From: Panaeolus papilionaceus
Lineage: Eukaryota > Basidiomycota > Agaricomycetes > Agaricales
Length of the DNA stretch: 64,000 bases
Direction of reading: 5' to 3'
Assembly (NCBI GenBank): GCA_015501605.1
Contig: JADNRZ010000021.1
Coordinates: 62,001 to 126,000 of the forward strand
Shown here: positions 1 through 64,000 of the stretch, piece after piece
Layout of the letters: every line of letters starts with the position of its first letter
Numbering within the stretch: position 1 is the stretch's first letter
Position numbers and translations under genes: made by a program
The notes under the pieces: generated by a model
The model's input: the letters and a program-made list of their open reading frames with translations, nothing else
Databases searched by the model: none
Told to the model about the DNA's origin: nothing

Positions 1-1557
1 AGGTCCATCGTACCTTGGCATGAATTTCGCGACTCGCTTGGTCCCTTTGCGCTTGTAATTTCGGCGCCTGTTTTCTGTGGACAGCATCACAAGGTCGTCA
101 ACCTTGTAGACCTTCTCCGGTGCGCGATGTTCGTTGGCATGGTATGCTTGTCGAATTTTGGCTGCTGTGAGCGAATCTTGAGCCTGTTGGACATCAATCT
201 GTAACTGGTTGATGACCTCGCGAGCTGTGATCTCAGCTTCAGAGGTGTCACTGGCGAGGGGTGCTAATGGCGGAATGATCCGAGGTGATCTTCCAGTCTT
301 GAGCTGGAACGGAGAGAACCCGGTCGATGCATTGACCGTGTTCATGATGGCGAATCGTACTCGAGGCAGTGTCTTGAGCCAGCCCTTCTGGTTGCGATCC
401 ACGTGGTATCTGATCGCCTGCGTAACAGTTTTGTTGGTGCGTTCACTACTGCCATCTGTCTCAGGATGGTAGGAGGTGGACATCTTCATCCGCACACCGG
501 TGAGTTTGTGTAGCTCGGCCCAAACCTCCGAGGTGAATAGCGCATCCCGATCTGAGATGATGAATCTCATCAGTCCGTTATCACAGTACCACTCGTTGAA
601 AAGAACGAGTGCAGTTTCTGCTGCGGTGATGGTGGATTTTACGGGAATGATTTTAATATCAGCACCTAGGGTGTCGGTGATGGTGAGAATCATGTCGTAT
701 CCATCCTCTGCAGGGAGTGGTCCGACAAAATCCATGGCTATGGTCTCGAAACGGGCATCAGGTACAGGGAGGGGATGTAGAGGACCAGTGGGTTTTGAGG
801 TGCGAGCCTTGTTGCGCTGGCACTCAACACAGGATGGGATGTAAGCCTCCTCAAGATCGCGGCGCATATTTGGCCAGTAATATGAGTGTCGTAGGGTGTT
901 GTAGCTTTTGTCAAAACCAAAATGGCCCAGAATGTCGTGGGCTAGGTGGTATAGTGTCTCTCGGACTTTGGTGTCGGCTGGGATCAGCATCCTCCCCCCC
1001 ACATAAATAAGACCGGCCTCCTCTCGAGTTCCAGGTAGTGCACTGCCCATTTCCAGCCCATGTCGCACCTGTTGCGCGAATGGATCGGTTGCATATCCTG
1101 CCTTGATCTGGTTTATGAACTCTTGATCAGCTTGGATTTCTAGAGTGGTTGCTGCGACGAGAGGGGTGGAAGTGGGTAGGGTAGAAGGGAATGGAGGAGT
1201 CGCTGATGATGAGGTACGGGTGTATGCCAGTGCACATGCTGCGAAGAGGGCGGTGGGTGGATCATCTGGCATGCGAGATAAGGCATCAGCGGCATTGTTA
1301 TCTTCTCCACGGATGTAGACAATGTCAAAATCGAAGTCGGCGATCGTGTTTGTCCAGCGTTTCTGTCTGTTCGATGTATCCTTCTGGGTTTTGAAAAATT
1401 CGAGGGTGCGGTGATCAGTGTAAACCTCGAACTTTGTACCAAGGAGAAAATTGCGCCACTTCTTGAGTGCCTTGATGATGGCCAGGAGCTCCTTCTCGTG
1501 CGTTGGGTAGTTTCGCTCCGCTGGGTTGAGTTGGTATGAGTCGTAGGCCACTGGTCG
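1..1557 (-). pseudogene. Gypsy pol 3' half: RNase H remainder, HHCC and integrase core
   Basis: The reverse strand is open from the insertion junction at 1557 to the window edge. In order it shows the rest of RNase H (YTDHRTLEFF, then NAADALSR); the integrase HHCC motif (H and H in a segment with YYWPNMRR, then CVEC); the catalytic core with MDFVGPLP and SDRDALFTSEVW and a glutamate-bearing TDGSSERTNK; and, near the edge, a stretch ending KRVAKFMPRYDGP that is usual before the C-terminal integrase module. The visible frame has no stop, so this half was probably intact when the DNA transposon landed. It is now cut off from gag, protease and reverse transcriptase. Confidence 0.9.
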
Positions 1558-1585
1558 CATCAGGAAAAACCGGAAATGATTATAA
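1558..1585 (+). repeat. Left terminal inverted repeat of the Plavaka-type element
   Basis: Starts CATCAGGAAAAACCGG and pairs with 14221-14248 on the other strand, with one mismatch in the first 16 bp. The next 230 bp contain repeated AAGTTG, ACTTA and ATAAG words that recur at the opposite end, as expected for subterminal transposase-binding repeats. Confidence 0.85.
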
Positions 1586-1806
1586 TTTTAAATAATGTGT
1601 AATAAGATCAGATAAGTTGAGGCACACATTATCTGAGCTTATGAGGACTTATTGTGACTTACACCATCACAGTCATTAAATTCATTTCCTTATTAAGAGA
1701 TTATTGCCGGTTATGGCAATGTGGCCAATATAGAGCTCAAGTCCAATAGCAGAATAAAGTAACGAAAAGACAATGTGTTCAAAATACAAGCAGATCTATT
1801 TTAATC

Positions 1807-2702
1807 TAATCTTCTTTAGCCTTCCCTTTGCCTGCCTTCTTCGTCATACGGCCAAGAAGTTCCTCCGTCTGTTGAAGCTCGATCTCTAGATCCAAACGTC
1901 GTGCCGCCAGAATCCGGGCCTGCTGATAGGCTTCGTCGTGAGTGAGGCCGGAAGGGGAGGCGATCAATGATAAGAACTCTGATTGGGGTGCAAGTCGACG
2001 AACAGGAGTAGACGGGGCTGGTGGGTTGACTGCAGCGGACGAACGTGGCTGGAATTGCACTGGTTGAAGGGTGGAGGTACTTAATGGTGACCATGAAAAC
2101 CCAGAAGAACAGGCACTTGGAGACGAAATCGGCGAAGGGGACTGTAAATATATGCAATATTAAAATAAAGAACAACAATTTCTTAAATGGAAAATACACA
2201 CCTTAAAGATACGACACTTTTTTCAAAGCTCTACTCTTTGCGGCTTTGCTCATGCGTGGGGGCGTCATGACGTGATCCTTGTTACTTTTTGCCACGAATT
2301 TTCGAGATCCAGAAGCCAAGGCGCTCCTGGAAGACATCGCATAAATAGGCTGTGCAATAAAGTACATATGAGTCAACTCGTAAGTTTGGAGGATGATGAC
2401 AGCAACATACCATGCGAGCCGCAGATGGATGCCTTCTGCATCGGCGACGGCCAAGCCTTCCTGCACAGTTTGGAGAGCCGATGTTTTGTGTTTTAATGGT
2501 CAAGGGTCCCTGGATCAAGAAGCGTTAGATAACTTCACTAAAAAGTGAGTCGATGCTTACCGGTTTTGCAAGAGCGTCAGGAGGTCCTGAATCGGACTCC
2601 TGTCCACAGTCGTTATTATCTGAACCACTTTGATTTAAAGCGGTATCTGCTTCATCCCCACTGTCGCTGATATATCCTCCATCTTTGGGAGGGGGTTGTG
2701 TC
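1807..2702 (-). CDS. Small unrecognised transposon-borne protein (model incomplete)
   Basis: I do not recognise this protein. A likely start is the ATG at 2702 (MTQPPPKDGG), followed by an acidic serine-rich stretch ending near DALAKP, with a GTAAGC donor at about 2560. Middle exons near 2490-2210 are uncertain: one open frame ends in a stop one base before a GTGTGT donor at about 2203. The last exon (about 2142-1807) gives a serine/proline-rich segment, then THDEAYQQARILAARRLDLE and a lysine-rich C-terminus (KKAGKGKAKED), which looks like a short helical or coiled-coil tail. It is divergent from the gene starting at 2907, leaving about 200 bp for a shared promoter. The exon joins in the middle could be wrong, and the gene may be broken. 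Confidence 0.45.
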
Positions 2703-2906
2703 ATCCTTGTAAGATTGAAGATCTGGTCAGAATTAACGACGAGTGAATGAAAAATTTGAGTTTGAGGTGGCGAGCGGAGTTTGTTTACATGAATGGCAAA
2801 TCCCGGACTCCCGTCTACATTTTCCGTTCCGGCAAAAAAACTTCTGGCCACCGTTTGAACCCTGAACGCATTTTAGAGGCAAGAACTCTTCAAAATTTAC
2901 TCCGCA

Positions 2907-4003
2907 ATGCATTCAGACTCGGACATGCAGGCAAAAGTCAAAACGGAGCCTGTGACCCCTACGATCAACTCACATGCCCGCACCGGCGAGCCTCCCAAGC
3001 CAGCGACCCCTGCTAAAAAGTGTGTGGTCATTATCATATACCCTTAATCATAAAAAAAAGATTACTTACTGAATTTGCTTGTAGATCTCAAAAGCCTGGG
3101 CGCGGCCAGGTAAGTATCGCCTCGTTTCACCTTTTTTTCAGCAACTAAGGTAGTAGTACACAGCATCAATACTCGTCCCCTAGTGCCGCGCGCTGGCAGC
3201 ATTTTCCACAACATTCAGTGACGGGGCCTTCTGCGGATATCCTTCAGAATGCAGAAGACAGGTTGGAGGAGCTGCGTGTTCGTCGACGAGCTGCTTCTTC
3301 TTTCTCATTCAATGAAATTTTGTTGACACCAGAGCAAATCGAGGAGATCGAAGATGCTCGTGAAGAAGATGCCAGCTGCTTGCGAGCCGGCGAAACCACG
3401 TTTTTCGAGCGTGCGGTGCGGGGAAGGATTGAGGATGAGCATTGGCGAGCTCATCATCTCATGCCGGCCAAAGATAACTTGAAAGAGGCTCGTCGTCCTC
3501 TCCATGGGCGCAATACTTGTGTTGGGCCAGTGGCGCAGGAGAGGTTGGAGGGTAGCAATAAAAATAACGGATCAGGAGAGCTGGTTGGTGGTGGTGATGA
3601 TGATGATATCGGGCCTGTTGATGGCACTGGTAGGCCTGCTGGCGACGTTTGGATGAGTGAAATAGACCCTAACGAACAGGATGACTCTGACGAACCATGC
3701 CAAGCTCCCACTACTCCCCAACGCCCCAAGATTCGCACCGTCTATTCCATGTCTGCTCCTCATGTCAAGCGTGAGGCATTGCCTTTGAACTCGGCGGAGC
3801 GGACTTTGATTGATCGAAAGAGGCAGGGTGACGAGCAGGCTGCCATTGCGCAGTACAGGTATCTTCACCTAGCTAAAAAAAGGGAGGAATGGATTGGTTT
3901 GGCAACAAAGGAATTGGAGAGGGCTTTTACCTTGGATGATATACGTGGCACGAACTTGGACTCCATAAATGTTCAGGATGTTAAAAAGCGTAAATTAGAG
4001 TAA
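2907..4003 (+). CDS. Unrecognised charged nuclear-type protein carried by the transposon
   Basis: The ATG at 2907 begins MHSDSDMQAKVKTEPVTP. A donor at about 3016 (GTGTGT) joins a short exon (SQKPGRGQ), and a second intron ends before CATCAATACTCG at about 3164; from there the frame is open to the TAA at 4003. The product is about 310 residues: a basic/proline N-terminus, a helical charged segment (ILLTPEQIEEIEDAREE), an acidic glycine/aspartate stretch near residue 190, a helical region (AIAQYRYLHLAKKREEWIGL) and a C-terminal KKRKLE that resembles a nuclear localisation signal. I find no enzymatic motif. Its position between the transposon end and the Spt5-like gene suggests an element-encoded accessory protein; its role is unknown. 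Confidence 0.65.
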
Positions 4004-4169
4004 TTCATATTAGGCTTTACTTACTCAATTATCATATTTACACGTGCTGCAGAACTTTGACTGTTTTTTGGTGGGATGTCGGTGTTGTCTAGCTTTGACA
4101 TGGTGAGTGGTGGTTTAAACAAAGAAGGAGAAAGAAGAAATCTCTCACGAGCGCTGCTACATATGCTCG

Positions 4170-4218
4170 TCAAATCACTGATGGCAAGTCTTGTTGGGCC
4201 TTGCCATTAGTGATTTGA
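4170..4218. repeat. Imperfect hairpin sharing AATCACTGATGG with 7239-7297
   Basis: Arms of 19 nt (TCAAATCACTGATGGCAAG and its complement with one mismatch) flank an 11-nt loop. It lies between the convergent 3' ends of the genes ending at 4003 and 4318. CATATG occurs about 10-12 nt before AATCACTGATGG here, as it does in the second hairpin. The rest of the 4004-4317 gap holds nothing else I can identify. Confidence 0.7.
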
Positions 4219-4317
4219 TTGTGATGGAGTTTCTTCACAACACACACCCTTCATGGCACAATATTTTATACGGTTTATCAAACTTGAATGTACTATATGT
4301 ATGAATAAAAGCCTATT

Positions 4318-6928
4318 TTACCGTTCTCTTTTTGCCCTTAAACGTAGCCTGGCAGTAAGCGGCTGATTACGAGCCTTTTCCACCTGAGATTCCGACCGCA
4401 AAACTACCTCATCTGGCTCCAATAAAAGTACCTCCTCTGTCTCCGTATCAGCCTGTTCCTCGGAGTAGCTAATGACAATACACTGCATAACATGGCGAAC
4501 CCCGTCATAGCGGCTGGTGATACGCCTGATATGAGTGCCGCACCGACTGCCCCTTGTGACTACCATTGGGCCATTGTCACCCCTGTTGTGGACTGGTCGT
4601 CGGGGGTACACCCAGCCAGGTTCAAACCAACACTCCTTCCCTTGTCGCGTCCCTCGGAGCCCCAGAGTCCCGTTCTCCCGTTGCATTACAGTGACCACCA
4701 TGGCCGTCCCCGGGATTCCACCGCCGTGTATGTTCACCTTGAATGTCATTCCTATTAGCTGTTGATCCAGCAGTTCGTGTGTGGGCGGTGCTGTTACTTG
4801 TGTCGGTGAGTTGGCTTCTTGTGATAGTGGCGTCGACGAATTTGGGTCCCAGGCGGGGCTTGATGATGAAGTGCTGACGACATGCATGGGTGTGTGAATT
4901 GAGATTTCATGCGAGGACGCTGAGGCGACTTTCTCTTGAGATCCATTGGCGAGGTCAGAAGCTTGGGTGTTGAGTGGCGTTGCGGTTGAAGGGTGAGGTA
5001 TATACATGTGGCGCGTCATGAAGTACTCTCGCAATTTTTTTTGAGACCTGTGTCAAAAAAAAATCAGAACATCTTTCAAGTTTATCATTGAGCGTGATGC
5101 TTACTCTGGTTCAACAACATCCTCATATTCTAGCGTGATGTCGTGGAATGGTGCATTTGGGTTATACTCCTCGATGCGCACTATGAGGCCGTATTCACTG
5201 TCTCCTCGGTTGAACCAATTTTTGATTGTCCCGTGGCGTCCTTTGTGAGCTGTCTTCACGATTAATACTCGTTGACCGATCCACGGTAGATTTTCCCTCG
5301 GAAGTATTGAACTTTTTGAGGACTGGTTTGCACAGCCGATGAAAGGCGTGGATGAGATTATGGTCCAATTGATGTGTGCCTCAACATGCTATACAGAGAA
5401 ATATTTTGTTAGTATACCCCAAGCCATTGGTAATAATAGTAGTGTTACTTACCGAAACGTCATGATTCCGGGTGTTTACTATCGTAGCAACATCTCCCTT
5501 TAAACTTACAACCCACCCGCTTCTCTCTTTAAAGGGTCCATTTACAATCTCTACATAGTCACCCGTCTTGATCTCCTTACGAAGGGCCTTCCACGGCACA
5601 GAGAAAATACCGCTTTTATCTTCTGCCTCCATCTCGGCGAAAGTCACTTCAATCTTGCGAACACGTCCGCGTCTTCCCGATTCAATGTCCGTGATGAGAT
5701 CATCGAGATGGATGGCCCATTCCTGAGGCTTGGGAGAACGGTATTGCGCAGTCACGACTGATGGGTGATTGCTGGATGCGAATTGAAAGAATGCCGACGA
5801 GGATATGAGAGGAGGGGAGGGTCGAATTCCAAAAAAACTACAGCAGCCTCGCAGTAGTCCGTACTCAAACTTAGACGTGCCCACTTTGTAACAATGCGCC
5901 GACAATTCTTCAACGTCCCACCCACGAGCCTTGGCTTCTTCTGGCTCTAGCCATAGTCGCGGTTCGGGTATATTCTGTAACAGCGACCGCTTTCGTTTCT
6001 TCAGCACACCCCCGACGTCTAACACCTGCTGATTGGTAATGACACTTGGGATTCGAGGTACGACTAATAATTCCACACCCCACGATTCAACCCGCACCAC
6101 CAAACCAATGTCTCCTTCGTATATTGACCCATCCCGAATCGTCACCCACTCTCCAGTGACCGCCCTTTCTGCCCTCCCATTCATACTCAACAGTTTGCTC
6201 CAGTCGCCTTGTGCTATTCCCTCCATCACCGGGCCATTTCGAGTCTTCCTAACGCCCGGCGTCTTCATTAAAATCGCCTTCACGGCTTCGTCCAGCATTC
6301 CTTCGATATACACGTAACCCACGATGGTTGGGCGAACAATGATGCTTGCAATCCTTTCGGATTGAATCTTCTGGTATAGATAGAAGAGGACGTTTTCCTC
6401 ATGTCCTGGCTGCATGGCTGTTAGGATTGTGATTTTGTTTGCTGTAGAAATGTGTATACTCACCTTACATGCTACGCGGTAGATGGGATATGCTGGTGTT
6501 GAAATGGTACCATCGGCTGATCTCCCTGCAACAATTCTCGTATCGGTGGGGCTTTGGTTTAAGCGATTCTGAAGATGCCGTAGAAAAGAAGCCGTTTCTT
6601 CTTCCTGCTCAAGTTCGTCTTCGCGCAACAAATCCGCCCAGGTCTTGTAGGAAGTTGACTCATTGTCGTCTTCAATTTCTTCGGCGATGAAATAACCTAT
6701 GCGATAGGAGTGTTAGTCTCATGAGCTCACTTCAAATCAAATAAATAACAAAACTCCCCTAGACTAGACACTGTATCTTCTGGATCACTCTCAGAATCTA
6801 TGTCCTGGTCATCCACCTCGGCTTCAATGTCAACAAACGGATTAACCTGATGAAAGAGCGGTATCAATTGAATGGATCTACATCAACATGAAAAAAATGA
6901 GGACTTACGCGATGTTTTCGTGGCATAT
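4318..6928 (-). CDS. Spt5-like protein (NusG N-terminal domain plus KOW domains) inside the transposon
   Basis: A multi-exon gene from ATG 6928 (MPRKHR, then GTAAGT) to the TAA at 4318. The N-terminus is acidic (VDDQDIDSESDPEDT), as in Spt5. A 54-nt intron at about 6463-6410 joins VACK to PGHEENVLFYLYQK. Together with the following RPTIVGYVYIEG and a VKAILMKTPGV segment this is a recognisable NGN domain, the part of Spt5 that contacts Spt4 and the RNA polymerase clamp. Next is GEWVTIRDGSIYEGDIGLVV, a KOW domain; further KOW-like modules follow (GDYVEIVNGPFKERSGWVVS; LIVKTAHKGRHGTIKNW). The C-terminus is serine/threonine-rich with a basic end (RAKRER) and lacks an obvious CTR repeat. The length, about 700 residues, is shorter than host Spt5 (usually about 1,000 or more). 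It lies between transposon ends beside the transposase, so I read it as element-encoded. Donor choice near 6750 is uncertain. Confidence 0.82.
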
Positions 6929-7211
6929 GGAATCGAAGACTGTAGTTACTGAGAGGTCATTAGTGAGGGGAGCCTTGTTATCGGTGCAAGATTTGACTCG
7001 TTAGGGCGTTCAAGGGTGCCGCCCATTGTCTGGTATCCACTCCCGACAGTTGTCCTCCATCGCAGTATCAACCCAACTGCAAGAAACAAGGTATTTCTGG
7101 TCTCCGAAATGGGGCGTATATGGGGTGTACATACCTTGTAGAAACACAGGGGAGTATGGATAATATGGTATGACGGTGGTTGCAAAGAAAGAGCGAAAAC
7201 TCAGAACCCTC

Positions 7212-7324
7212 CCACGTCACTGCCTGACTTACTGCTGCAATCACTGATGGGATGGGTTTGAAATTCAAAGTCCGTTGAAATCCCGCCATCAGTGATTCCG
7301 CTAACATATGGTGTGGTGACGTGG
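7212..7324. repeat. Second AATCACTGATGG hairpin with outer CCACGTCAC arms
   Basis: The inner arms AATCACTGATGG (7239-7250) and its exact complement (7286-7297) are enclosed by outer arms CCACGTCAC (7212-7220) and GTGACGTGG (7316-7324). It lies between the start of the Spt5-like gene and the end of the transposase gene. The remainder of 6929-7594 holds no gene that I can support. Confidence 0.65.
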
Positions 7325-7594
7325 CGATGCTGACACCTTTCCCTTTCTCTTCCCTCCCCTCATCTCCCTATCCCATATCCTCGTCACCGTAACTAGCGAT
7401 CTCAACCATACCCTTGTCGCCGTAAACTCGCCGCTCTTGGACTCTTTCTCTTTCACTTACTTGCCCTCATCTGCCTATTCTCGGCCACGATCACCTTCCA
7501 CCAATTGCAAACCTTGCCTGCCGTGCTCAAGGACGTTCATATCATGCGCTGTATATTACCACCTAGTTACGTATATTATCGCAATGCATGGAGA

Positions 7595-10500
7595 CTAGAG
7601 CGTTGCGTAGACATATCTGTCGGAGAAAACGTTCACATAGAAGTGCTCCGATTCGTCCAACACCTTACTGGATGTCCAACCAACAGGGGCTTGAGGCCCG
7701 AATTTGGGGAAAAGGTGGATGCTGGACTTAATTAATTCTATGGGAATGATGCTCGATTTTCTGCGACCATCCCTGTCCACAAGCCGACGAATTTTGTAAA
7801 GTTGGTTGTTTGGATCCCTTGGTGCACGACTAAGAGGGACGAACCATTCCACGTACGCTAGATGATGGAATGGAAAGCCTTGAGGGAACAACATCCTCTT
7901 GCCGGCCTCAGTCAATTTGAAGACACATCGCACCTGAGCTATGCCATAATCTAATGGATCTCATCAGTAAACACGTCGAATTAAGTGAATTAGCATTAAC
8001 CACGCACCAGCGGGAAGATCAGGTATGTCCCCCGATTCTGACTCTTGCTTAACACGGACTAACACAGTGTCGAACCTTCCAGGAATCGTTTTACCATACT
8101 GGTCTTCGTGCTCGGGCTCGACGTGAATTGAATCCACCGTGCTCTCATCAAGGGGATTCAATGCGTGCATATCAAAACTGACAAATTTGATACGATGGAA
8201 GACTGGGACTTTCTGGAAAGGTAAGTGAATCGATCTTGTTTCTCGTTCCAGCTGCGCGTTCGTTAACCCTGGATGGCGATAGCCCGCTACATATCTCCTG
8301 AGAGCGTAAACGAAATCAACTGCACCATATTCGTGTTCGATATCCAACAGTGAGACGAGGCTGCGAGTAGGCTTTACGGTCATGCGCAGGCGCCGTTCGG
8401 GTATGAGAGAAGGAAGAGGTTTTGCAATATGGAGGGGTGAGTTGGATGTGATATTTAATCGTCGATGTATGAACTTGTCATGCTGATTAACTTGTTCTTT
8501 GCGGTGCACCCAGCGCGTCATTTGTGGATACTCATCCTTACAATTGGACGCCTCGTATGCCAGCTTGGTGTAGTCGATGTGGAGACGCTCGGAGTATTCT
8601 GTGTTGAAGTTGTCAGGAGTACCAAAATACTCGATGAAATCTCTGTAGTGACAGAGGTAGTGGAGTTTTGGGATGTTGAAGTTATCCCAGATGCCCAGGT
8701 CGACGAATATGCTTTTATTGTCGTGAAAGATCCGCAAAGCATTATCCATCGACGCAAGGGTTTTGGAAGTGTGGATGGGGAAACGTGATAGCTGCATGAA
8801 GTCAAGGAGGGATCGAACACACCGAACGAGCCGGATGTTGGAGGAGCCGTTGGGAAGGCGGATGTCTATGACGAGGGACAGCAGGAATCGGGATATAAGT
8901 TCGTGTTCTGTACCGCTGACCTGCGAAAGATGGCTGATACCCTTCATAAATAGACGAATATGGTGGTTAGGCGGGAGACGTCGGCACCTGGCGTCAAGCT
9001 CAGCTTCCCCAACAAGCTCCTTGATCCAACCAACCAGGTGTTTGAAGACCCCTTGGTATAGTTGGTGGAGGATATCAGGAGTGATCGCCTGGTAGATATC
9101 GACATGAGGCAAGCGCTTCCAGAACACGGACTGGACGGGCTTAACACCTTGTTCTTTGCACGCATTTTGAAAGGCATCAGCACCGTCGTGCACCTTATCA
9201 AGTGCCTCTATGACAGCGGCAGTTGATCGGGGTGCTCGTTTACTGGTGAGTTCTCCTATGTCAACCCGCGGAGCTGGACAGACTGGACACTGACCCCCTT
9301 TCACCAGCGTGACCAAGAGTTGTTCCGGATAGTCTGCAGGGTAGGCAGACAGAATAGGGAAACACCTCCTAATTGCACCGTCACCGCTGACGAGCATAAC
9401 GCCCTCACGACCTGCCCGTTCCAGGGACTTTAGGACAAAATGCATGCAGTGGTGGAAGAGGTTAGAAAGCGAGCGTCGTCGTGATGCCTTGTTGGTGATG
9501 TGTTCTAGCTTAGATGTAGGAAGGTATGCGAGCAGGATTTGACCCTGACGAGAAGGCTTACGACGTATATGTTTAGGGAGGTTGCCCAGGGTGAGATAAA
9601 CGGGATAGGCCTGCTTTCCCCGAAAATCTGTAACCTGTGTTTTGTCAGATGATATTATGACAGGCAAGATTGTGCACTTGTCACTATGGACGTCGCGCTC
9701 TATGGCCTTCTAAACATAAAATGTAAGCCAATTAAAAAGAAGTGGAAAGACGACAACTCACCTGTGTATTCCACCACCAGCTCCCCGTGTGCATGTCGTG
9801 GTACATCCTTACAGAGCTCTCTGGATCAGCAAAATGGCGTTCAGGTTCCAAAATGAGGTCATCGACGAAATCTGGGTCTCGCCACAGGGTCTGAATGCAC
9901 TCCAAGACATCTCGCGAGTAAAACTCCAGTGCTTCGCCTCCTTGTGTGACCTCCCGTCTCGTAAATCGCAGTCGAGAGGGTAACTTATCATCAATAATTT
10001 TATTGAGCTCATCAGAATTCTTGTATGAAAGCCCAAGACGCTCGCGGAACTGTGAGGTACGTTAAAACTGTCGATAAAATTATTTCCATACAAACATCTT
10101 ACCTCCTCAATAGCCAGCAGCTCCGAAAACGCCGTTGCTCCTGGTCCACGGAGCTTCCCCCAACGAGCAACCTCCCAATCAAGACATGATGCAAATGGTG
10201 CCCACGCGTTATCGCTGCCAACCGTGGTTTTGTAATGTGTGTCTATAGCGCTTCCTTTCTTCATTGACTGACCAGCACGAGACTGAGGATACTTCTCGCT
10301 GTAACGAAGCACAACAGCAGGTTTCAAACCACAACCCTGCGCCATATTGAAGCGGAGATTTGGAATGTCGCCAACAGCTGGCTCTCCGTCTGCTGCCTCA
10401 ACTTCTTCATCGACCACAGATGGATGGTCCACAGGTGCACCCTCTCGCGTCGGCTCCCAGCTTTGCTCAAGCTCAGCCTCCATTCGTGCCACGTCGTCTT

Positions 10501-10930
10501 CGACCTCATCATCTAATTCACCTGGCTCGACAGGATCAAGTCCAGGCTGAAACAATTCCTCATCGGATTCGGGCTCGGAATCGGAATCATCGAAGAAGAA
10601 AGGCACATCTGACATAACCTCGTCCAAATTGGGAGCAGGGTCGGCGTTGTCGATAATACCCGGTGAAGGAGGACCATCGTCAGCGGTTGAGGAGGAAACA
10701 TCAGAAGAAGAATCGGAGTCTGTCGATATCAGAGCAGCGTATGCCACTTCCACAATCCGCTGGATGTACAAATTTTTGCATGGTGTACCATCTGCGCTCT
10801 GAGCAAGATGGTTCTGCAAGCCTTTTGTAGAAAATGAGACCCAGCAGGCAGGGCATTGCCCCTCTTGAGTGTATTTGGAACTGTCGCTGCCAGAGCTAGA
10901 CATAGAGCTTGGGCTGGATGAGCAGTTCAT
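7595..10930 (-). CDS. Plavaka-type transposase
   Basis: The ATG at 10930 opens MNCSSSPSSMSSSGSDSS, then a zinc-finger-like CPACWVSFSTKGLQNHL, an acidic linker, and a region typical of basidiomycete Plavaka transposases: RDPDFVDDLILEPERHF, VRMYHDMHTGSWWW, then PVIISSDKTQVTDFRGKQAY and YPVYLTLGNLPKHIRRKPS. The catalytic-type core continues through GQCPVCPAPRVDIG, HVDIYQAITPDILHQLYQG and a long C-terminal part including FNTEYSERLHIDYTKLAYEA. The final exon (7933-7595) ends VFSDRYVYATL. Introns lie near 10090-10050, 9770-9720 and 8000-7935. The protein is expected to bind the terminal and subterminal repeats and catalyse excision and insertion. No internal stop was seen. The start is divergent from the DUF6532 gene 210 bp away. 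Confidence 0.88.
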
Positions 10931-11141
10931 GTTGGATAAAGGCTAAGGATGAAATCAGTCGTCTGAAAATTAGTGATTGGTTCACCTAGTATGGAAACGC
11001 GGAAGTATATAACGCCCCAGCACAACGAGTACATACAAACACAAAAAATCAGTCGAGTTGGTTCTCTTTCTGTTTGTTGCCCTTGTAAATTTTCACAGCC
11101 CTTCTTTTCTCCAGGACCTGGTTCTGAACGTCCTTGGAACC

Positions 11142-13948
11142 ATGGATCTCTCGGATAACGAATTCAATCGCAACCGATCAGAGGCCCAGAAGAGGATTCG
11201 TCGTAGAAACGAGATACGTGCTGCGCAAGAGGAGATGGATCAGCAGACCATCGCTGCTGGATGAGGTGAATTAATTCATATACGCTGCATTACATATTCT
11301 TAGATATTATCTCTCAGGTGAACGGCAAGCTAAAAAGAATGCTAATGAAAAGGCCAGTAAGTTAATATTCTGTTAGATGGCCTGATAAAATTTTCAGTCC
11401 ATGTCAGTTTGGCGATCAGACAGGCCGTCGCGACGAAGACAAACACCTAGTCGCTCACCGTCACCAGCTCCCAAAAAAAAAAGAAAAGGTATGCCTTTCA
11501 ATTCAAAAATGGCACAACGCGACTGAACTTATTATCCGGATAGACGCTGCTAGCCAGAAAAAAAACTATAGCAGTGCTTCCCAAAAAGGTTCGTCTTTCT
11601 ATCAATGCCTTTTTTTTTTTTTTGCAAGCGATAAACCTTTACAGGTTCCTCACAACGTGTAGGCTCGTCGCATAAGAGTTTTCAAGCCACTCGCCGAAAA
11701 AAAGCAACATTCCCTGATGGTTCTGATGCCGATGTGATGGATGAAGATGCATTAGGAGAAAGTTCTGAAGAGGAAGTGTCAGATGAAGATTACCATCAAG
11801 GCGAGGCAGAACCTAGCGATGAAGCTGATGAAGATGAGGATTTTACAGATGGCGAGCTCCAACGCCAACGAGATGAAGAAGTAATTTTTTTTACCCATTT
11901 TAAATGTTACTGCTGATGGATGTCGGTCATCTAGATGCCCGCCTTCGGGAGTGGAGATGTTGAGGATATTTTCAACGACGATGAAAATGTTGAATTCGTC
12001 AAACGGCCACAACATCGACCTTCCTCCCCAATGGAGTACCCTTCTTCTGCATCTGAACGAGAATCACGCGAACCTAAAAGGCCCAACCCGCCCGCAAAGT
12101 CTTCCAGGAAGGAAAAGGGGAGATCTTCCAAAGTAAGTGATCTAACAATGAGATCAAAACATCATTGAAAATAATCTAATGATAATTATTACCGCAGAAG
12201 GCAATTACTAAGTCATACATCGTGCGTTTGATTCAAACCTGACAACCTGAGCTGAGATGTATCATACAGGACACGAGCGGCGTAAGTGGCGACTCGGATT
12301 CTTCGTTGCCACTCAGGATCCTTCCAGACCGACTCATGAAACCTAAGAAAACCAAGAACAGGAAGGTATGAGAGAAGCCATTGATTGCTCGTCTATCTAT
12401 TACTTACTAACAATAATTCATGATCTAGCGGTCCGATGTTCTTATAAAAAAGGTATTTGGGTCTCTCGTTGTTGAGTAATACCCTAACTGATAATAGTAA
12501 TATCTGCAGCGCGATGCGGCTTTGATATCAGAGGTACGTGCTATTTTTTGTATATCTAAACATTAATTACTTAGAAAGCATCCAAGCGCACGTCCTCTGT
12601 CACCTCCACGACTAGTCAGACATCCAAAGTGTCCAAGAAACAGAGGCGACACGAGGCCTTGAGCAAAACCATAACTATTTCCGACGACGACGATGACGAT
12701 GGCGACCACAATCTCTCTGATGCGAGCATATCAGAACTACCTGTAGATGAAGAATCCGAATGGCCACGTGTTGCAAGACTCCGCCTAGGGAAAGGAATGG
12801 GTATGCTCAAGCAAAACCGGCACATCCTCGCACTCGTGCACCTCGCGATTGATATCGTGACAAAAAGGATTCACCTGGAACACCCATGGCCTGAACACAA
12901 ACAGTATGCCGCATATCGACTGGAGGTGTTGTTGAAAGCCACCAAAAAACTCGCCAAGAAAGACGACTCATACACCACCATCCTTACACGGGCCAAGCTC
13001 GACGCGAAGTTTACTCACAGAGTTGGGAAATGGGTACGTCGATATTAACCATTGCGAACAGTCTCTAAAAATTACCTTTAGTTCACAGATCGCATATCCA
13101 ACATGCGCAATCATGTTATGGCATGCGCGCGACGTGAAATTTGCGCCTACCGTTTGGGGAAGGGTGAGGATTGCATCAAACGTGTTAGACTACTGATGCA
13201 GGATGACGCGTACTGCCACCCTGGAGGATTTGTTACGATGGGACCCGAAAAAAGGGTGCGTAGTGGTTCAATCTTCAACAACGAGTTGGTATTCCTTTTC
13301 GCGGCTTACCAAATGTTGATTTAGCTTGAGTATATATCCGAAAGCACCCCTGCGAAGAACATGAAGTTCCTCAATCCAGCTATAGTCGACACGCTCATTG
13401 AAGCTTTTTTTCTCAATTCCACTTCCTCGGGATGGAAGTACCATGACACGTACGTCATGTCCCTTCCAGATAGGCCGGAGTATCCAGAACCGGAGATTCC
13501 GATGTGTATGCTTGCATTGGCTGCAACTGCTGTGAGTCTTCTGTGTTACGTGTCCCCGTTTTTATTATTCTGATTGTAATGTTAAAGGTGCGAGCTGCAA
13601 TATGGGAGATGCGCGAGGGCAAGGTTCCAATTCCCCAAAAGCAAGCGAAAAAGACAGCATCGGAGGATGAGGTCGTTCAAGACCAGTTCACCGCAGAATC
13701 AGCTGTAGGAGTGTACCAAGGGCACATCGATCATCTCGAGGAGCTGAAGAAAAAGGGGAAAGTCACTTACCACAAGTTGATGGCTGGGATCTTCAAGCAA
13801 GCAAAGTAAGCAGAACCTTTTTCCTATCACAACATTACTAATTCCTTTTTTCTTCAGGGCTCGCGTCAAGGGTGGATCTTCGGTACCAGAAGGAAAGTAT
13901 ACTAGTGCTCCTCTCGCCGGAGTGGATACTAGTTTTTTGGAGAATTAA
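11142..13948 (+). CDS. DUF6532-type protein carried by the transposon
   Basis: A many-exon gene. The N-terminal exons encode basic and then acidic low-complexity sequence (RKRIRRRNEIRAAQEE-like start; SRSPSPAPKKKRK, a probable nuclear signal; an Asp/Glu-rich stretch near 11740-11880). The C-terminal 250 residues match DUF6532: RHILALVHLAIDIVTKRI, RISNMRNHVMACARREI, IVDTLIEAFFLNSTSSGW, EIPMCMLALAATA followed by AIWEMREGKVP, then VYQGHIDHLEELKKKGKVTY. The stop is at 13948. DUF6532 proteins are common in Agaricomycetes and have no known biochemical role. One problem: the first exon (ATG 11142) runs into TGA at 11262-11264 just before a GTGAAT donor, so it may carry a small mutation or the true first exon differs. 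The link to the transposase is by position only. Confidence 0.7.
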
Positions 13949-14220
13949 ATAGTTGAATGTTCGGCCGTTTCTAGTCAATGAATTAAACCCCCCCCCTCTC
14001 TCGCTACTTGTTTGATATTATAAGAGCTTAAGGATGATTTCTTGCACATTATATGGTTCTTTTCTATAGTTTTGACCCGCTTACATTCAGCTTAACCTGA
14101 CTTTTTGATCTTGAATAAGGTGCATCCATTCCAGGACCTACATTATCCTAGCTTATTCATCTTATTTGACTTGTCACAACTTAAATCAACTTAAGATAAC
14201 TTGTATCTACTTATGTACCT
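13949..14220. other. Subterminal region of the transposon, no gene
   Basis: A short run of C, then AT-rich sequence with repeated ACTTAA/CTTATT words approaching the right terminal repeat. No open frame of interest. Confidence 0.6.
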
Positions 14221-14248
14221 GTATAAGAAAAACCGGTTTTGCCTGATG
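14221..14248 (-). repeat. Right terminal inverted repeat of the Plavaka-type element
   Basis: Read on the minus strand it starts CATCAGGCAAAACCGG, matching the left end. The adjoining 14095-14220 is dense in ACTTAA, CTTAT and AAGTTG words, the probable subterminal repeats. Confidence 0.85.
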
Positions 14249-17200
14249 CGAGCTGTCTCCCATGACTCGCCGAAACTGAGAACTGCACCTGTTCGCCTGT
14301 TACTGGCATCTGTGGTGACGAATATCTTCTTTGTTGGATCATTGTAGTCAATAACTGTCAGACATTCAGTGCTTGTAGCCAGGCGCTTGATCTTGTCGAA
14401 CGCCTGCTGGTGTTCTGGTGTCCATTTTGGGAATTCCTTGTCAGCTTCCACTGTGGTGAGAGGAGTGAGAACACTAGTGTGTTCAGCCAACGATGGCATG
14501 AAGGCTGAGAGATATCGAGATAACCCTAGAAATCCTCGTACATTGGTTGATGTTGTTGGTACTGGCCACTTCAGAATTCGATCAGCCTTCTGTGGATCAG
14601 CGGAGATCCCTTTGCTTGAGACAATGTGGCCCAGAAAGTTGATTTCGGTGGAGAATAGCAGTGTCTTCTTCAGGTTACAGTAGAGTTTAGCCTTTCGCAA
14701 GGCTTCAAGAACAGTACGAACATTGCGCTCGTGCTCTTCAATGGAGTTGGACCAGATGATGATGTCGTCCAGGTAAACATGACAAATGACCCCAAGAAGA
14801 GGTCGCAGGGCATCTGTCATCCTCCGCTGATGTGTAGAAGGAGCGTTGCATCCTCCCATGGGCATCACAGTCCACTCGTAAAGGCCCCAAGGAGTTCGAA
14901 TTGCTGTAAGGTGGATGTCGTCAGGGTGTACCCGAGTTTGGAAGAACGAGTTTGTCATGTCCAGCTTCCCGAAGATCCTGCCTTTACCGCAGTCAGCTAG
15001 AATTTCATCAACACGGGGGAGTGGGAAGTTGTCGCGGATAGTGTTGTCGTTGAGCTCTCGGTAGTCAATGACCATTCGACAGGGAACTGAGTCATCAGTC
15101 ATCCCATCTTTACGCTTTGGAATGAGAAAGCAAGGGGAGGCGTGTTCTGAGGATGAGGGTCGGAGCCGTCCAGCTGAAATGTGTTCCTCTAGCAGTAACT
15201 TCCACTGATCATGGTATTTCTTGGGTGCACTGTATCCTCGACCACGAACAATCTTGTCCTTGTCACGAAGGCGAATTCGGTGGTAGATGTGATCAGGCAT
15301 ACTACTGACATCCGGTAATCGTGTTGGGAATAGGTCAGTATATTCGTCTTTTAATTTCTGGTCTTGTTTCCTAAGTTCTTCCTGAAAGACCAGGGTTTCA
15401 ATCCGAGCTTGCACAGCTGCCACAATCGCTCGAGCCTCGTGACTGCTGGTAGTGCGTTTTTGCGGTTCAGGTGGTGGAACAGGGCGAGGTTTGGGAGGAG
15501 TGAGAGGAGGGATAGTGCGTGGAGGTGCCCAAATACGTTTGGGGACAGTGGTGTTTGCAAGGTTGTATCCAGTGTCACGAACAATAGCAGTGCGTTTCTC
15601 AACATCAAGAACAATATGTTCAGCATGAAGAAATGGTATTCCTAGTAGTAATGGTACAGGGAGTCCAACATTGACCTTGGCTCTATGTACCTGAGACACC
15701 CATGAACCTTTGCCTGATGTGACCTGCAACTTCACGTATTCAACACTCTCCAATGGCGTTCCAGACAATGACGACAGATTATCCTCCTCTTTGGGAAGAG
15801 GGAATCGTCGCAGGCCAAGCTTCGTTACAAGCTCGTCGCTAATCACTGTAGAGGGACAACCAATGTCAGGCAAAGCCTTAACTGAGAGTGGAAATGTGGA
15901 AATGGAGGGACCCGAAATTTCGAGTTTAAGGTAAAGGTGGGGCATGGTGAAAGGAGGGGTGTCAACGGAAGGAGAGGCGTACGTGTCATCGTCATAGTAT
16001 CCATCATCGTCAGAGTCCCATCCAGCATGTTGGGTCTTGTCAGACACAAAGGCGACAGAAAGGCGATTTATGAGGGAAGGTTTCGATGCTGGGTCACCTG
16101 GTTTACGCTGCGTAACAGGGATATATGTAGCAGGATCTGGCCAGGTGTTGGTGAGAGCCATTGGACAGGTGTTTGAGCGATGACCAGCCTTCAACACACG
16201 ACAGCGAGTGCATCTGTCGTGAGCATCAAGCAAGGCACGCTCCTCAGCAGTGAGGGCAGGCAGACGAGTGCGCCGTTGATTACGGTTTGCAGAAACAGGA
16301 TTGGATGGAGCAGCAGTATGAGATGGGGAGGGAGCGTTGGAAATGCGTTGAGCGAGGGTCTTGTGTTCACGATATGCCTTGCGGTCCAGTGTCAACCTTT
16401 CATCCATCCTTTCTTCATCATCCCTCAGCCTCTGGTCACGCTCTTGGACCTTGGCAGTCCAATCCTCATACGAGACACTGGCAGGGATAGGATCGGTGGT
16501 CAGCGAGCGGCGTAGCGATTCCCGGGTGCAGGACTCCATCTGATCACGGAGGGACTGTTCAGAGAAGTGCTGGTTCCGACTGGAGAGCTCTAGAATAGCG
16601 TTGAGCGTCTCTATCTTGATTCTCCAGTCGTGAAAACGCTGGTGAGGGCCTTGGCTGGACGTTTGTATTTGAGTCCTGATTGGGAACTCCCAGTTTGGGC
16701 TGAGTGCGAGGGTGGCAAATTCGGAGATGTACGCTTTGAGGGTGAGTTTGTCGATCTGTTTGTGATCGGTCATGTACCACCTCACAAAACGAGGCTCCAG
16801 AGTCGCATCAGCGACTAAACACACCACATCCTTGTCTGGATCTTTGCCTGATTGCTTAGCGAAGCGGCGACAGGCATGGTACCAGTCGAGGATGTCCTCG
16901 GGCTCCAGTTCACCTGCTGCCAACGTAGGGCAGTCCTTGAGCTTTGAGCCTGGGATCACCTTCCCCTGTTTCTCGGTTGGCATGTGGCGACGTTTTTGTG
17001 ACGAGAGTGGATGTGTGGGAGCGTGATCGGAATCGCTAGAGCTGTCAGACTGAGATTGAGCACTTCCGGCTGGTTGGACAGGTGTGGCCGGGGGTGGAGT
17101 TCTCGGCGATGGAGGAAGGGGTACCATTAATGCTGTTGGTGATGGAGGAAGCAGAATGGATAGTCCCGGGATGACAGGTGTCTGGGATAGGGCAGTGTGC

Positions 17201-17420
17201 ACGGTGGAGGTGGAACCAGATGACGAGGTCCTTGTAATAGAGTCTAAGGAACGGGAGCGGCCGTGAAGAGATAACGGATCAAGGTTACTCTGGGGTGGTG
17301 TGAGAAGGGAGGAAGTGGTGGCCTCTTCGCTCGTCGTGCGGGTTCTACCTCGTGTGGTGAGTGGTGTGGGAGTGGACGGTGTTCTGCGTGAGTAACTCAG
17401 TGTGACAGTGGGCGTGATTG
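14249..17420 (-). pseudogene. Gypsy gag-protease-reverse transcriptase 5' half
   Basis: A single long reverse frame of about 1,000 residues. A proline/serine-rich N-terminus is followed by a retrotransposon gag domain (around WYHACRRFAKQSGK), then a zinc-knuckle-like C-X2-C-X6-H-X5-C segment. The aspartic protease shows DIG, a variant of the usual D-T/S-G triad. The reverse transcriptase has MVIDYRELND and the active-site YLDD (YLDDIIIWS), followed by the start of RNase H with TTDAS. The last gypsy codons are at 14249; beyond that the frame reads about 19 residues into the DNA transposon before a stop, so the listed C-terminus is chimeric. The true start is unclear: the frame stays open to about 17415 without an ATG near its 5' limit, so an upstream spliced start or a lost ATG is possible. 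Confidence 0.88.
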
Positions 17421-17628
17421 ATCAGAACAGATCAATCGCTGTTGACAGTATGGGTGGTTGACAGTAACGGTGGGGCAGTGGGACATTGGGCGTTGGACAG
17501 TGCAGATCGATGAGATCCGATAAGAAAAAAACGGTGGCAGCGGATTTGAACGACGTCAAAAAAAAAGTGAAAGGGTGTCAGTTTCGGCACCCTCACTCAG
17601 TACGGTCTAAGACGGGATCAAAATGTAG

Positions 17629-17715
17629 CTTCGTTGCTCGTAAGTAAGAGAGCGTACAGTGAGTGTAATCTAGTGCACCTTCGTTGCTCGTAAGTAAGAG
17701 AGAGAGCAACGAAGG
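17629..17715 (+). repeat. 24-bp direct repeat with 50-bp period plus inverted partial copy
   Basis: CTTCGTTGCTCGTAAGTAAG followed by AGAG occurs at 17629-17652 and again at 17679-17702. The second copy is followed at 17705-17715 by GAGCAACGAAG, its inverted partial copy, forming a short hairpin. This is just upstream of the gypsy gag and may belong to its LTR or leader. Confidence 0.75.
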
Positions 17716-17821
17716 CGCGGAATTCCAAATGTATCTACAAGTTGTAATGCTACCGAAGTGATAAGCGGAAATGGTGGTTGATGGTGGTAAGTGCGCGTTG
17801 GCGTGCTTACACAAACCCTGT

Positions 17822-17859
17822 CAGGGCTACGGAGCACTACGTAGTGCTCCGTAGCCCTG
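17822..17859. repeat. 38-bp perfect palindrome
   Basis: CAGGGCTACGGAGCACTAC followed directly by its exact complement, centred between 17840 and 17841, with no loop. Nearby sequence (17860-17980) repeats the GTAGTGC and GCTAC words. Confidence 0.9.
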
Positions 17860-18273
17860 TAGTGCTGTAGCATGGGTACCCCTTTACGTAGCACTCTCCC
17901 ACATATGCATAGTGCTATGTAGTGCCCCCTTCTCGCTACAGATTGCTACAGAGTAGTGTAAGGCTGCTCCAGACTGCTACACAAGCAGGTCTGGATTGAT
18001 TAAAATAGCACATAAATTTCAAAATACGACTCAACCAATGAAAATTAGATAGAGAAAATATATATATTCGCAAACTATCTAATACATCAACAATACAAAT
18101 ATTAAATAAGTAATCAGAGTATCCACAAAAAAAACTTCGCAAATCAAGACTCCGAGAGAAAGTCGAGGGTACACCTAGAGGGGTTGCAAGTCAGGTTGAT
18201 GTGGATACAGATCCAGGTCGGTGTACCAGTGAGCTTCAAAACAAGCTTAAGAGCGCCCGAAATGGCTGAGAAT

Positions 18274-18329
18274 TGAGCAAGATATGCTTGAAATACGAAA
18301 GGCTTCATATTTCAAGCATATCTTGCTCA
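18274..18329. repeat. 22-bp perfect inverted repeat with 12-nt loop
   Basis: TGAGCAAGATATGCTTGAAA plus TA at 18274-18295 is matched exactly in reverse complement at 18308-18329. The pairing extends imperfectly outward (ATGGCTGA against TCATCCAT). It would fold as a strong stem-loop on either strand. Confidence 0.9.
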
Positions 18330-19966
18330 TAAGTCATCCATTTTGGATGTTCTTGGGCTCGGTTGGTGCGGAAAACCCCTGGTGCAAGGATAGGGTATGC
18401 CACAGGTCGAGGTCCAGGTCAGCGATTTCATTCCAGAGGGTCACCCATGATGTTCCCACTCAGAAGGAGAAGGCAGAGGAAGAAAGGAAGTATGGAGAGG
18501 GGAGAGGATAGAGGATGAGGACAAGAAATGAAGAGATTCGGAATTACTGTCCAACTGGAATAAATAAGGAGAATGAAAAAAACGAGCACAAGGGAACATA
18601 CCAGACTGCTGAAATGCTGCCAGCTCATCACCCACATGCTATGACAAGTCAATAAGATGCTCTAATATTCTAGTAAACCATGTGCATTTGTGGAACTAAA
18701 AGAACATAACACTGACCGAATTTTTAGTAGTGAGCAATAGCCTGATGTGTGGTTGAAAGTGTTGAGGAGATGATGGTTGAGAAAGAACTTAGAGTTTTCG
18801 AAAACGAACAGATTATGTTTCCAACTTGATTTGTCATTGTTTTCCACAACCCTAGTGCGGGAATAAAAAATCGAACAGTTCAGTTTTGTGCGTGACTTAT
18901 TTTGTGACCACATCAACCACATCACAATTCAATATCATTATGGTGCCCCCACACATTCATTGCATTTTGTGTTCAGCATTTATTTGAAAGAAAGCTGCAT
19001 ACAGAGACATGGTTATTGAATTTCAAGCTTTGAAAAATATATTACTACCCAAATTTCATAAATGCAAGAGGGCTAATAAATGATTGAGTAGCACATACAA
19101 CATATGTCAGGTTCATAGTGAGGGTGTTAGCTACCAATGTCTTCAGAACTAGTGTAAGGGAAGTTAGTATTGTTTCTGATGAGTGACATTACACTCCAGA
19201 GTGCTACATTGCTACAGCACGCTACAGTGCCAAGTGGGGCACTACAGCTGATGGCTCACATGCTATACGGAGCTATGGGAAAAAATCAGAAATTGCTGAT
19301 GAAAGATACTGTGTGTTTAACCCCATCGTATTTTTCTCTCTCCAAGATTGTGACAGCTGTCCCCAGTGACCCAAAGACAGTGAATCTACATAGATATGCA
19401 AACAAAGGGTAACAGGAATGAAAGAGCTGAGTTGTTTCTGGGTGCTGAGATGACTCAGATACAAGAGGGCAGCAACATAGAAAGCAAAAAAGAAGTGTTG
19501 AGTGTTCAATAAATGGGTGCAGCCTGAAATTCACAAACAAGGGTGCAAACAGGCATTGGGCCCCTGATGACAAGAAGTACATCTGGATATAAAATACAAT
19601 AACTGATAACTGGGGCAGAAAACTAGGTTGTGTTGCATGTAACTATGTACATGTTGTGTCCAAAGCTACATAAATGAGAGAAATGGGAGGAAGATAACAA
19701 GATGGGAGGAAGATAACAAGAATGACAAACAAGTAATAAACTATATGAAAGGCATGAAAGGGGCATACAGAATGGTTGCAATGCAAGGCAATGCAAGGGA
19801 AGAGGGAGATATAAAGTCCAAACACAAACTGAGGCTGATACAAATATGGACATTAAGGGCACAACAATGCATGAACACTCAATGGCACACAAACCAAATG
19901 GCAAACAGAGAAAGAGAAAAAAGAAAAAAGAATCAAGGTAGAAAAATTGAAAAATAGCCCATGTAT
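18330..19966. other. Gene-free repeat-bearing spacer
   Basis: No open frame with recognisable content. It holds the GCTAC-rich segment at 19190-19255 and a perfect 19-bp tandem duplication at 19683-19720. Purine-rich sequence (19880-19950) precedes the 3' end of the G-domain gene. Confidence 0.6.
19683..19720 (+). repeat. 19-bp unit repeated twice in tandem
   Basis: ATGGGAGGAAGATAACAAG is present at 19683-19701 and 19702-19720 without mismatch. Confidence 0.9.
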
Positions 19967-21375
19967 CTACTTCCAGGTCCGGTTGAATCTCTTTTGGAAG
20001 CTAGCAACAATTGGTGCAAAAAATGTTGCAACAGGGGAGGGTGTTTGATGTTGGGTGGTGGGTGCAGTGGGCACAGGCAGGCTGTGGAGCCTATGCCAAG
20101 CTAGAGCTACATGAGACACATGTGGTAGCCATGGAGAAAAGCAAGTGCTGGGGTCTTCTTCATAGCAAGCATCTAGCAGGGATTGCAGTGCTGTCATCCC
20201 TGATGGACCAATGTCAACAAGATCATCCAAAAAGGACTGAAGTGACACTAATGCCACTATTTCATCCCTCAGCACAACCTCGAGAAGACAATGATCTTCT
20301 CTTCCAGGACTAGTGGCAGTCTGTTTGTCCTCTGCAATCATTTGGAGTTGCCGCAGGAGATTGGTAATTCGATTGAGCAGGTTGTCACAGAGGAGGGCTT
20401 GATATTGTGGGTCCATGATGGTGTTGGGGTCCTCATTCCGCTGAATCCAGCCATTGTATGCTGAATCTATCAATGACAAGGCAGAACCTTTAGAGGATGT
20501 GTCAAACTTCCTGACATGAATTGTAGTGTCATCAGAACTCTAATAAATTTGAAATGGTAAATAGCCTTGTTGACATGACAAAATACAAGCTACTGACCTT
20601 ATATATCTCATGTTGCAACCTTTCAAACCTGTGGTTGGCATCTTCAAGCTGTCTGGGGGTTGAGAGGTAATTCCACATTGTTGTTATCACACTGAGATAC
20701 TGAGCATTGTATAGTTTTACATATGCTTGAAGCATCTTGAATGAGTGCCGTTTGGAACCACCAATTCGGATATCAGTGATGGGTTGAAAATAGAGAATGG
20801 ACACATTAAGATATTTCACATATAACCTGGCAGGAAATGCCATTCAGTACAGACCCACTGCATCAAATCTGTTGTCAAATGAAATGGCCACACACCTTAA
20901 AGCATCCAAACATTCTGAGATCATTGTCATTATCCGGCCCTCTGACATCCTGGGGTCAAGAAACCCAGGGGTATCCATCAGTACATACATCATGTCATGA
21001 TTGTTGTGGTATGTCAGATTGACAACCTGATAGCAGTTGACTTCCTGTGTGACACTTTCAAGTGAATCCCTGGCTATATTCAGGTGCTGATCTGGTGCCA
21101 GTGACTCAATGAACTGGAAAAAGGACCTCTTCTAAATGTCAAGTAAAACATGACACCCAAAATGGTACTTACAGAGCTTTTCCCTGATCCAGTTGGGCCC
21201 ATTAGACTAGCAAGGAGTGTATAAGCCAAGATATTCAAGGGGCAAGATGAAGTGATGAGTAGACACACATGTAAATGACCACAATTTCAGCTTTCACTTC
21301 CTTTGGAGTTACAGGTGTGATACTTAATGGACCTTTCACTTGGATATACTTGTATTCTTGAGTGGCAGTAGACAT
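19967..21375 (-). CDS. AIG1-like P-loop G-domain protein
   Basis: Five exons join in frame (21375-21269, 21206-21173, 21113-20896, 20826-20598, 20539-19967) to give 386 residues. The start MSTATQEYKYIQVK is followed by the Walker A GPTGSGKS at about residues 39-46, the G3 motif DTPGF in the third exon, and ISDIR/GGSKR-like sequence with TTMWN, a probable G4-region variant, in the fourth. The C-terminal part is helical (ITNLLRQLQMIAED). This is the pattern of the agaricomycete single-domain GTPase family often labelled AIG1-like or G-domain protein, usually expanded in mushrooms and of unknown function. It is expected to bind GTP in the cytosol; no membrane segment or signal peptide is seen. 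A decayed relative lies at 34879-35329. By eye the gene is more AT-rich than its neighbours. Confidence 0.85.
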
Positions 21376-22090
21376 GGTCAGTCTGGTGAGCAAGAAAAGA
21401 GATGATGGTCGCGGTTCGATGTTAAGACACGATGAGCATTCAGCTTTGAGGTGGAGTCCGCATGGCATAGTTATTACTCAGCACACATATAAATACACAG
21501 CACACCCACAACCAAGTCACCGCCTCAACGCCTTGTGGGGGATGTCATAAACTCTATCTAATCACAATGTCGACTCAAACGGGAGATGAATTGAATAAGG
21601 CACGCAAAACCAAAAACCAAATTCAAGATTCAATATTCAATATTCAACGCTAAGCACTACATACTCAGGCCTCAGACGAGCATTTCCGGAGATCTGAGTT
21701 TACTACTCTGTTACTATAAATACAACACACACACAAACCACCAACGATGACTTGTTACACTTGGTCTTCACAGCTGTACAGTGCCAACGGCAGAAGTGTC
21801 CGATCACGACTCATTCACGTCGAACCCGACAAAGGAAATAATTCCAACAGCAAAAATCAAGATAAAGATTCAATATGACGTATAATGTACATCCACGAGC
21901 ACGAAGTACCGTTCCTCAATCCTACATACCATCGGACTATTACTAACACCAGCACATACGAACGCGAATACACATCCACATCCGCATCCCCCTCTTCTTC
22001 ATAATCTCCATCCGCATCCTCTCCACCACCCTCGCCATCCTCATCACACTGACCTCCACCCACCCCCAACCAACCCACACCAAACTAACG
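21376..22090. other. Spacer between the G-domain and DnaJ genes
   Basis: No gene seen. It contains the upstream region of the G-domain gene (a TATTTATA word on the minus strand near 21490) and the 3' flank of the DnaJ gene, with a short ACACAC run near 21726. Confidence 0.6.
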
Positions 22091-24030
22091 CTAATGACCA
22101 AAATGGAACTGGAACCCGCCCCCACCACTCCTCCCACCTCCTGGGAAACCTCCTCCCGGGAAACCACCCTGGAATCCGCTACCAGGGAACCCATGTCCCC
22201 CACCCTGCTGTTGGAAAAACTGCGCAAACGGATGTCCACCCGCTCCTCCTGCCCAAGGGTTGCCCTGACCCGCATTCGGGTCCATCGGGTCCTCGCCATT
22301 GTCGAATCGCTGTCGTAACTCCGGATTGGAGATAACCTCATACGCCTCATTCAGCGCTGCCATCTTCGCTTCTGAGCCGCCCTTATCTGGGTGTGCCTCC
22401 TTCGCCATTTTCCTAAACGCCTTCTTCACCGTCTTCGCATCGGCGTCTCGGGATACGCCCAGGATCTTGTAGTAGTCCTTCTGTTTGCTCTGTTTCAGCT
22501 TCTTCTGTGCCCGCTGTAGTCGATTGTGGATGTCCCGATCGCTGCGTCCCGAGGCCTCAAAGGCTTTGTCCAGAACGCGGACAGCCTCTTCCCATTCCTC
22601 TTTCTTCAACAGCCCCTCAGCCTTTCCAACGAGACCCGCTACATCCTCCTCGCATCCTTCCAACGTCAACAATTCCGAGCACCACTTATCCATCTGGAGA
22701 GGGTATTCCGTCGACGCTTTCACCAAATCTGAAAGATGCGTATACGCTTTACACATCGCCCTTACGAGCGTCTGGCGGCGCGGCGACACTTTGGCGGCAT
22801 TGGGGAGATGAATGGGCATGATCTGCTGTTTCTTCTTGCGAGGTTTCTCCGTGCTCGTCGATGTAGGAGTCGCAGATGACGACGAAGGTGATTTGAGGAG
22901 CGCCTCGGGAACGAGCGGTAACACCTCTCCTTCCCTTCCCTCGCCGACGTTGGAATTCATCGCCTCTTCCCAACGATTCCACAGGTCCGCCTTCTTGCCG
23001 GGACCCGTCAACAACTTCAACACCGCGCGCCAGTCATCTTTGCCTATTAGCTCATCGAGAGAGATGAACGACTTGTCAAAAGCCTTGACGAGACGGTGAA
23101 GGGTGAGACAAGGCTTGGAGTCGGGGTCGAAGTGCAGGCACTGTTTGAGAGTTGCCATGGGGGTGGGCGAGGAAGGGAGGTAGAAGAAAGCGAGGCGGAA
23201 GATGTGGGTGAGAAGGTGCGTAGATGGGGGAAGGAGGTGAGATAGGCGTCTATAAATAAACAAGATATTAGATTAGATTCCGAAAAACAAGCAATGTATG
23301 ACAGAGAGAGAAGAAAGCTCAACTCACGTCAGATCACCAACGGCACTCTCCACGTCACCCGCACCCAGCGCACACTCAGCCCTCCACTTCCTAACCTCGA
23401 CATCATGACTCGCCACCCTCAACGTCTGACTAGCACTCTCCACACACGCATTCCACAACCCCGCATTGCGCTCCTTCTCCGTCTTCTCCCTCACTCTTTC
23501 CAACTCTGTCAAGTCACCCTCTAGCTCCTCAGCCTCCTTATCCTTGCCCTTTGCCTTGATGTAGAGAGTGAGGGAGGCACGGGCGAGGGCATGAGCACCT
23601 TCTCGGGTGTGGATGCGAGCCTTCATGAGGTGCGCGTTGTCAAAGGTATTAGAGGTGAGCGAGAGGACTTTTTCGAAGTCCTCAAGTGCAGAGCTGTGCC
23701 GCTGCATAGAAAAATACGCCGTGGCGCGCTTGTAATATAGCAAGTAATCGGCGGGAGATTGGTCTACGGAGTAGTCGGGTTAGTCTCGTTTCCTCATATG
23801 GTCATCAGGTATTGGGAGTGTTATGATAGAAAATGCTCACCAATCGCCTCCGAATACACCTTGGCGGCCTCTCCAAACTGACCAGTGGAGAGGAGGATAT
23901 TGGCCTTGTTGATGAGCGGAAGGAGGCCTGGGGGGTAGAGTCCTGAATCGGCAGATGCCGAGACGAGCAGTGGGGAGAGCGGGGTCGGGGAGAGGAGGAA
24001 GAGGAGGGGTGTTAGGGTTAGGAGACGCAT
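22091..24030 (-). CDS. DNAJC3/P58IPK-type ER co-chaperone (TPR plus J domain)
   Basis: Three exons (24030-23841, 23763-23328, 23249-22091) join in frame. The N-terminus is a signal peptide (MRLLTLTPLLFLLSPTPLSP) followed by TPR-type helices (LLPLINKANILLSTGQFGEA; ADYLLYYKRATAYFSMQRHS; ALEDFEKVLSLTSNTFDNAH) and the family-typical TLKQCLHFDPDSKPC. The J domain is near the C-terminus (KDYYKILGVSRDADAKTVKK) with the HPD motif in EAHPDKGG, and the protein ends in a Gly/Phe-rich tail (GGFPGGGFPGGG). Proteins of this layout sit in the ER lumen, bind unfolded clients by their TPRs and stimulate the Hsp70 BiP/Kar2 through HPD; I infer the same role. No HDEL/KDEL-type end is present; it stops at FHFGH. 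Single-copy housekeeping character. Confidence 0.93.
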
Positions 24031-26809
24031 GGCTGGTTGATGGATATTTGACGAAGGCCCAGTGAAGATTAAGTAACGAGGTGGCTAGATGGTTGTGGTG
24101 TGTACAATGCTGAGATGAATGCGAATCAAGAGATAAGACGAGGACGAGCAGAATATGGTGCTCCGTCGCTGTTAGGCGCGTGCCTGCTGTAGTTCTGCCA
24201 GTTGAAACTAGGGCCTGCGCAGATGGTTTCGCAGATGTGAGCCTCCGACCTGGAGGCTGGAGCCTAAAATCACCGTTCAGGCAGACGTAAAGTAAACTCG
24301 AGCTTCAAGCAACGAATAGGTGGTGAAGCAGTTGAGTGCCCAGAAGGAAAGCCCAGCCACGTCAATTGAGACAAGGTAGAATATAAATCAGGTCAGAGAG
24401 AGGACCGCAACCAACCCCAACATAAACAAGTCGAACAATGGCCAGAGTGGCAGTTGACTGTTTTGGGAATGGACACGTTGTGGATTCACACGGTCACTGC
24501 ACCCTGTTGATGACGTTTTTGAAGTGTTGCTCCGAGATTAGATTACAATTACAACGTGAAGATTTTAATTTGGTCGTTTAGTCCATTCGTCCGTCTCCAC
24601 TCCAAGCTCACGCCCAGTCTAGGGCGTCGAATGCAACATAACTATAATGTAACACTCGATACCCACTCTCGCCTCCGACTCCCCAACTCTCACTACAATC
24701 TCCCCTCCTCTCACCCCAACCCAACTCCCCATCATCCAAACATCACTCGACGTCAACGCTGACTCCAATACTCGGAGAAACGTCGCCGTCATCGTCGTAA
24801 GTATTAAAGCAATTCTACGATGTTGCGCCACGTTGCACAACTTGGTTCGGACTTGTGTTCTCGCTGGCGCTGGCATCAGGAGAAATAATTGGAAGGTCGA
24901 GTCGGGTGGATTTTGTGATGGACAGCGGTAAGAGAGGGCTAAGTAAAGCTAAGACAAGCCGCATTAATTTTGGTTTTGGTGAGTATGGGGCGTGGCGTTG
25001 GGCGCCCAAACGAGAGTGAAAGTCCAAGTATGCGTAGTTAATTGAGGTGTAAGCAAAAGGTATGTATGCAATTATCAGTCTCTCACAAACCAAATGTACA
25101 ATGAACATCTTCCTCCAGCGATAAAGGTTAAGTACTTAAGGGAAGGAGGAAGATCAAGGCGAAATTGATTTCGCTTGGCCTGCATAACATTTGAACCAAA
25201 ACAGATCTATTCAAATTTAATACACCCATCCATAATACGCCGAGCGTCGCCTCTCGCTCGTCTCAACGATAACCACACTTTGGAAATCGAAACATGTCTA
25301 CAATCACTAGCAGTCGAAGATAAGTCTCAGGTGATTCCTAGTCAACTATCCTGCGCCTTCATGAAAGATTTGAAACAATTGTGATCATAGATGAGATAAA
25401 AGGCGAAACCCCTGAAAGATGAACCATGACGCTCTCTAAATCTGGAGGTTTGAGTGCGCGCGTTATTCTGAAGGCGTGTACCGTAACTTCAGAGCGACAC
25501 GCTAACTAGAGGAGAAAGAGGAGAAAGGAAAAATAGAGTAAAGTCGAAAAAAGGGGGATAACTATCAGTATTAGAATTGGGTTTTTGTTGTGGAGGCGAC
25601 ATCCCGAGTCAACTAGCTGATACTATTTAAGCCAATTTGTACCCCTGCAAGCCCCAACTTGAATACATGTTTGGGTTGAATGCGAAATGAGAGCTACTAT
25701 TTGGTCAATGAGGTTGCAATTGGAAGAACGATGAGTCAAAATGTGGTATCTATGAGTCTCCAATTGTGGTACAAATGCCCTGAAAGTCGCTATGTATATA
25801 TACAAGTCTAGACACCCGCGTTTACATTGACAATCGCTATGGGCTCGAGCTCTATCAGCAACGTCGCTTATTAACTGTTCCGTCGAGAGAGATTGGCTTA
25901 CAGCATTAAAGAGATTAAAGAGCCTTATAATCCCCCATTGCAAAGCAATGGGTCGATGATAAGATCATGGGCAACTAGAAACAAATTCAAGGTTTCAGCG
26001 ACGTCAAAAGTTCAAAATACAGAGCCCAAGTTACCTTCACTGTCTGCGCGGCGGTTATTACACGAGTCTGGGGATGGGACTGGCGAAGACAACACAAGTG
26101 AGGGGAACATGGCAATAAGAACGATGCACAACTGGGAGAAGTGGCTAAAGGTCCTCATTTTGAATCCAAGTGTGAGTGCTGATATTGAGGAGGGCTGAAG
26201 TTAACGTTAAGTGGGCGAGAGAGAGACGTTTCAACAGGCTTTATAGATCACCTCACCCCCATGTGATGCTTCTCTTGTGTAGCCTGTTATCAGAAGCGCA
26301 TGACGAGGGAATATTAACGCTTAGACACAGAGAAAGTCTATCAGAAATTAGACATCGCACTGAGGGACCGAGGGAATATTGCGTAGATGAATACACGAGT
26401 GCATGGGTTCGGATCATAGGGACATTTCGCTTAGGGCCTAGGGGGATTTAACGCATGAGCTTCTGCTTATGCATATTTCACCCCATACTCGCTTCGCGAT
26501 TAGAGTCCCTATTGAAGTAAATCGTCTCGAAATCAGACGCCATCGGCAACTGCCGGCACACAGACGCCGCGGGCGCTACTAGTCGACTCGGATGACCGTC
26601 CTTGTAAGTTCTAGGATAGAGGGAAAAAATTACAAAACTCATGCACCTCTCACTTTTCTCCCAAAGAGTACTTCTTAATCATTACAGATATCAAATGGAA
26701 TTATATTTAACGCGCGTGAGCGACATCAAGATATATTTACTCTAACTTGAGCTGCATCCTTTGATTACCGAATATTCCTCATATATTATAGAGATGACAC
26801 GAATTCATT
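24031..26809. other. Gene-poor spacer
   Basis: No open frame with recognisable content on either strand. 24031-24500 is the probable promoter region of the DnaJ gene. The rest is AT-rich with scattered short frames. Confidence 0.55.
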
Positions 26810-27949
26810 TGGGCAACTAGAAAACGCCGTGCAAAGCCGTGCACTGCCGTGCGCTGCCGTGAACCCACTACCATGCGCCACGGCGAATTTCATGGCTTTG
26901 CACATCTTTGAACAGCTCCTCACTTGAGTGCATAGTAGCACGGTAGTGAATAAATAGGTAGTGTACTATTAGAGAGACTATTTTTCACAGCTTTCCGTGT
27001 CTCTGTACATCTTAGACACGGTAGGGACACGGCACGCACGGTTCGTCACGGTTCACCACGGCAGGGACACGGCTTTTCACGGCTTTTCACGTCCTTGCAC
27101 GGCGCTTCACGTCTCTGCACGGTTTTCAGTATTTTCAGCACGGCAGTGGCACGTCTCTCACGGTAAGCGGCACGGTACAACACGGTTGATTGTATTGTGA
27201 ACAGAGGTGTGAAATTAGGATACTAGAATGATAGATGTATTTTGCTTGTATAAGTACTTCTTCAATTCCACACGCGCTGTTGAGCGCTGCATCGATATGC
27301 CCATATTTTTCGATTTGTTCATATTTTTCCATGCATTTCTATTCGCATCAGTGCTTCGTTCACGCGTTGCGCGCTCCTGGTTTTCGTAGTTTCAAGTATT
27401 TTCTTTCTATTTCCATTATTTTACATAGTAGTTTTACATATATTATGTACCTAGTTTACAAAGAATAAAATCCTCTTTCTGCCCCCATATTTCATGCTTC
27501 GTCTTCGTATTTCATCTTCGTCCTCGCGCGGTGCCTGTGCGTACCTTGTCAGCACTTATTTTCTTCATTTTCGTCATATTTCACTTTATCTTTGCCCCCA
27601 GCTCACATTACACTGGTCTTTCCTTTCTATCTCCTGAACTCTCTCTGATCTCAACCCCACGAGCTCGCACTGCATGTCAGTACCTTGCCTTTCCATTCTA
27701 CCAGCGTATCCCTCAGTCACACCTTCACCACTGCTCACCTTTTCACTCAGGTAACCCCACGCACACATCAACAGCTATGCATGGGGCGTTGCACGGCACA
27801 CTCACGGTACGCTGCACGGTACATGCACGGTTATGCACGGTTCGCTCACGGTTCCGCACGGCTTTGCACGGTTTTACTATGACCTTGCACGGTAATGCAC
27901 GGTCGCGCACGGCAGATCCCGGCTTTGCACGGCGTTTTACCTATGCCCA
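26810..27949. mobile_element. 1.14-kb non-autonomous DNA transposon with CACGG/CCGTG subterminal arrays
   Basis: The ends are TGGGCA (26810) and TGCCCA (27949). Five variable bases inside them, both ends carry AAAACGCCGTGCAAAGCC (26821-26838; complement at 27921-27938). The element is flanked by ATTCATT at 26803-26809 and 27950-27956, a 7-bp target duplication. Inside, CCGTG words cluster at 26826-26865 and CACGG words at 27010-27190 and 27790-27935, mostly 9-15 bp apart. No transposase is present, so it would depend on an autonomous relative. The superfamily is not assignable from this alone. Confidence 0.85.
27010..27190 (+). repeat. Internal CACGG array
   Basis: About fifteen CACGG or near-CACGG words (for example CACGGCTTTTCACGGCTTTT) at roughly 9-15 bp spacing in one orientation, ending in CACGGTTGATTG. 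It lies inside the element at 26810-27949 and has the same orientation as its right subterminal array. Confidence 0.8.
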
Positions 27950-28998
27950 ATTCATTTGCGTGTGTTTGCACCTCGCATACTCGCCCTCACCCCCACATTC
28001 TTGCTTTTCTTCGGGCTTTTATCTGTGTTCTCTCATTTAATTCTTCATCGATCTTTCCTTGTTTTTGTTCACAATCCATCCTTTTTTTGGTTTTGGTTTT
28101 GCAGTCTTGGGTACCATCTACTGAGTATCTTCTTGTCACGATCGTCGGTCTCGGATCTCGAAGCGGCCGGGGTGGTAGTAGTACAATTCTTATTTTGTTC
28201 CTTTTTGTCTTTTGAACTATATGAAGCACCTTGCTCCAGTTCTGTGGCTTTTTTGACCCCTCAAGATTAGTCTCCGTCTCAAAGACTGTGGTGTATTCTC
28301 TTTCAAAGGCATCTCATATAACCAACGGTACTCAGTATTAATTCTGACAAAATTGGTGTCGGTGCTCCCCTCAGGTCAAAGTCATATTGTATTTGAGATT
28401 TTCGGGCGCACTCCTAAGCCCGAATTTTCATTATTGACCAAACCCCTCTCACGTCTCACTGAGCGGTTCGAACCTTGCTATCCTATCTACCTCACTAAAT
28501 TCCCATACAGAAAGCCGTAGCGAAGCGAGGCTGACCTTGTTACATAGATGGATGCGAACTTCCTCGTATATTAGTCTGCAGCTCCATATTTCCACGAAAG
28601 CTTAGAAATAGGAGTAATTGTCTGCTCCCCATAGTTTCGGTACGCAGATGCGGGCAAAGAATGGTGGTACTCTCGGTAATAGCATGCAGAGAGCACTACC
28701 GGCGGAATCAGCCGAGGTCTAAACAACTACATGGCGCACAAGCTCATACATGCATACATGTCAAAACTCATAGGTTTTTTTAAATAGCTCGGGCAGACGT
28801 GGGTGCTTGCGAAAAGCATGAGAGGGTGCATGCAGCGCACACTCAGACTCCTGATCCGACATCACGCAACTAGTCATTGTGGTTATCAATGTCGGGACCG
28901 TAATAATTACGGCTAAATTTAAACCATGCAGCGCCAGTGTCAAGTCACAGGTATAAAAGCCCTGACCCTCCTCTCTTTTCCCGACTTGTTGTTATGAC
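27950..28998. other. Spacer before the F-box cluster
   Basis: Pyrimidine-rich sequence (27950-28260) then ordinary spacer. No gene supported. A TATAAAA box lies at 28952-28958 upstream of the first F-box gene. Confidence 0.5.
28952..28958 (+). promoter_or_regulatory. TATA box of F-box gene 1
   Basis: TATAAAA placed 47 nt before the ATG at 28999. The third paralog has the same word at the same distance. Confidence 0.6.
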
Positions 28999-30403
28999 AT
29001 GTCCATCGTCTCCTCCTCAGTCTCTATTTTGGATTTCGCTCCGGAACTCGTTCATAACATCCTGAGGAACTTGATAACCAGGAAGGCTTACGAGTGGTAT
29101 GACGACGAGCCTATACACAACCTTGCGGCCATTCAAGCCATCGGTGCATGTCGTTTGACGTGTCGATACATCAACGCCGTTGCTCGACCGCTTACATTCC
29201 ACTCCGTCAGCTTTAATTGCACAAAGAGCGTCGAACGCATATCCCAATTCCTGAGTATGTTGGATGACAACCCGACACTTGCGCGTTCAGTCCGCGTCCT
29301 TTGGGTACACCGATCGTCCAATGGTTCAATTTCCGAAACTGGTGGACTCGATTCATTGATCACATCAAGGAAGGAACTGTGGAACAACGCAGAGCTGCCC
29401 ATGATTTTCACTCGTTTAATGTGCTTAAAGATGTTTGCGTTCGAGATATTTGATGCAAACGTTACATCAAACGGGTATTCCGCATGGTACCAGCTGGGAG
29501 AGGAGATGAAAGCGGGGATTTTGAAGCTCGCGTCAATGCCCTCAGTGACGTCGCTGAAATTCTCGAATATTACTTCCCTGCCTGTAGGCTTGCTTGCTTC
29601 CCCACCAAACATTGCGCACCTTGATATCAACAACATCGACGACATCCACGAATACCACGGTGTTCGTGTCTGCTATCAGGGTTCTCGGCCTAATCCAAAT
29701 CTTGACAACACGATACCTCAGCCACATTATGAATACGGTTTGAGAGTTAAGTCTCTCAAAGCTGATCGTAGGTGTACCCTCCTCTACCCTTTACACCCTA
29801 TTGCAGAAGCGCGTTTGTCGTGGGATGGGTGCGATCCCGCACACCTCGGAGCGGTGTTGCGTCGCTCTGAAAACTCAATAAGGGACCTGTCAGTGCACAT
29901 AGATTCCATGACCGGTGCGTAGCTATTGTTATACCGTTATACGTATCGGTGATGTAAACTGATTTTACTTGATCAATCCTCATTCAGTCCAGGAGACGAT
30001 CACATTCTCCAACGCGTTACAACCACGGCTTCATACCCTTGAATTCCTCACCAAACTTTGCGTGCAAGGATCTGTATGGACCAGCCTATCTTCCATCGTC
30101 GGACTTGCAGCTTTCCTGAACACCCAATTTGCGCGGCCCTCTCCACGCGTCAAGCACTTCGAAATCGACATGACTTTCCTCCCATATAAAGAGTCCCTGC
30201 TGGAGGTCATGTCCTCAAACAACGGTCTTCCGCCGTCACAATGGCAAGATCTCGAACGGGCTATTCGAATTTCGTTCCCGAACCTCGAAATACTAGTGTT
30301 CAATTCACCTACACTTGCACACTCTGAAGAATTGTTGGAGAAGTTTAAGGTATTGATACAATTGGCATTGCCTGGGGTGAAGGAGCTGATGCGGGCTCGG
30401 TGA
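28999..30403 (+). CDS. F-box-type protein, paralog 1
   Basis: Two exons (28999-29914 and 29988-30403) give 443 residues. The N-terminus has an F-box-like pattern common in agaricomycetes: SILDFAPELVHNILRNL, then a separated second half GACRLTCRYINAVARPLTFH. The rest is a leucine-rich-like C-terminal region (LPVGLLASPPNIAHLDINNI) expected to bind substrates. F-box proteins of this kind are adaptors for SCF ubiquitin ligases through Skp1; that role is inferred. The intron position and phase match the other two paralogs. The copy at 30661 is closely similar throughout, pointing to recent tandem duplication. Confidence 0.82.
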
Positions 30404-30660
30404 CTTCGGGGTAGAGTCTGTGAAGAATGTATGAGTATCAATATATTTATTCCAATGTGCCCCACCAGCGGAAAAGAAATACCCTATAATTGAGTGGACA
30501 ACTGAATCACTCAACTAAATTTACACCACCGCACACGTTGAGTCACGGGTATACTTCCGATACTTATGGAAAGATTAGCTCAGGCAGCTGATTTCACACG
30601 ATATATCAACTAGAGGATCCCTGGCATCTGTCGTTATCAGTTTGTTCCTAGACCGCGAAC

Positions 30661-32059
30661 ATGTCCATCACCCCATCCCCGACCTCACTTCTCGATTTCG
30701 CCCCCGAAATTCTTCAGCACATCCTGGGGCAATTGATTACCAGGAAAAGCTACGACTGGTATGACAATGGGCCTATCCATGACCTTGCAGCCATTAAAGC
30801 CATCGGCGCATGTCGTTTGACGTGTCGATATCTCAACAACATCGCTCGACCGCTAACATTCCACTCCGTTAGCTTAAACTGCACCAAAAGTGTCGAACGC
30901 ATAACCCAATTCCTCAGCATGTTGGATCAAGAGCCGGCAATTTCACCTTCAGTTCGGGTAATTTGGTTATACAAATTGCCCAACAATTCAATTCCCGAGC
31001 CAGGTGGACTTGATTCACTGATCATGTCAAGGACGGAACTGTGGAACAACGTAGAACTTCCGATGATTTTCAGTCGTTTAACGGGCTTAAAGATGTTTGC
31101 GTTCGAGATATTTGATGCAAATGTTGCATACGGGTACTCTGCATGGGACCAGCTCGGAGAGGAGATGAGAGCGGGAATTTTAAACCTCACATCGATGCCC
31201 TCAGTGACGTCCCTGAAATTCTCAAATATTACTTCCCTGCCTGTGGGTTTGCTCGCTTCCCCACCGAACATCGTGCACCTTGATATCAGGAACATCGACA
31301 CAGTCCCGCTACAAATCCCCGGTGTTTATGTCTGCTATCGGGGTTCTAGGCCTGATCCAAACCTCTACACAACACCTCAACCGCATTATGAGAACGGTTT
31401 GAGAGTGAAGTCTCTCAAAGCTGATCTTAACTGTACCAGCCTCTACCCTTTACACCCTACTGTGGAAGAGTGGTTGTCGTGGGATGACTGCAATCCTGCA
31501 CACCTTGGCGCTGCGTTGTGTCGCTCTGGAAATTCGATACGGGAACTGAGGGTGTATATACAATCCACCGGTGAGTAGGTATTCAATTTTACCATGGCTT
31601 GATGTGTGTTCATTTTACTTAAATCAATCCTTCATTTCAGTCCAGGACACGATCACATTTTGCAATGCGTTACGACCACGGCTTCATACCCTTGAATTTC
31701 TCACCAAGCTTCATGTGCGCGCGTCGCAATGGGTTGACGCTACTTTCATCATCGGACTCGCAGCTTTCCTGAACATCCAGTTCGCACGGCCATCCACACA
31801 CATCAAGTGCTTCCAAATCGACATGATTTTCCTCCCAGATAGAGAGCCCCTGCTCGAGGTCGTGTCCTCAGACAACGGTCTTCCTCCGTCACAATGGCAA
31901 GATCTCGAACAGGCGATTCAAATGTCATTCCCGCGTCTCGAAACGCTGGTGTTTACATTGCCCTTGCGTACATACAATGAAATGTCGGAGAAGATTAAGG
32001 TATTAGTACAATTGGCATTACCTGGGATGAAGGAGCGGATGCGTGTTACGTCGATTTGA
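30661..32059 (+). CDS. F-box-type protein, paralog 2
   Basis: Two exons (30661-31570, 31641-32059) give 442 residues with the same plan as paralog 1: LLDFAPEILQHILGQLITRK, GACRLTCRYLNNIARPLTFH, then LPVGLLASPPNIVHLDIRNI and a C-terminal exon beginning with VQDTITFCNALRPRLHTLEF. It is the tandem partner of the gene at 28999, 257 bp downstream in the same orientation. It has no frameshift or stop, so it is likely functional. Differences from paralog 1 are spread over the protein, with a small length change in the variable middle. Confidence 0.82.
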
Positions 32060-32460
32060 AAGTAGACTATGTATACGTAAGCATGTAGAAGAGTGTCACT
32101 ACATAGTATCAATATTCCAATCTGCCGCCTCACCAGCGAAAGTGAAATACCCGATGGGGTGCATTCATGGAAAAAGGGAGCCTTGCAATTTAAAGGGGAA
32201 TCGAGGCTATTCGGCTACTGAGGACTGATCCCTCATTTTCTTCAACCAACATCCACTCGATTACGTTTAGTCAGGCCCAATATCACGAAATTGGAACGAG
32301 GGAGCCACACATGTCTTGATCCTACTTAGATGCCCAGAAGCACTATTTATATTCTTAACCCCAAACCACTTTCTTCTTCTTCCCCGTTCTTACCTTCTAC
32401 TTTACCTCTGCTATTCTCTTTCAAGGTTCCCTGTTCTTGCGCTATTGAAAACCCCGATTC
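32060..32460. other. Spacer between F-box paralog 2 and the MFS gene
   Basis: No gene seen. The pyrimidine-rich stretch at about 32350-32430 is a likely promoter or 5' untranslated region for the MFS gene. Confidence 0.5.
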
Positions 32461-34461
32461 ATGACGACTGTGGACGAGGAGACCCCTTTGCTCAGAGAAA
32501 ATGTAACGAATCCAAAAATAACGCCTTTGCCGTGGTTCCAGTTCTCCATCGTGTTGTTCTTGCAATTAGCAGAACCCTTGACATCACAGGTCATCTATCC
32601 ATTTGCGCCCCAGGTGAGTGTCGAATTCATTATCGGTCACACTGTCGTCTCATTCTCATTCACAGCTTATTAGAGACTTGGGCGTCACTCATGGAGACGA
32701 GAGTAAAGTGGGGTATTATGTCGGAGTCACGGTACGTATCTCCTGATATCTGAACATGTTTGTGATTGTTTAAATGATTGTTGTAGCAATCGGTGTTCTT
32801 TCTAACGCAGGCGTTCACCGTCTTGCACTGGAGTCGCTTCTCAGATCGTGTCGGCAGAAAACCCATCATCTTAACTGGGCTGTTTGGGTTATCACTATCC
32901 ATGTTTTGCTTTGGTATGTCTACTACATACTTGGGGGCAGTGTCCAGGTAAGTTGGTATAGTTAGAAGCCTACATCACAGCAAACCGACGAAGCCCTCTT
33001 CCATACCACCTCCCTCAGCCGAGCCCTCAATGGAGCACTTAGTACGTGACTTCTAGCTCTTCAGCTCAAATGTTTGACTGACAGCTCTCTATCTAAAGAT
33101 GGTAATATTGGTGTCATAAAGAGGTGGGTTGGATTCGTTGTAATCTCATGATATTTATATTGACCTTGTTATCTTTCGGCACCGTAGTATTATGGCCGAG
33201 TTAACAGACAGCACAAACATTTCGAGGGTGAGACGTTGCCCACTTCATCATTCGGTCTGTCAATTAACGCGAATAACGCACAGGTCTATGCATATCAGCC
33301 TATCACCTGGTGCACGGGTATCGCAGTAAGGACACCTGTTCGCTTTAGCTCATCCTAATTTACTGACTGCAAGCTTCAGCTTGGTCCCATGATTGGCGGT
33401 TCGTTAGCCCGACCGGCAGAGAGGTTTCCTGATCTGTTTGGAAACAGTGATTTTCACAAAAAGCACCCCTACTTCTTGCCATGCGCTGTCTCTGCTACCT
33501 TTTCGGCGATAGCGTGGATAGTGACCTACTTCTTCCTAAAGGAAACGGTCAAAAACCCGATTTCCTTCAAAGAATTAGTCTTCCCCAAAAAATTAAAAGA
33601 CGAGCCAGAACCTACAACGCCGTCCACTGTGTGCAGCGATAACAACGAGGAGCCCAACCCCGCTAAAAACACGCACAAGGCTGAGAAGCCTCTCCCACTC
33701 CGCAATCTCCTGACAGGGCGGGTCATCATCGCCGTTGTCAATTATGCCGCCTTGTCTCTTGTGGACATTGCTTTCCGTGCAGTCCAACCACTCTTTTTGT
33801 CAACGCCTATCCATCTCGGTGGCCTCGGATTAGCGCCTCCTACAATTGGAAAGGTTCTCTCTGTATATGGCGTTCTGAACTGCCTGTTCCAGGTGTTGTT
33901 CTTTACCAGGATTCATGACTCCTGGGGCTCGAAGAGGGTTTTCACGTTTGGTATTGCCTCTGCCATGCCAATGTTTGCGCTGTTTCCTGTTATCAACCAT
34001 CTAGCCGTTGTATATGGCTATAGCCCAGTATTATGGGCAGCCGTCGGAGCTCAGACAATCCTTTCGATATTTTTGACGGTTTCGTATGGTACGTGTTATT
34101 TTTGCAACTCGACTTTTGGACTGCATTGATGGCATCTTGTCGCTGCAGGTGCCATTTTCATCTTTATCGTTGCTTCATCCCCAAACCGCGCTTCGATCGG
34201 GGCAACCAATGGGCTCAGTCAGGTGTGTGCCCAACTGCCTATCCTTCATGACTGAGTTCTCACTTTATTACGTGCTCATTTCTCTAGACAACCGTCAGTG
34301 TTATGCGGGCAGTCGGACCAGCGATGGTCAATTCACTTTTCTCTCTATCGATTGAGCATAAATACCTTGGAGGATACTTGGTGTATTACTCCCTCTTGGC
34401 TATAGTCACAACCTCCCTCGTCCTATCTTCATTCCTTCCCCGCAAGGTCTGGACGACGTAA
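32461..34461 (+). CDS. MFS transporter, ZIFL/general-substrate type
   Basis: A heavily interrupted gene, with at least eight short introns, that reads continuously when spliced. The N-terminus MTTVDEETPLLREN is followed by TM1 (FSIVLFLQLAEPLTSQVIYP). The MFS signature DRVGRKP follows TM3, then LTGLFGLSLSMFCFG, GALNGNIGVIKS and ELTDSTN, typical of fungal multidrug-type members related to plant ZIFL1. Later parts show GPMIGGSLARP, a long cytoplasmic loop (33590-33700) and TM7-12, ending FLPRKVWTT at 34461. It is predicted to be a plasma- or vacuolar-membrane secondary transporter exporting small molecules; the substrate is unknown. It sits between F-box paralogs, probably by chance of local duplication. 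Splice joins around 33040-33300 rest on protein similarity to the family and are the least certain. Confidence 0.85.
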
Positions 34462-34878
34462 AAATACAACTTATGACCCTATTGACACGACTAACGAAGG
34501 GGAATATAGCCCTTGATTCCGATAACCTGATGTTTTCTTAGGATGTCTGTATGAGAAATCTGTGTAGGAGCATTGCTTGTATCTTCTAGTATATATTTTA
34601 ATGTTGTTAGTATTGGACTGCGATAATGTGCATCGACCGTCATTGCTTTGTTAAGGGTGCGGTCGAGGAAATGAGCGGTTGAGGGTGATCATAACGTTGT
34701 CGTAGTGGGCGTCATAGATAGGGACGCTTGTGATAACACCATACAGTTGTCTATTTTTGGACGGTTGTGCTATTTATACGAACCCCTAGTATCCGAACTT
34801 TTAGAAGATAATTGCTCAAGTATCTTCCCATAGAAACGCTACCATCATCTCTTGTCGTACTCACTTATATAGCTCACA
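34462..34878. other. Spacer after the MFS gene
   Basis: No gene seen. AT-rich 3' flank of the transporter. Confidence 0.5.
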
Positions 34879-35329
34879 ATGCCGACCAGAACTCCAGCGC
34901 ATCGATGGATTAAAGTGAATGGTCCAATAAGTATCTTACCTAGAACCCCAAAAGAAGCGAAAAATCAGTACCTGTATACACTTATGTGTGTACTGTTTAA
35001 CGGCTTACCTCGCCTTGATATACTTGCTTAGATGCTGTTCTTCTCCAGGCTATTGGGTCCCTCTGGTTCAGGGACAAGCTCTTTAAATACCATTTTATGT
35101 GTCATTTTTCGGCTCAACATTCGCGACAGGTCCTTCCCCCAGTTCATTGAGTCACTCACCTGATCAACGCCTAAATATATCCAATAACTCGCTCGAAAGT
35201 GTCACACAAGAAGTCAGCTGCTATCAACTCGTCAATGGCGTCCAACCTGGTTGGGATGGCAAATTATCTGTACTGATGAATACCTCTTGGTTTCGTGTTC
35301 AGGTCGGCGACGGCGACGCTGAGGGATGA
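34879..35329 (+). pseudogene. Decayed copy of the AIG1-like G-domain gene
   Basis: The order of blocks matches the start of the gene at 19967-21375: a segment like its N-terminus (KVNGPISILPRTPKEAK), the Walker A region read as GPSGSGTS with lysine replaced by threonine, QFIESL, then after a frameshift DQRLNISNNSLESVTQEVS and CYQLVN, and finally VLMNTSWF where the intact gene has VLMDTPGF. In-frame stops and the frameshift near 35155 break it, and the nucleotide-binding residues are lost. The rest of the gene is missing. Confidence 0.8.
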
Positions 35330-36760
35330 TATGAGGCTATAAACGAATACTAAGACTGACTGGGACGACTGAGAAACGACTGAGAGACGAAGAAACTAAG
35401 CCAGACACTGCTGGCGACGCTGAGAGACTAGAAGACGATGTAATATGACTGAAATAAGCACAGATACTGAATCTGGGGAGCAGTAAAGTGATCCAATTTG
35501 CGGAGTAAGATAGTGTACAGATGATATAGGCTACCAAATGAACTATCTACTTAGATGTGGGCCATGGCCGAGGCCTGGCATGTACGAGGCCCATTTTTTT
35601 TAACGATGAATAATGATAAGAATAATATTATTATTTTTTACCTAAGTATGAATGCAAAACACAAAAAGTATAAAGAAATATAAGTATGAGTGCGTAGCTG
35701 CAAATAAAATGAGGATTGAGGAGGATGGGGGGTATTATGAAGCGGCAGACCAATCCGCCGCTTACAAAGGGAACAAACAACGGACCAAACAAACGGGTAG
35801 ATGAGCGTAACAAAAAACGACCCATAAGAACGAAACCCTACAAAGGGCCTCGTAACAAAAAGAGAAAGAGAGATAAAATGACAGAGAATGGATGAAAAGT
35901 GAAGGAAAGCGAAACAAGAGCACGCGAATTAAAGAGATGAAACAAGGAAAAGAAACACAGAACAGGGACTTTTGAATAAAAGTGAGAGAGGAGCGGAGGA
36001 TCGAGGTGCAGAGGTAGTGGCTGAGGGTCCTGATGAATGAGTTACGAAACACGATAAGATGCGGGAAAGGGCTGATGGACATGACAGGTGCGTGCGCTGG
36101 AGCTTGATCGTGATACCGTGGCGTGTGCGCGTGCGTGCTGAATCGGTGAAATTGTCCGAAATGGAGGTATGTGGGTGTGCGGCTCATCACTTGCCTCTCT
36201 AATATCACGACGACGACCCTCCTTTTTCCATTATTTATTCAGCCAGTTATTACTTCAGCCGTCCTCCTCCTTCAACAGGTTGCATTCCAACCTGCCCCAT
36301 TATCTTATCGTTCCATTCTCCATCATAGTGAGGACCCAGACCAAGTTAACCTGCTCGTTAGAAATGCAGGAGACACGCCGAATAGAAATTGAGATATGTC
36401 CTCGGGCCTGTTAGTGCTCTGTGTGGTATGTCAAGGTGAGTTGGGGATAACTAGGTATGTACTTTCTTTCTTTCATTCTTTCAGACTTAATAGTTTCAAA
36501 TTTCGAAACCTGTGGCTCTTCCTATGAACGAGGCGATTGAATCATTGCCCCCAATTCGACTGCTGGACATTTACAATGAACATTGACACTGGCAGGGTTT
36601 TTGAGCGTGCTTCTACGTTGAATTTGCTATGAGCTTCTTGGGATCATCATCATAAAGTGCATGCAGTCCCACCCACGAGCCCTGGTGCCATGCCCACATT
36701 TCCATTGCCGATACCCATGGAGGTTTACATCAGTCAACGTACATATGTTTAATTGCATAC
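35330..36760. other. Gene-free spacer with degenerate GACTGA-type repeats
   Basis: 35340-35430 contains loosely repeated GACTGA/GACGACTGAGA words. 35580-36200 is purine-rich. No supported gene; long reverse frames here are low-complexity. TATAAAA at 36761 belongs to the next gene. Confidence 0.5.
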
Positions 36761-36767
36761 TATAAAA
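36761..36767 (+). promoter_or_regulatory. TATA box of F-box gene 3
   Basis: TATAAAA exactly 47 nt before the ATG at 36808, as for F-box gene 1. Confidence 0.6.
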
Positions 36768-36807
36768 CTCGAGGCATTCCTTCCCTGCTCTAGTTTGTGG
36801 TTGCAAC

Positions 36808-38229
36808 ATGTCTGTCATCCCCTCCTCAGTCTCCATGCTCGACTTCACTCCCCGGGTTATTCATCAAATTTTAAGTCATTTGATGAGCAGAAGGACTTGT
36901 CAATGGTATTACGACGATCCCATACACACCAGTGCAGCAATGAAAGCCATCAGCGCATTTCGCCTTACGTGTCGATATACCAACACTGTTGCTCGACCTC
37001 TCACGTTCCACTCCGTCAGCTTAAATTGTTCAAAAAGCCTCGACCGCGTAACCCAATTCCTCAGCATATTGGATGAAGACCCAACGGTTGCACCTTCAGT
37101 CCGCAGACTTCGGTTATACAGAGAGGATTCCATGAGCATCATACCGCCGGATCAGCGTCAGTCACAGCTTATGCAGAAAATGTGGAAGAATATCGAACTG
37201 CCAAAAATCTTTAGTCACCTAAGGCACTTAGAGACATTTTTTTTCGAGAGATATGATCTCCAATTTTCTTTGAACGGCGGATCTGAATGGCATGACTTGG
37301 GAGAAGAGATGAAGATGGGCATCATGAACCTTACCTCGATGTCCTCCATTACGCCACTGAAATTCTCCCATATTACTTCCTTGCCTATGCATTTGATCAC
37401 CTCTGCACCAAACCTCACGCACCTTAATGTCACAGCCATCGACAAGTTCCGCCCCATTAGATGCGTTCGGGGTCCTGCCAGACCCCGACCCAAGCTAAGC
37501 AGGACGTGCACCGCGGCAGCTCAGCCATATTACAATGGTGGATTGCGACTTAAGTCTCTCAGCGCCGACTTCGGCTGTGGCAGTCTTTATTCGTTACACC
37601 CCACAGTGGAAAGGAGCCTGTCATGGCAGGGTTGTAATCCTCAGCACTTCAGCGCGATACTTCATCGGTCTCGACATTTACTCAAGGAAGTCTCGATGTA
37701 CATAAACAGTGAGTACCAGTATCAGTTCGGTATATCCTTCCTCGTCTTTTCTTGGCCATCCAATTCTGACAGTGTGTGTTTTCCTTATATTTTAGGAGAA
37801 GACCTGGTTGCAATATCCGACTCACTCCCTTCCAGGCTTCATACCTACGAATTCCTCACTAACCTTCGCTTCCTAATAGTATGGTTTAGCCCCAGTCTGA
37901 TTCATCAGCTGGTGTTGTTTCTAAATACCCAATTCATCAGCCCGTCTCCATATATAATCAACTTCGAGATCCATATGATTTATTCATACTCCGGGGAAAC
38001 AGAGGATGAAGATGACGAAGGCTTCATACACATCGTGTCTCCAGGCTGTTGGAAGGATCTCGAAGGATCTATTCAGCGCTCATTCCCGAACCTCAAATCA
38101 TTGGTTTTCAAGTATCCCTCAGATAATGACAAATGCAAATGGTTGCAAGAGTTCAAGGTGTTTATACAATCAGCGTTTACTGAGATGAGGACAGACACAC
38201 GATGTCTTATAGTCTCACCTAGTAGCTAA
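36808..38229 (+). CDS. F-box-type protein, paralog 3
   Basis: Two exons (36808-37708, 37796-38229) give 444 residues. The 87-nt intron has no in-frame stop, so an unspliced read of 473 residues is possible; its position matches the intron of the other paralogs, which is why I splice it. The N-terminus MLDFTPRVIHQILSHLMSRR, the second half FRLTCRYTNTVARPLTFHSV and the repeat-like C-terminus align with paralogs 1 and 2 but are clearly more diverged. A conspicuous acidic stretch (GETEDEDDEG) is found only in this copy. Likely an SCF adaptor by analogy; the target is unknown. Confidence 0.8.
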   Translation: MSVIPSSVSMLDFTPRVIHQILSHLMSRRTCQWYYDDPIHTSAAMKAISAFRLTCRYTNTVARPLTFHSVSLNCSKSLDRVTQFLSILDEDPTVAPSVRRLRLYREDSMSIIPPDQRQSQLMQKMWKNIELPKIFSHLRHLETFFFERYDLQFSLNGGSEWHDLGEEMKMGIMNLTSMSSITPLKFSHITSLPMHLITSAPNLTHLNVTAIDKFRPIRCVRGPARPRPKLSRTCTAAAQPYYNGGLRLKSLSADFGCGSLYSLHPTVERSLSWQGCNPQHFSAILHRSRHLLKEVSMYINSEYQYQFGISFLVFSWPSNSDSVCFPYILGEDLVAISDSLPSRLHTYEFLTNLRFLIVWFSPSLIHQLVLFLNTQFISPSPYIINFEIHMIYSYSGETEDEDDEGFIHIVSPGCWKDLEGSIQRSFPNLKSLVFKYPSDNDKCKWLQEFKVFIQSAFTEMRTDTRCLIVSPSS

Positions 38230-38394
38230 ATAAATCAAGGAAATAAATACTAGTTTTGTGCTTCTTTGACCAGATGTCCTACTGTAACATCGCTTAACAG
38301 CGAGCTAAAACTAAAATTTGAGGATGTTCTCTTGATGTCACACGATTTGTCAAGGAGACTCTGAACAAACCGTGCCAGTCCCACCATATCCACA

Positions 38395-38886
38395 ATGCGC
38401 AACCCGCTGTCCATCCACGATTTTCCACTAGAACTTGTCCACAGGATTATACATTGGTTACCTATCCTATCACAACAAAGGATTCATACTACGAGCCTGG
38501 AATCAATCATTGGACTATTCAAACTGTCAGCGCATGTCGTCTGACATGCGAATATATCGATGCTATTGCTCGACCTTATCCCCTTCATGAAGTCAGTTTG
38601 GGTTGCCATATGGGCCGTGACACGGACAGGTGCTTCAAAGTTCAAACGCATTGCTCAATTTCTTGAAATACTCTATGTTTATCCAACGATCGCGCCGATC
38701 GTGGACACCTTTTGGCTATACGACTCTCAGTTCCGCGATGGAGACCAATGGATTCAACAAGTCATGACAGAGTTAACATTGGGGACCAGTCCTGTTTTAC
38801 CAGAGATCCTTGATCACTTGATATTCCTGACCTTTGCCTTTGAGATTGACATTAGATCGTTGATACCAAAGCTCTACTTCAAATGA
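38395..38886 (+). pseudogene. Broken fourth F-box paralog
   Basis: The ATG at 38395 starts a recognisable F-box half (FPLELVHRIIHWL), then SACRLTCEYIDAIARPYPLH. The frame is lost near 38625 and continues in another frame as FKRIAQFLEILYVYPTIAP, matching the region after the F-box in the paralogs. It ends at about 38886 well before the second exon. A frameshift plus a missing 3' half make it non-functional. Confidence 0.75.
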
Positions 38887-40120
38887 GATACTTTCGGGAG
38901 GGCAATTCAGGGTTCAATTAAGAGTGAACTTCTTTTGGTTCTAAGTATGCCTCCTGAGGGCTGCGTGATAGTGTCGGAAAAATCGTGAAACGCATATTCG
39001 CGCAAATACTCCAGTTTTCAGCGCGTATATGTTCATCAGCATTTCGGTACACCTGTCAACGTAAGAACGTGCGTATAAATGTAACTTGAACATCTGTTAT
39101 TGGCCATGCACTACAAATTACGTGTGCCATTATGATAGTGATATGGGAATGTATGTTACGTGTGCGCTTGACGCTTGACGCTGGTCAGTCCATTCTCTGC
39201 ATATCAGGACATCTGAAAACAGGTACGACACATATCAGCAGGTAATATGTCCCTCTGCACAAGCTGATAACCCAATATATTTCCATCAGCTTCACATGCA
39301 CATATCTGTAAATCACCATTTTTCCGACAAGCATTTGAGGATTAATGCTCGAACACTAGGTTTATAATCTCTGTGGCCGCTTTCGGTAGAGCCGTTAAGT
39401 TGGTTGACAAGAGATTGAAAAGGAGTGTATCCTTGGGTGGTGTTGAGCGGGATTATATGTAAGTCGTTCAAAAAGCTTTCTTCTGTATTTATGAAGAAAA
39501 ATTGTGGAGGTTCTTGACAGCCTCATTGGCGATTGGTATCAATGCCAGAATTGTACTCGTCGCCCTTCTCCACTAGCTCATCAGTGATAAGGTCGAAGGT
39601 GTCCAGTGGAAGGATTCATATTAGAATGGTGCTATGTTGATGTGGGGGGTTTATTCTCTGTGTATTTATGGTGTCGGCGACACAAAGGAGTGTCCTATGG
39701 CATTTTGACTAGCATATAAACTCGACACTCCCAAAGCATGCCTGTATTAAATTTTATACAAAATAAAGTATTTGATTGTTTTTATCTTTCTGCGTGGTGG
39801 GACGTCAGTGGTGAAAGAATTGAATGATAATGCTGCCAAATTGCCAATTGATTTGACGGATGGGTCCCTAGTATCAAAAGCAATAATAAAATAATGATTA
39901 GATTTTGAATCGGATCTGTTTTATTCGAGTGCCATATATTTATGTGCCCTATTTTGTATGTACTCTGGGGTAACTTGATAGAATAACAAACGGTCGACTC
40001 CAGATCTGGCGAAGTACTGAGTGTGGGTGTTCCTCGGTTGAAGACTTGAAGTACCCAAATGGGGAAATTTCTTCCCGATTTGTACAATTCATTTTTTGCT
40101 CCTCCCATCACCATTCTGGC
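38887..40120. other. Spacer before the Grc3 gene
   Basis: No gene supported. Ordinary AT-rich spacer; the last 150 bp probably form the Grc3 promoter and leader. Confidence 0.5.
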
Positions 40121-42739
40121 ATGATAAGTGCTGTAGCTGCCCGAAAGGCTGCACTTGCCGCCCAACAAGCAACGTCGTTCTCTCAGAAATCTAACGAGAG
40201 TGTCATCTCGACTAACAACAAACATAATTCTTCAGCGCAACCACCTTCAGTTGCTCAGTTCAAATCTCCTTCAACCAAGCGGAAGTCGTCTTCGCAGAAA
40301 TCCCGGCCGGAGGTCAAAAAGCCACGAAATGTAAAACCAAGGAAGGATATCAACGGGATGGATGTTTTTAAAGAACAAGCAGATGTAATTGCCATCGATT
40401 CCGAGGAGAGCGACGAAGATGGAGTGGATACAGGACTGTCAGCGGACTCTGATGCAGACTTTGTGTCAGCAAACAATCCGACTTCCAAGCGCCAGTCAAA
40501 GAAGCGGGCATGGTCTCCTAACATGCCTTTACTCGAAAATTCCAGCTCTGATTCTTCACTAGATGACGAGGACATAGATGCTGGGGAACCCTTTGCAGGA
40601 TTGGATGGGTCTACCTTACCCCTCACCCCCAAACCTTCTCGTCCCTCACAGGGATCGCCCGACGAAGGGGTTCAGCTGGCTAGCATGTTTGAGCCCTCAT
40701 TGGACGAAAATATTTTCTTTTTATCAGAAGACGAAGCGAAAACTCTGGGTTCTACAGGAACTGGCACCCTGGTGGGGCTAAACTTCCACGATACATTGTG
40801 TCTCTTGGGGACTTGCACCTTCACATTGCTTCAAGGATGCCTACAGGTTAACGGAGCTCGTCTTCACCCAACTCTCAAGAAACACCGCCTGTTTGCTCCT
40901 CGTTCTTCAGCCCTGCCATTATTCAAATGTGGCAGTGAAAAACTGCCACCTCTTTTGTTGTCGTCCTCCATTCCATCACGCCTCCAAGGATTATTCAATC
41001 ACAGAGTGGTCATCATGTTTCAGGAACTCAGGACGGGAATCGAGAATCTGGGACGCGCCTGTCGAACTTTTGAGAACATTTTTGACCTGCCGAGATGGCC
41101 TGTTGGTTGCGGACACAAGCCGTTCAAAATACAGGGGCTTTCAATGGTGAATCGATAATTAATACGTACATTCTATGATGTCTAATATCTTTTCACTTTA
41201 ATCAGATATCCCAAACAACAAAGGAGTTGCTACCATTTTCATCTCTGACATCATGGTCGAAGGTTCTTCACGACTTGGCGCCATCCACAGCAACACATTC
41301 CGGCATTTATCTCGTCAAAGGACCAAAAAATGTCGGCAAAAGTACATTCTCTCGCAGCCTTGTTAATCATCTCTTAACAGTGTTGGTCTTACCGCTCTTT
41401 TTCACTACATTTTATTCTCAACCTTTCGACAGATATCACCAAGTTGCATATCTAGAATGCGATCTCGGGCAATCTGAGTTTACCCCTGGTGGCATGGTCG
41501 CCCTGAATATCGTCTCATTACCTGTCTTTGGTAGAAACTAAGTCTCGTTGAAATTTTTCAAACACTGATTCCCGTTTAGGACCACCGTTCACCCACCCCA
41601 CCATCCCATTCGCGTCACATTACGTTGGCCACACGACACCGCGATCCACCCCTTCCCATTATCTTGATTGCATCCTTGCCCTCTTGCAGAAATACCGCGC
41701 AGACGTTCAAATATGTGGTGATGATATGGACGACGAGGGCGACACTCGCATTTCTGAATTTATCCCTCTGGTTGTCAACACCATGGGCTGGACGAAGGGC
41801 CTCGGCGCAGACCTCACACAAAAAATACAGGAAATGGTGGAGCCAACAGACGTATTCGACATTCAACCAACAACAAATCATCCCATCGCCCAGGTTTTAC
41901 CTCCAGTAATCGGCCAGACAGGGCAGTTTACCGCCTATCACAACGGTCCTCTGATGCAGGAGCATAACGTACGCGTCCACATTCTTGAACAGGCACCTTC
42001 AACTGCTTTGGCGGGATACACATCGGCAGATCATAGGGCAATATCTATGCTTTCCTACCTCATGGCCGTGTTCCAGCCCGTAGGCCACCTCAACAATGGG
42101 GATGTGAGCAACTGGGAAGTTTCAAGATGGGACGTCAGCCGACCTCTATGTGCTATCCCCCCTTATGCCGTTGATTGTTCAGTGGCACTTGATAAGGTCG
42201 TCCTCACAGGAGCTGGAACCGAGGACGTAGTTGACTCTGAAATCGGCAGGGTGCTGAATGGAGCCATTGTGGGACTTGTCAGTTGCGGTGTTGGGGCTGT
42301 TGAAATCGACGACGGACCTAACTCCAGTAGCAGCGACTCATCTTCAGGAATTCCGTATACACAACAAGCCCCTCTACCACTACCTCAAGCCTCAAATTGC
42401 ATCGGAATTGCACTGATCAGAGGTGTCTCTCCCCGAATCTCCGCCGAGGGTATGGATGCAGACCAATCCCAGCCAACGATTATTCTACATATGCTCACAC
42501 CCCTTCCACCGCATATCCTCTCACACGCCAATGCTCGTGTGTTGGTCAAGGGAGAGATGGAGCTGCCTGTCTGGGGGATGCTTGACTTCCAGCGTGATAG
42601 GGATGGGGTTTTTGGCGACGTCGCAGGTGTTGAGCGAGACAAGGTGCCTTACCTGCAATGGGGTAGAGGTCCCGAGGGCGTAATTGGTGGCGACAAAAAG
42701 AGAGTTAGAAGAAATCTGATGAGGAAGGGTCAGTCATGA
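40121..42739 (+). CDS. GRC3: Grc3/NOL9-type polynucleotide 5'-hydroxyl kinase
   Basis: Four exons (40121-41146, 41206-41381, 41433-41530, 41580-42739) give 819 residues. The N-terminal third is disordered, basic then acidic (KRKSSSQKSRPEVKKPR; a DSEESDEDG run). The kinase core has Walker A GPKNVGKS, a Walker B-like YLECDLGQSEFTPGG, then PPFTHPTIPFASHYVGHTTP and the C-terminal domain with NTMGWTKGLGADL. Grc3 phosphorylates the 5'-OH end made by Las1 in pre-rRNA ITS2 processing in the nucleolus; the same role is inferred. The second intron needs a non-consensus GTTGGT donor (51 nt) to keep the frame between Walker A and Walker B; the more obvious GTGTTG donor two bases earlier would shift it. 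Confidence 0.92.
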
Positions 42740-43312
42740 AATATGAGTTGTCGTATCATTGAAGACCTGGTATTTGCTTCCTGTACAACAGCATATTTTA
42801 TCATATTTATACCTCACCACCCCTACAATCCATTATTCCACACTTTTCCTTTCCTAGTCACTATATCATATCATATGCGGGTACGGACAGCCTTCTCGTT
42901 GCATTAAGGAATCAGTTGTATTACACTGGATGAGTATGAGGATGAATTTTGAAATAATAAACATCGGACAGAACAGATAAAAATTACATCCCCACTCGCG
43001 TCGTGGTCATAAAACATTGATGTAAGAGACCTGAATCGATACACTACATATGTACGTGAAAGGTAAACAGTGGTTATGGGAATAAGAGAATCAGAATGAT
43101 TCCAAGCAGAAGGTGAAGAAATAAAAACACAAGAGAGAGAGTTTAGGAGCGATAAAAGACAGCAGACGAAGAGGGGACAAACAACGTGTTCAAAAGATGC
43201 CACATAAAAAAGATGCCACATAAAAAAAAAAGGGTGAGGTCAACAAAAAAAAATGCCAACAATGGAATTAATCTAGAGAACGATGGTGAAAAACCAGACG
43301 AATAAACACAAG
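42740..43312. other. Convergent spacer between Grc3 and the SH3-protein gene
   Basis: Contains both 3' flanks. Near 43200-43250 there are two copies of a short AAAAGATGCCACAT-type word with A-runs. No gene. Confidence 0.55.
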
Positions 43313-45493
43313 TTATGCCGTTTGATCACCTTCCTCGCCTCCCCACCCTTCAAGCATATACGGCTCCAAATAACTCTCCGGAACTAGTGCATGCCTCACC
43401 GCCTTGCCGTCTTGGGCACCCTCAGCCACCAACACTCCAACACCTCCATTCACCACCACGTTTCCCTCCGTCTCAGGCACAACCACAACGGCCCATCCCA
43501 CTCCTCCACCCCGCCCAACGACACGCACAATCTGATCCTCCTCCAACTTCATCTCAGCAGTGCCCTCGGGTTCAAAGGCGTACAAAGCACGATACAGCCC
43601 CGGATAAAGCTGTTCTTCTTCAGCTTCAACGTCCTCATCCTCATCGCCATCCTCAAACCCTTCATCCTGCTCCATAAAATTCCTATTAAAGTCCGGATTA
43701 GAAGCACCACCGCTATTTGTCGCCGTTGAAGACGACGAGGCCTCAGCACCGTACCCATAACTATGGCTTGCCCTTGGTGCTCCCCAGCCCCAACTAGCGG
43801 CCCCCCAATCCTCATCATCCTCGCCCTCGTTCTCAGAGGCACTGCTTCCGGCCCCACTACCCCAACTCATCTCGCTTTCTCTCCTCCTCGCACGCACACT
43901 AGGCGCCATGGCCAGCTTCCTGTTCACCCTTGCAACCCTATTCGCCTTGGGTACATCATCTCCCATTCCTCTATGCCTGTCATCATCAGCTGAGAATCCA
44001 AAATCGCGAATCTTGATGTAAACCTTGGGCGGCCTCTTCGTCGCATGGCCCTCATCCATTGAATCCATCACGGCCTGACTCGGGCTAACCATGCTCGCAG
44101 GCGATTCCAGGGTAGAAGAATGAGGAATCACAATCGCCGACCGAGGAGCATCATCATCTTCTGAGTGTTCCTCAATCGACGCCACGCTGTTGGTAGAAAG
44201 GGTGGACAGCCTCTTCATCGTCGCGGTGGTGGGTGTACCCACAAGTCCGGCCCCAAAACCAATCGAACTGCCATTCCCATCCAACGCAATAGGGCTAGGC
44301 AAGGCAAACGCGTTTATGTCTCTCGGACTGCCCATTGCACGTCCACTGCCGTCCTTGTTACGCAGAGAATTGGCGCGTGAGATGCTGATACCCATACTCG
44401 TGGGCCTAGACGAGCTTCCACCCCCTCTGGATGAGTTGGACAGCGTTCTTGACAACCGTCTCGTCGTCGCAGAAAGAGCAGGAGATGGCGGGGCGGGACG
44501 GTTTGAGAAGAGCGACGGATCCAGCGATGTTGAAAGTGGGCGGGATGGCGGACCGTTCATGCCGGAGTAGGTTGAAACATTCGTGTCGACTGTGAGATCG
44601 GCTGGCTCGTCAAACTCGGCAGGTAGCTTGGGTTGGGAGATGGTGGGCGTGGTACTGGCACTCGTGGAACTGTAGTTGTTGTGGGGAGCGGGCGAGGCGG
44701 GTGGCTCAAGGTAACTGCTGCTAATGCTTGAGGCGGTGACCGTGTTGGTAGTATTTCCATTTTGTAGTGAGGTCCGATGAACGAGGACACTCCCAGGTGT
44801 GGGTGTGGAAGGCGTTGTGGGTAGTGGTGAGGTCGGTAGAGGGACTGAGATGGCTGTATTCAGAACTCCGTGGGTCTTGTCGCCATTTATCGCTCCGTTG
44901 ACGACAACATTAGTTGATCCTGTTGTGGAGCCCTCAACGGTTGCTGTACTCCCGTTTTCAGATTCGACTCCAGATGCTCTTTTACTCGCTTCCTTGTCCA
45001 ACTTTGTAGCACTTTGTTTCCTTGTAGCGGGTGTCTTGACAGCGAATTCGTGGGCCCCTGGTGTGGGTGGTGGTAGGAATGATGATGAAGGGGACGGGAA
45101 ATTAGAAGCAGAAGCTGGTGTCCCCTCTAATGAGATGGAGAGACGAGAAGCTAGAATCGTCATGGCCAAACGTGGGTTCGAATAAACGAGTTTTAAAAAC
45201 GGTGAAGGAGTTTCGGGTTTTGATGGGTGTTGGTTGGATAACGACGCGGAAGACATATGGGACGCAGTTGAGGTTGAGGAGTCGGTTGACGAATTTGAAG
45301 CAGATCGTGGATGTGGTCGATCATGATATGATGGAAATGAGAGAAGGAGAGAAAAAGGATTAATCAGCTTCGTTGTCCAATACAAGATCAGAATGAGAAA
45401 AGAGCAAAATAGGAAAGCAGATAACGCGGGGAGCACGTAGGACGATGTCAAACCGGCCAGGGAGAGAGGCGAAGATTGAGCAGAGAAAAACAT
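43313..45493 (-). CDS. SH3-domain protein with N-terminal membrane segment
   Basis: A single open frame of 726 residues without introns. A hydrophobic stretch at about residues 18-42 (SYVLPALSAFLFCSFLILIL) is a probable single transmembrane helix or signal anchor. The middle 550 residues are serine/threonine/proline-rich and disordered, with an acidic patch (EDGDEDEDVEAEEEQ) just before the C-terminal SH3 domain: RALYAFEPEGTAEMKLEEDQ, the conserved GWAVV-type tryptophan, and ALVPESYLEPY. The architecture, with a TM near the N-terminus and SH3 at the C-terminus, recalls fungal Fus1-like and related cortical scaffold proteins, but sequence outside SH3 is not diagnostic, so no symbol is given. 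It is likely at the plasma membrane, with SH3 facing the cytosol and binding proline-rich partners. Confidence 0.85.
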   Translation of the reverse strand: MFFSAQSSPLSLAGLTSSYVLPALSAFLFCSFLILILYWTTKLINPFSLLLSFPSYHDRPHPRSASNSSTDSSTSTASHMSSASLSNQHPSKPETPSPFLKLVYSNPRLAMTILASRLSISLEGTPASASNFPSPSSSFLPPPTPGAHEFAVKTPATRKQSATKLDKEASKRASGVESENGSTATVEGSTTGSTNVVVNGAINGDKTHGVLNTAISVPLPTSPLPTTPSTPTPGSVLVHRTSLQNGNTTNTVTASSISSSYLEPPASPAPHNNYSSTSASTTPTISQPKLPAEFDEPADLTVDTNVSTYSGMNGPPSRPLSTSLDPSLFSNRPAPPSPALSATTRRLSRTLSNSSRGGGSSSRPTSMGISISRANSLRNKDGSGRAMGSPRDINAFALPSPIALDGNGSSIGFGAGLVGTPTTATMKRLSTLSTNSVASIEEHSEDDDAPRSAIVIPHSSTLESPASMVSPSQAVMDSMDEGHATKRPPKVYIKIRDFGFSADDDRHRGMGDDVPKANRVARVNRKLAMAPSVRARRRESEMSWGSGAGSSASENEGEDDEDWGAASWGWGAPRASHSYGYGAEASSSSTATNSGGASNPDFNRNFMEQDEGFEDGDEDEDVEAEEEQLYPGLYRALYAFEPEGTAEMKLEEDQIVRVVGRGGGVGWAVVVVPETEGNVVVNGGVGVLVAEGAQDGKAVRHALVPESYLEPYMLEGWGGEEGDQTA

Positions 45494-48400
45494 GTCATAA
45501 ATGTGGGTCGTTCAAATGAAGATATTACGACGGCTGTCTTGGATATGTCAAGTTTAAATGCAAATCACACGAGTGGTGACAAAGGAACTGGCTGATAATA
45601 AAAAGACGAGGAAGGGACGTTAAAGGCAGAGAAGAAAGGGTGAAGCGTAAAAGAAATATGTGGTCTAAATGAAACACCAAAAGATGTCAGACGTCGTGCA
45701 AGCCTCGAGGTTAGGACCAGGACCCTGAACGACAACCTCGTGGCAGCCCAATAACGATGGTAATTAATGCAAGTTACTGTGGTAGCGCTCGTAGTCCAAA
45801 TAGACCGGTGATGGTTGGGAGTAAAAAAGCAGCCTGGCAAAGGGCCCTGGGGTCACGATGCGTGGGTATCGTCTGCTATGTTGTCCTTTCATCACTCTCC
45901 ATCGTCCAAAAACAATCATTGATATCCTCATATCGTCAAACCTTGTCCACCAGCCAATAAAAAAAGGTCACCAGTAGAGGTGCCAGTCAGCCAGCCAATG
46001 CAGATAAGGCAATAAACTCCCGCACTCCCAGACACCATCATCACCTGATCGCAACCGCAGGGTCCTCCTGTGATGAGTGAATGGGAGATGCAAGAGATCC
46101 CTAGAACCTCGTGGTTTCGTGGAAATGAAACAAAAGTAATATAGCTGAGGCCAGCTATCACGGTCCGGAATGGAAGTAGGTAAAGAGAGCAATGATAAAA
46201 AGGTGAAATGAAAGATTAGATAAAGGTGAAATTCGTCCTCTCGGGAACTTCTCTGCGCGAGCTTTGAGGGTGCAAAAAATGTGAAGAGACGCACCCCCCG
46301 CATAAGCGGATCCTTTCATTAAGCTTTATTGCATATGGTCGGAATTCATTGTGGGATTGGAAAATCGCAGAAGCAAACGGAGTAACCAGCTTCAGCTTGC
46401 TAACTCTTCCTCCCACAGTGGATATGGTCAGACGTGATTTTCTGCACCAATCAACTCCAGGTAGAAGTGCATGCGGCTTTTGCTTCCCAAGCAACCAGCC
46501 GTTTATATGACAAGGATCCAGCTCTGACCAAAAATAACCGGAAATGGCCCGGTGTCTGAATAAAGCGTTCGGAAAAAAGTGGTGAAAGCAAGGAAATGTG
46601 GAAGAGAATCAAGAAGGACGAGAGGAAACGGGAGAAAGTTGAAACGATGAAAAACGTAACACAATCGCAAGAGACAGAAAAGATTGAAAATGTGGATGTG
46701 AGAATTTAATTTGCATCGTCTTTTCATGTCCTACTCCCAGAATTAAACATTCTGATCGCAGACGTACTCCAATGGGACTCGGTATGGCAAAGAAAACGAC
46801 AAGAACTTACCAGGGGGTTCTGAAAATATCATGGATGCCATTTAAAAATGATTTAGGGGGTACTTGTCTCGTTAGTGTCGTGTTGTGTTTCCTGACGGAC
46901 TATCTTAGTCAAGAAGTGTTCTTCGTCAGAAGAAGTCTCCTGTAAGGTCGTTTAAACGTAAGTTGGTGAGTTTCTGTGAATAACACTGTCGTTTGTCGTC
47001 GTAGTAATCGTCAAAACAAGTCAACCAGGAGCGTTCCTGTTGCAGAATGACAAAGGCAAGCCAAGAAACCCGATTAGAGGTGAACAAAGATTGAACGAGC
47101 ATAGGATAAGCCTACCAAATGACAATATTCCTTGTTGAACGCTGCTTATTGTTCTCCTCGTCCTGTTTAGTCACTCCGATCGGCGCCGCGACGTGTAGAG
47201 CAAGTTCTGTTTCGCACACGTTCAACCCTCAAAGACGGTTTAGTGCGGCAGTGTCCAACAAAGTTCCTAAATGAATTAGCTGATAAGTTTCAGCACAGAA
47301 ACAACCTGATAAGATGGTCTAATCGATGAGCTGCCTCTAGTGCAAAGATTATGCGAAAATTAACCAACTTTTCTGGTTTAAAAAATAACCCTTTGAAGGA
47401 TCTATTGATTCAAGTCCTATCCTGTAATCCCAGAGACCTTTTAACGGACGGAGAAAAGTCTTGAAAAGTAGTGATTTAAAGAGCCAAAGGTATTGGAAGG
47501 AGGAAAAGGTTTGGAGGAGTGCTTATCCCAACAGTGATAGTCCTGACTATCGTACCCCCTGTCAAACAACTTCCCCTTTTGTACTCAGGCACCCCCTCGG
47601 CCACCCTGCCGCACGAGTACAGTCGCCATGTCAACTGTATTTATATCTGCTTGCTTCCGGTGGCGAAGGCACCTTTCGTTCTCCACCTTTTCATTCAGCT
47701 ACTGAGCAGCCCCGAGGGTGCTGTTTCAAGTTCCTTCCGAGGCGTAAATGGTCGATCGTGCTAGTACTAGTTCAACTCTAAACTGCGAACAAGTCTTGAA
47801 TAATTAACGGAAAGATCATCCATTCTTTTCATTTTTCATTCAACAGCGTTCATTCCTCAGGCATGCACGAGCCTGGACACATTTTTCCGGACATTATTCG
47901 AACATTCGATTACATTTTTTGTCAACAGGTCAGATGGTGACAACGAGTACCCAATTCAATACTCCTGCGCCGCATCGTTTCAACACCGTTGCGGCGTGTA
48001 TTTTCTACCATCTGATTGTAGGACTGCGACAGCTTCGACTCCACCCTGCTGTCCGCCATGTCTCACGTCCCTCGCGAACATGCCCAATTTTAGATGGTTC
48101 AGAGTGGTGTACTATGGAGCGACGCCGATTATGTATACTAGTGCTAGCATCTTGCACGGAGCTGGGCGACGACTTGACTGCATAAAACGTGCCTCTGAGT
48201 CATGATGCATTCCAATCACTCGCATTGTTGCGAATAAATCAACTTCGAGCGATCTCCGAGCCGGTATTACCAGCCTCATGGATGCTGTCTTTGCATAGAT
48301 GATAGTGCAAAGTTCCTGATCAAGCGTTGAGGCCATTCGAGGCGTCGTTGAAATAGGCATGAGCGCTATATGTCGTGCTTGAAGGGATTCCCGATATCCC

Positions 48401-48600
48401 AAGCGTATGGCTAGCCTCATGGGGCACAATGATGCAATGGTGCGTCTTCCTCGTCAACCGATCAAGGTCGGGCGTCATTCTGGGCGTCGTGGTTAGAACG
48501 AGTGTTAGGACCACGTGTTGTGCTTGAATCGACCCCCTGCATTCCGAATGTCTGCTTGTAACCCGTCTTATATTGATTCATTGACTTCGTATAATGTATT
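45494..48600. other. 3-kb gene-free spacer
   Basis: No supported gene on either strand. The first few hundred bases are the probable long leader of the SH3 gene. Short reverse frames at 45565-46727 are not convincing (no domain, overlapping frames). Nothing else identified. Confidence 0.5.
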
Positions 48601-48717
48601 ATATTTAGATCGCTAGACTGCTCTCAAGGGGGGGTATACACAGGAGCTCCCAACTTGAACTCAGGCGGCTGGAGCAACACAGATAACCTTCAAAATTAAA
48701 CTTTATTAGTTCAAGTC

Positions 48718-49244
48718 TCACCCCAAGGCATCTGGAAAACTCACTTCTCCAATAAACAAATTGCAGTTTGCGTCCTTGTTGTTAGTGGTCAAGATATCTT
48801 GCACCGTGATCTCATTCGCGTCTGCGATATCTGAGCAAGTATCGTTTTCAACGACTTCATGCACGTCCGTGCAGTCGTCGCCGGTGATCCCGAGGCAGAT
48901 TTCTTGATCTACCCAGAGGTTGGTGCATTCCGAATTGATAATGCCATCGTTGACATGGAAGAGCTGATACCTGCGTAAGCATATCGGACGTCAGTTCTAC
49001 TTATAGGATCAATAAAAAAGGAAACGTACGTAGAGACGCCCTGCTCACGGGCAATCTTGTTGCAGTAGTCACCTGCTACAACGGTGTAGCTACGACTACA
49101 GTTAGGTGGGAGTTGCCTCTTGAGCAATGCAGCTATCATAGTTGAATAGGTAAGTATGTATCCCCTGCATCGAAACGACGATGCAAACATACCAGAAGCA
49201 ACAGCGACGAAAGAAAGAGTGACGAGCTTGTTGAAGACCAACAT
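48718..49244 (-). CDS. Secreted LysM-domain protein
   Basis: Three or four short exons from the ATG at 49244. MLVFNKLVTLSFVAVASG is a signal peptide; the first intron follows at once. Then ALLKRQLPPNC, where KR may be a Kex2-type cleavage site. A first LysM module (RSYTVVAGDYCNKIAREQGV, then NLWVDQEICLG) is followed by a second (VHEVVENDTCSDIADANEIT, then NLFIGE). LysM modules bind chitin or its oligomers; short secreted fungal LysM proteins can shield hyphae or mask chitin from recognition, which is a possibility only. The stop at 48718 assumes reading through a GTGAGT at 48740; if spliced there, the C-terminus would instead be PPEFKLGAPVYTPP, ending near 48628. Confidence 0.8.
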
Positions 49245-51256
49245 GATATCGAGTACAGGACGAGACTAGCGAATGAATGAATACCCTAAAAACAATGAAA
49301 TTGTTGAGGATGTCCAATACCCTTTCAAATCCTTGTCTTTTATACTACATCTAGCCCTCTTCCCTAGGCTTGAAAAAATATAACTGAATCATACTTCTCG
49401 GATTCACATCAAACATCAAATTCAAGGCTTGGCTTCTCGGTGAGACTCGAATCAATCCCGTTTCCCCACTTAATAAGTAGAACCCACGCTCCTGTGTTTC
49501 GTTTGGAGTTTCGGCGCGGGGATGCGGGGGAGTGAGACTGCAGAATGGATGGTTTGACGCGTCGTGACGTCCTTACGCGGGCGCTCATTGGGTGGTTGCC
49601 GCTCTGAACAGGCTCCGAGACTGTCAGAACTCGGGAATCTCGGTACGATTGATTTCGAAAATGAATTTGAATCGAGGTTTTAGAGTTGTTTGCTAACTTC
49701 TAGGACGCTGTAAATCGTTCGCAATTCCACGACCGCTGCTATTTTGCAACCAATGCTCTTCAAGCGTACACTCGTAGCTGGGGTCTAAGCTGAACGCGTT
49801 CGGGTGATGTATCATAAACTATTATATCCGTGGTCACGTCGATTTGAATGCGCAGCAGCACTTTATCAGGATTCTGATCGTTTTTCTTCAGGACTCCGAA
49901 TCTCTCACTATCGTCGCGATCCCGAAGATCAGTATTATAGGCGAAATTCTTAGGATCAAATAACTTTTCGAAGACCCGATGATTTGAAAGGTGAAAATCA
50001 GAATCCCGTTCTCTATCGAAGCCCGATGGTCAGAGGTCCAAACCATCGAACTCGGTCACAGAGGAAATGTCCTCCTGCTCAGAGTTCTCATGATAAACAT
50101 CATGTTTCTGATCTCATCAAGCCTGACACTACTTTTCTGGGCTTTGGTAATAAATACCCAGGCATTTTCCTGTATTCATCCCCGTCCAAAGCTCACTGAG
50201 AACGAGGAAGTACTCTAAACATTTTGTACAGTCTGACTCTTGCGGGCTGTAGGGTAGCTGCCAACAGAGTAAGGTCATGAAGTCCAATGTCCTATGCACC
50301 CGAGAGGCTTGAACCACTGCCAATCATCAGGCAAAGGACAAAGCCTGAGTGTATTAACCGCTAAAGAGCCTCGTGTCACTCACGCGATTGTCAAGGGCAT
50401 GTCGATTCCGTTCCCGACCAAACATATTAAATGACCTCATCATCCTAACTCTCGTATAATTCTGAAAGCAAAACCCGATGGAAACAGGAAATGTGATGTA
50501 GAGGCTATTGGCAAGTATGAGTATTTGTTCTTGTCAAATGAGGATTCTATCAGAAAATCATTCGACATCGAGTCACAAGCGCTAAAGCTGCGGAACTGCG
50601 CAGTCGAAGTATTTAATTGATCTAAGCCATGATTCCTGGATTGAGCTGCCCTGCAAAAGGGTCGAAATGGCGACAGTCTGATGTCTTAGTTTTTACAATA
50701 ATTTTACTCCGTGCGATACAACATCCGTTGCAATTGCTGCGTAGACGTTGAGCTGAATGTGATTGATGACGTTGATTCGGAATCTTGTCCTAGTATAACC
50801 TGGTGTTCCATAAGTGCTACTTCTCTTGAGTTGTTAGTCAACCATTATTTTTTGTGTGTGGATAAAATTCACGACAAAAAATATCAGCTTATCTCTCTCT
50901 GTCCACAGAACCGCAGCCTGAGGTACTCCACCCTCAATTCATTTGTCGTGGTCTGACTACGGGAGACTAGAGGTACTCTGCGTGATGCGTCATTTGATCC
51001 AATCATCATAGCCACTGATGATATTACCACCCCTATCAATATGACAATCCCCTGAAAGTTCTTATCATGACCTGACTGACCAATCTTCGAAGTACCCTGC
51101 TATTTATAACCTGCTCAATCATAACACTGGCACCTCGGTTAGAACGGCCATGACCATAATCACGCTAGTCATCCTATCGCTTGCAATCTGACACACGAGT
51201 ACTGCTCTGACACGTCAGCAGTTTCCGAGTTGCATACTGTGACCTGGTGAATCGAC
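49245..51256. other. Gene-free spacer
   Basis: No gene supported in 2 kb. A tRNA-like stretch around 50285-50370 on the minus strand was examined and rejected. The rest is ordinary spacer. Confidence 0.5.
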
Positions 51257-52657
51257 ATGAAGCTCAAGGTGGAGAACTACGCCCTTGCGACAAAGAATAA
51301 TGGTCTACCTCTTGTTTGTCCTATAAAAAGGTATACTCGTTCGGCTGTCCCACATGCTGGAGCTTGTGAAGGGCGTGTCATTCTTATTTTGGGACATGGA
51401 GCTGGCTTTTGTAGGTCTTTTCCAATATTGATCCAATTTTTCTTGTAAAACTCACGTTCCACGTAATAAATAGCCAAAGAACACTGGGAGCCCGTTTTAG
51501 AAGACCTCTTCGACAATGATACAGGGGAAAGTGGAGATATCGTCGTTCGTGAGGCATGGTCGTTAGACGCACCTAATCATGGAGAAGGAGCGATTATCAA
51601 TGAAGACATTTTGTCAAGACACCCATCTACAGCTGGTATGTTATTTTCTAGTAGACACTTGTCTCTCATTTCTCGCCTATTTATGTCAGACATTTGGGAC
51701 TATGCCGACGCATATGTAACACTCGTCAAATCTGGACTCCTAGGTACTCTTAATCCATCATACCACCAAATCGTGCTGTGCGCACACTCAGCGGGTTCAG
51801 TCGCAGCGTAAGTAAGCTTGGAAATAGTACAAGACTTCTGTCAGTTCACCCTTTTCAGTGTATTATCCACAGGTCTTTTCACTCCTCCTTCAACACTTCC
51901 GTTCTCAGATATAATACTTGTGGATCCCGCGATGTGGAGCAGACTCATGGGTGACAATGCATTCGCTTCAGATATGTATAAGGCAGTCCAAGGGTCTACA
52001 CCATTACGACGCGATATGTGGGATAGCAAACAGAGCGCCGCTGCTTGGATGAAGAAGCGCCTACCTTGGTCACGATGGGACGATCGCGCGTTTAATGTGT
52101 TTATCGTAAGAGCAAGTCAATTCAGATTTGAGGTCATATTAATATCTTCAAGGAACATAATTTACGGCCTTTACCAACAGCCCATTATCCAGATATAAAA
52201 ACCGGCGTTACCCTCACCACTCATAAATCTGAAGAAAACATGGCATTCACGGGTCAAATATTCTCACTTGATGCAACAGACCGTCTCAATCAAGTATGTC
52301 GCTACCGACCTGTGCACTTGATTTACGGTGGCCTTTGCGACATGTTGTACGTTACTAACTTCCTTCTCGACAATTTAACATGTCTGATTAAGCATAAATT
52401 CTTAGTACCAAGGATGTACAGGATTCCCTTGTCAGTGAGCAAGAGGGCCGCACTTTTGCATCCATAACGAGGTTGTCAGCTAAGGTTGGGCATCTGGTAA
52501 GCCCAAGTATACCAGGATATTCCCCGTACAAAGGTACTGAATATCTTGTCCTTTCATTTAAATTCAGGTGGTTCAGGAAGCACCCGCTGAATTGGCGAGG
52601 GCTATGTTCTCAATACTTTCCAAGGGTCGTGATTTCAAGGTTGTTCCCAAGTTGTAG
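51257..52657 (+). CDS. Alpha/beta-hydrolase fold enzyme
   Basis: Seven exons (51257-51410, 51474-51635, 51690-51807, 51859-52105, 52153-52346, 52406-52496, 52568-52657) join in frame. Early GHGAGFSKEHWEPV is the oxyanion-hole loop, and CAHSAGSVAA is the nucleophile elbow, with Ser in A-H-S-A-G rather than the usual G-x-S-x-G. YGGLCDMLFTKD likely carries the acidic residue, and GHLVVQEAPAELA holds the catalytic His. LRPLPTAHYPD is also family-typical. The fold covers esterases, lipases and related hydrolases; agaricomycetes have many such members, often annotated AB-hydrolase-1. The substrate cannot be deduced. No signal peptide is seen, so it is probably cytosolic. All exon joins keep the frame. 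Confidence 0.85.
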
Positions 52658-52757
52658 CCTGCAAAACGTATTGTACAGCTCGATATACTAGTTAACGTGA
52701 CTATGAATTGGCTGTAATACCTCAGAAGTCCGTACATAGTACGCCCATCTCCTCGCT

Positions 52758-55654
52758 TCAATCGACGCCCAGGTCATCTCTCATTGGAGCAGGTTCTTCG
52801 TCCTCTGATGACTCTCCGTCAGCTTCTGCGCCTCCCCCCCACAATCTTCTGAAGACATTGCGGATCATGCGTGGCATAGGCTAGGATAATAAGGATTAAT
52901 ATTAGCACTTACACACAAAAGTCGTTTACTGACCGAGACGTCATCCTCCTCGTCATCCTCGTCTCCATCCTCCTCTGCATCTTCGTCCTCCTCATCAGCG
53001 ATGTCCGCATTCCTCTCATCGTTCTGAACCTGGCCATCCTGTCCTGGCTCAACCCAGTGCACTTCGACCATACCCTCATGATTGTCATCGTCCTGCATAT
53101 CATCGAACCCACCCGGCATTCCACCTTGACCCCCAGGACCCGCACGAACGACTTCCGCCAACATGTCTTCAACGACGTCGGGTGGAAGCTGGCCTACCAT
53201 TTGAGCAAATTGAAGAATGCCACCCGGGAAGCGTTCCGCCATTTGCGGATGAGCGTCGAACAAGGCCTGGAACTGTTGTCTGAACGCAGCATCTGGGATC
53301 ATCTGTGCCAATCTCTGTTCGTCGTTCGCCCTGCCTCTCCTACTACGCATACGCGCCGTATATGGATCGTCGATTCCTTTAAAGAAGTCGTCGTTGTACA
53401 TCGTCTTGAGAGTCAATGGTGGAAGAGGATCACATGCCAAGGATTTGACGTCGAGAACACTCCTGGGGATGTAGGAGAAGAGCCTACGATAGGACGTTTC
53501 GAGTACCATGATGTGTCGGTATACTGAATGCCTAAGGTTCGTGTTCCCGTATTGTGACATGAAGGCCTTCCTACGGCCGGTGATTGGCAGTGTCGAGGGA
53601 AGGGACTGGAATGTGTCCTTGACGGTCGAAGCAAACCACGACGAGTGTTCCTTCCAGAGAGGAAGAGAGCGCTGAACGTAGAGATGGGACAGCAGGTGGA
53701 GGACACCGTTGGGCGCAGATAATGATCTAAACCCGTATCCATCAACCCAAGAAGTATACTATCTAAGATTGGACGTACTGTGCATCAGTTTCGATTCTGA
53801 AATCTCGATGGGCACGAATAGCAGCAGTGAGATTGACGTCGAGTTTGTCAGCTAGCAAAGGGACAACAGATGGGAAGTCCTGAGCAGCTTGCCTCAGGGC
53901 CTCTGTGCTCTTGGTACGATCCTTAAGAACGGGTCAGCAGATCGAAAGGTATTCTCGAAGCCCCAAACTACCTTTTCCTTGCTGGTTTCCTCAAGATTGC
54001 GCAGTGCTAGAGCTTTAGCGTAGGCCCAACCGGGAAGGAACGTCGGATCAAGCCTCGCGTCAGAGGTACTAGCATTTGATCGCCTAACGTCGAAGACCTC
54101 GAACATATCCAACAACCACTGGCTCATGCCAGACTTAATGGCCAGGAAGTCAAGATGGAGCGTCGCGCCATGAGGATCCTCCCATGGGTCGAGAGAGTAT
54201 AACAGTTTGGCAAATTCAAAAGCTGTCCTTACGCAGCCTCTGCGTTGTAGGTCACTGAGAAATTTAATTTAGCAAATGAAACAGAGAAGCGGAGTTGGAC
54301 AAACGTTGTTTGACGATGTAAGGCGAGGAAGAAAGGCCTGTTTTCCACGAAGTTGAAGTCCAATCGATTTAGGCCGCTTGTGAAGGTAAAGGCACCCATA
54401 AAGCAACGCTCATATGTGAAAAGTGCTCGATCGACGAAATCAACAGCCTGTGCGTGTTCTAATAAATAGCGTCAGAGGACGAAAACCTCGCGATCGCTAG
54501 GACGGAATTCTGACCTTCTCGATGGCGATATACCTCTGATATCTGAAGGAGGGTATCAGCGTGCCACGGCAAAATTCCCAACAAGTCCCAAAATCCCTGT
54601 GGGTCTGCAAGACAAATAATTAGTGAAACTATTGGCGTGTCAGGTTATACATGCATCTTACCTCCAGAGTATACAGTACCCATGAACGCCTTCGTCATAC
54701 TTTTGTAGCGTTTGCTGTATTCCACAGTCCACCACTTCTCCTGTAGAGGTTGCCATGCATGTGAATCCAGCTTCTCGTCGACTTCTTCATCTGTCAGCGC
54801 TCGTAGAGATAAACCTTCTCGACCTTTCGCTGCCCACCATGTAGCTTGTGGACGCGTAAGATGAGACCTGACAGCCTGAGGCTTCTTGCGGCTGGTGGAA
54901 GATTCTGCTTTGGTTGCAGTTACGACTCGCGATCCAAAGAATTTGCGCATTTCAGCCTCCGCGTCTAAGTGCTGTAAACTAACACCTAGAAGATCCGCCA
55001 AGGACTGTCGGGTATTCGTTGCATGAGATAGTTTTTGTGACGCTGGGTATCTATAGATGGAGTTGTATGTGATCATATACCTGGCATGAGATGATGTAGA
55101 CGTACTGGATATTAAGTTCTGCCAGAACTTGATCTAGATCATCTGTCACAGCTTTCTTCTCCTTCTGTTTCGCTCTCTTCAGCGCTTTCTTTTCACTTTT
55201 GCTTATATTGTCCACCTGTGTTGCCTCCGTCGGCGGTACTTGCTGTGGAGACGTGGTTTCTGACGCGGGTTTCTCGACAGGTTTCTTTTTCTTCTTTTTT
55301 GACTGGAAGAAGGTGTCAGATCATTATGTCCAGGGTGGCTCGCCCATGTGCGTACCTTCTTGGATTTCGTGCTCTTCGCTGGACCTTCATCCTCTTCTTC
55401 AGATTTTCCATCAATGTCGCCCGCTAAAAGCTGTTAGTAGGCCAAATGAGAGACGCGATCAGCCTCGGCTCCGCTAGATGACGACGTACAAGCTACCGTA
55501 CCGATGCAAATCCACCTCCAGATTTCACTGCCGCTTGAAGCGGCTCCTCCTCATCTTCACTCGACTGTTCCTGCGCAAGCTTTGTATTGGTTAGGCTCAA
55601 AGCTTCCAGATCCTCTAGCTCTCTTTGCTGACGCTTGCTGAGACGTGGAGGCAT
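52758..55654 (-). CDS. TCF25/Rqc1 homologue, ribosome quality control
   Basis: A multi-exon gene from the ATG at 55654 (MPPRLSKRQQRELEDLEAL) to the TGA at 52758. The N-terminus is acidic then strongly lysine-rich, as in TCF25. A region around LGVSLQHLDAEAEMRKFFGS, then SHLTRPQATWWAAKGREGLS, and WQPLQEKWWTVEYSKRY leads into the family-typical core: DPQGFWDLLGILPWHADTLL, QISEVYRHREDYATAVDFVD and LFTYERCFMGAFTFTSGLNR, with LLYSLDPWEDPHGATLHLDF. The C-terminus has a very acidic stretch (residues of Glu/Asp encoded at about 52920-53010) and ends DDLGVD. Rqc1 is a subunit of the complex that acts with Ltn1 and Rqc2 on stalled 60S subunits; the role is inferred from family. Intron-rich, about 9-11 exons; I did not fix each junction. 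Confidence 0.88.
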
Positions 55655-56042
55655 AGCAAACTGTGATGACGGTTCAAGTCAAAGATATCCAGGGCTTAAT
55701 CTGGTCATAGATTAGATTAATCAGTCACGTGGATATCAAATGTCATTACGAGATAAGATAATTAACAACAGGGGTTTTACAGAGCTGTGGCGTAAGTTTG
55801 ACGTATTCGTTGAGCTGCTCAGATACGGGATAGGTACGGAAGGTACGGAAGGTAAAGCATAAAAGTGGATATCACGGTGGGCATGTTGAACCCTTAGTAT
55901 AATCGATAAATAAGAATGCATCGGGAGCAAAACTAAAACCGTTTGTAGACGGAATGGCGACAAGCAGAGGGAGAGCCTCACCAGAAGCTCTCTGAGGGGC
56001 AAAGTAGTCTTCATTATACGGGGTGATGAAGCCTATGCTCCA
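55655..56042. other. Spacer between the TCF25 and Mdm35-like genes
   Basis: Contains the promoter side of TCF25 and the 3' flank of the Mdm35-like gene. A duplicated GGTACGGAAGGTACGGAAGG word occurs near 55835. No gene. Confidence 0.55.
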
Positions 56043-56079
56043 TTAAATTTCGTTTTTCTCTGACTTCCTAGATTTACCG

Positions 56080-56334
56080 TCAGAAGATGCTCGAGAGGAC
56101 AATGTCGACGATGCTGCGCACCTCAACACAATTGCGAAAGGCTTTCCAAGCGTCGCCACACTGATCCTTGTATTCATCGGCCTTTTTCTGGCATCTTTCC
56201 ACCCCTCTACTGCTAGAGTAAGGGTATGCAGGGTCTGCGGTAAGGTTGAAGTATCCTTTGAACCAATGCTTGAAGCATGCGTCGTATGCATCCCTCGCTT
56301 CGGCACAATCAGACGAAGAAGCAGCTTGGGACAT
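56080..56334 (-). CDS. Mdm35/TRIAP1-like twin CX9C protein
   Basis: The ATG at 56334 starts MSQAASSSDCAEARDAYDAC, which contains the first CX9C motif. After KHWFKGYFNL and ERCQKKADEYKDQC the second motif CGDAWKAFRNC follows. The twin CX9C layout and length of about 80 residues fit the mitochondrial intermembrane-space protein Mdm35/TRIAP1, which binds Ups/PRELI proteins in phospholipid transfer and is imported by Mia40. The C-terminus is uncertain: a possible 3' intron from GTGCGC at about 56125 would replace the final VRSIVDIVLSS with EVREKRNLMEHRLHH, ending near 56022. Confidence 0.85.
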   Translation of the reverse strand: MSQAASSSDCAEARDAYDACFKHWFKGYFNLTADPAYPYSSSRGVERCQKKADEYKDQCGDAWKAFRNCVEVRSIVDIVLSSIF

Positions 56335-56399
56335 ATTCAAAGCAAATATCTTTGGTGGATAGGTGACCGCGAGTTTGATGGTATGTGGGTAGTTGATTG

Positions 56400-59300
56400 T
56401 GCACGAATATTTGAGAGGGACGACCGAGGTACATTTTGTCTCAGAGTTTCCACCAGTGGGGTCGTGACTTGCGATCGACCTTGCAGACGTCGAGACGACG
56501 TCAGTGTAATCGCATATTTAGTGCGTTGGAAAATATCGCAGGAAAATCTCGAGGATACGATATTCAAAGCTATGTTTATTCAATCCAACCTTCCGTTTGA
56601 GATCGCTCCATCCTGCCACTGGATGCAGTAGAATAAATTGGTTACCTATCACTCGCCTCATTTCACAGTCTAAGGGCCGTTCATGTCCATAGTTCGTCTC
56701 GTAGTAACCTGATGCAAGCAAACAAATGGTGATCGTAAATGCCAGCTGGTGGCAGGTGGCCAGTATCACACCAGCTATTCGCTTTGCTGATTAATCACAT
56801 AACGAGGTGTTTCATGGCGCTTTCCTCTCTGGACCAGGATTGGCTCAGTGATCTACGGCCTTACATCCATCAAATCCCTGTTTAAGCGTTCGCAACGATC
56901 AACAGCACAGCTAACCAATGACCGTCGTCCACCGTTCCCGGCTTTTAGTTGACACGTAGCTTCTAGAAGGTTTGCTTGTGAACACTGCTGTTCACAGTGC
57001 TACGAATAGAAGGTCTAAATTTGTGTGCGAGGATCCTATCAATCTGATTGCTGGAGCACACTGCACACCAGTGTACTGAAGCGGGGACACCATTCACACT
57101 GTTAACTGCGTTACTAAACTTATCTATTTAGTCGAGCGGCCGAAATGGTACGACATCGAGTCCGCATTTCTAAAAATACAATAAGCCTTTAGGGGCAACA
57201 TGGTGTCATCTTCCTACAGTACTCATGTCGATCTCCTGATTTTGGAACAGAACAATGGTGCTTAATCATCTTGGGACCGTTATGTTGGGTATTTTAGTTC
57301 GTAGGAGTTTCACCAGAGACCGCCCATTGGCTGACTCGGCCAGAAGCTGACTGTGTTGGGGTGTGGGCTGTAGAATTTGGATCGACTGCAAAGCATCGTT
57401 ACTCACACCCGCTGATAACAACCCGCAACGGTGGATTGAATGGCATTCAATTAAATACGGAGGTTTCCATGTTAGTGGCGGGATTTTGGTGCACATGATT
57501 CCATGCTTCAAATGACATTTTCGCAACTACGACTCCCCCGGTTTCTTCAGGATTTCGTTTCTTCCATCATGTCCATCATATTCTTGATACGCAAAATTGT
57601 ATTCGAAGAAATGCTCATTCATTTCAGGTGAAATGTCTGTACGTCATGCTTCCAGGAATAGCGAGAGGAGATCTAGAACAGGCCAATAATATATCTCTCC
57701 TGAGAGCAGTTATAGGTCGAGTTGAGGGGTATATATTCTATTTATATGTATATTCTCTTTTAAATTCGCAGGTAGGTGTAACGAATTCGAGTCCATTTTC
57801 GAGCACAGCATACACAGTAACTTGAACACTTCATCAATAAGACAACGTACGGAATGACGCTAATGATCCAAGGGTTCGGTTCCATGACAAACATTACTAC
57901 ATAGAACAGATTATGTATGTACGTATTTAATTCAGACGCAACAGGGTTGTCCTGTCGTTTATATGTTATGCTTCCCGAGAAATTTGAATGCATTTCCGGT
58001 TTAATTTGCCTCAGGGCGTCATCCTTCAAGTTTCCTTTTTCTGTGACGAGCGGATTTCGGTTTATGTACGAGAGTCTACGAGAGTTCGCTGGAACAACCC
58101 CAAGACGAAACCTCAATCCAGAATACAGAAATCATCAACAGACAGGTAGGGAGGGGTGCTAGTTACTAGTGACACCCCCCGTTCGCTGCCACGTCATATC
58201 ATATCACTTCTAATTTCTTTTTCGTGCCCTAGTGCGCTTGTTATATGTTCACAATGTGATTGCCACTTTTCAGACCCCCTCATCACCACTCGTCGATCAG
58301 AGATTTTCGTGCACCAAATAGAACAGCGAATAATCGCCCTTCATGCATTCACTCACCACAGTTGAAGAGCCAGGTGATTATGGGCGTGTCATACCCATTG
58401 TTGATCGGACAGCCCCAATGACAAGCATAGTGCATGTAATATAGCGGCTTATCCCAAGGAGGTGCTTCAATTTCTCGAGTTTGCATGCAACGGCCGCCAA
58501 GGCGGATAATATGTGGATCTATGTTTCTTGAGCAAACCTTAAACTCTAGGGTTTAGACGGTACCTTTCTGCGTTAGGCAGCATTCTTGCAATGTCATTCT
58601 TGGTACATACAAAAGTTGGGACAATGCGGCTGAATGAATAACACTGTGGGGCCTCTATTACCGTTTATCCTGTCCTAAAATATGGTATGCAACTCAACAC
58701 ACAGCGCGAAGAGAAGCTCCGTTATTTGGCGTCCATCATGCATCACATGCCGATCCCGAATGGTGTGATTTCCATAATGATAGACGGCCTTGTCAGCAAA
58801 CGCGATCGCAAGATGATAGTTATCCTTCAATGTAAACTCACTCGTGGGGTGGGATTGAAATCATTCCCCTGAGAGTCTAGCCTTCCCTTGCCTGTTTGTC
58901 ACCATCTACGATGTCGGACACCACTTCTGGATCCAAATTGGGATTCAACTGACTCGACTGAGGTATATATCACAACTTCGTTGCGCGCGTCGTCTCATCC
59001 ACAAGGAGTCAACTCAGGTACATCGATAAAGATCCGGAAGATTGTTATCTGAATCATCATTCTTAAACGAGAAATTGCATGTGAGCATCTTGTGTTAAAC
59101 ATATTTAGACGTATATGCACCGATATCTGTGGGTGGGAATTGAGGTGGCTATAGTTCATTTTTCGAGACTTGTCGGGAGAGAAACTACTCTAAGGATAGG
59201 GTCGGCAGTCATCAGTGGCGTTTGGACAGGCATCTGGATGAGTGTGACAGAATGGTGGATCTGGGCCGCTGCAGACCCCTCTGCTCGCACAAATGTCACG

Positions 59301-62300
59301 AGGATCGACGCCTCACTGATTTGTAAACGGATCCTCGTATTCGATAGAGAGCAGACCATCCACATGACCCCACCCCCAGGCTGAGTACGTCTCACTCGGA
59401 AATCATTTCATGCCGAAGGTTTACGCAGTTTTTCTAATTATAAAGAGCTATATCTATGGCATAGGTTACTGTTGTTTGACAAACGCTGTCATTTATAGAC
59501 TATGATGACAGTGCATATAAATAGCACCTAAGCAGCATCCGCTGGAGGGAGTATTACTGGCAGGGTAAAATCAGCGTGATTACTGCTCCCCAATGTCAGG
59601 CCTACACCATCGGTACAGTATACTTCTGAACACTGGTCTGAACTTGCTCCCGATTTAGGCATGTCTTCGTGCTCTTGTAACTGCCCGCTCACCATGCATA
59701 AATGAAGTGAATTTTTACTGAACTCCCATACGTCATGCTCGCCAATGGCTCAGAAGTGATAGCAGAACGCGCTGTGTGTATAAGCATGTGGTATTATTCT
59801 GTCATACAACTACAGGCTTTTGGTGGGGTTTATGGTTATATTTTAGTGGATCAGCTGAGCCGTATTTCAATTTGATACCACGGGGAAGAGCGCTGTGATA
59901 CGGAACGGCAGGAAAATCCAATTCTATATGTATATGATTTATACTATGATGAAAAGTGTACACATATGTATAGCTCAAACTATGCCGCGTCGATCCGCCT
60001 TAGATATGCACTGTGTCACCTACCGCGACTTTAAAAAAGCACTTATCAAGGCTGCTTGGAGTGCTGACGTACCAAAGTTCGGCCTCCTCGCTGGTGGTAT
60101 ACCCCTGGAGTTGCGGTGGAGTGCGGGTTTGACCCCCCTCAAGTATTGACTATATTCGGGGAAGCAAAAGTAGTTAAGGCAGGGTTGTGTCTCCAAGAAC
60201 ACTGGATGTCAAACTCCCAACTGCGTGAGATCACGCGGAACCTGCGGCGCGACACGGACTCGACAGGGTGATTATCAGGGACACCTGTTGAGGAACTCAG
60301 GTCGGGTGGAAGGAAATAACATACCGTCCCAACCGCGCGAGCAAAAACAGAAAGGACAATGATCGGTAACGATAGCAGATAGTCGTGTGGATGGACTGCT
60401 GCCAATCCCTTCCATGGAATGTTCGATTGGAAGAATCCATTCCTGCCGCCCAAGCTGAGTTTGAAATGATTTTCGGGTATCCTGGAGATCGCCTCTCCCC
60501 TGTGCCCCCTGGTCAACTGCTCGCGAGGCAAAAATAGGAAATTTGGATTTGTCGAACCCCCTTCTCTATTCCACCCCTCCTTGTGACATCCTTCCATAAA
60601 GGATTAAACCTTAAGATGTCTACACAACGAAGCCCCTGTATTCTGCATGGTCTGGTAGGCAGATGTCACTTCTATCACCATATTCTCATTGCTTCAGAAA
60701 AATACAAACAGAAAGGATTTGAATTGTCGAGACTTTCAAGTTCTAATCGTTGAAATAAGCTTTGTCACAAATTATCAACGTCCCCCCTTTTTTTCCAGGA
60801 GATGGGTGCTCAGGTTGAAAATTAAAGGGGGTACCACGTCAGTGACATACACCCGGATGGAAGGCGCCAACACACCCGAACACCCATGCCTAGGGACAAT
60901 CCTGTTCCATAAAGGCTGTTTTTGTTTTTGACTTGCAGTTCTCAAACTCCGATAAGAAAACTGATCGCACGGTTCGTTCTAGGGACAGTTACTATCATAG
61001 ACTCAGGAGCGTTTGTTGGAGGGTAAAATATCCACATCTTTGTAATCCGCAGTCGGTATATGCAGCCGGATTAATACCAAGCCATATCTGGAATTACACA
61101 AGATGCCAGACTTCCTACCATATAGGGCCCTAACAACACACGAGAGGGAGTACCGTCCTTCGCGGCGGACTTCACCAATATCGATGGCTTTGATTCTGTT
61201 GTTCATCAAGTGATGTTTGTGATCGAGCTACGTTGGTGGTTAAAAGAAAATAGGGCATGCGTGCTTGTGAATAAGATTCAAGGGGGGATTACAGAGCTAA
61301 ATAGATGGATTAGAGACAAGTTCTGTGTTGGGCACTGAAGGCTTATCGATATCCTTCCATTGATTTATGGGCGAGGACGAACCCCGCCAAATGGTATGGA
61401 TTATGATGGACAATTGCCTCGGGCCACTCGTCTGGGTGTCGAAGCGATGTTGCCAGGTAAAAGCAAAAGTGGTGTGTTACGCTTTGTAAACTCACCACAG
61501 TAGTCGTTTTCCCTGCCATGCCGTGCAGTGTTTGATTCTTCATTTTGATATATGACCCATTCAACGTTTGAGGTCTTCATGGCTCATCCACGCCGAATTT
61601 CGAGGCTCACCAAAGACAACGATGTACATTAGAGAGCAGCGCCTTAGTGTTGTGCAATGGAAGCGTGTATTCTGGACTACAAAACCAAGCGAGTGTGGGC
61701 TAAAAACATTGTAATTTTTCATCTGTTGGTTCCCATAAACATACACATAGGTTGGATGACTGATGAAAGTGATAATTTACACTATTAATTCGTCCAGAAG
61801 TGTAACACAATCACAAATTCGATCTGACGCAATAATTCGTTGCTCAATAAGCCGCAGCACTGTAAACGGGGTTCTCGGGGCGCCTAATGTACGGCGCAGC
61901 TGATACGACTCCCCCATAATATTACCGAACAATAATCCAGAGTCCGTGATCGCCGACATCCCTCAATAGTTCGAAGCTGATTCGCGATAGAAATATTGCT
62001 GAGAATGCTGCCCATTGATGAACAGAGCGGACAAACTGCTTCGTCCCACTCTGGGTCACTTTGATTTCAAGAAGCCTAGTTATCTCATCAGCTGGTCCCA
62101 TGTTATTTATGTATTTGATGAACAGTCTAGGCACTGGTTAACAATAGGTGTTGCAACGATGTTCGTGTTATGACGACTCCATCATACGGGACACACTCGC
62201 CTGTGCGCCGTTGTACGGCTGGTCATATGCTCTGCTTCAGGCCATGCTAATGGCTGTTTATAGGTGGTGGACATTGCTCGCCCAAACGAGTACCTTCAAT

Positions 62301-64000
62301 TGTCCTCTCAAAGTTTTTCACACTGTATATCTTACTGGAATGTATGGTCAGGTAGAACCCCCCGGTCCTTGAGTTAATGTACTCTGAGCTCGATCGTATT
62401 TTTTCCGAATCCTTCGTGGGTTTTCCATAGAAGAATTAGCGGATGTAAGAGATCTACTTTTGATTATCCATACTGCCCAACACTCCATTGGAGGCTCCAC
62501 GCAAAAATCCGTCAAGGTGAAGTTGAATTATTTGAATTGTCGTTTTCGACGGCTAGAATAGAGTATTTGAAGGCGTATGAAGCCCGTATGAACAATTAGA
62601 CTACCCTTGCGCAGCACCTCAGAGCAAACCAAGTACGGCAGCGTTTTATGAGGAAGCTTATGAAGGAATGGCGCGACGCGCTGACTGAGCAAGTTTGGAG
62701 GGATAAAAAGCTGCGTATTCTCTATTTTATGTGGTATTAGAGTACATACACATTTTCAGGGTAGAACTACTCATACGGTCTAATTGAGGTTTTATCTCAA
62801 TTAACGCGACGCGCATTGATTTGTTATGGGCACTCTACCCTGACCCCATTCAAAAAATTTATTCGGAAAACAATATCTCATATCTCAAAATACACCAAAA
62901 TCTTGTGGTTCTGGGCTGTATGCGACATACATATGGCTCGCGCTAAAATTAAGTCCCCTTTTCTATGTCTATCTCAACCCTGTGAGCTACAGTTGTGTGA
63001 TTACTGCTCGGCCAGGGGTTTATGACCGTCGCCGCGGATGCACTGGGGTGGGGACAATCTAAGGCAAAGCGTCTGGGCAGAAGTGGGTGGTCTAAGCCAG
63101 GTAATTCTGGAAGCCGACGTGTTGGTGGATGGATATCCACTTTCCACAAAGCACATCTTGCATGGTAATTGACACGACATTCGGCACGTACCTATGCATG
63201 CTATTTACAAATACGCTGCTCCATTCTTATCAGTATATTAGTAGTGTTCTGTATCCACAGTTCAGTATTATTAGATCGCCTGATTGATAGCTACTTTCAT
63301 CATGATGCTAAATGTCAACGGCGACATTTTCCTGCATTGTGTATGATATGTTAATATCCAATCGATTCTGTGTAATCTTCGACGCATGGCTCGTCGTTTA
63401 TGCGAGATGCTCCTGCCGCTCAAAGGATAAAAATCCAGTCACGGTTTGTGTCAAATAGAAAGAACGCCCTTTGGTAATTTTGTAGAGCATACTCGCGTCT
63501 TCCTCGTGCTCGAGCGGGACCACACATACGATATGATCCTAAACCTCATATCTTAATACACTACGCAGTCTCGAGCTCGAGATGCGAAAACCCCCTCATT
63601 ATGTTTCAGGCCTCACATTGGTGCGAAACCAGAAGGGGGCTGCGGTGCTTGACTGTCACAACCTGTATCATTACTTTTTCGAAGAAGTAATACATCGCTA
63701 TACAATACGATTCCTATGTCTCGATGTACATCAACTGAACGATTCCAAGATGGAGTAGCCCCTCAATACAGAAGAAGTATCTCAGAGGACAGTGAGTGGT
63801 GCAGGATCACCTCCTGTCCCGCCAATCGCGAGAAGATCAATTCACGTCTGAAACAAGTCTTTGAATTTTCTCTCATTCGTGGACGAGAAAGTGTTAACCG
63901 GTAAGCCTCTATCCACCGAGGTCAAGGGCACTGAGGAGGTTGAGCGGAGCCAATACCATTCGGACTCAGTGCAGCCGAGGGCGGAGATCGAATGATATTG
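56400..64000. other. 7.6-kb gene-poor region at the right edge
   Basis: No gene I can support on either strand. Frames are short and mostly broken, with no recognisable domain and no splice-linked series. Small fragments such as 62600-62720 (YEARM and KLMKEWRDALTEQVW in a broken frame) and 61920-62130 on the minus strand could be relics of older transposons or genes. A short GGGGTG/CACCCC hairpin lies at about 58152-58180. Consistent with a decayed repeat-rich interval. Confidence 0.5.

Follow-up and report, generated by a model that had tools for sequence, protein, structure and literature searches.

A full-length paralog of the transcription elongation factor Spt5 is a standing accessory gene, kept under selection, of at least three kinds of transposons with mapped ends in Panaeolus papilionaceus. 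The common view is that transposons rely on the transcription elongation machinery of their host. The window analyzed here is a stretch of 64,000 nt (C14:62001–126000; labels of this type denote sequences of the assembly, and the C14 copy below is the one outside the window) from the 50.85-Mb assembly of this member of the Agaricales, whose proteins are designated BJ165DRAFT_*. An initial annotation of the window had described an Spt5-like gene inside a 12.7-kb element, and we find that the gene is Spt5-like over its whole length and that the element is a complete transposon of 12,691 bp. We lean toward the reading that this paralog of old capture would act as an RNA polymerase II elongation factor serving the element, with a palindrome beside the gene as a candidate cis element.

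The features of the window element are collected in table 1. Plavaka transposons were reportedly first described by Iyer et al. in PNAS in 2014. The transposase in the window is a Plavaka transposase (PF18759, E 3.2e-85, with the N-terminal portion of the domain in the smaller of its two ORFs), and in silico removal of the element restores the frame SWETARPVAYDSYQLNPAERNYPTH of a Gypsy pol gene. The Gypsy retrotransposon split by the insertion occupies window positions 1–1557 and 14249 onward. PlavakaB elements are described as having CATCA..TGATG termini and a duplication of 2–3 bp (Kojima 2025, PMC12730594). Because its ends and duplication fit the class as defined there, we assign the window element to the PlavakaB type; such termini with 2-bp duplications are found in four copies. 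The ORFs of the element scanned beyond the transposase, Spt5-like, and DUF6532 genes gave zero Pfam matches, and Spt4 was not seen among the window ORFs scanned. A known RNA family inside the element was rejected because an Rfam scan of the element gave two matches only, both far below the gathering score.

Table 1. Features of the window element and the complete Plavaka carriers of the Spt5-like gene (positions are those of the window unless a C label precedes them)
Feature	Location	Strand	Remarks
Complete PlavakaB-type transposon, 12,691 bp; Plavaka carrier	1558–14248	.	Duplication CG; assigned by ends, 2-bp duplication, restored pol frame, PF18759, and terminus classes
Target-site duplication CG, left copy	1556–1557	.	
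Target-site duplication CG, right copy	14249–14250	.	
Left terminal inverted repeat	1558–1573	+	CATCAGGAAAAACCGG
Right terminal inverted repeat	14233–14248	-	CATCAGGCAAAACCGG (minus strand)
Further gene	1806–2872	-	ORFs 1806–2159 and 2525–2872; no Pfam match
Accessory ORF	3149–4003	+	Resembles ORFs of the C14 and C45 elements
Second palindrome	4173–4215	.	Same arm with one mismatch; downstream of the Spt5-like gene
Spt5-like (NGN-KOW) gene	4318–6926	-	Six exons, 772 aa; BJ165DRAFT_1558794; NCBI model P0002 fits the six exons (6926–4321) letter for letter, stop at 4318
Exon 6 of the Spt5-like gene	4321–5046	-	CTR-like repeat (SPAWDPNSSTP) and KOW6-KOW7-like pair
End of exon 3, intron, and exon 4	5453–6464	-	End of exon 3 (6464), 54-bp intron (6463–6410), exon 4 (6409–5453), which encodes most of the NGN, the KOW1-linker, and the KOW at residues 354–427
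Palindrome AATCACTGATGG-N35-CCATCAGTGATT	7239–7297	.	313 bp upstream of the Spt5-like start codon
Plavaka transposase gene region, approximate extent	7595–10942	-	PF18759 in ORFs 9732–10061 and 7964–9709
DUF6532 (PF20149) part of accessory gene	12845–13537 (= C14:74845–75537)	+	
Plavaka carrier, same terminal inverted repeat	C4:1638490–1651113		Duplication TG
Plavaka carrier, same terminal inverted repeat	C14:532699–545046		Duplication TC
Plavaka carrier, same terminal inverted repeat	C45:1894990–1908206		Duplication GA

Sequence profiles and the predicted structure support that the window gene encodes a protein with Spt5 architecture. The Spt5-NGN domain scores E 2e-11, and the protein has multiple KOW domains, including the KOW1-linker and a C-terminal KOW6-7 pair. 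A profile made from five transposon-type proteins, with canonical Spt5 excluded, retrieved Spt5 chains from fungi, humans, and archaea (lowest E 7e-36, positions 4–421) and also matched the plant protein 8hyj (E 3.5e-15), which we take to be SPT5L/KTF1. The N-terminal region, acidic by eye, aligns with Spt5 chains in the profile alignment from position 3–5 onward and matches PF11942 below the cut-off (E 0.005 and 0.0004). The predicted model (mean pLDDT 61.5, pTM 0.37; domains usable, linkers poor) was compared with known structures by running VIA-align on the Foldseek top 1000, and the best 50 of the 996 PDB chains aligned are all Spt5/NusG or complexes containing them; the NGN matches 2exu, the KOW1-linker 4ytk, and residues 619–749 human KOW6-KOW7 (5ohq). 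The NGN fold read in the initial annotation is thus supported by both profile match and structure comparison, and a chance or weak NGN match was rejected by the NGN score, the profile search, and the structure comparison. Between the KOW5-like and KOW6-like parts lies a single CTR-like motif (SPAWDPNSSTP; AWDPNSRTP in C26) that resembles the unit of the C-terminal tandem array TPAWNVSSRTPNPYA of host Spt5, so that one AWDPNSxTP repeat stands against a tandem array in the host. Given the domain and structure matches and this one motif, the window protein is a whole Spt5, more than an NGN domain, with the CTR down to one unit.

A six-frame search of the genome with P0002 gave 54 matches, which were grouped by hand into at least 18 Spt5-like loci besides host Spt5, a lower bound. 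The gene is thus not confined to the window copy. Ten of these loci lie inside mapped end pairs (four Plavaka, four EnSpm/CACTA-like, and two of a third kind), three more have one matching Plavaka end nearby (two on C10, and C45:47043), and five of the 18 have no carrier assignment. That the gene is a feature of Plavaka holds for four complete copies, which carry it between their ends, and does not extend to Plavaka at large: among the 23 PF18759 matches above 150 bits, four share an element with an Spt5-like match, at a distance of 2.2–2.6 kb, and around the other 19 no Spt5-like match was seen out to 15 kb, the one exception being C31:156467, with a neighbor 6.3 kb away that we assigned to an enclosing element of the third kind. 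Association with every Plavaka was therefore rejected, and the gene marks one Plavaka subfamily. Nor is the gene restricted to Plavaka, since it is also carried by an EnSpm/CACTA-like lineage, whose ends differ, and by a third lineage. A genome scan with PF03439 gave 24 matches, which comprise host Spt5, 11 of the at least 18 loci, and 12 members of remoter families. These remoter NGN-KOW families occupy about 12 places in the genome and showed no consistent adjacency to Plavaka or KDZ (12 PF03439 loci, three of them inspected closely); KDZ transposons were rejected as carriers of the second NGN family because no consistent neighbor was found among 134 KDZ matches.

The EnSpm/CACTA-like element is about 10.9 kb long, and its copy at C17:276346–287187 has perfect 24-nt CACAGGGGGCAATCCTCTGTCAGG ends of the CAC..GTG form flanked by a 3-bp duplication, TAA. 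A genome search with the 19 outermost bases of this end gave exactly eight matches with up to two mismatches, which form four pairs (C17, C25, C26, and C45); another seven, with three mismatches, have no partner, and one match at up to three was obtained in the reversed control. The C45 pair spans 55 kb and thus evidently carries insertions. All four pairs enclose both an Spt5-like and a transposase-like gene, located at opposite ends of the element. The attempt to name the C17 transposase through Pfam or NCBIfam yielded nothing, as the ORF has no match in either, and an hhalign comparison with Plavaka, which aligned the C(2)C segment, gave a probability of only about 1%; CMC-type motifs (D, D, C(2)C, H, and E) were read in the ORF by eye. 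Because the ORF has no Pfam name and its motifs were read by eye, the EnSpm label rests mainly on the ends and the duplication size. Association with every relative of this transposase was rejected as well: of nine remoter relatives (32–36% identity), eight have no Spt5-like match within 15 kb and one, C33:86996, has a match 12 kb away.

Elements of the third kind have CATCACTAAATT ends and are represented by C67:1731291–1753656, with an AC duplication and 16 of 20 terminal bases matching, and by C31:145057–185172, which was located by searching for the end sequence. The end pattern (16 fixed bases) has six exact matches in the genome, which form three pairs. The third pair, at C13:405002–405515, is 0.5 kb apart and probably represents a non-autonomous derivative. 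The C67 element encodes a distant Plavaka-type transposase (PF18759, 51.6 bits), a type also matched in the C31 copy in the PF18759 scan, and a TET/JBP-like ORF (C67:1737403–1738230, minus strand) with weak matches below the cut-off (PF12851, E 0.013; PF13640, E 0.002). Two regulator-type genes, TET/JBP-like and Spt5-like, thus occur in one element beside a Plavaka-type transposase ORF. A KDZ transposase match is nested in the same element (C67:1748606–1749431).

Relatives of the protein are not limited to Panaeolus. At least eight divergent proteins of the Spt5 type were found in Dendrothele bispora (P0006 and another seven with 47–83% identity to it, encoded on contigs that all eight differ in length, and surveyed as proteins apart from their genomic context), and one in Stygiomarasmius scandens. 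Four of the eight Dendrothele proteins were scanned; NGN scored above its cut-off in all four and KOW in three. Initial sequence searches beyond Panaeolus, limited by word sharing, returned one Dendrothele protein and one contig only; canonical fungal Spt5 was also missing from the results, so these searches were not exhaustive.

To place the transposon proteins relative to host Spt5, we built an IQ-TREE tree of 15 rows, including eight transposon-type proteins (counting P0005), three canonical Spt5s, and four others. Host Spt5 and the two PDB Spt5s group together (99/97), and the eight transposon-type proteins and one Dendrothele protein lie apart from canonical Spt5 (99/97); the eight transposon-type rows alone are together in 84% of bootstrap trees (78/74). 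Three additional NGN rows sit on the side of the canonical Spt5s, and the tree has some long branches. None of the transposon rows groups with the single-copy Spt5, and recent local capture from host Spt5, which the initial annotation had named as the contrary case, is rejected by the tree. In the core, host Spt5 is 51% identical to 8qsz and about 26% identical to the window protein. A phase-0 intron interrupts the window gene (VACK/PGHEEN, with the slash marking the intron after K and before PG) and the host gene (VRVK/PGKERE) at the same position and in the same phase, and the C26 gene has a matching intron (VACR/AGMEEE). This common position and phase suggests that what was captured, long ago, was a genomic Spt5 gene with introns. 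We take these sequence comparisons to have shown that the transposon gene descends from an intron-containing Spt5 by an old, DNA-level, non-local capture.

Copies of the gene with measurable dS that have diverged are under purifying selection, with dN/dS of 0.09–0.15 in six pairs. These ratios were calculated by the Nei-Gojobori method on the large NGN-KOW exon of seven copies (21 pairs); dS is saturated in 14 of the 21 pairs, and nearly so where it exceeds 1.6, and dN/dS was obtained for seven pairs. The values are 0.09 for window-C14 and C4-C14, 0.10 for window-C45, 0.11 for C4-C45, 0.14 for C17-C26, and 0.15 for C14-C45, in which dS is only 0.23. The youngest pair, window-C4, has a ratio of 0.30 from very few changes, and 1.33 for its transposase, also from few changes.

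The exact pattern of the palindrome, TCACTGATGG-N10-40-CCATCAGTGA, occurs at eight places in 50.85 Mb, where plain arithmetic expects 0.001 and the reversed control gives 0. All eight are inside carrier elements (for C10, one element end was mapped), and six are upstream of an Spt5-like gene (window, C4, C10, C14, C45, and C26); of the remaining two, one is downstream of the gene in C45 and one inside the long C45 EnSpm-like element. A near copy is present downstream of the gene in the window and C4 and absent in C14. C17 has a variant in which the change is made on both arms. Between C26 and C17 there are ten differences over 45 positions, seven of which are paired in both copies, and the predicted stems have 47 pairs in C26 and 46 in C17; in C45 the center is inverted relative to C14. 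The palindrome adjoins the gene both in Plavaka, with a tandem transposase upstream, and in EnSpm-like elements, with a divergent neighboring ORF; it thus follows the gene and not the transposase. The C67 copy has no palindrome with up to one mismatch, and none with 12-nt arms in C67:1740500–1745500, and C25 and C31 have no exact match. A looser pattern is found at 17 places, the same eight and nine others, against 0 in the reversed control and about six expected from plain arithmetic. Three of the nine have something related in the vicinity: C6:301464 is close to a Plavaka-type end, C23:2208389 is 1 kb from an EnSpm-like transposase relative, and C11:253769 is 5 kb from a second-family NGN match. 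Alternatively, the palindrome could serve the promoter, transposase binding, or replication, or gene conversion could maintain the similarity of its arms in the absence of any function.

Judged from these data, the likeliest role of the protein is a putative one in element-specific elongation or anti-silencing. Its NGN domain would bind elongating RNA polymerase II, probably with host Spt4, and the protein would keep the polymerase moving through an element of roughly 11–13 kb that is probably methylated and silenced. With one CTR-like repeat where the host has an array, it would be independent of the host factors that the CTR recruits. RfaH requires ops and LoaP a leader hairpin, and the palindrome is a candidate for a comparable cis element in the expression or loading of the Spt5-like protein. 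Anti-silencing is favored by the TET/JBP-like ORF that accompanies the gene in C67 and by the published idea that such ORFs act against methylation (Kojima 2025, PMC12730594). By analogy, one may tentatively go further and picture a selfish module for processive transcription, in which an element-borne Spt5 and the palindrome that loads or expresses it would have spread among unlike DNA transposon lineages as a eukaryotic counterpart of RfaH/ops or LoaP/hairpin; we regard this extension as doubtful.

Instead of assisting elongation, the protein might be a competitor or decoy that displaces host Spt5, or a transcription complex linked to silencing, from the polymerase and thereby blocks co-transcriptional silencing. 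Such a protein, having no host CTR array, could bind the polymerase without recruiting CTR readers, and both the match of the transposon profile to a plant RNA-directed DNA methylation protein (8hyj) and the action of the Paramecium Spt4-Spt5 complex upstream of noncoding RNAs (PMC8934623) would accord with it; however, neither the full architecture with its C-terminal KOW pair nor strong purifying selection, measured on the NGN-KOW exon, would be needed for a decoy, and we consider it unlikely. Passenger cargo, that is, a family of host Spt5 paralogs swept up by transposons and kept for the benefit of the host or not at all, seems improbable, because the gene lies between the ends of three unlike kinds of elements, selection persists across deeply diverged copies, and the carried genes are apart from host Spt5 in the tree; the 12 further PF03439 matches without a mapped transposon and the five nearer relatives without a carrier do leave room for ordinary host paralogs among the NGN-KOW genes, and the Dendrothele proteins are known without genomic context. 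A transposition cofactor, bound to polymerase or DNA, that couples transcription to excision or helps to assemble transposase on the palindrome or ends would suit the adjacency of gene and transposase in Plavaka and the binding-site-like palindromes that bracket the gene in three Plavaka copies (window, C4, and C45), but is quite improbable given that only the four of 23 strong PF18759 matches have the gene in the same element, that in EnSpm-like elements the gene is at the end opposite the transposase-like gene, and that the palindrome adjoins the Spt5-like gene in both arrangements.

Capture of regulators, namely TET/JBP, by Plavaka and EnSpm elements is already known, and Spt5-like cargo is without a report in the literature searched: in the open-access literature, judged mostly by title and abstract and with subscription papers largely outside its range, we found no transposon-borne Spt5. 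That DNA transposons of three kinds themselves encode a full-length Spt5 means that elongation may be contested between elements and host, and suggests that the elements may come equipped for their own transcription. It makes testable, in mushrooms, how long, methylated elements get transcribed, and the diverged paralogs are a natural set with which to separate the parts of Spt5 that serve the polymerase from those tied to the host pathway linked to the CTR.

We know of no likeness to Spt5 in VANC of the Arabidopsis VANDAL transposons. Like the putative anti-silencing role proposed here, VANC is a case of an element-encoded protein that counters the silencing of its own element, but it is described as a sequence-specific anti-silencing protein (PMC10398659, PMC5735166). 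TET/JBP dioxygenases of Kyakuja, Zisupton, Plavaka, EnSpm, and other elements, PlavakaB included, are likewise regulator-like genes captured by several lineages of fungal transposons, for which a function as anti-silencing genes of fungal DNA transposons has been proposed (Kojima 2025, PMC12730594); here, in contrast, the captured gene is a polymerase II elongation factor, and the words "elongation" and "spt" occur 0 times in the main text of that article. Canonical Spt5/DSIF shares with the transposon protein the NGN, KOW1-linker, KOW4-like, and KOW6-7-like parts, the N-terminus acidic by eye, a CTR-like repeat, and the intron position and phase, whereas the transposon protein is about 26% identical to that of the host, has one CTR-like repeat, and is mobile and multi-copy. 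The bacterial NusG paralogs RfaH, LoaP, and ActX are second members of the NusG/Spt5 family devoted to a small number of operons that are long or were acquired horizontally, with some of them on plasmids (PMC7819879); they differ in being bacterial, and "transposon" occurs 0 times in the main text of that source. Spt5-type proteins devoted to the transcription of silenced or transposon-rich DNA are described in plants (8hyj, RNA-directed DNA methylation 3) and Paramecium (Spt4-Spt5; PMC8934623), but there they are host genes that work with the silencing machinery and not genes of the elements. As far as these sources describe them, the specialized bacterial NusG paralogs and the plant and Paramecium Spt5-type proteins are the nearest working parallels to the transposon-borne Spt5.
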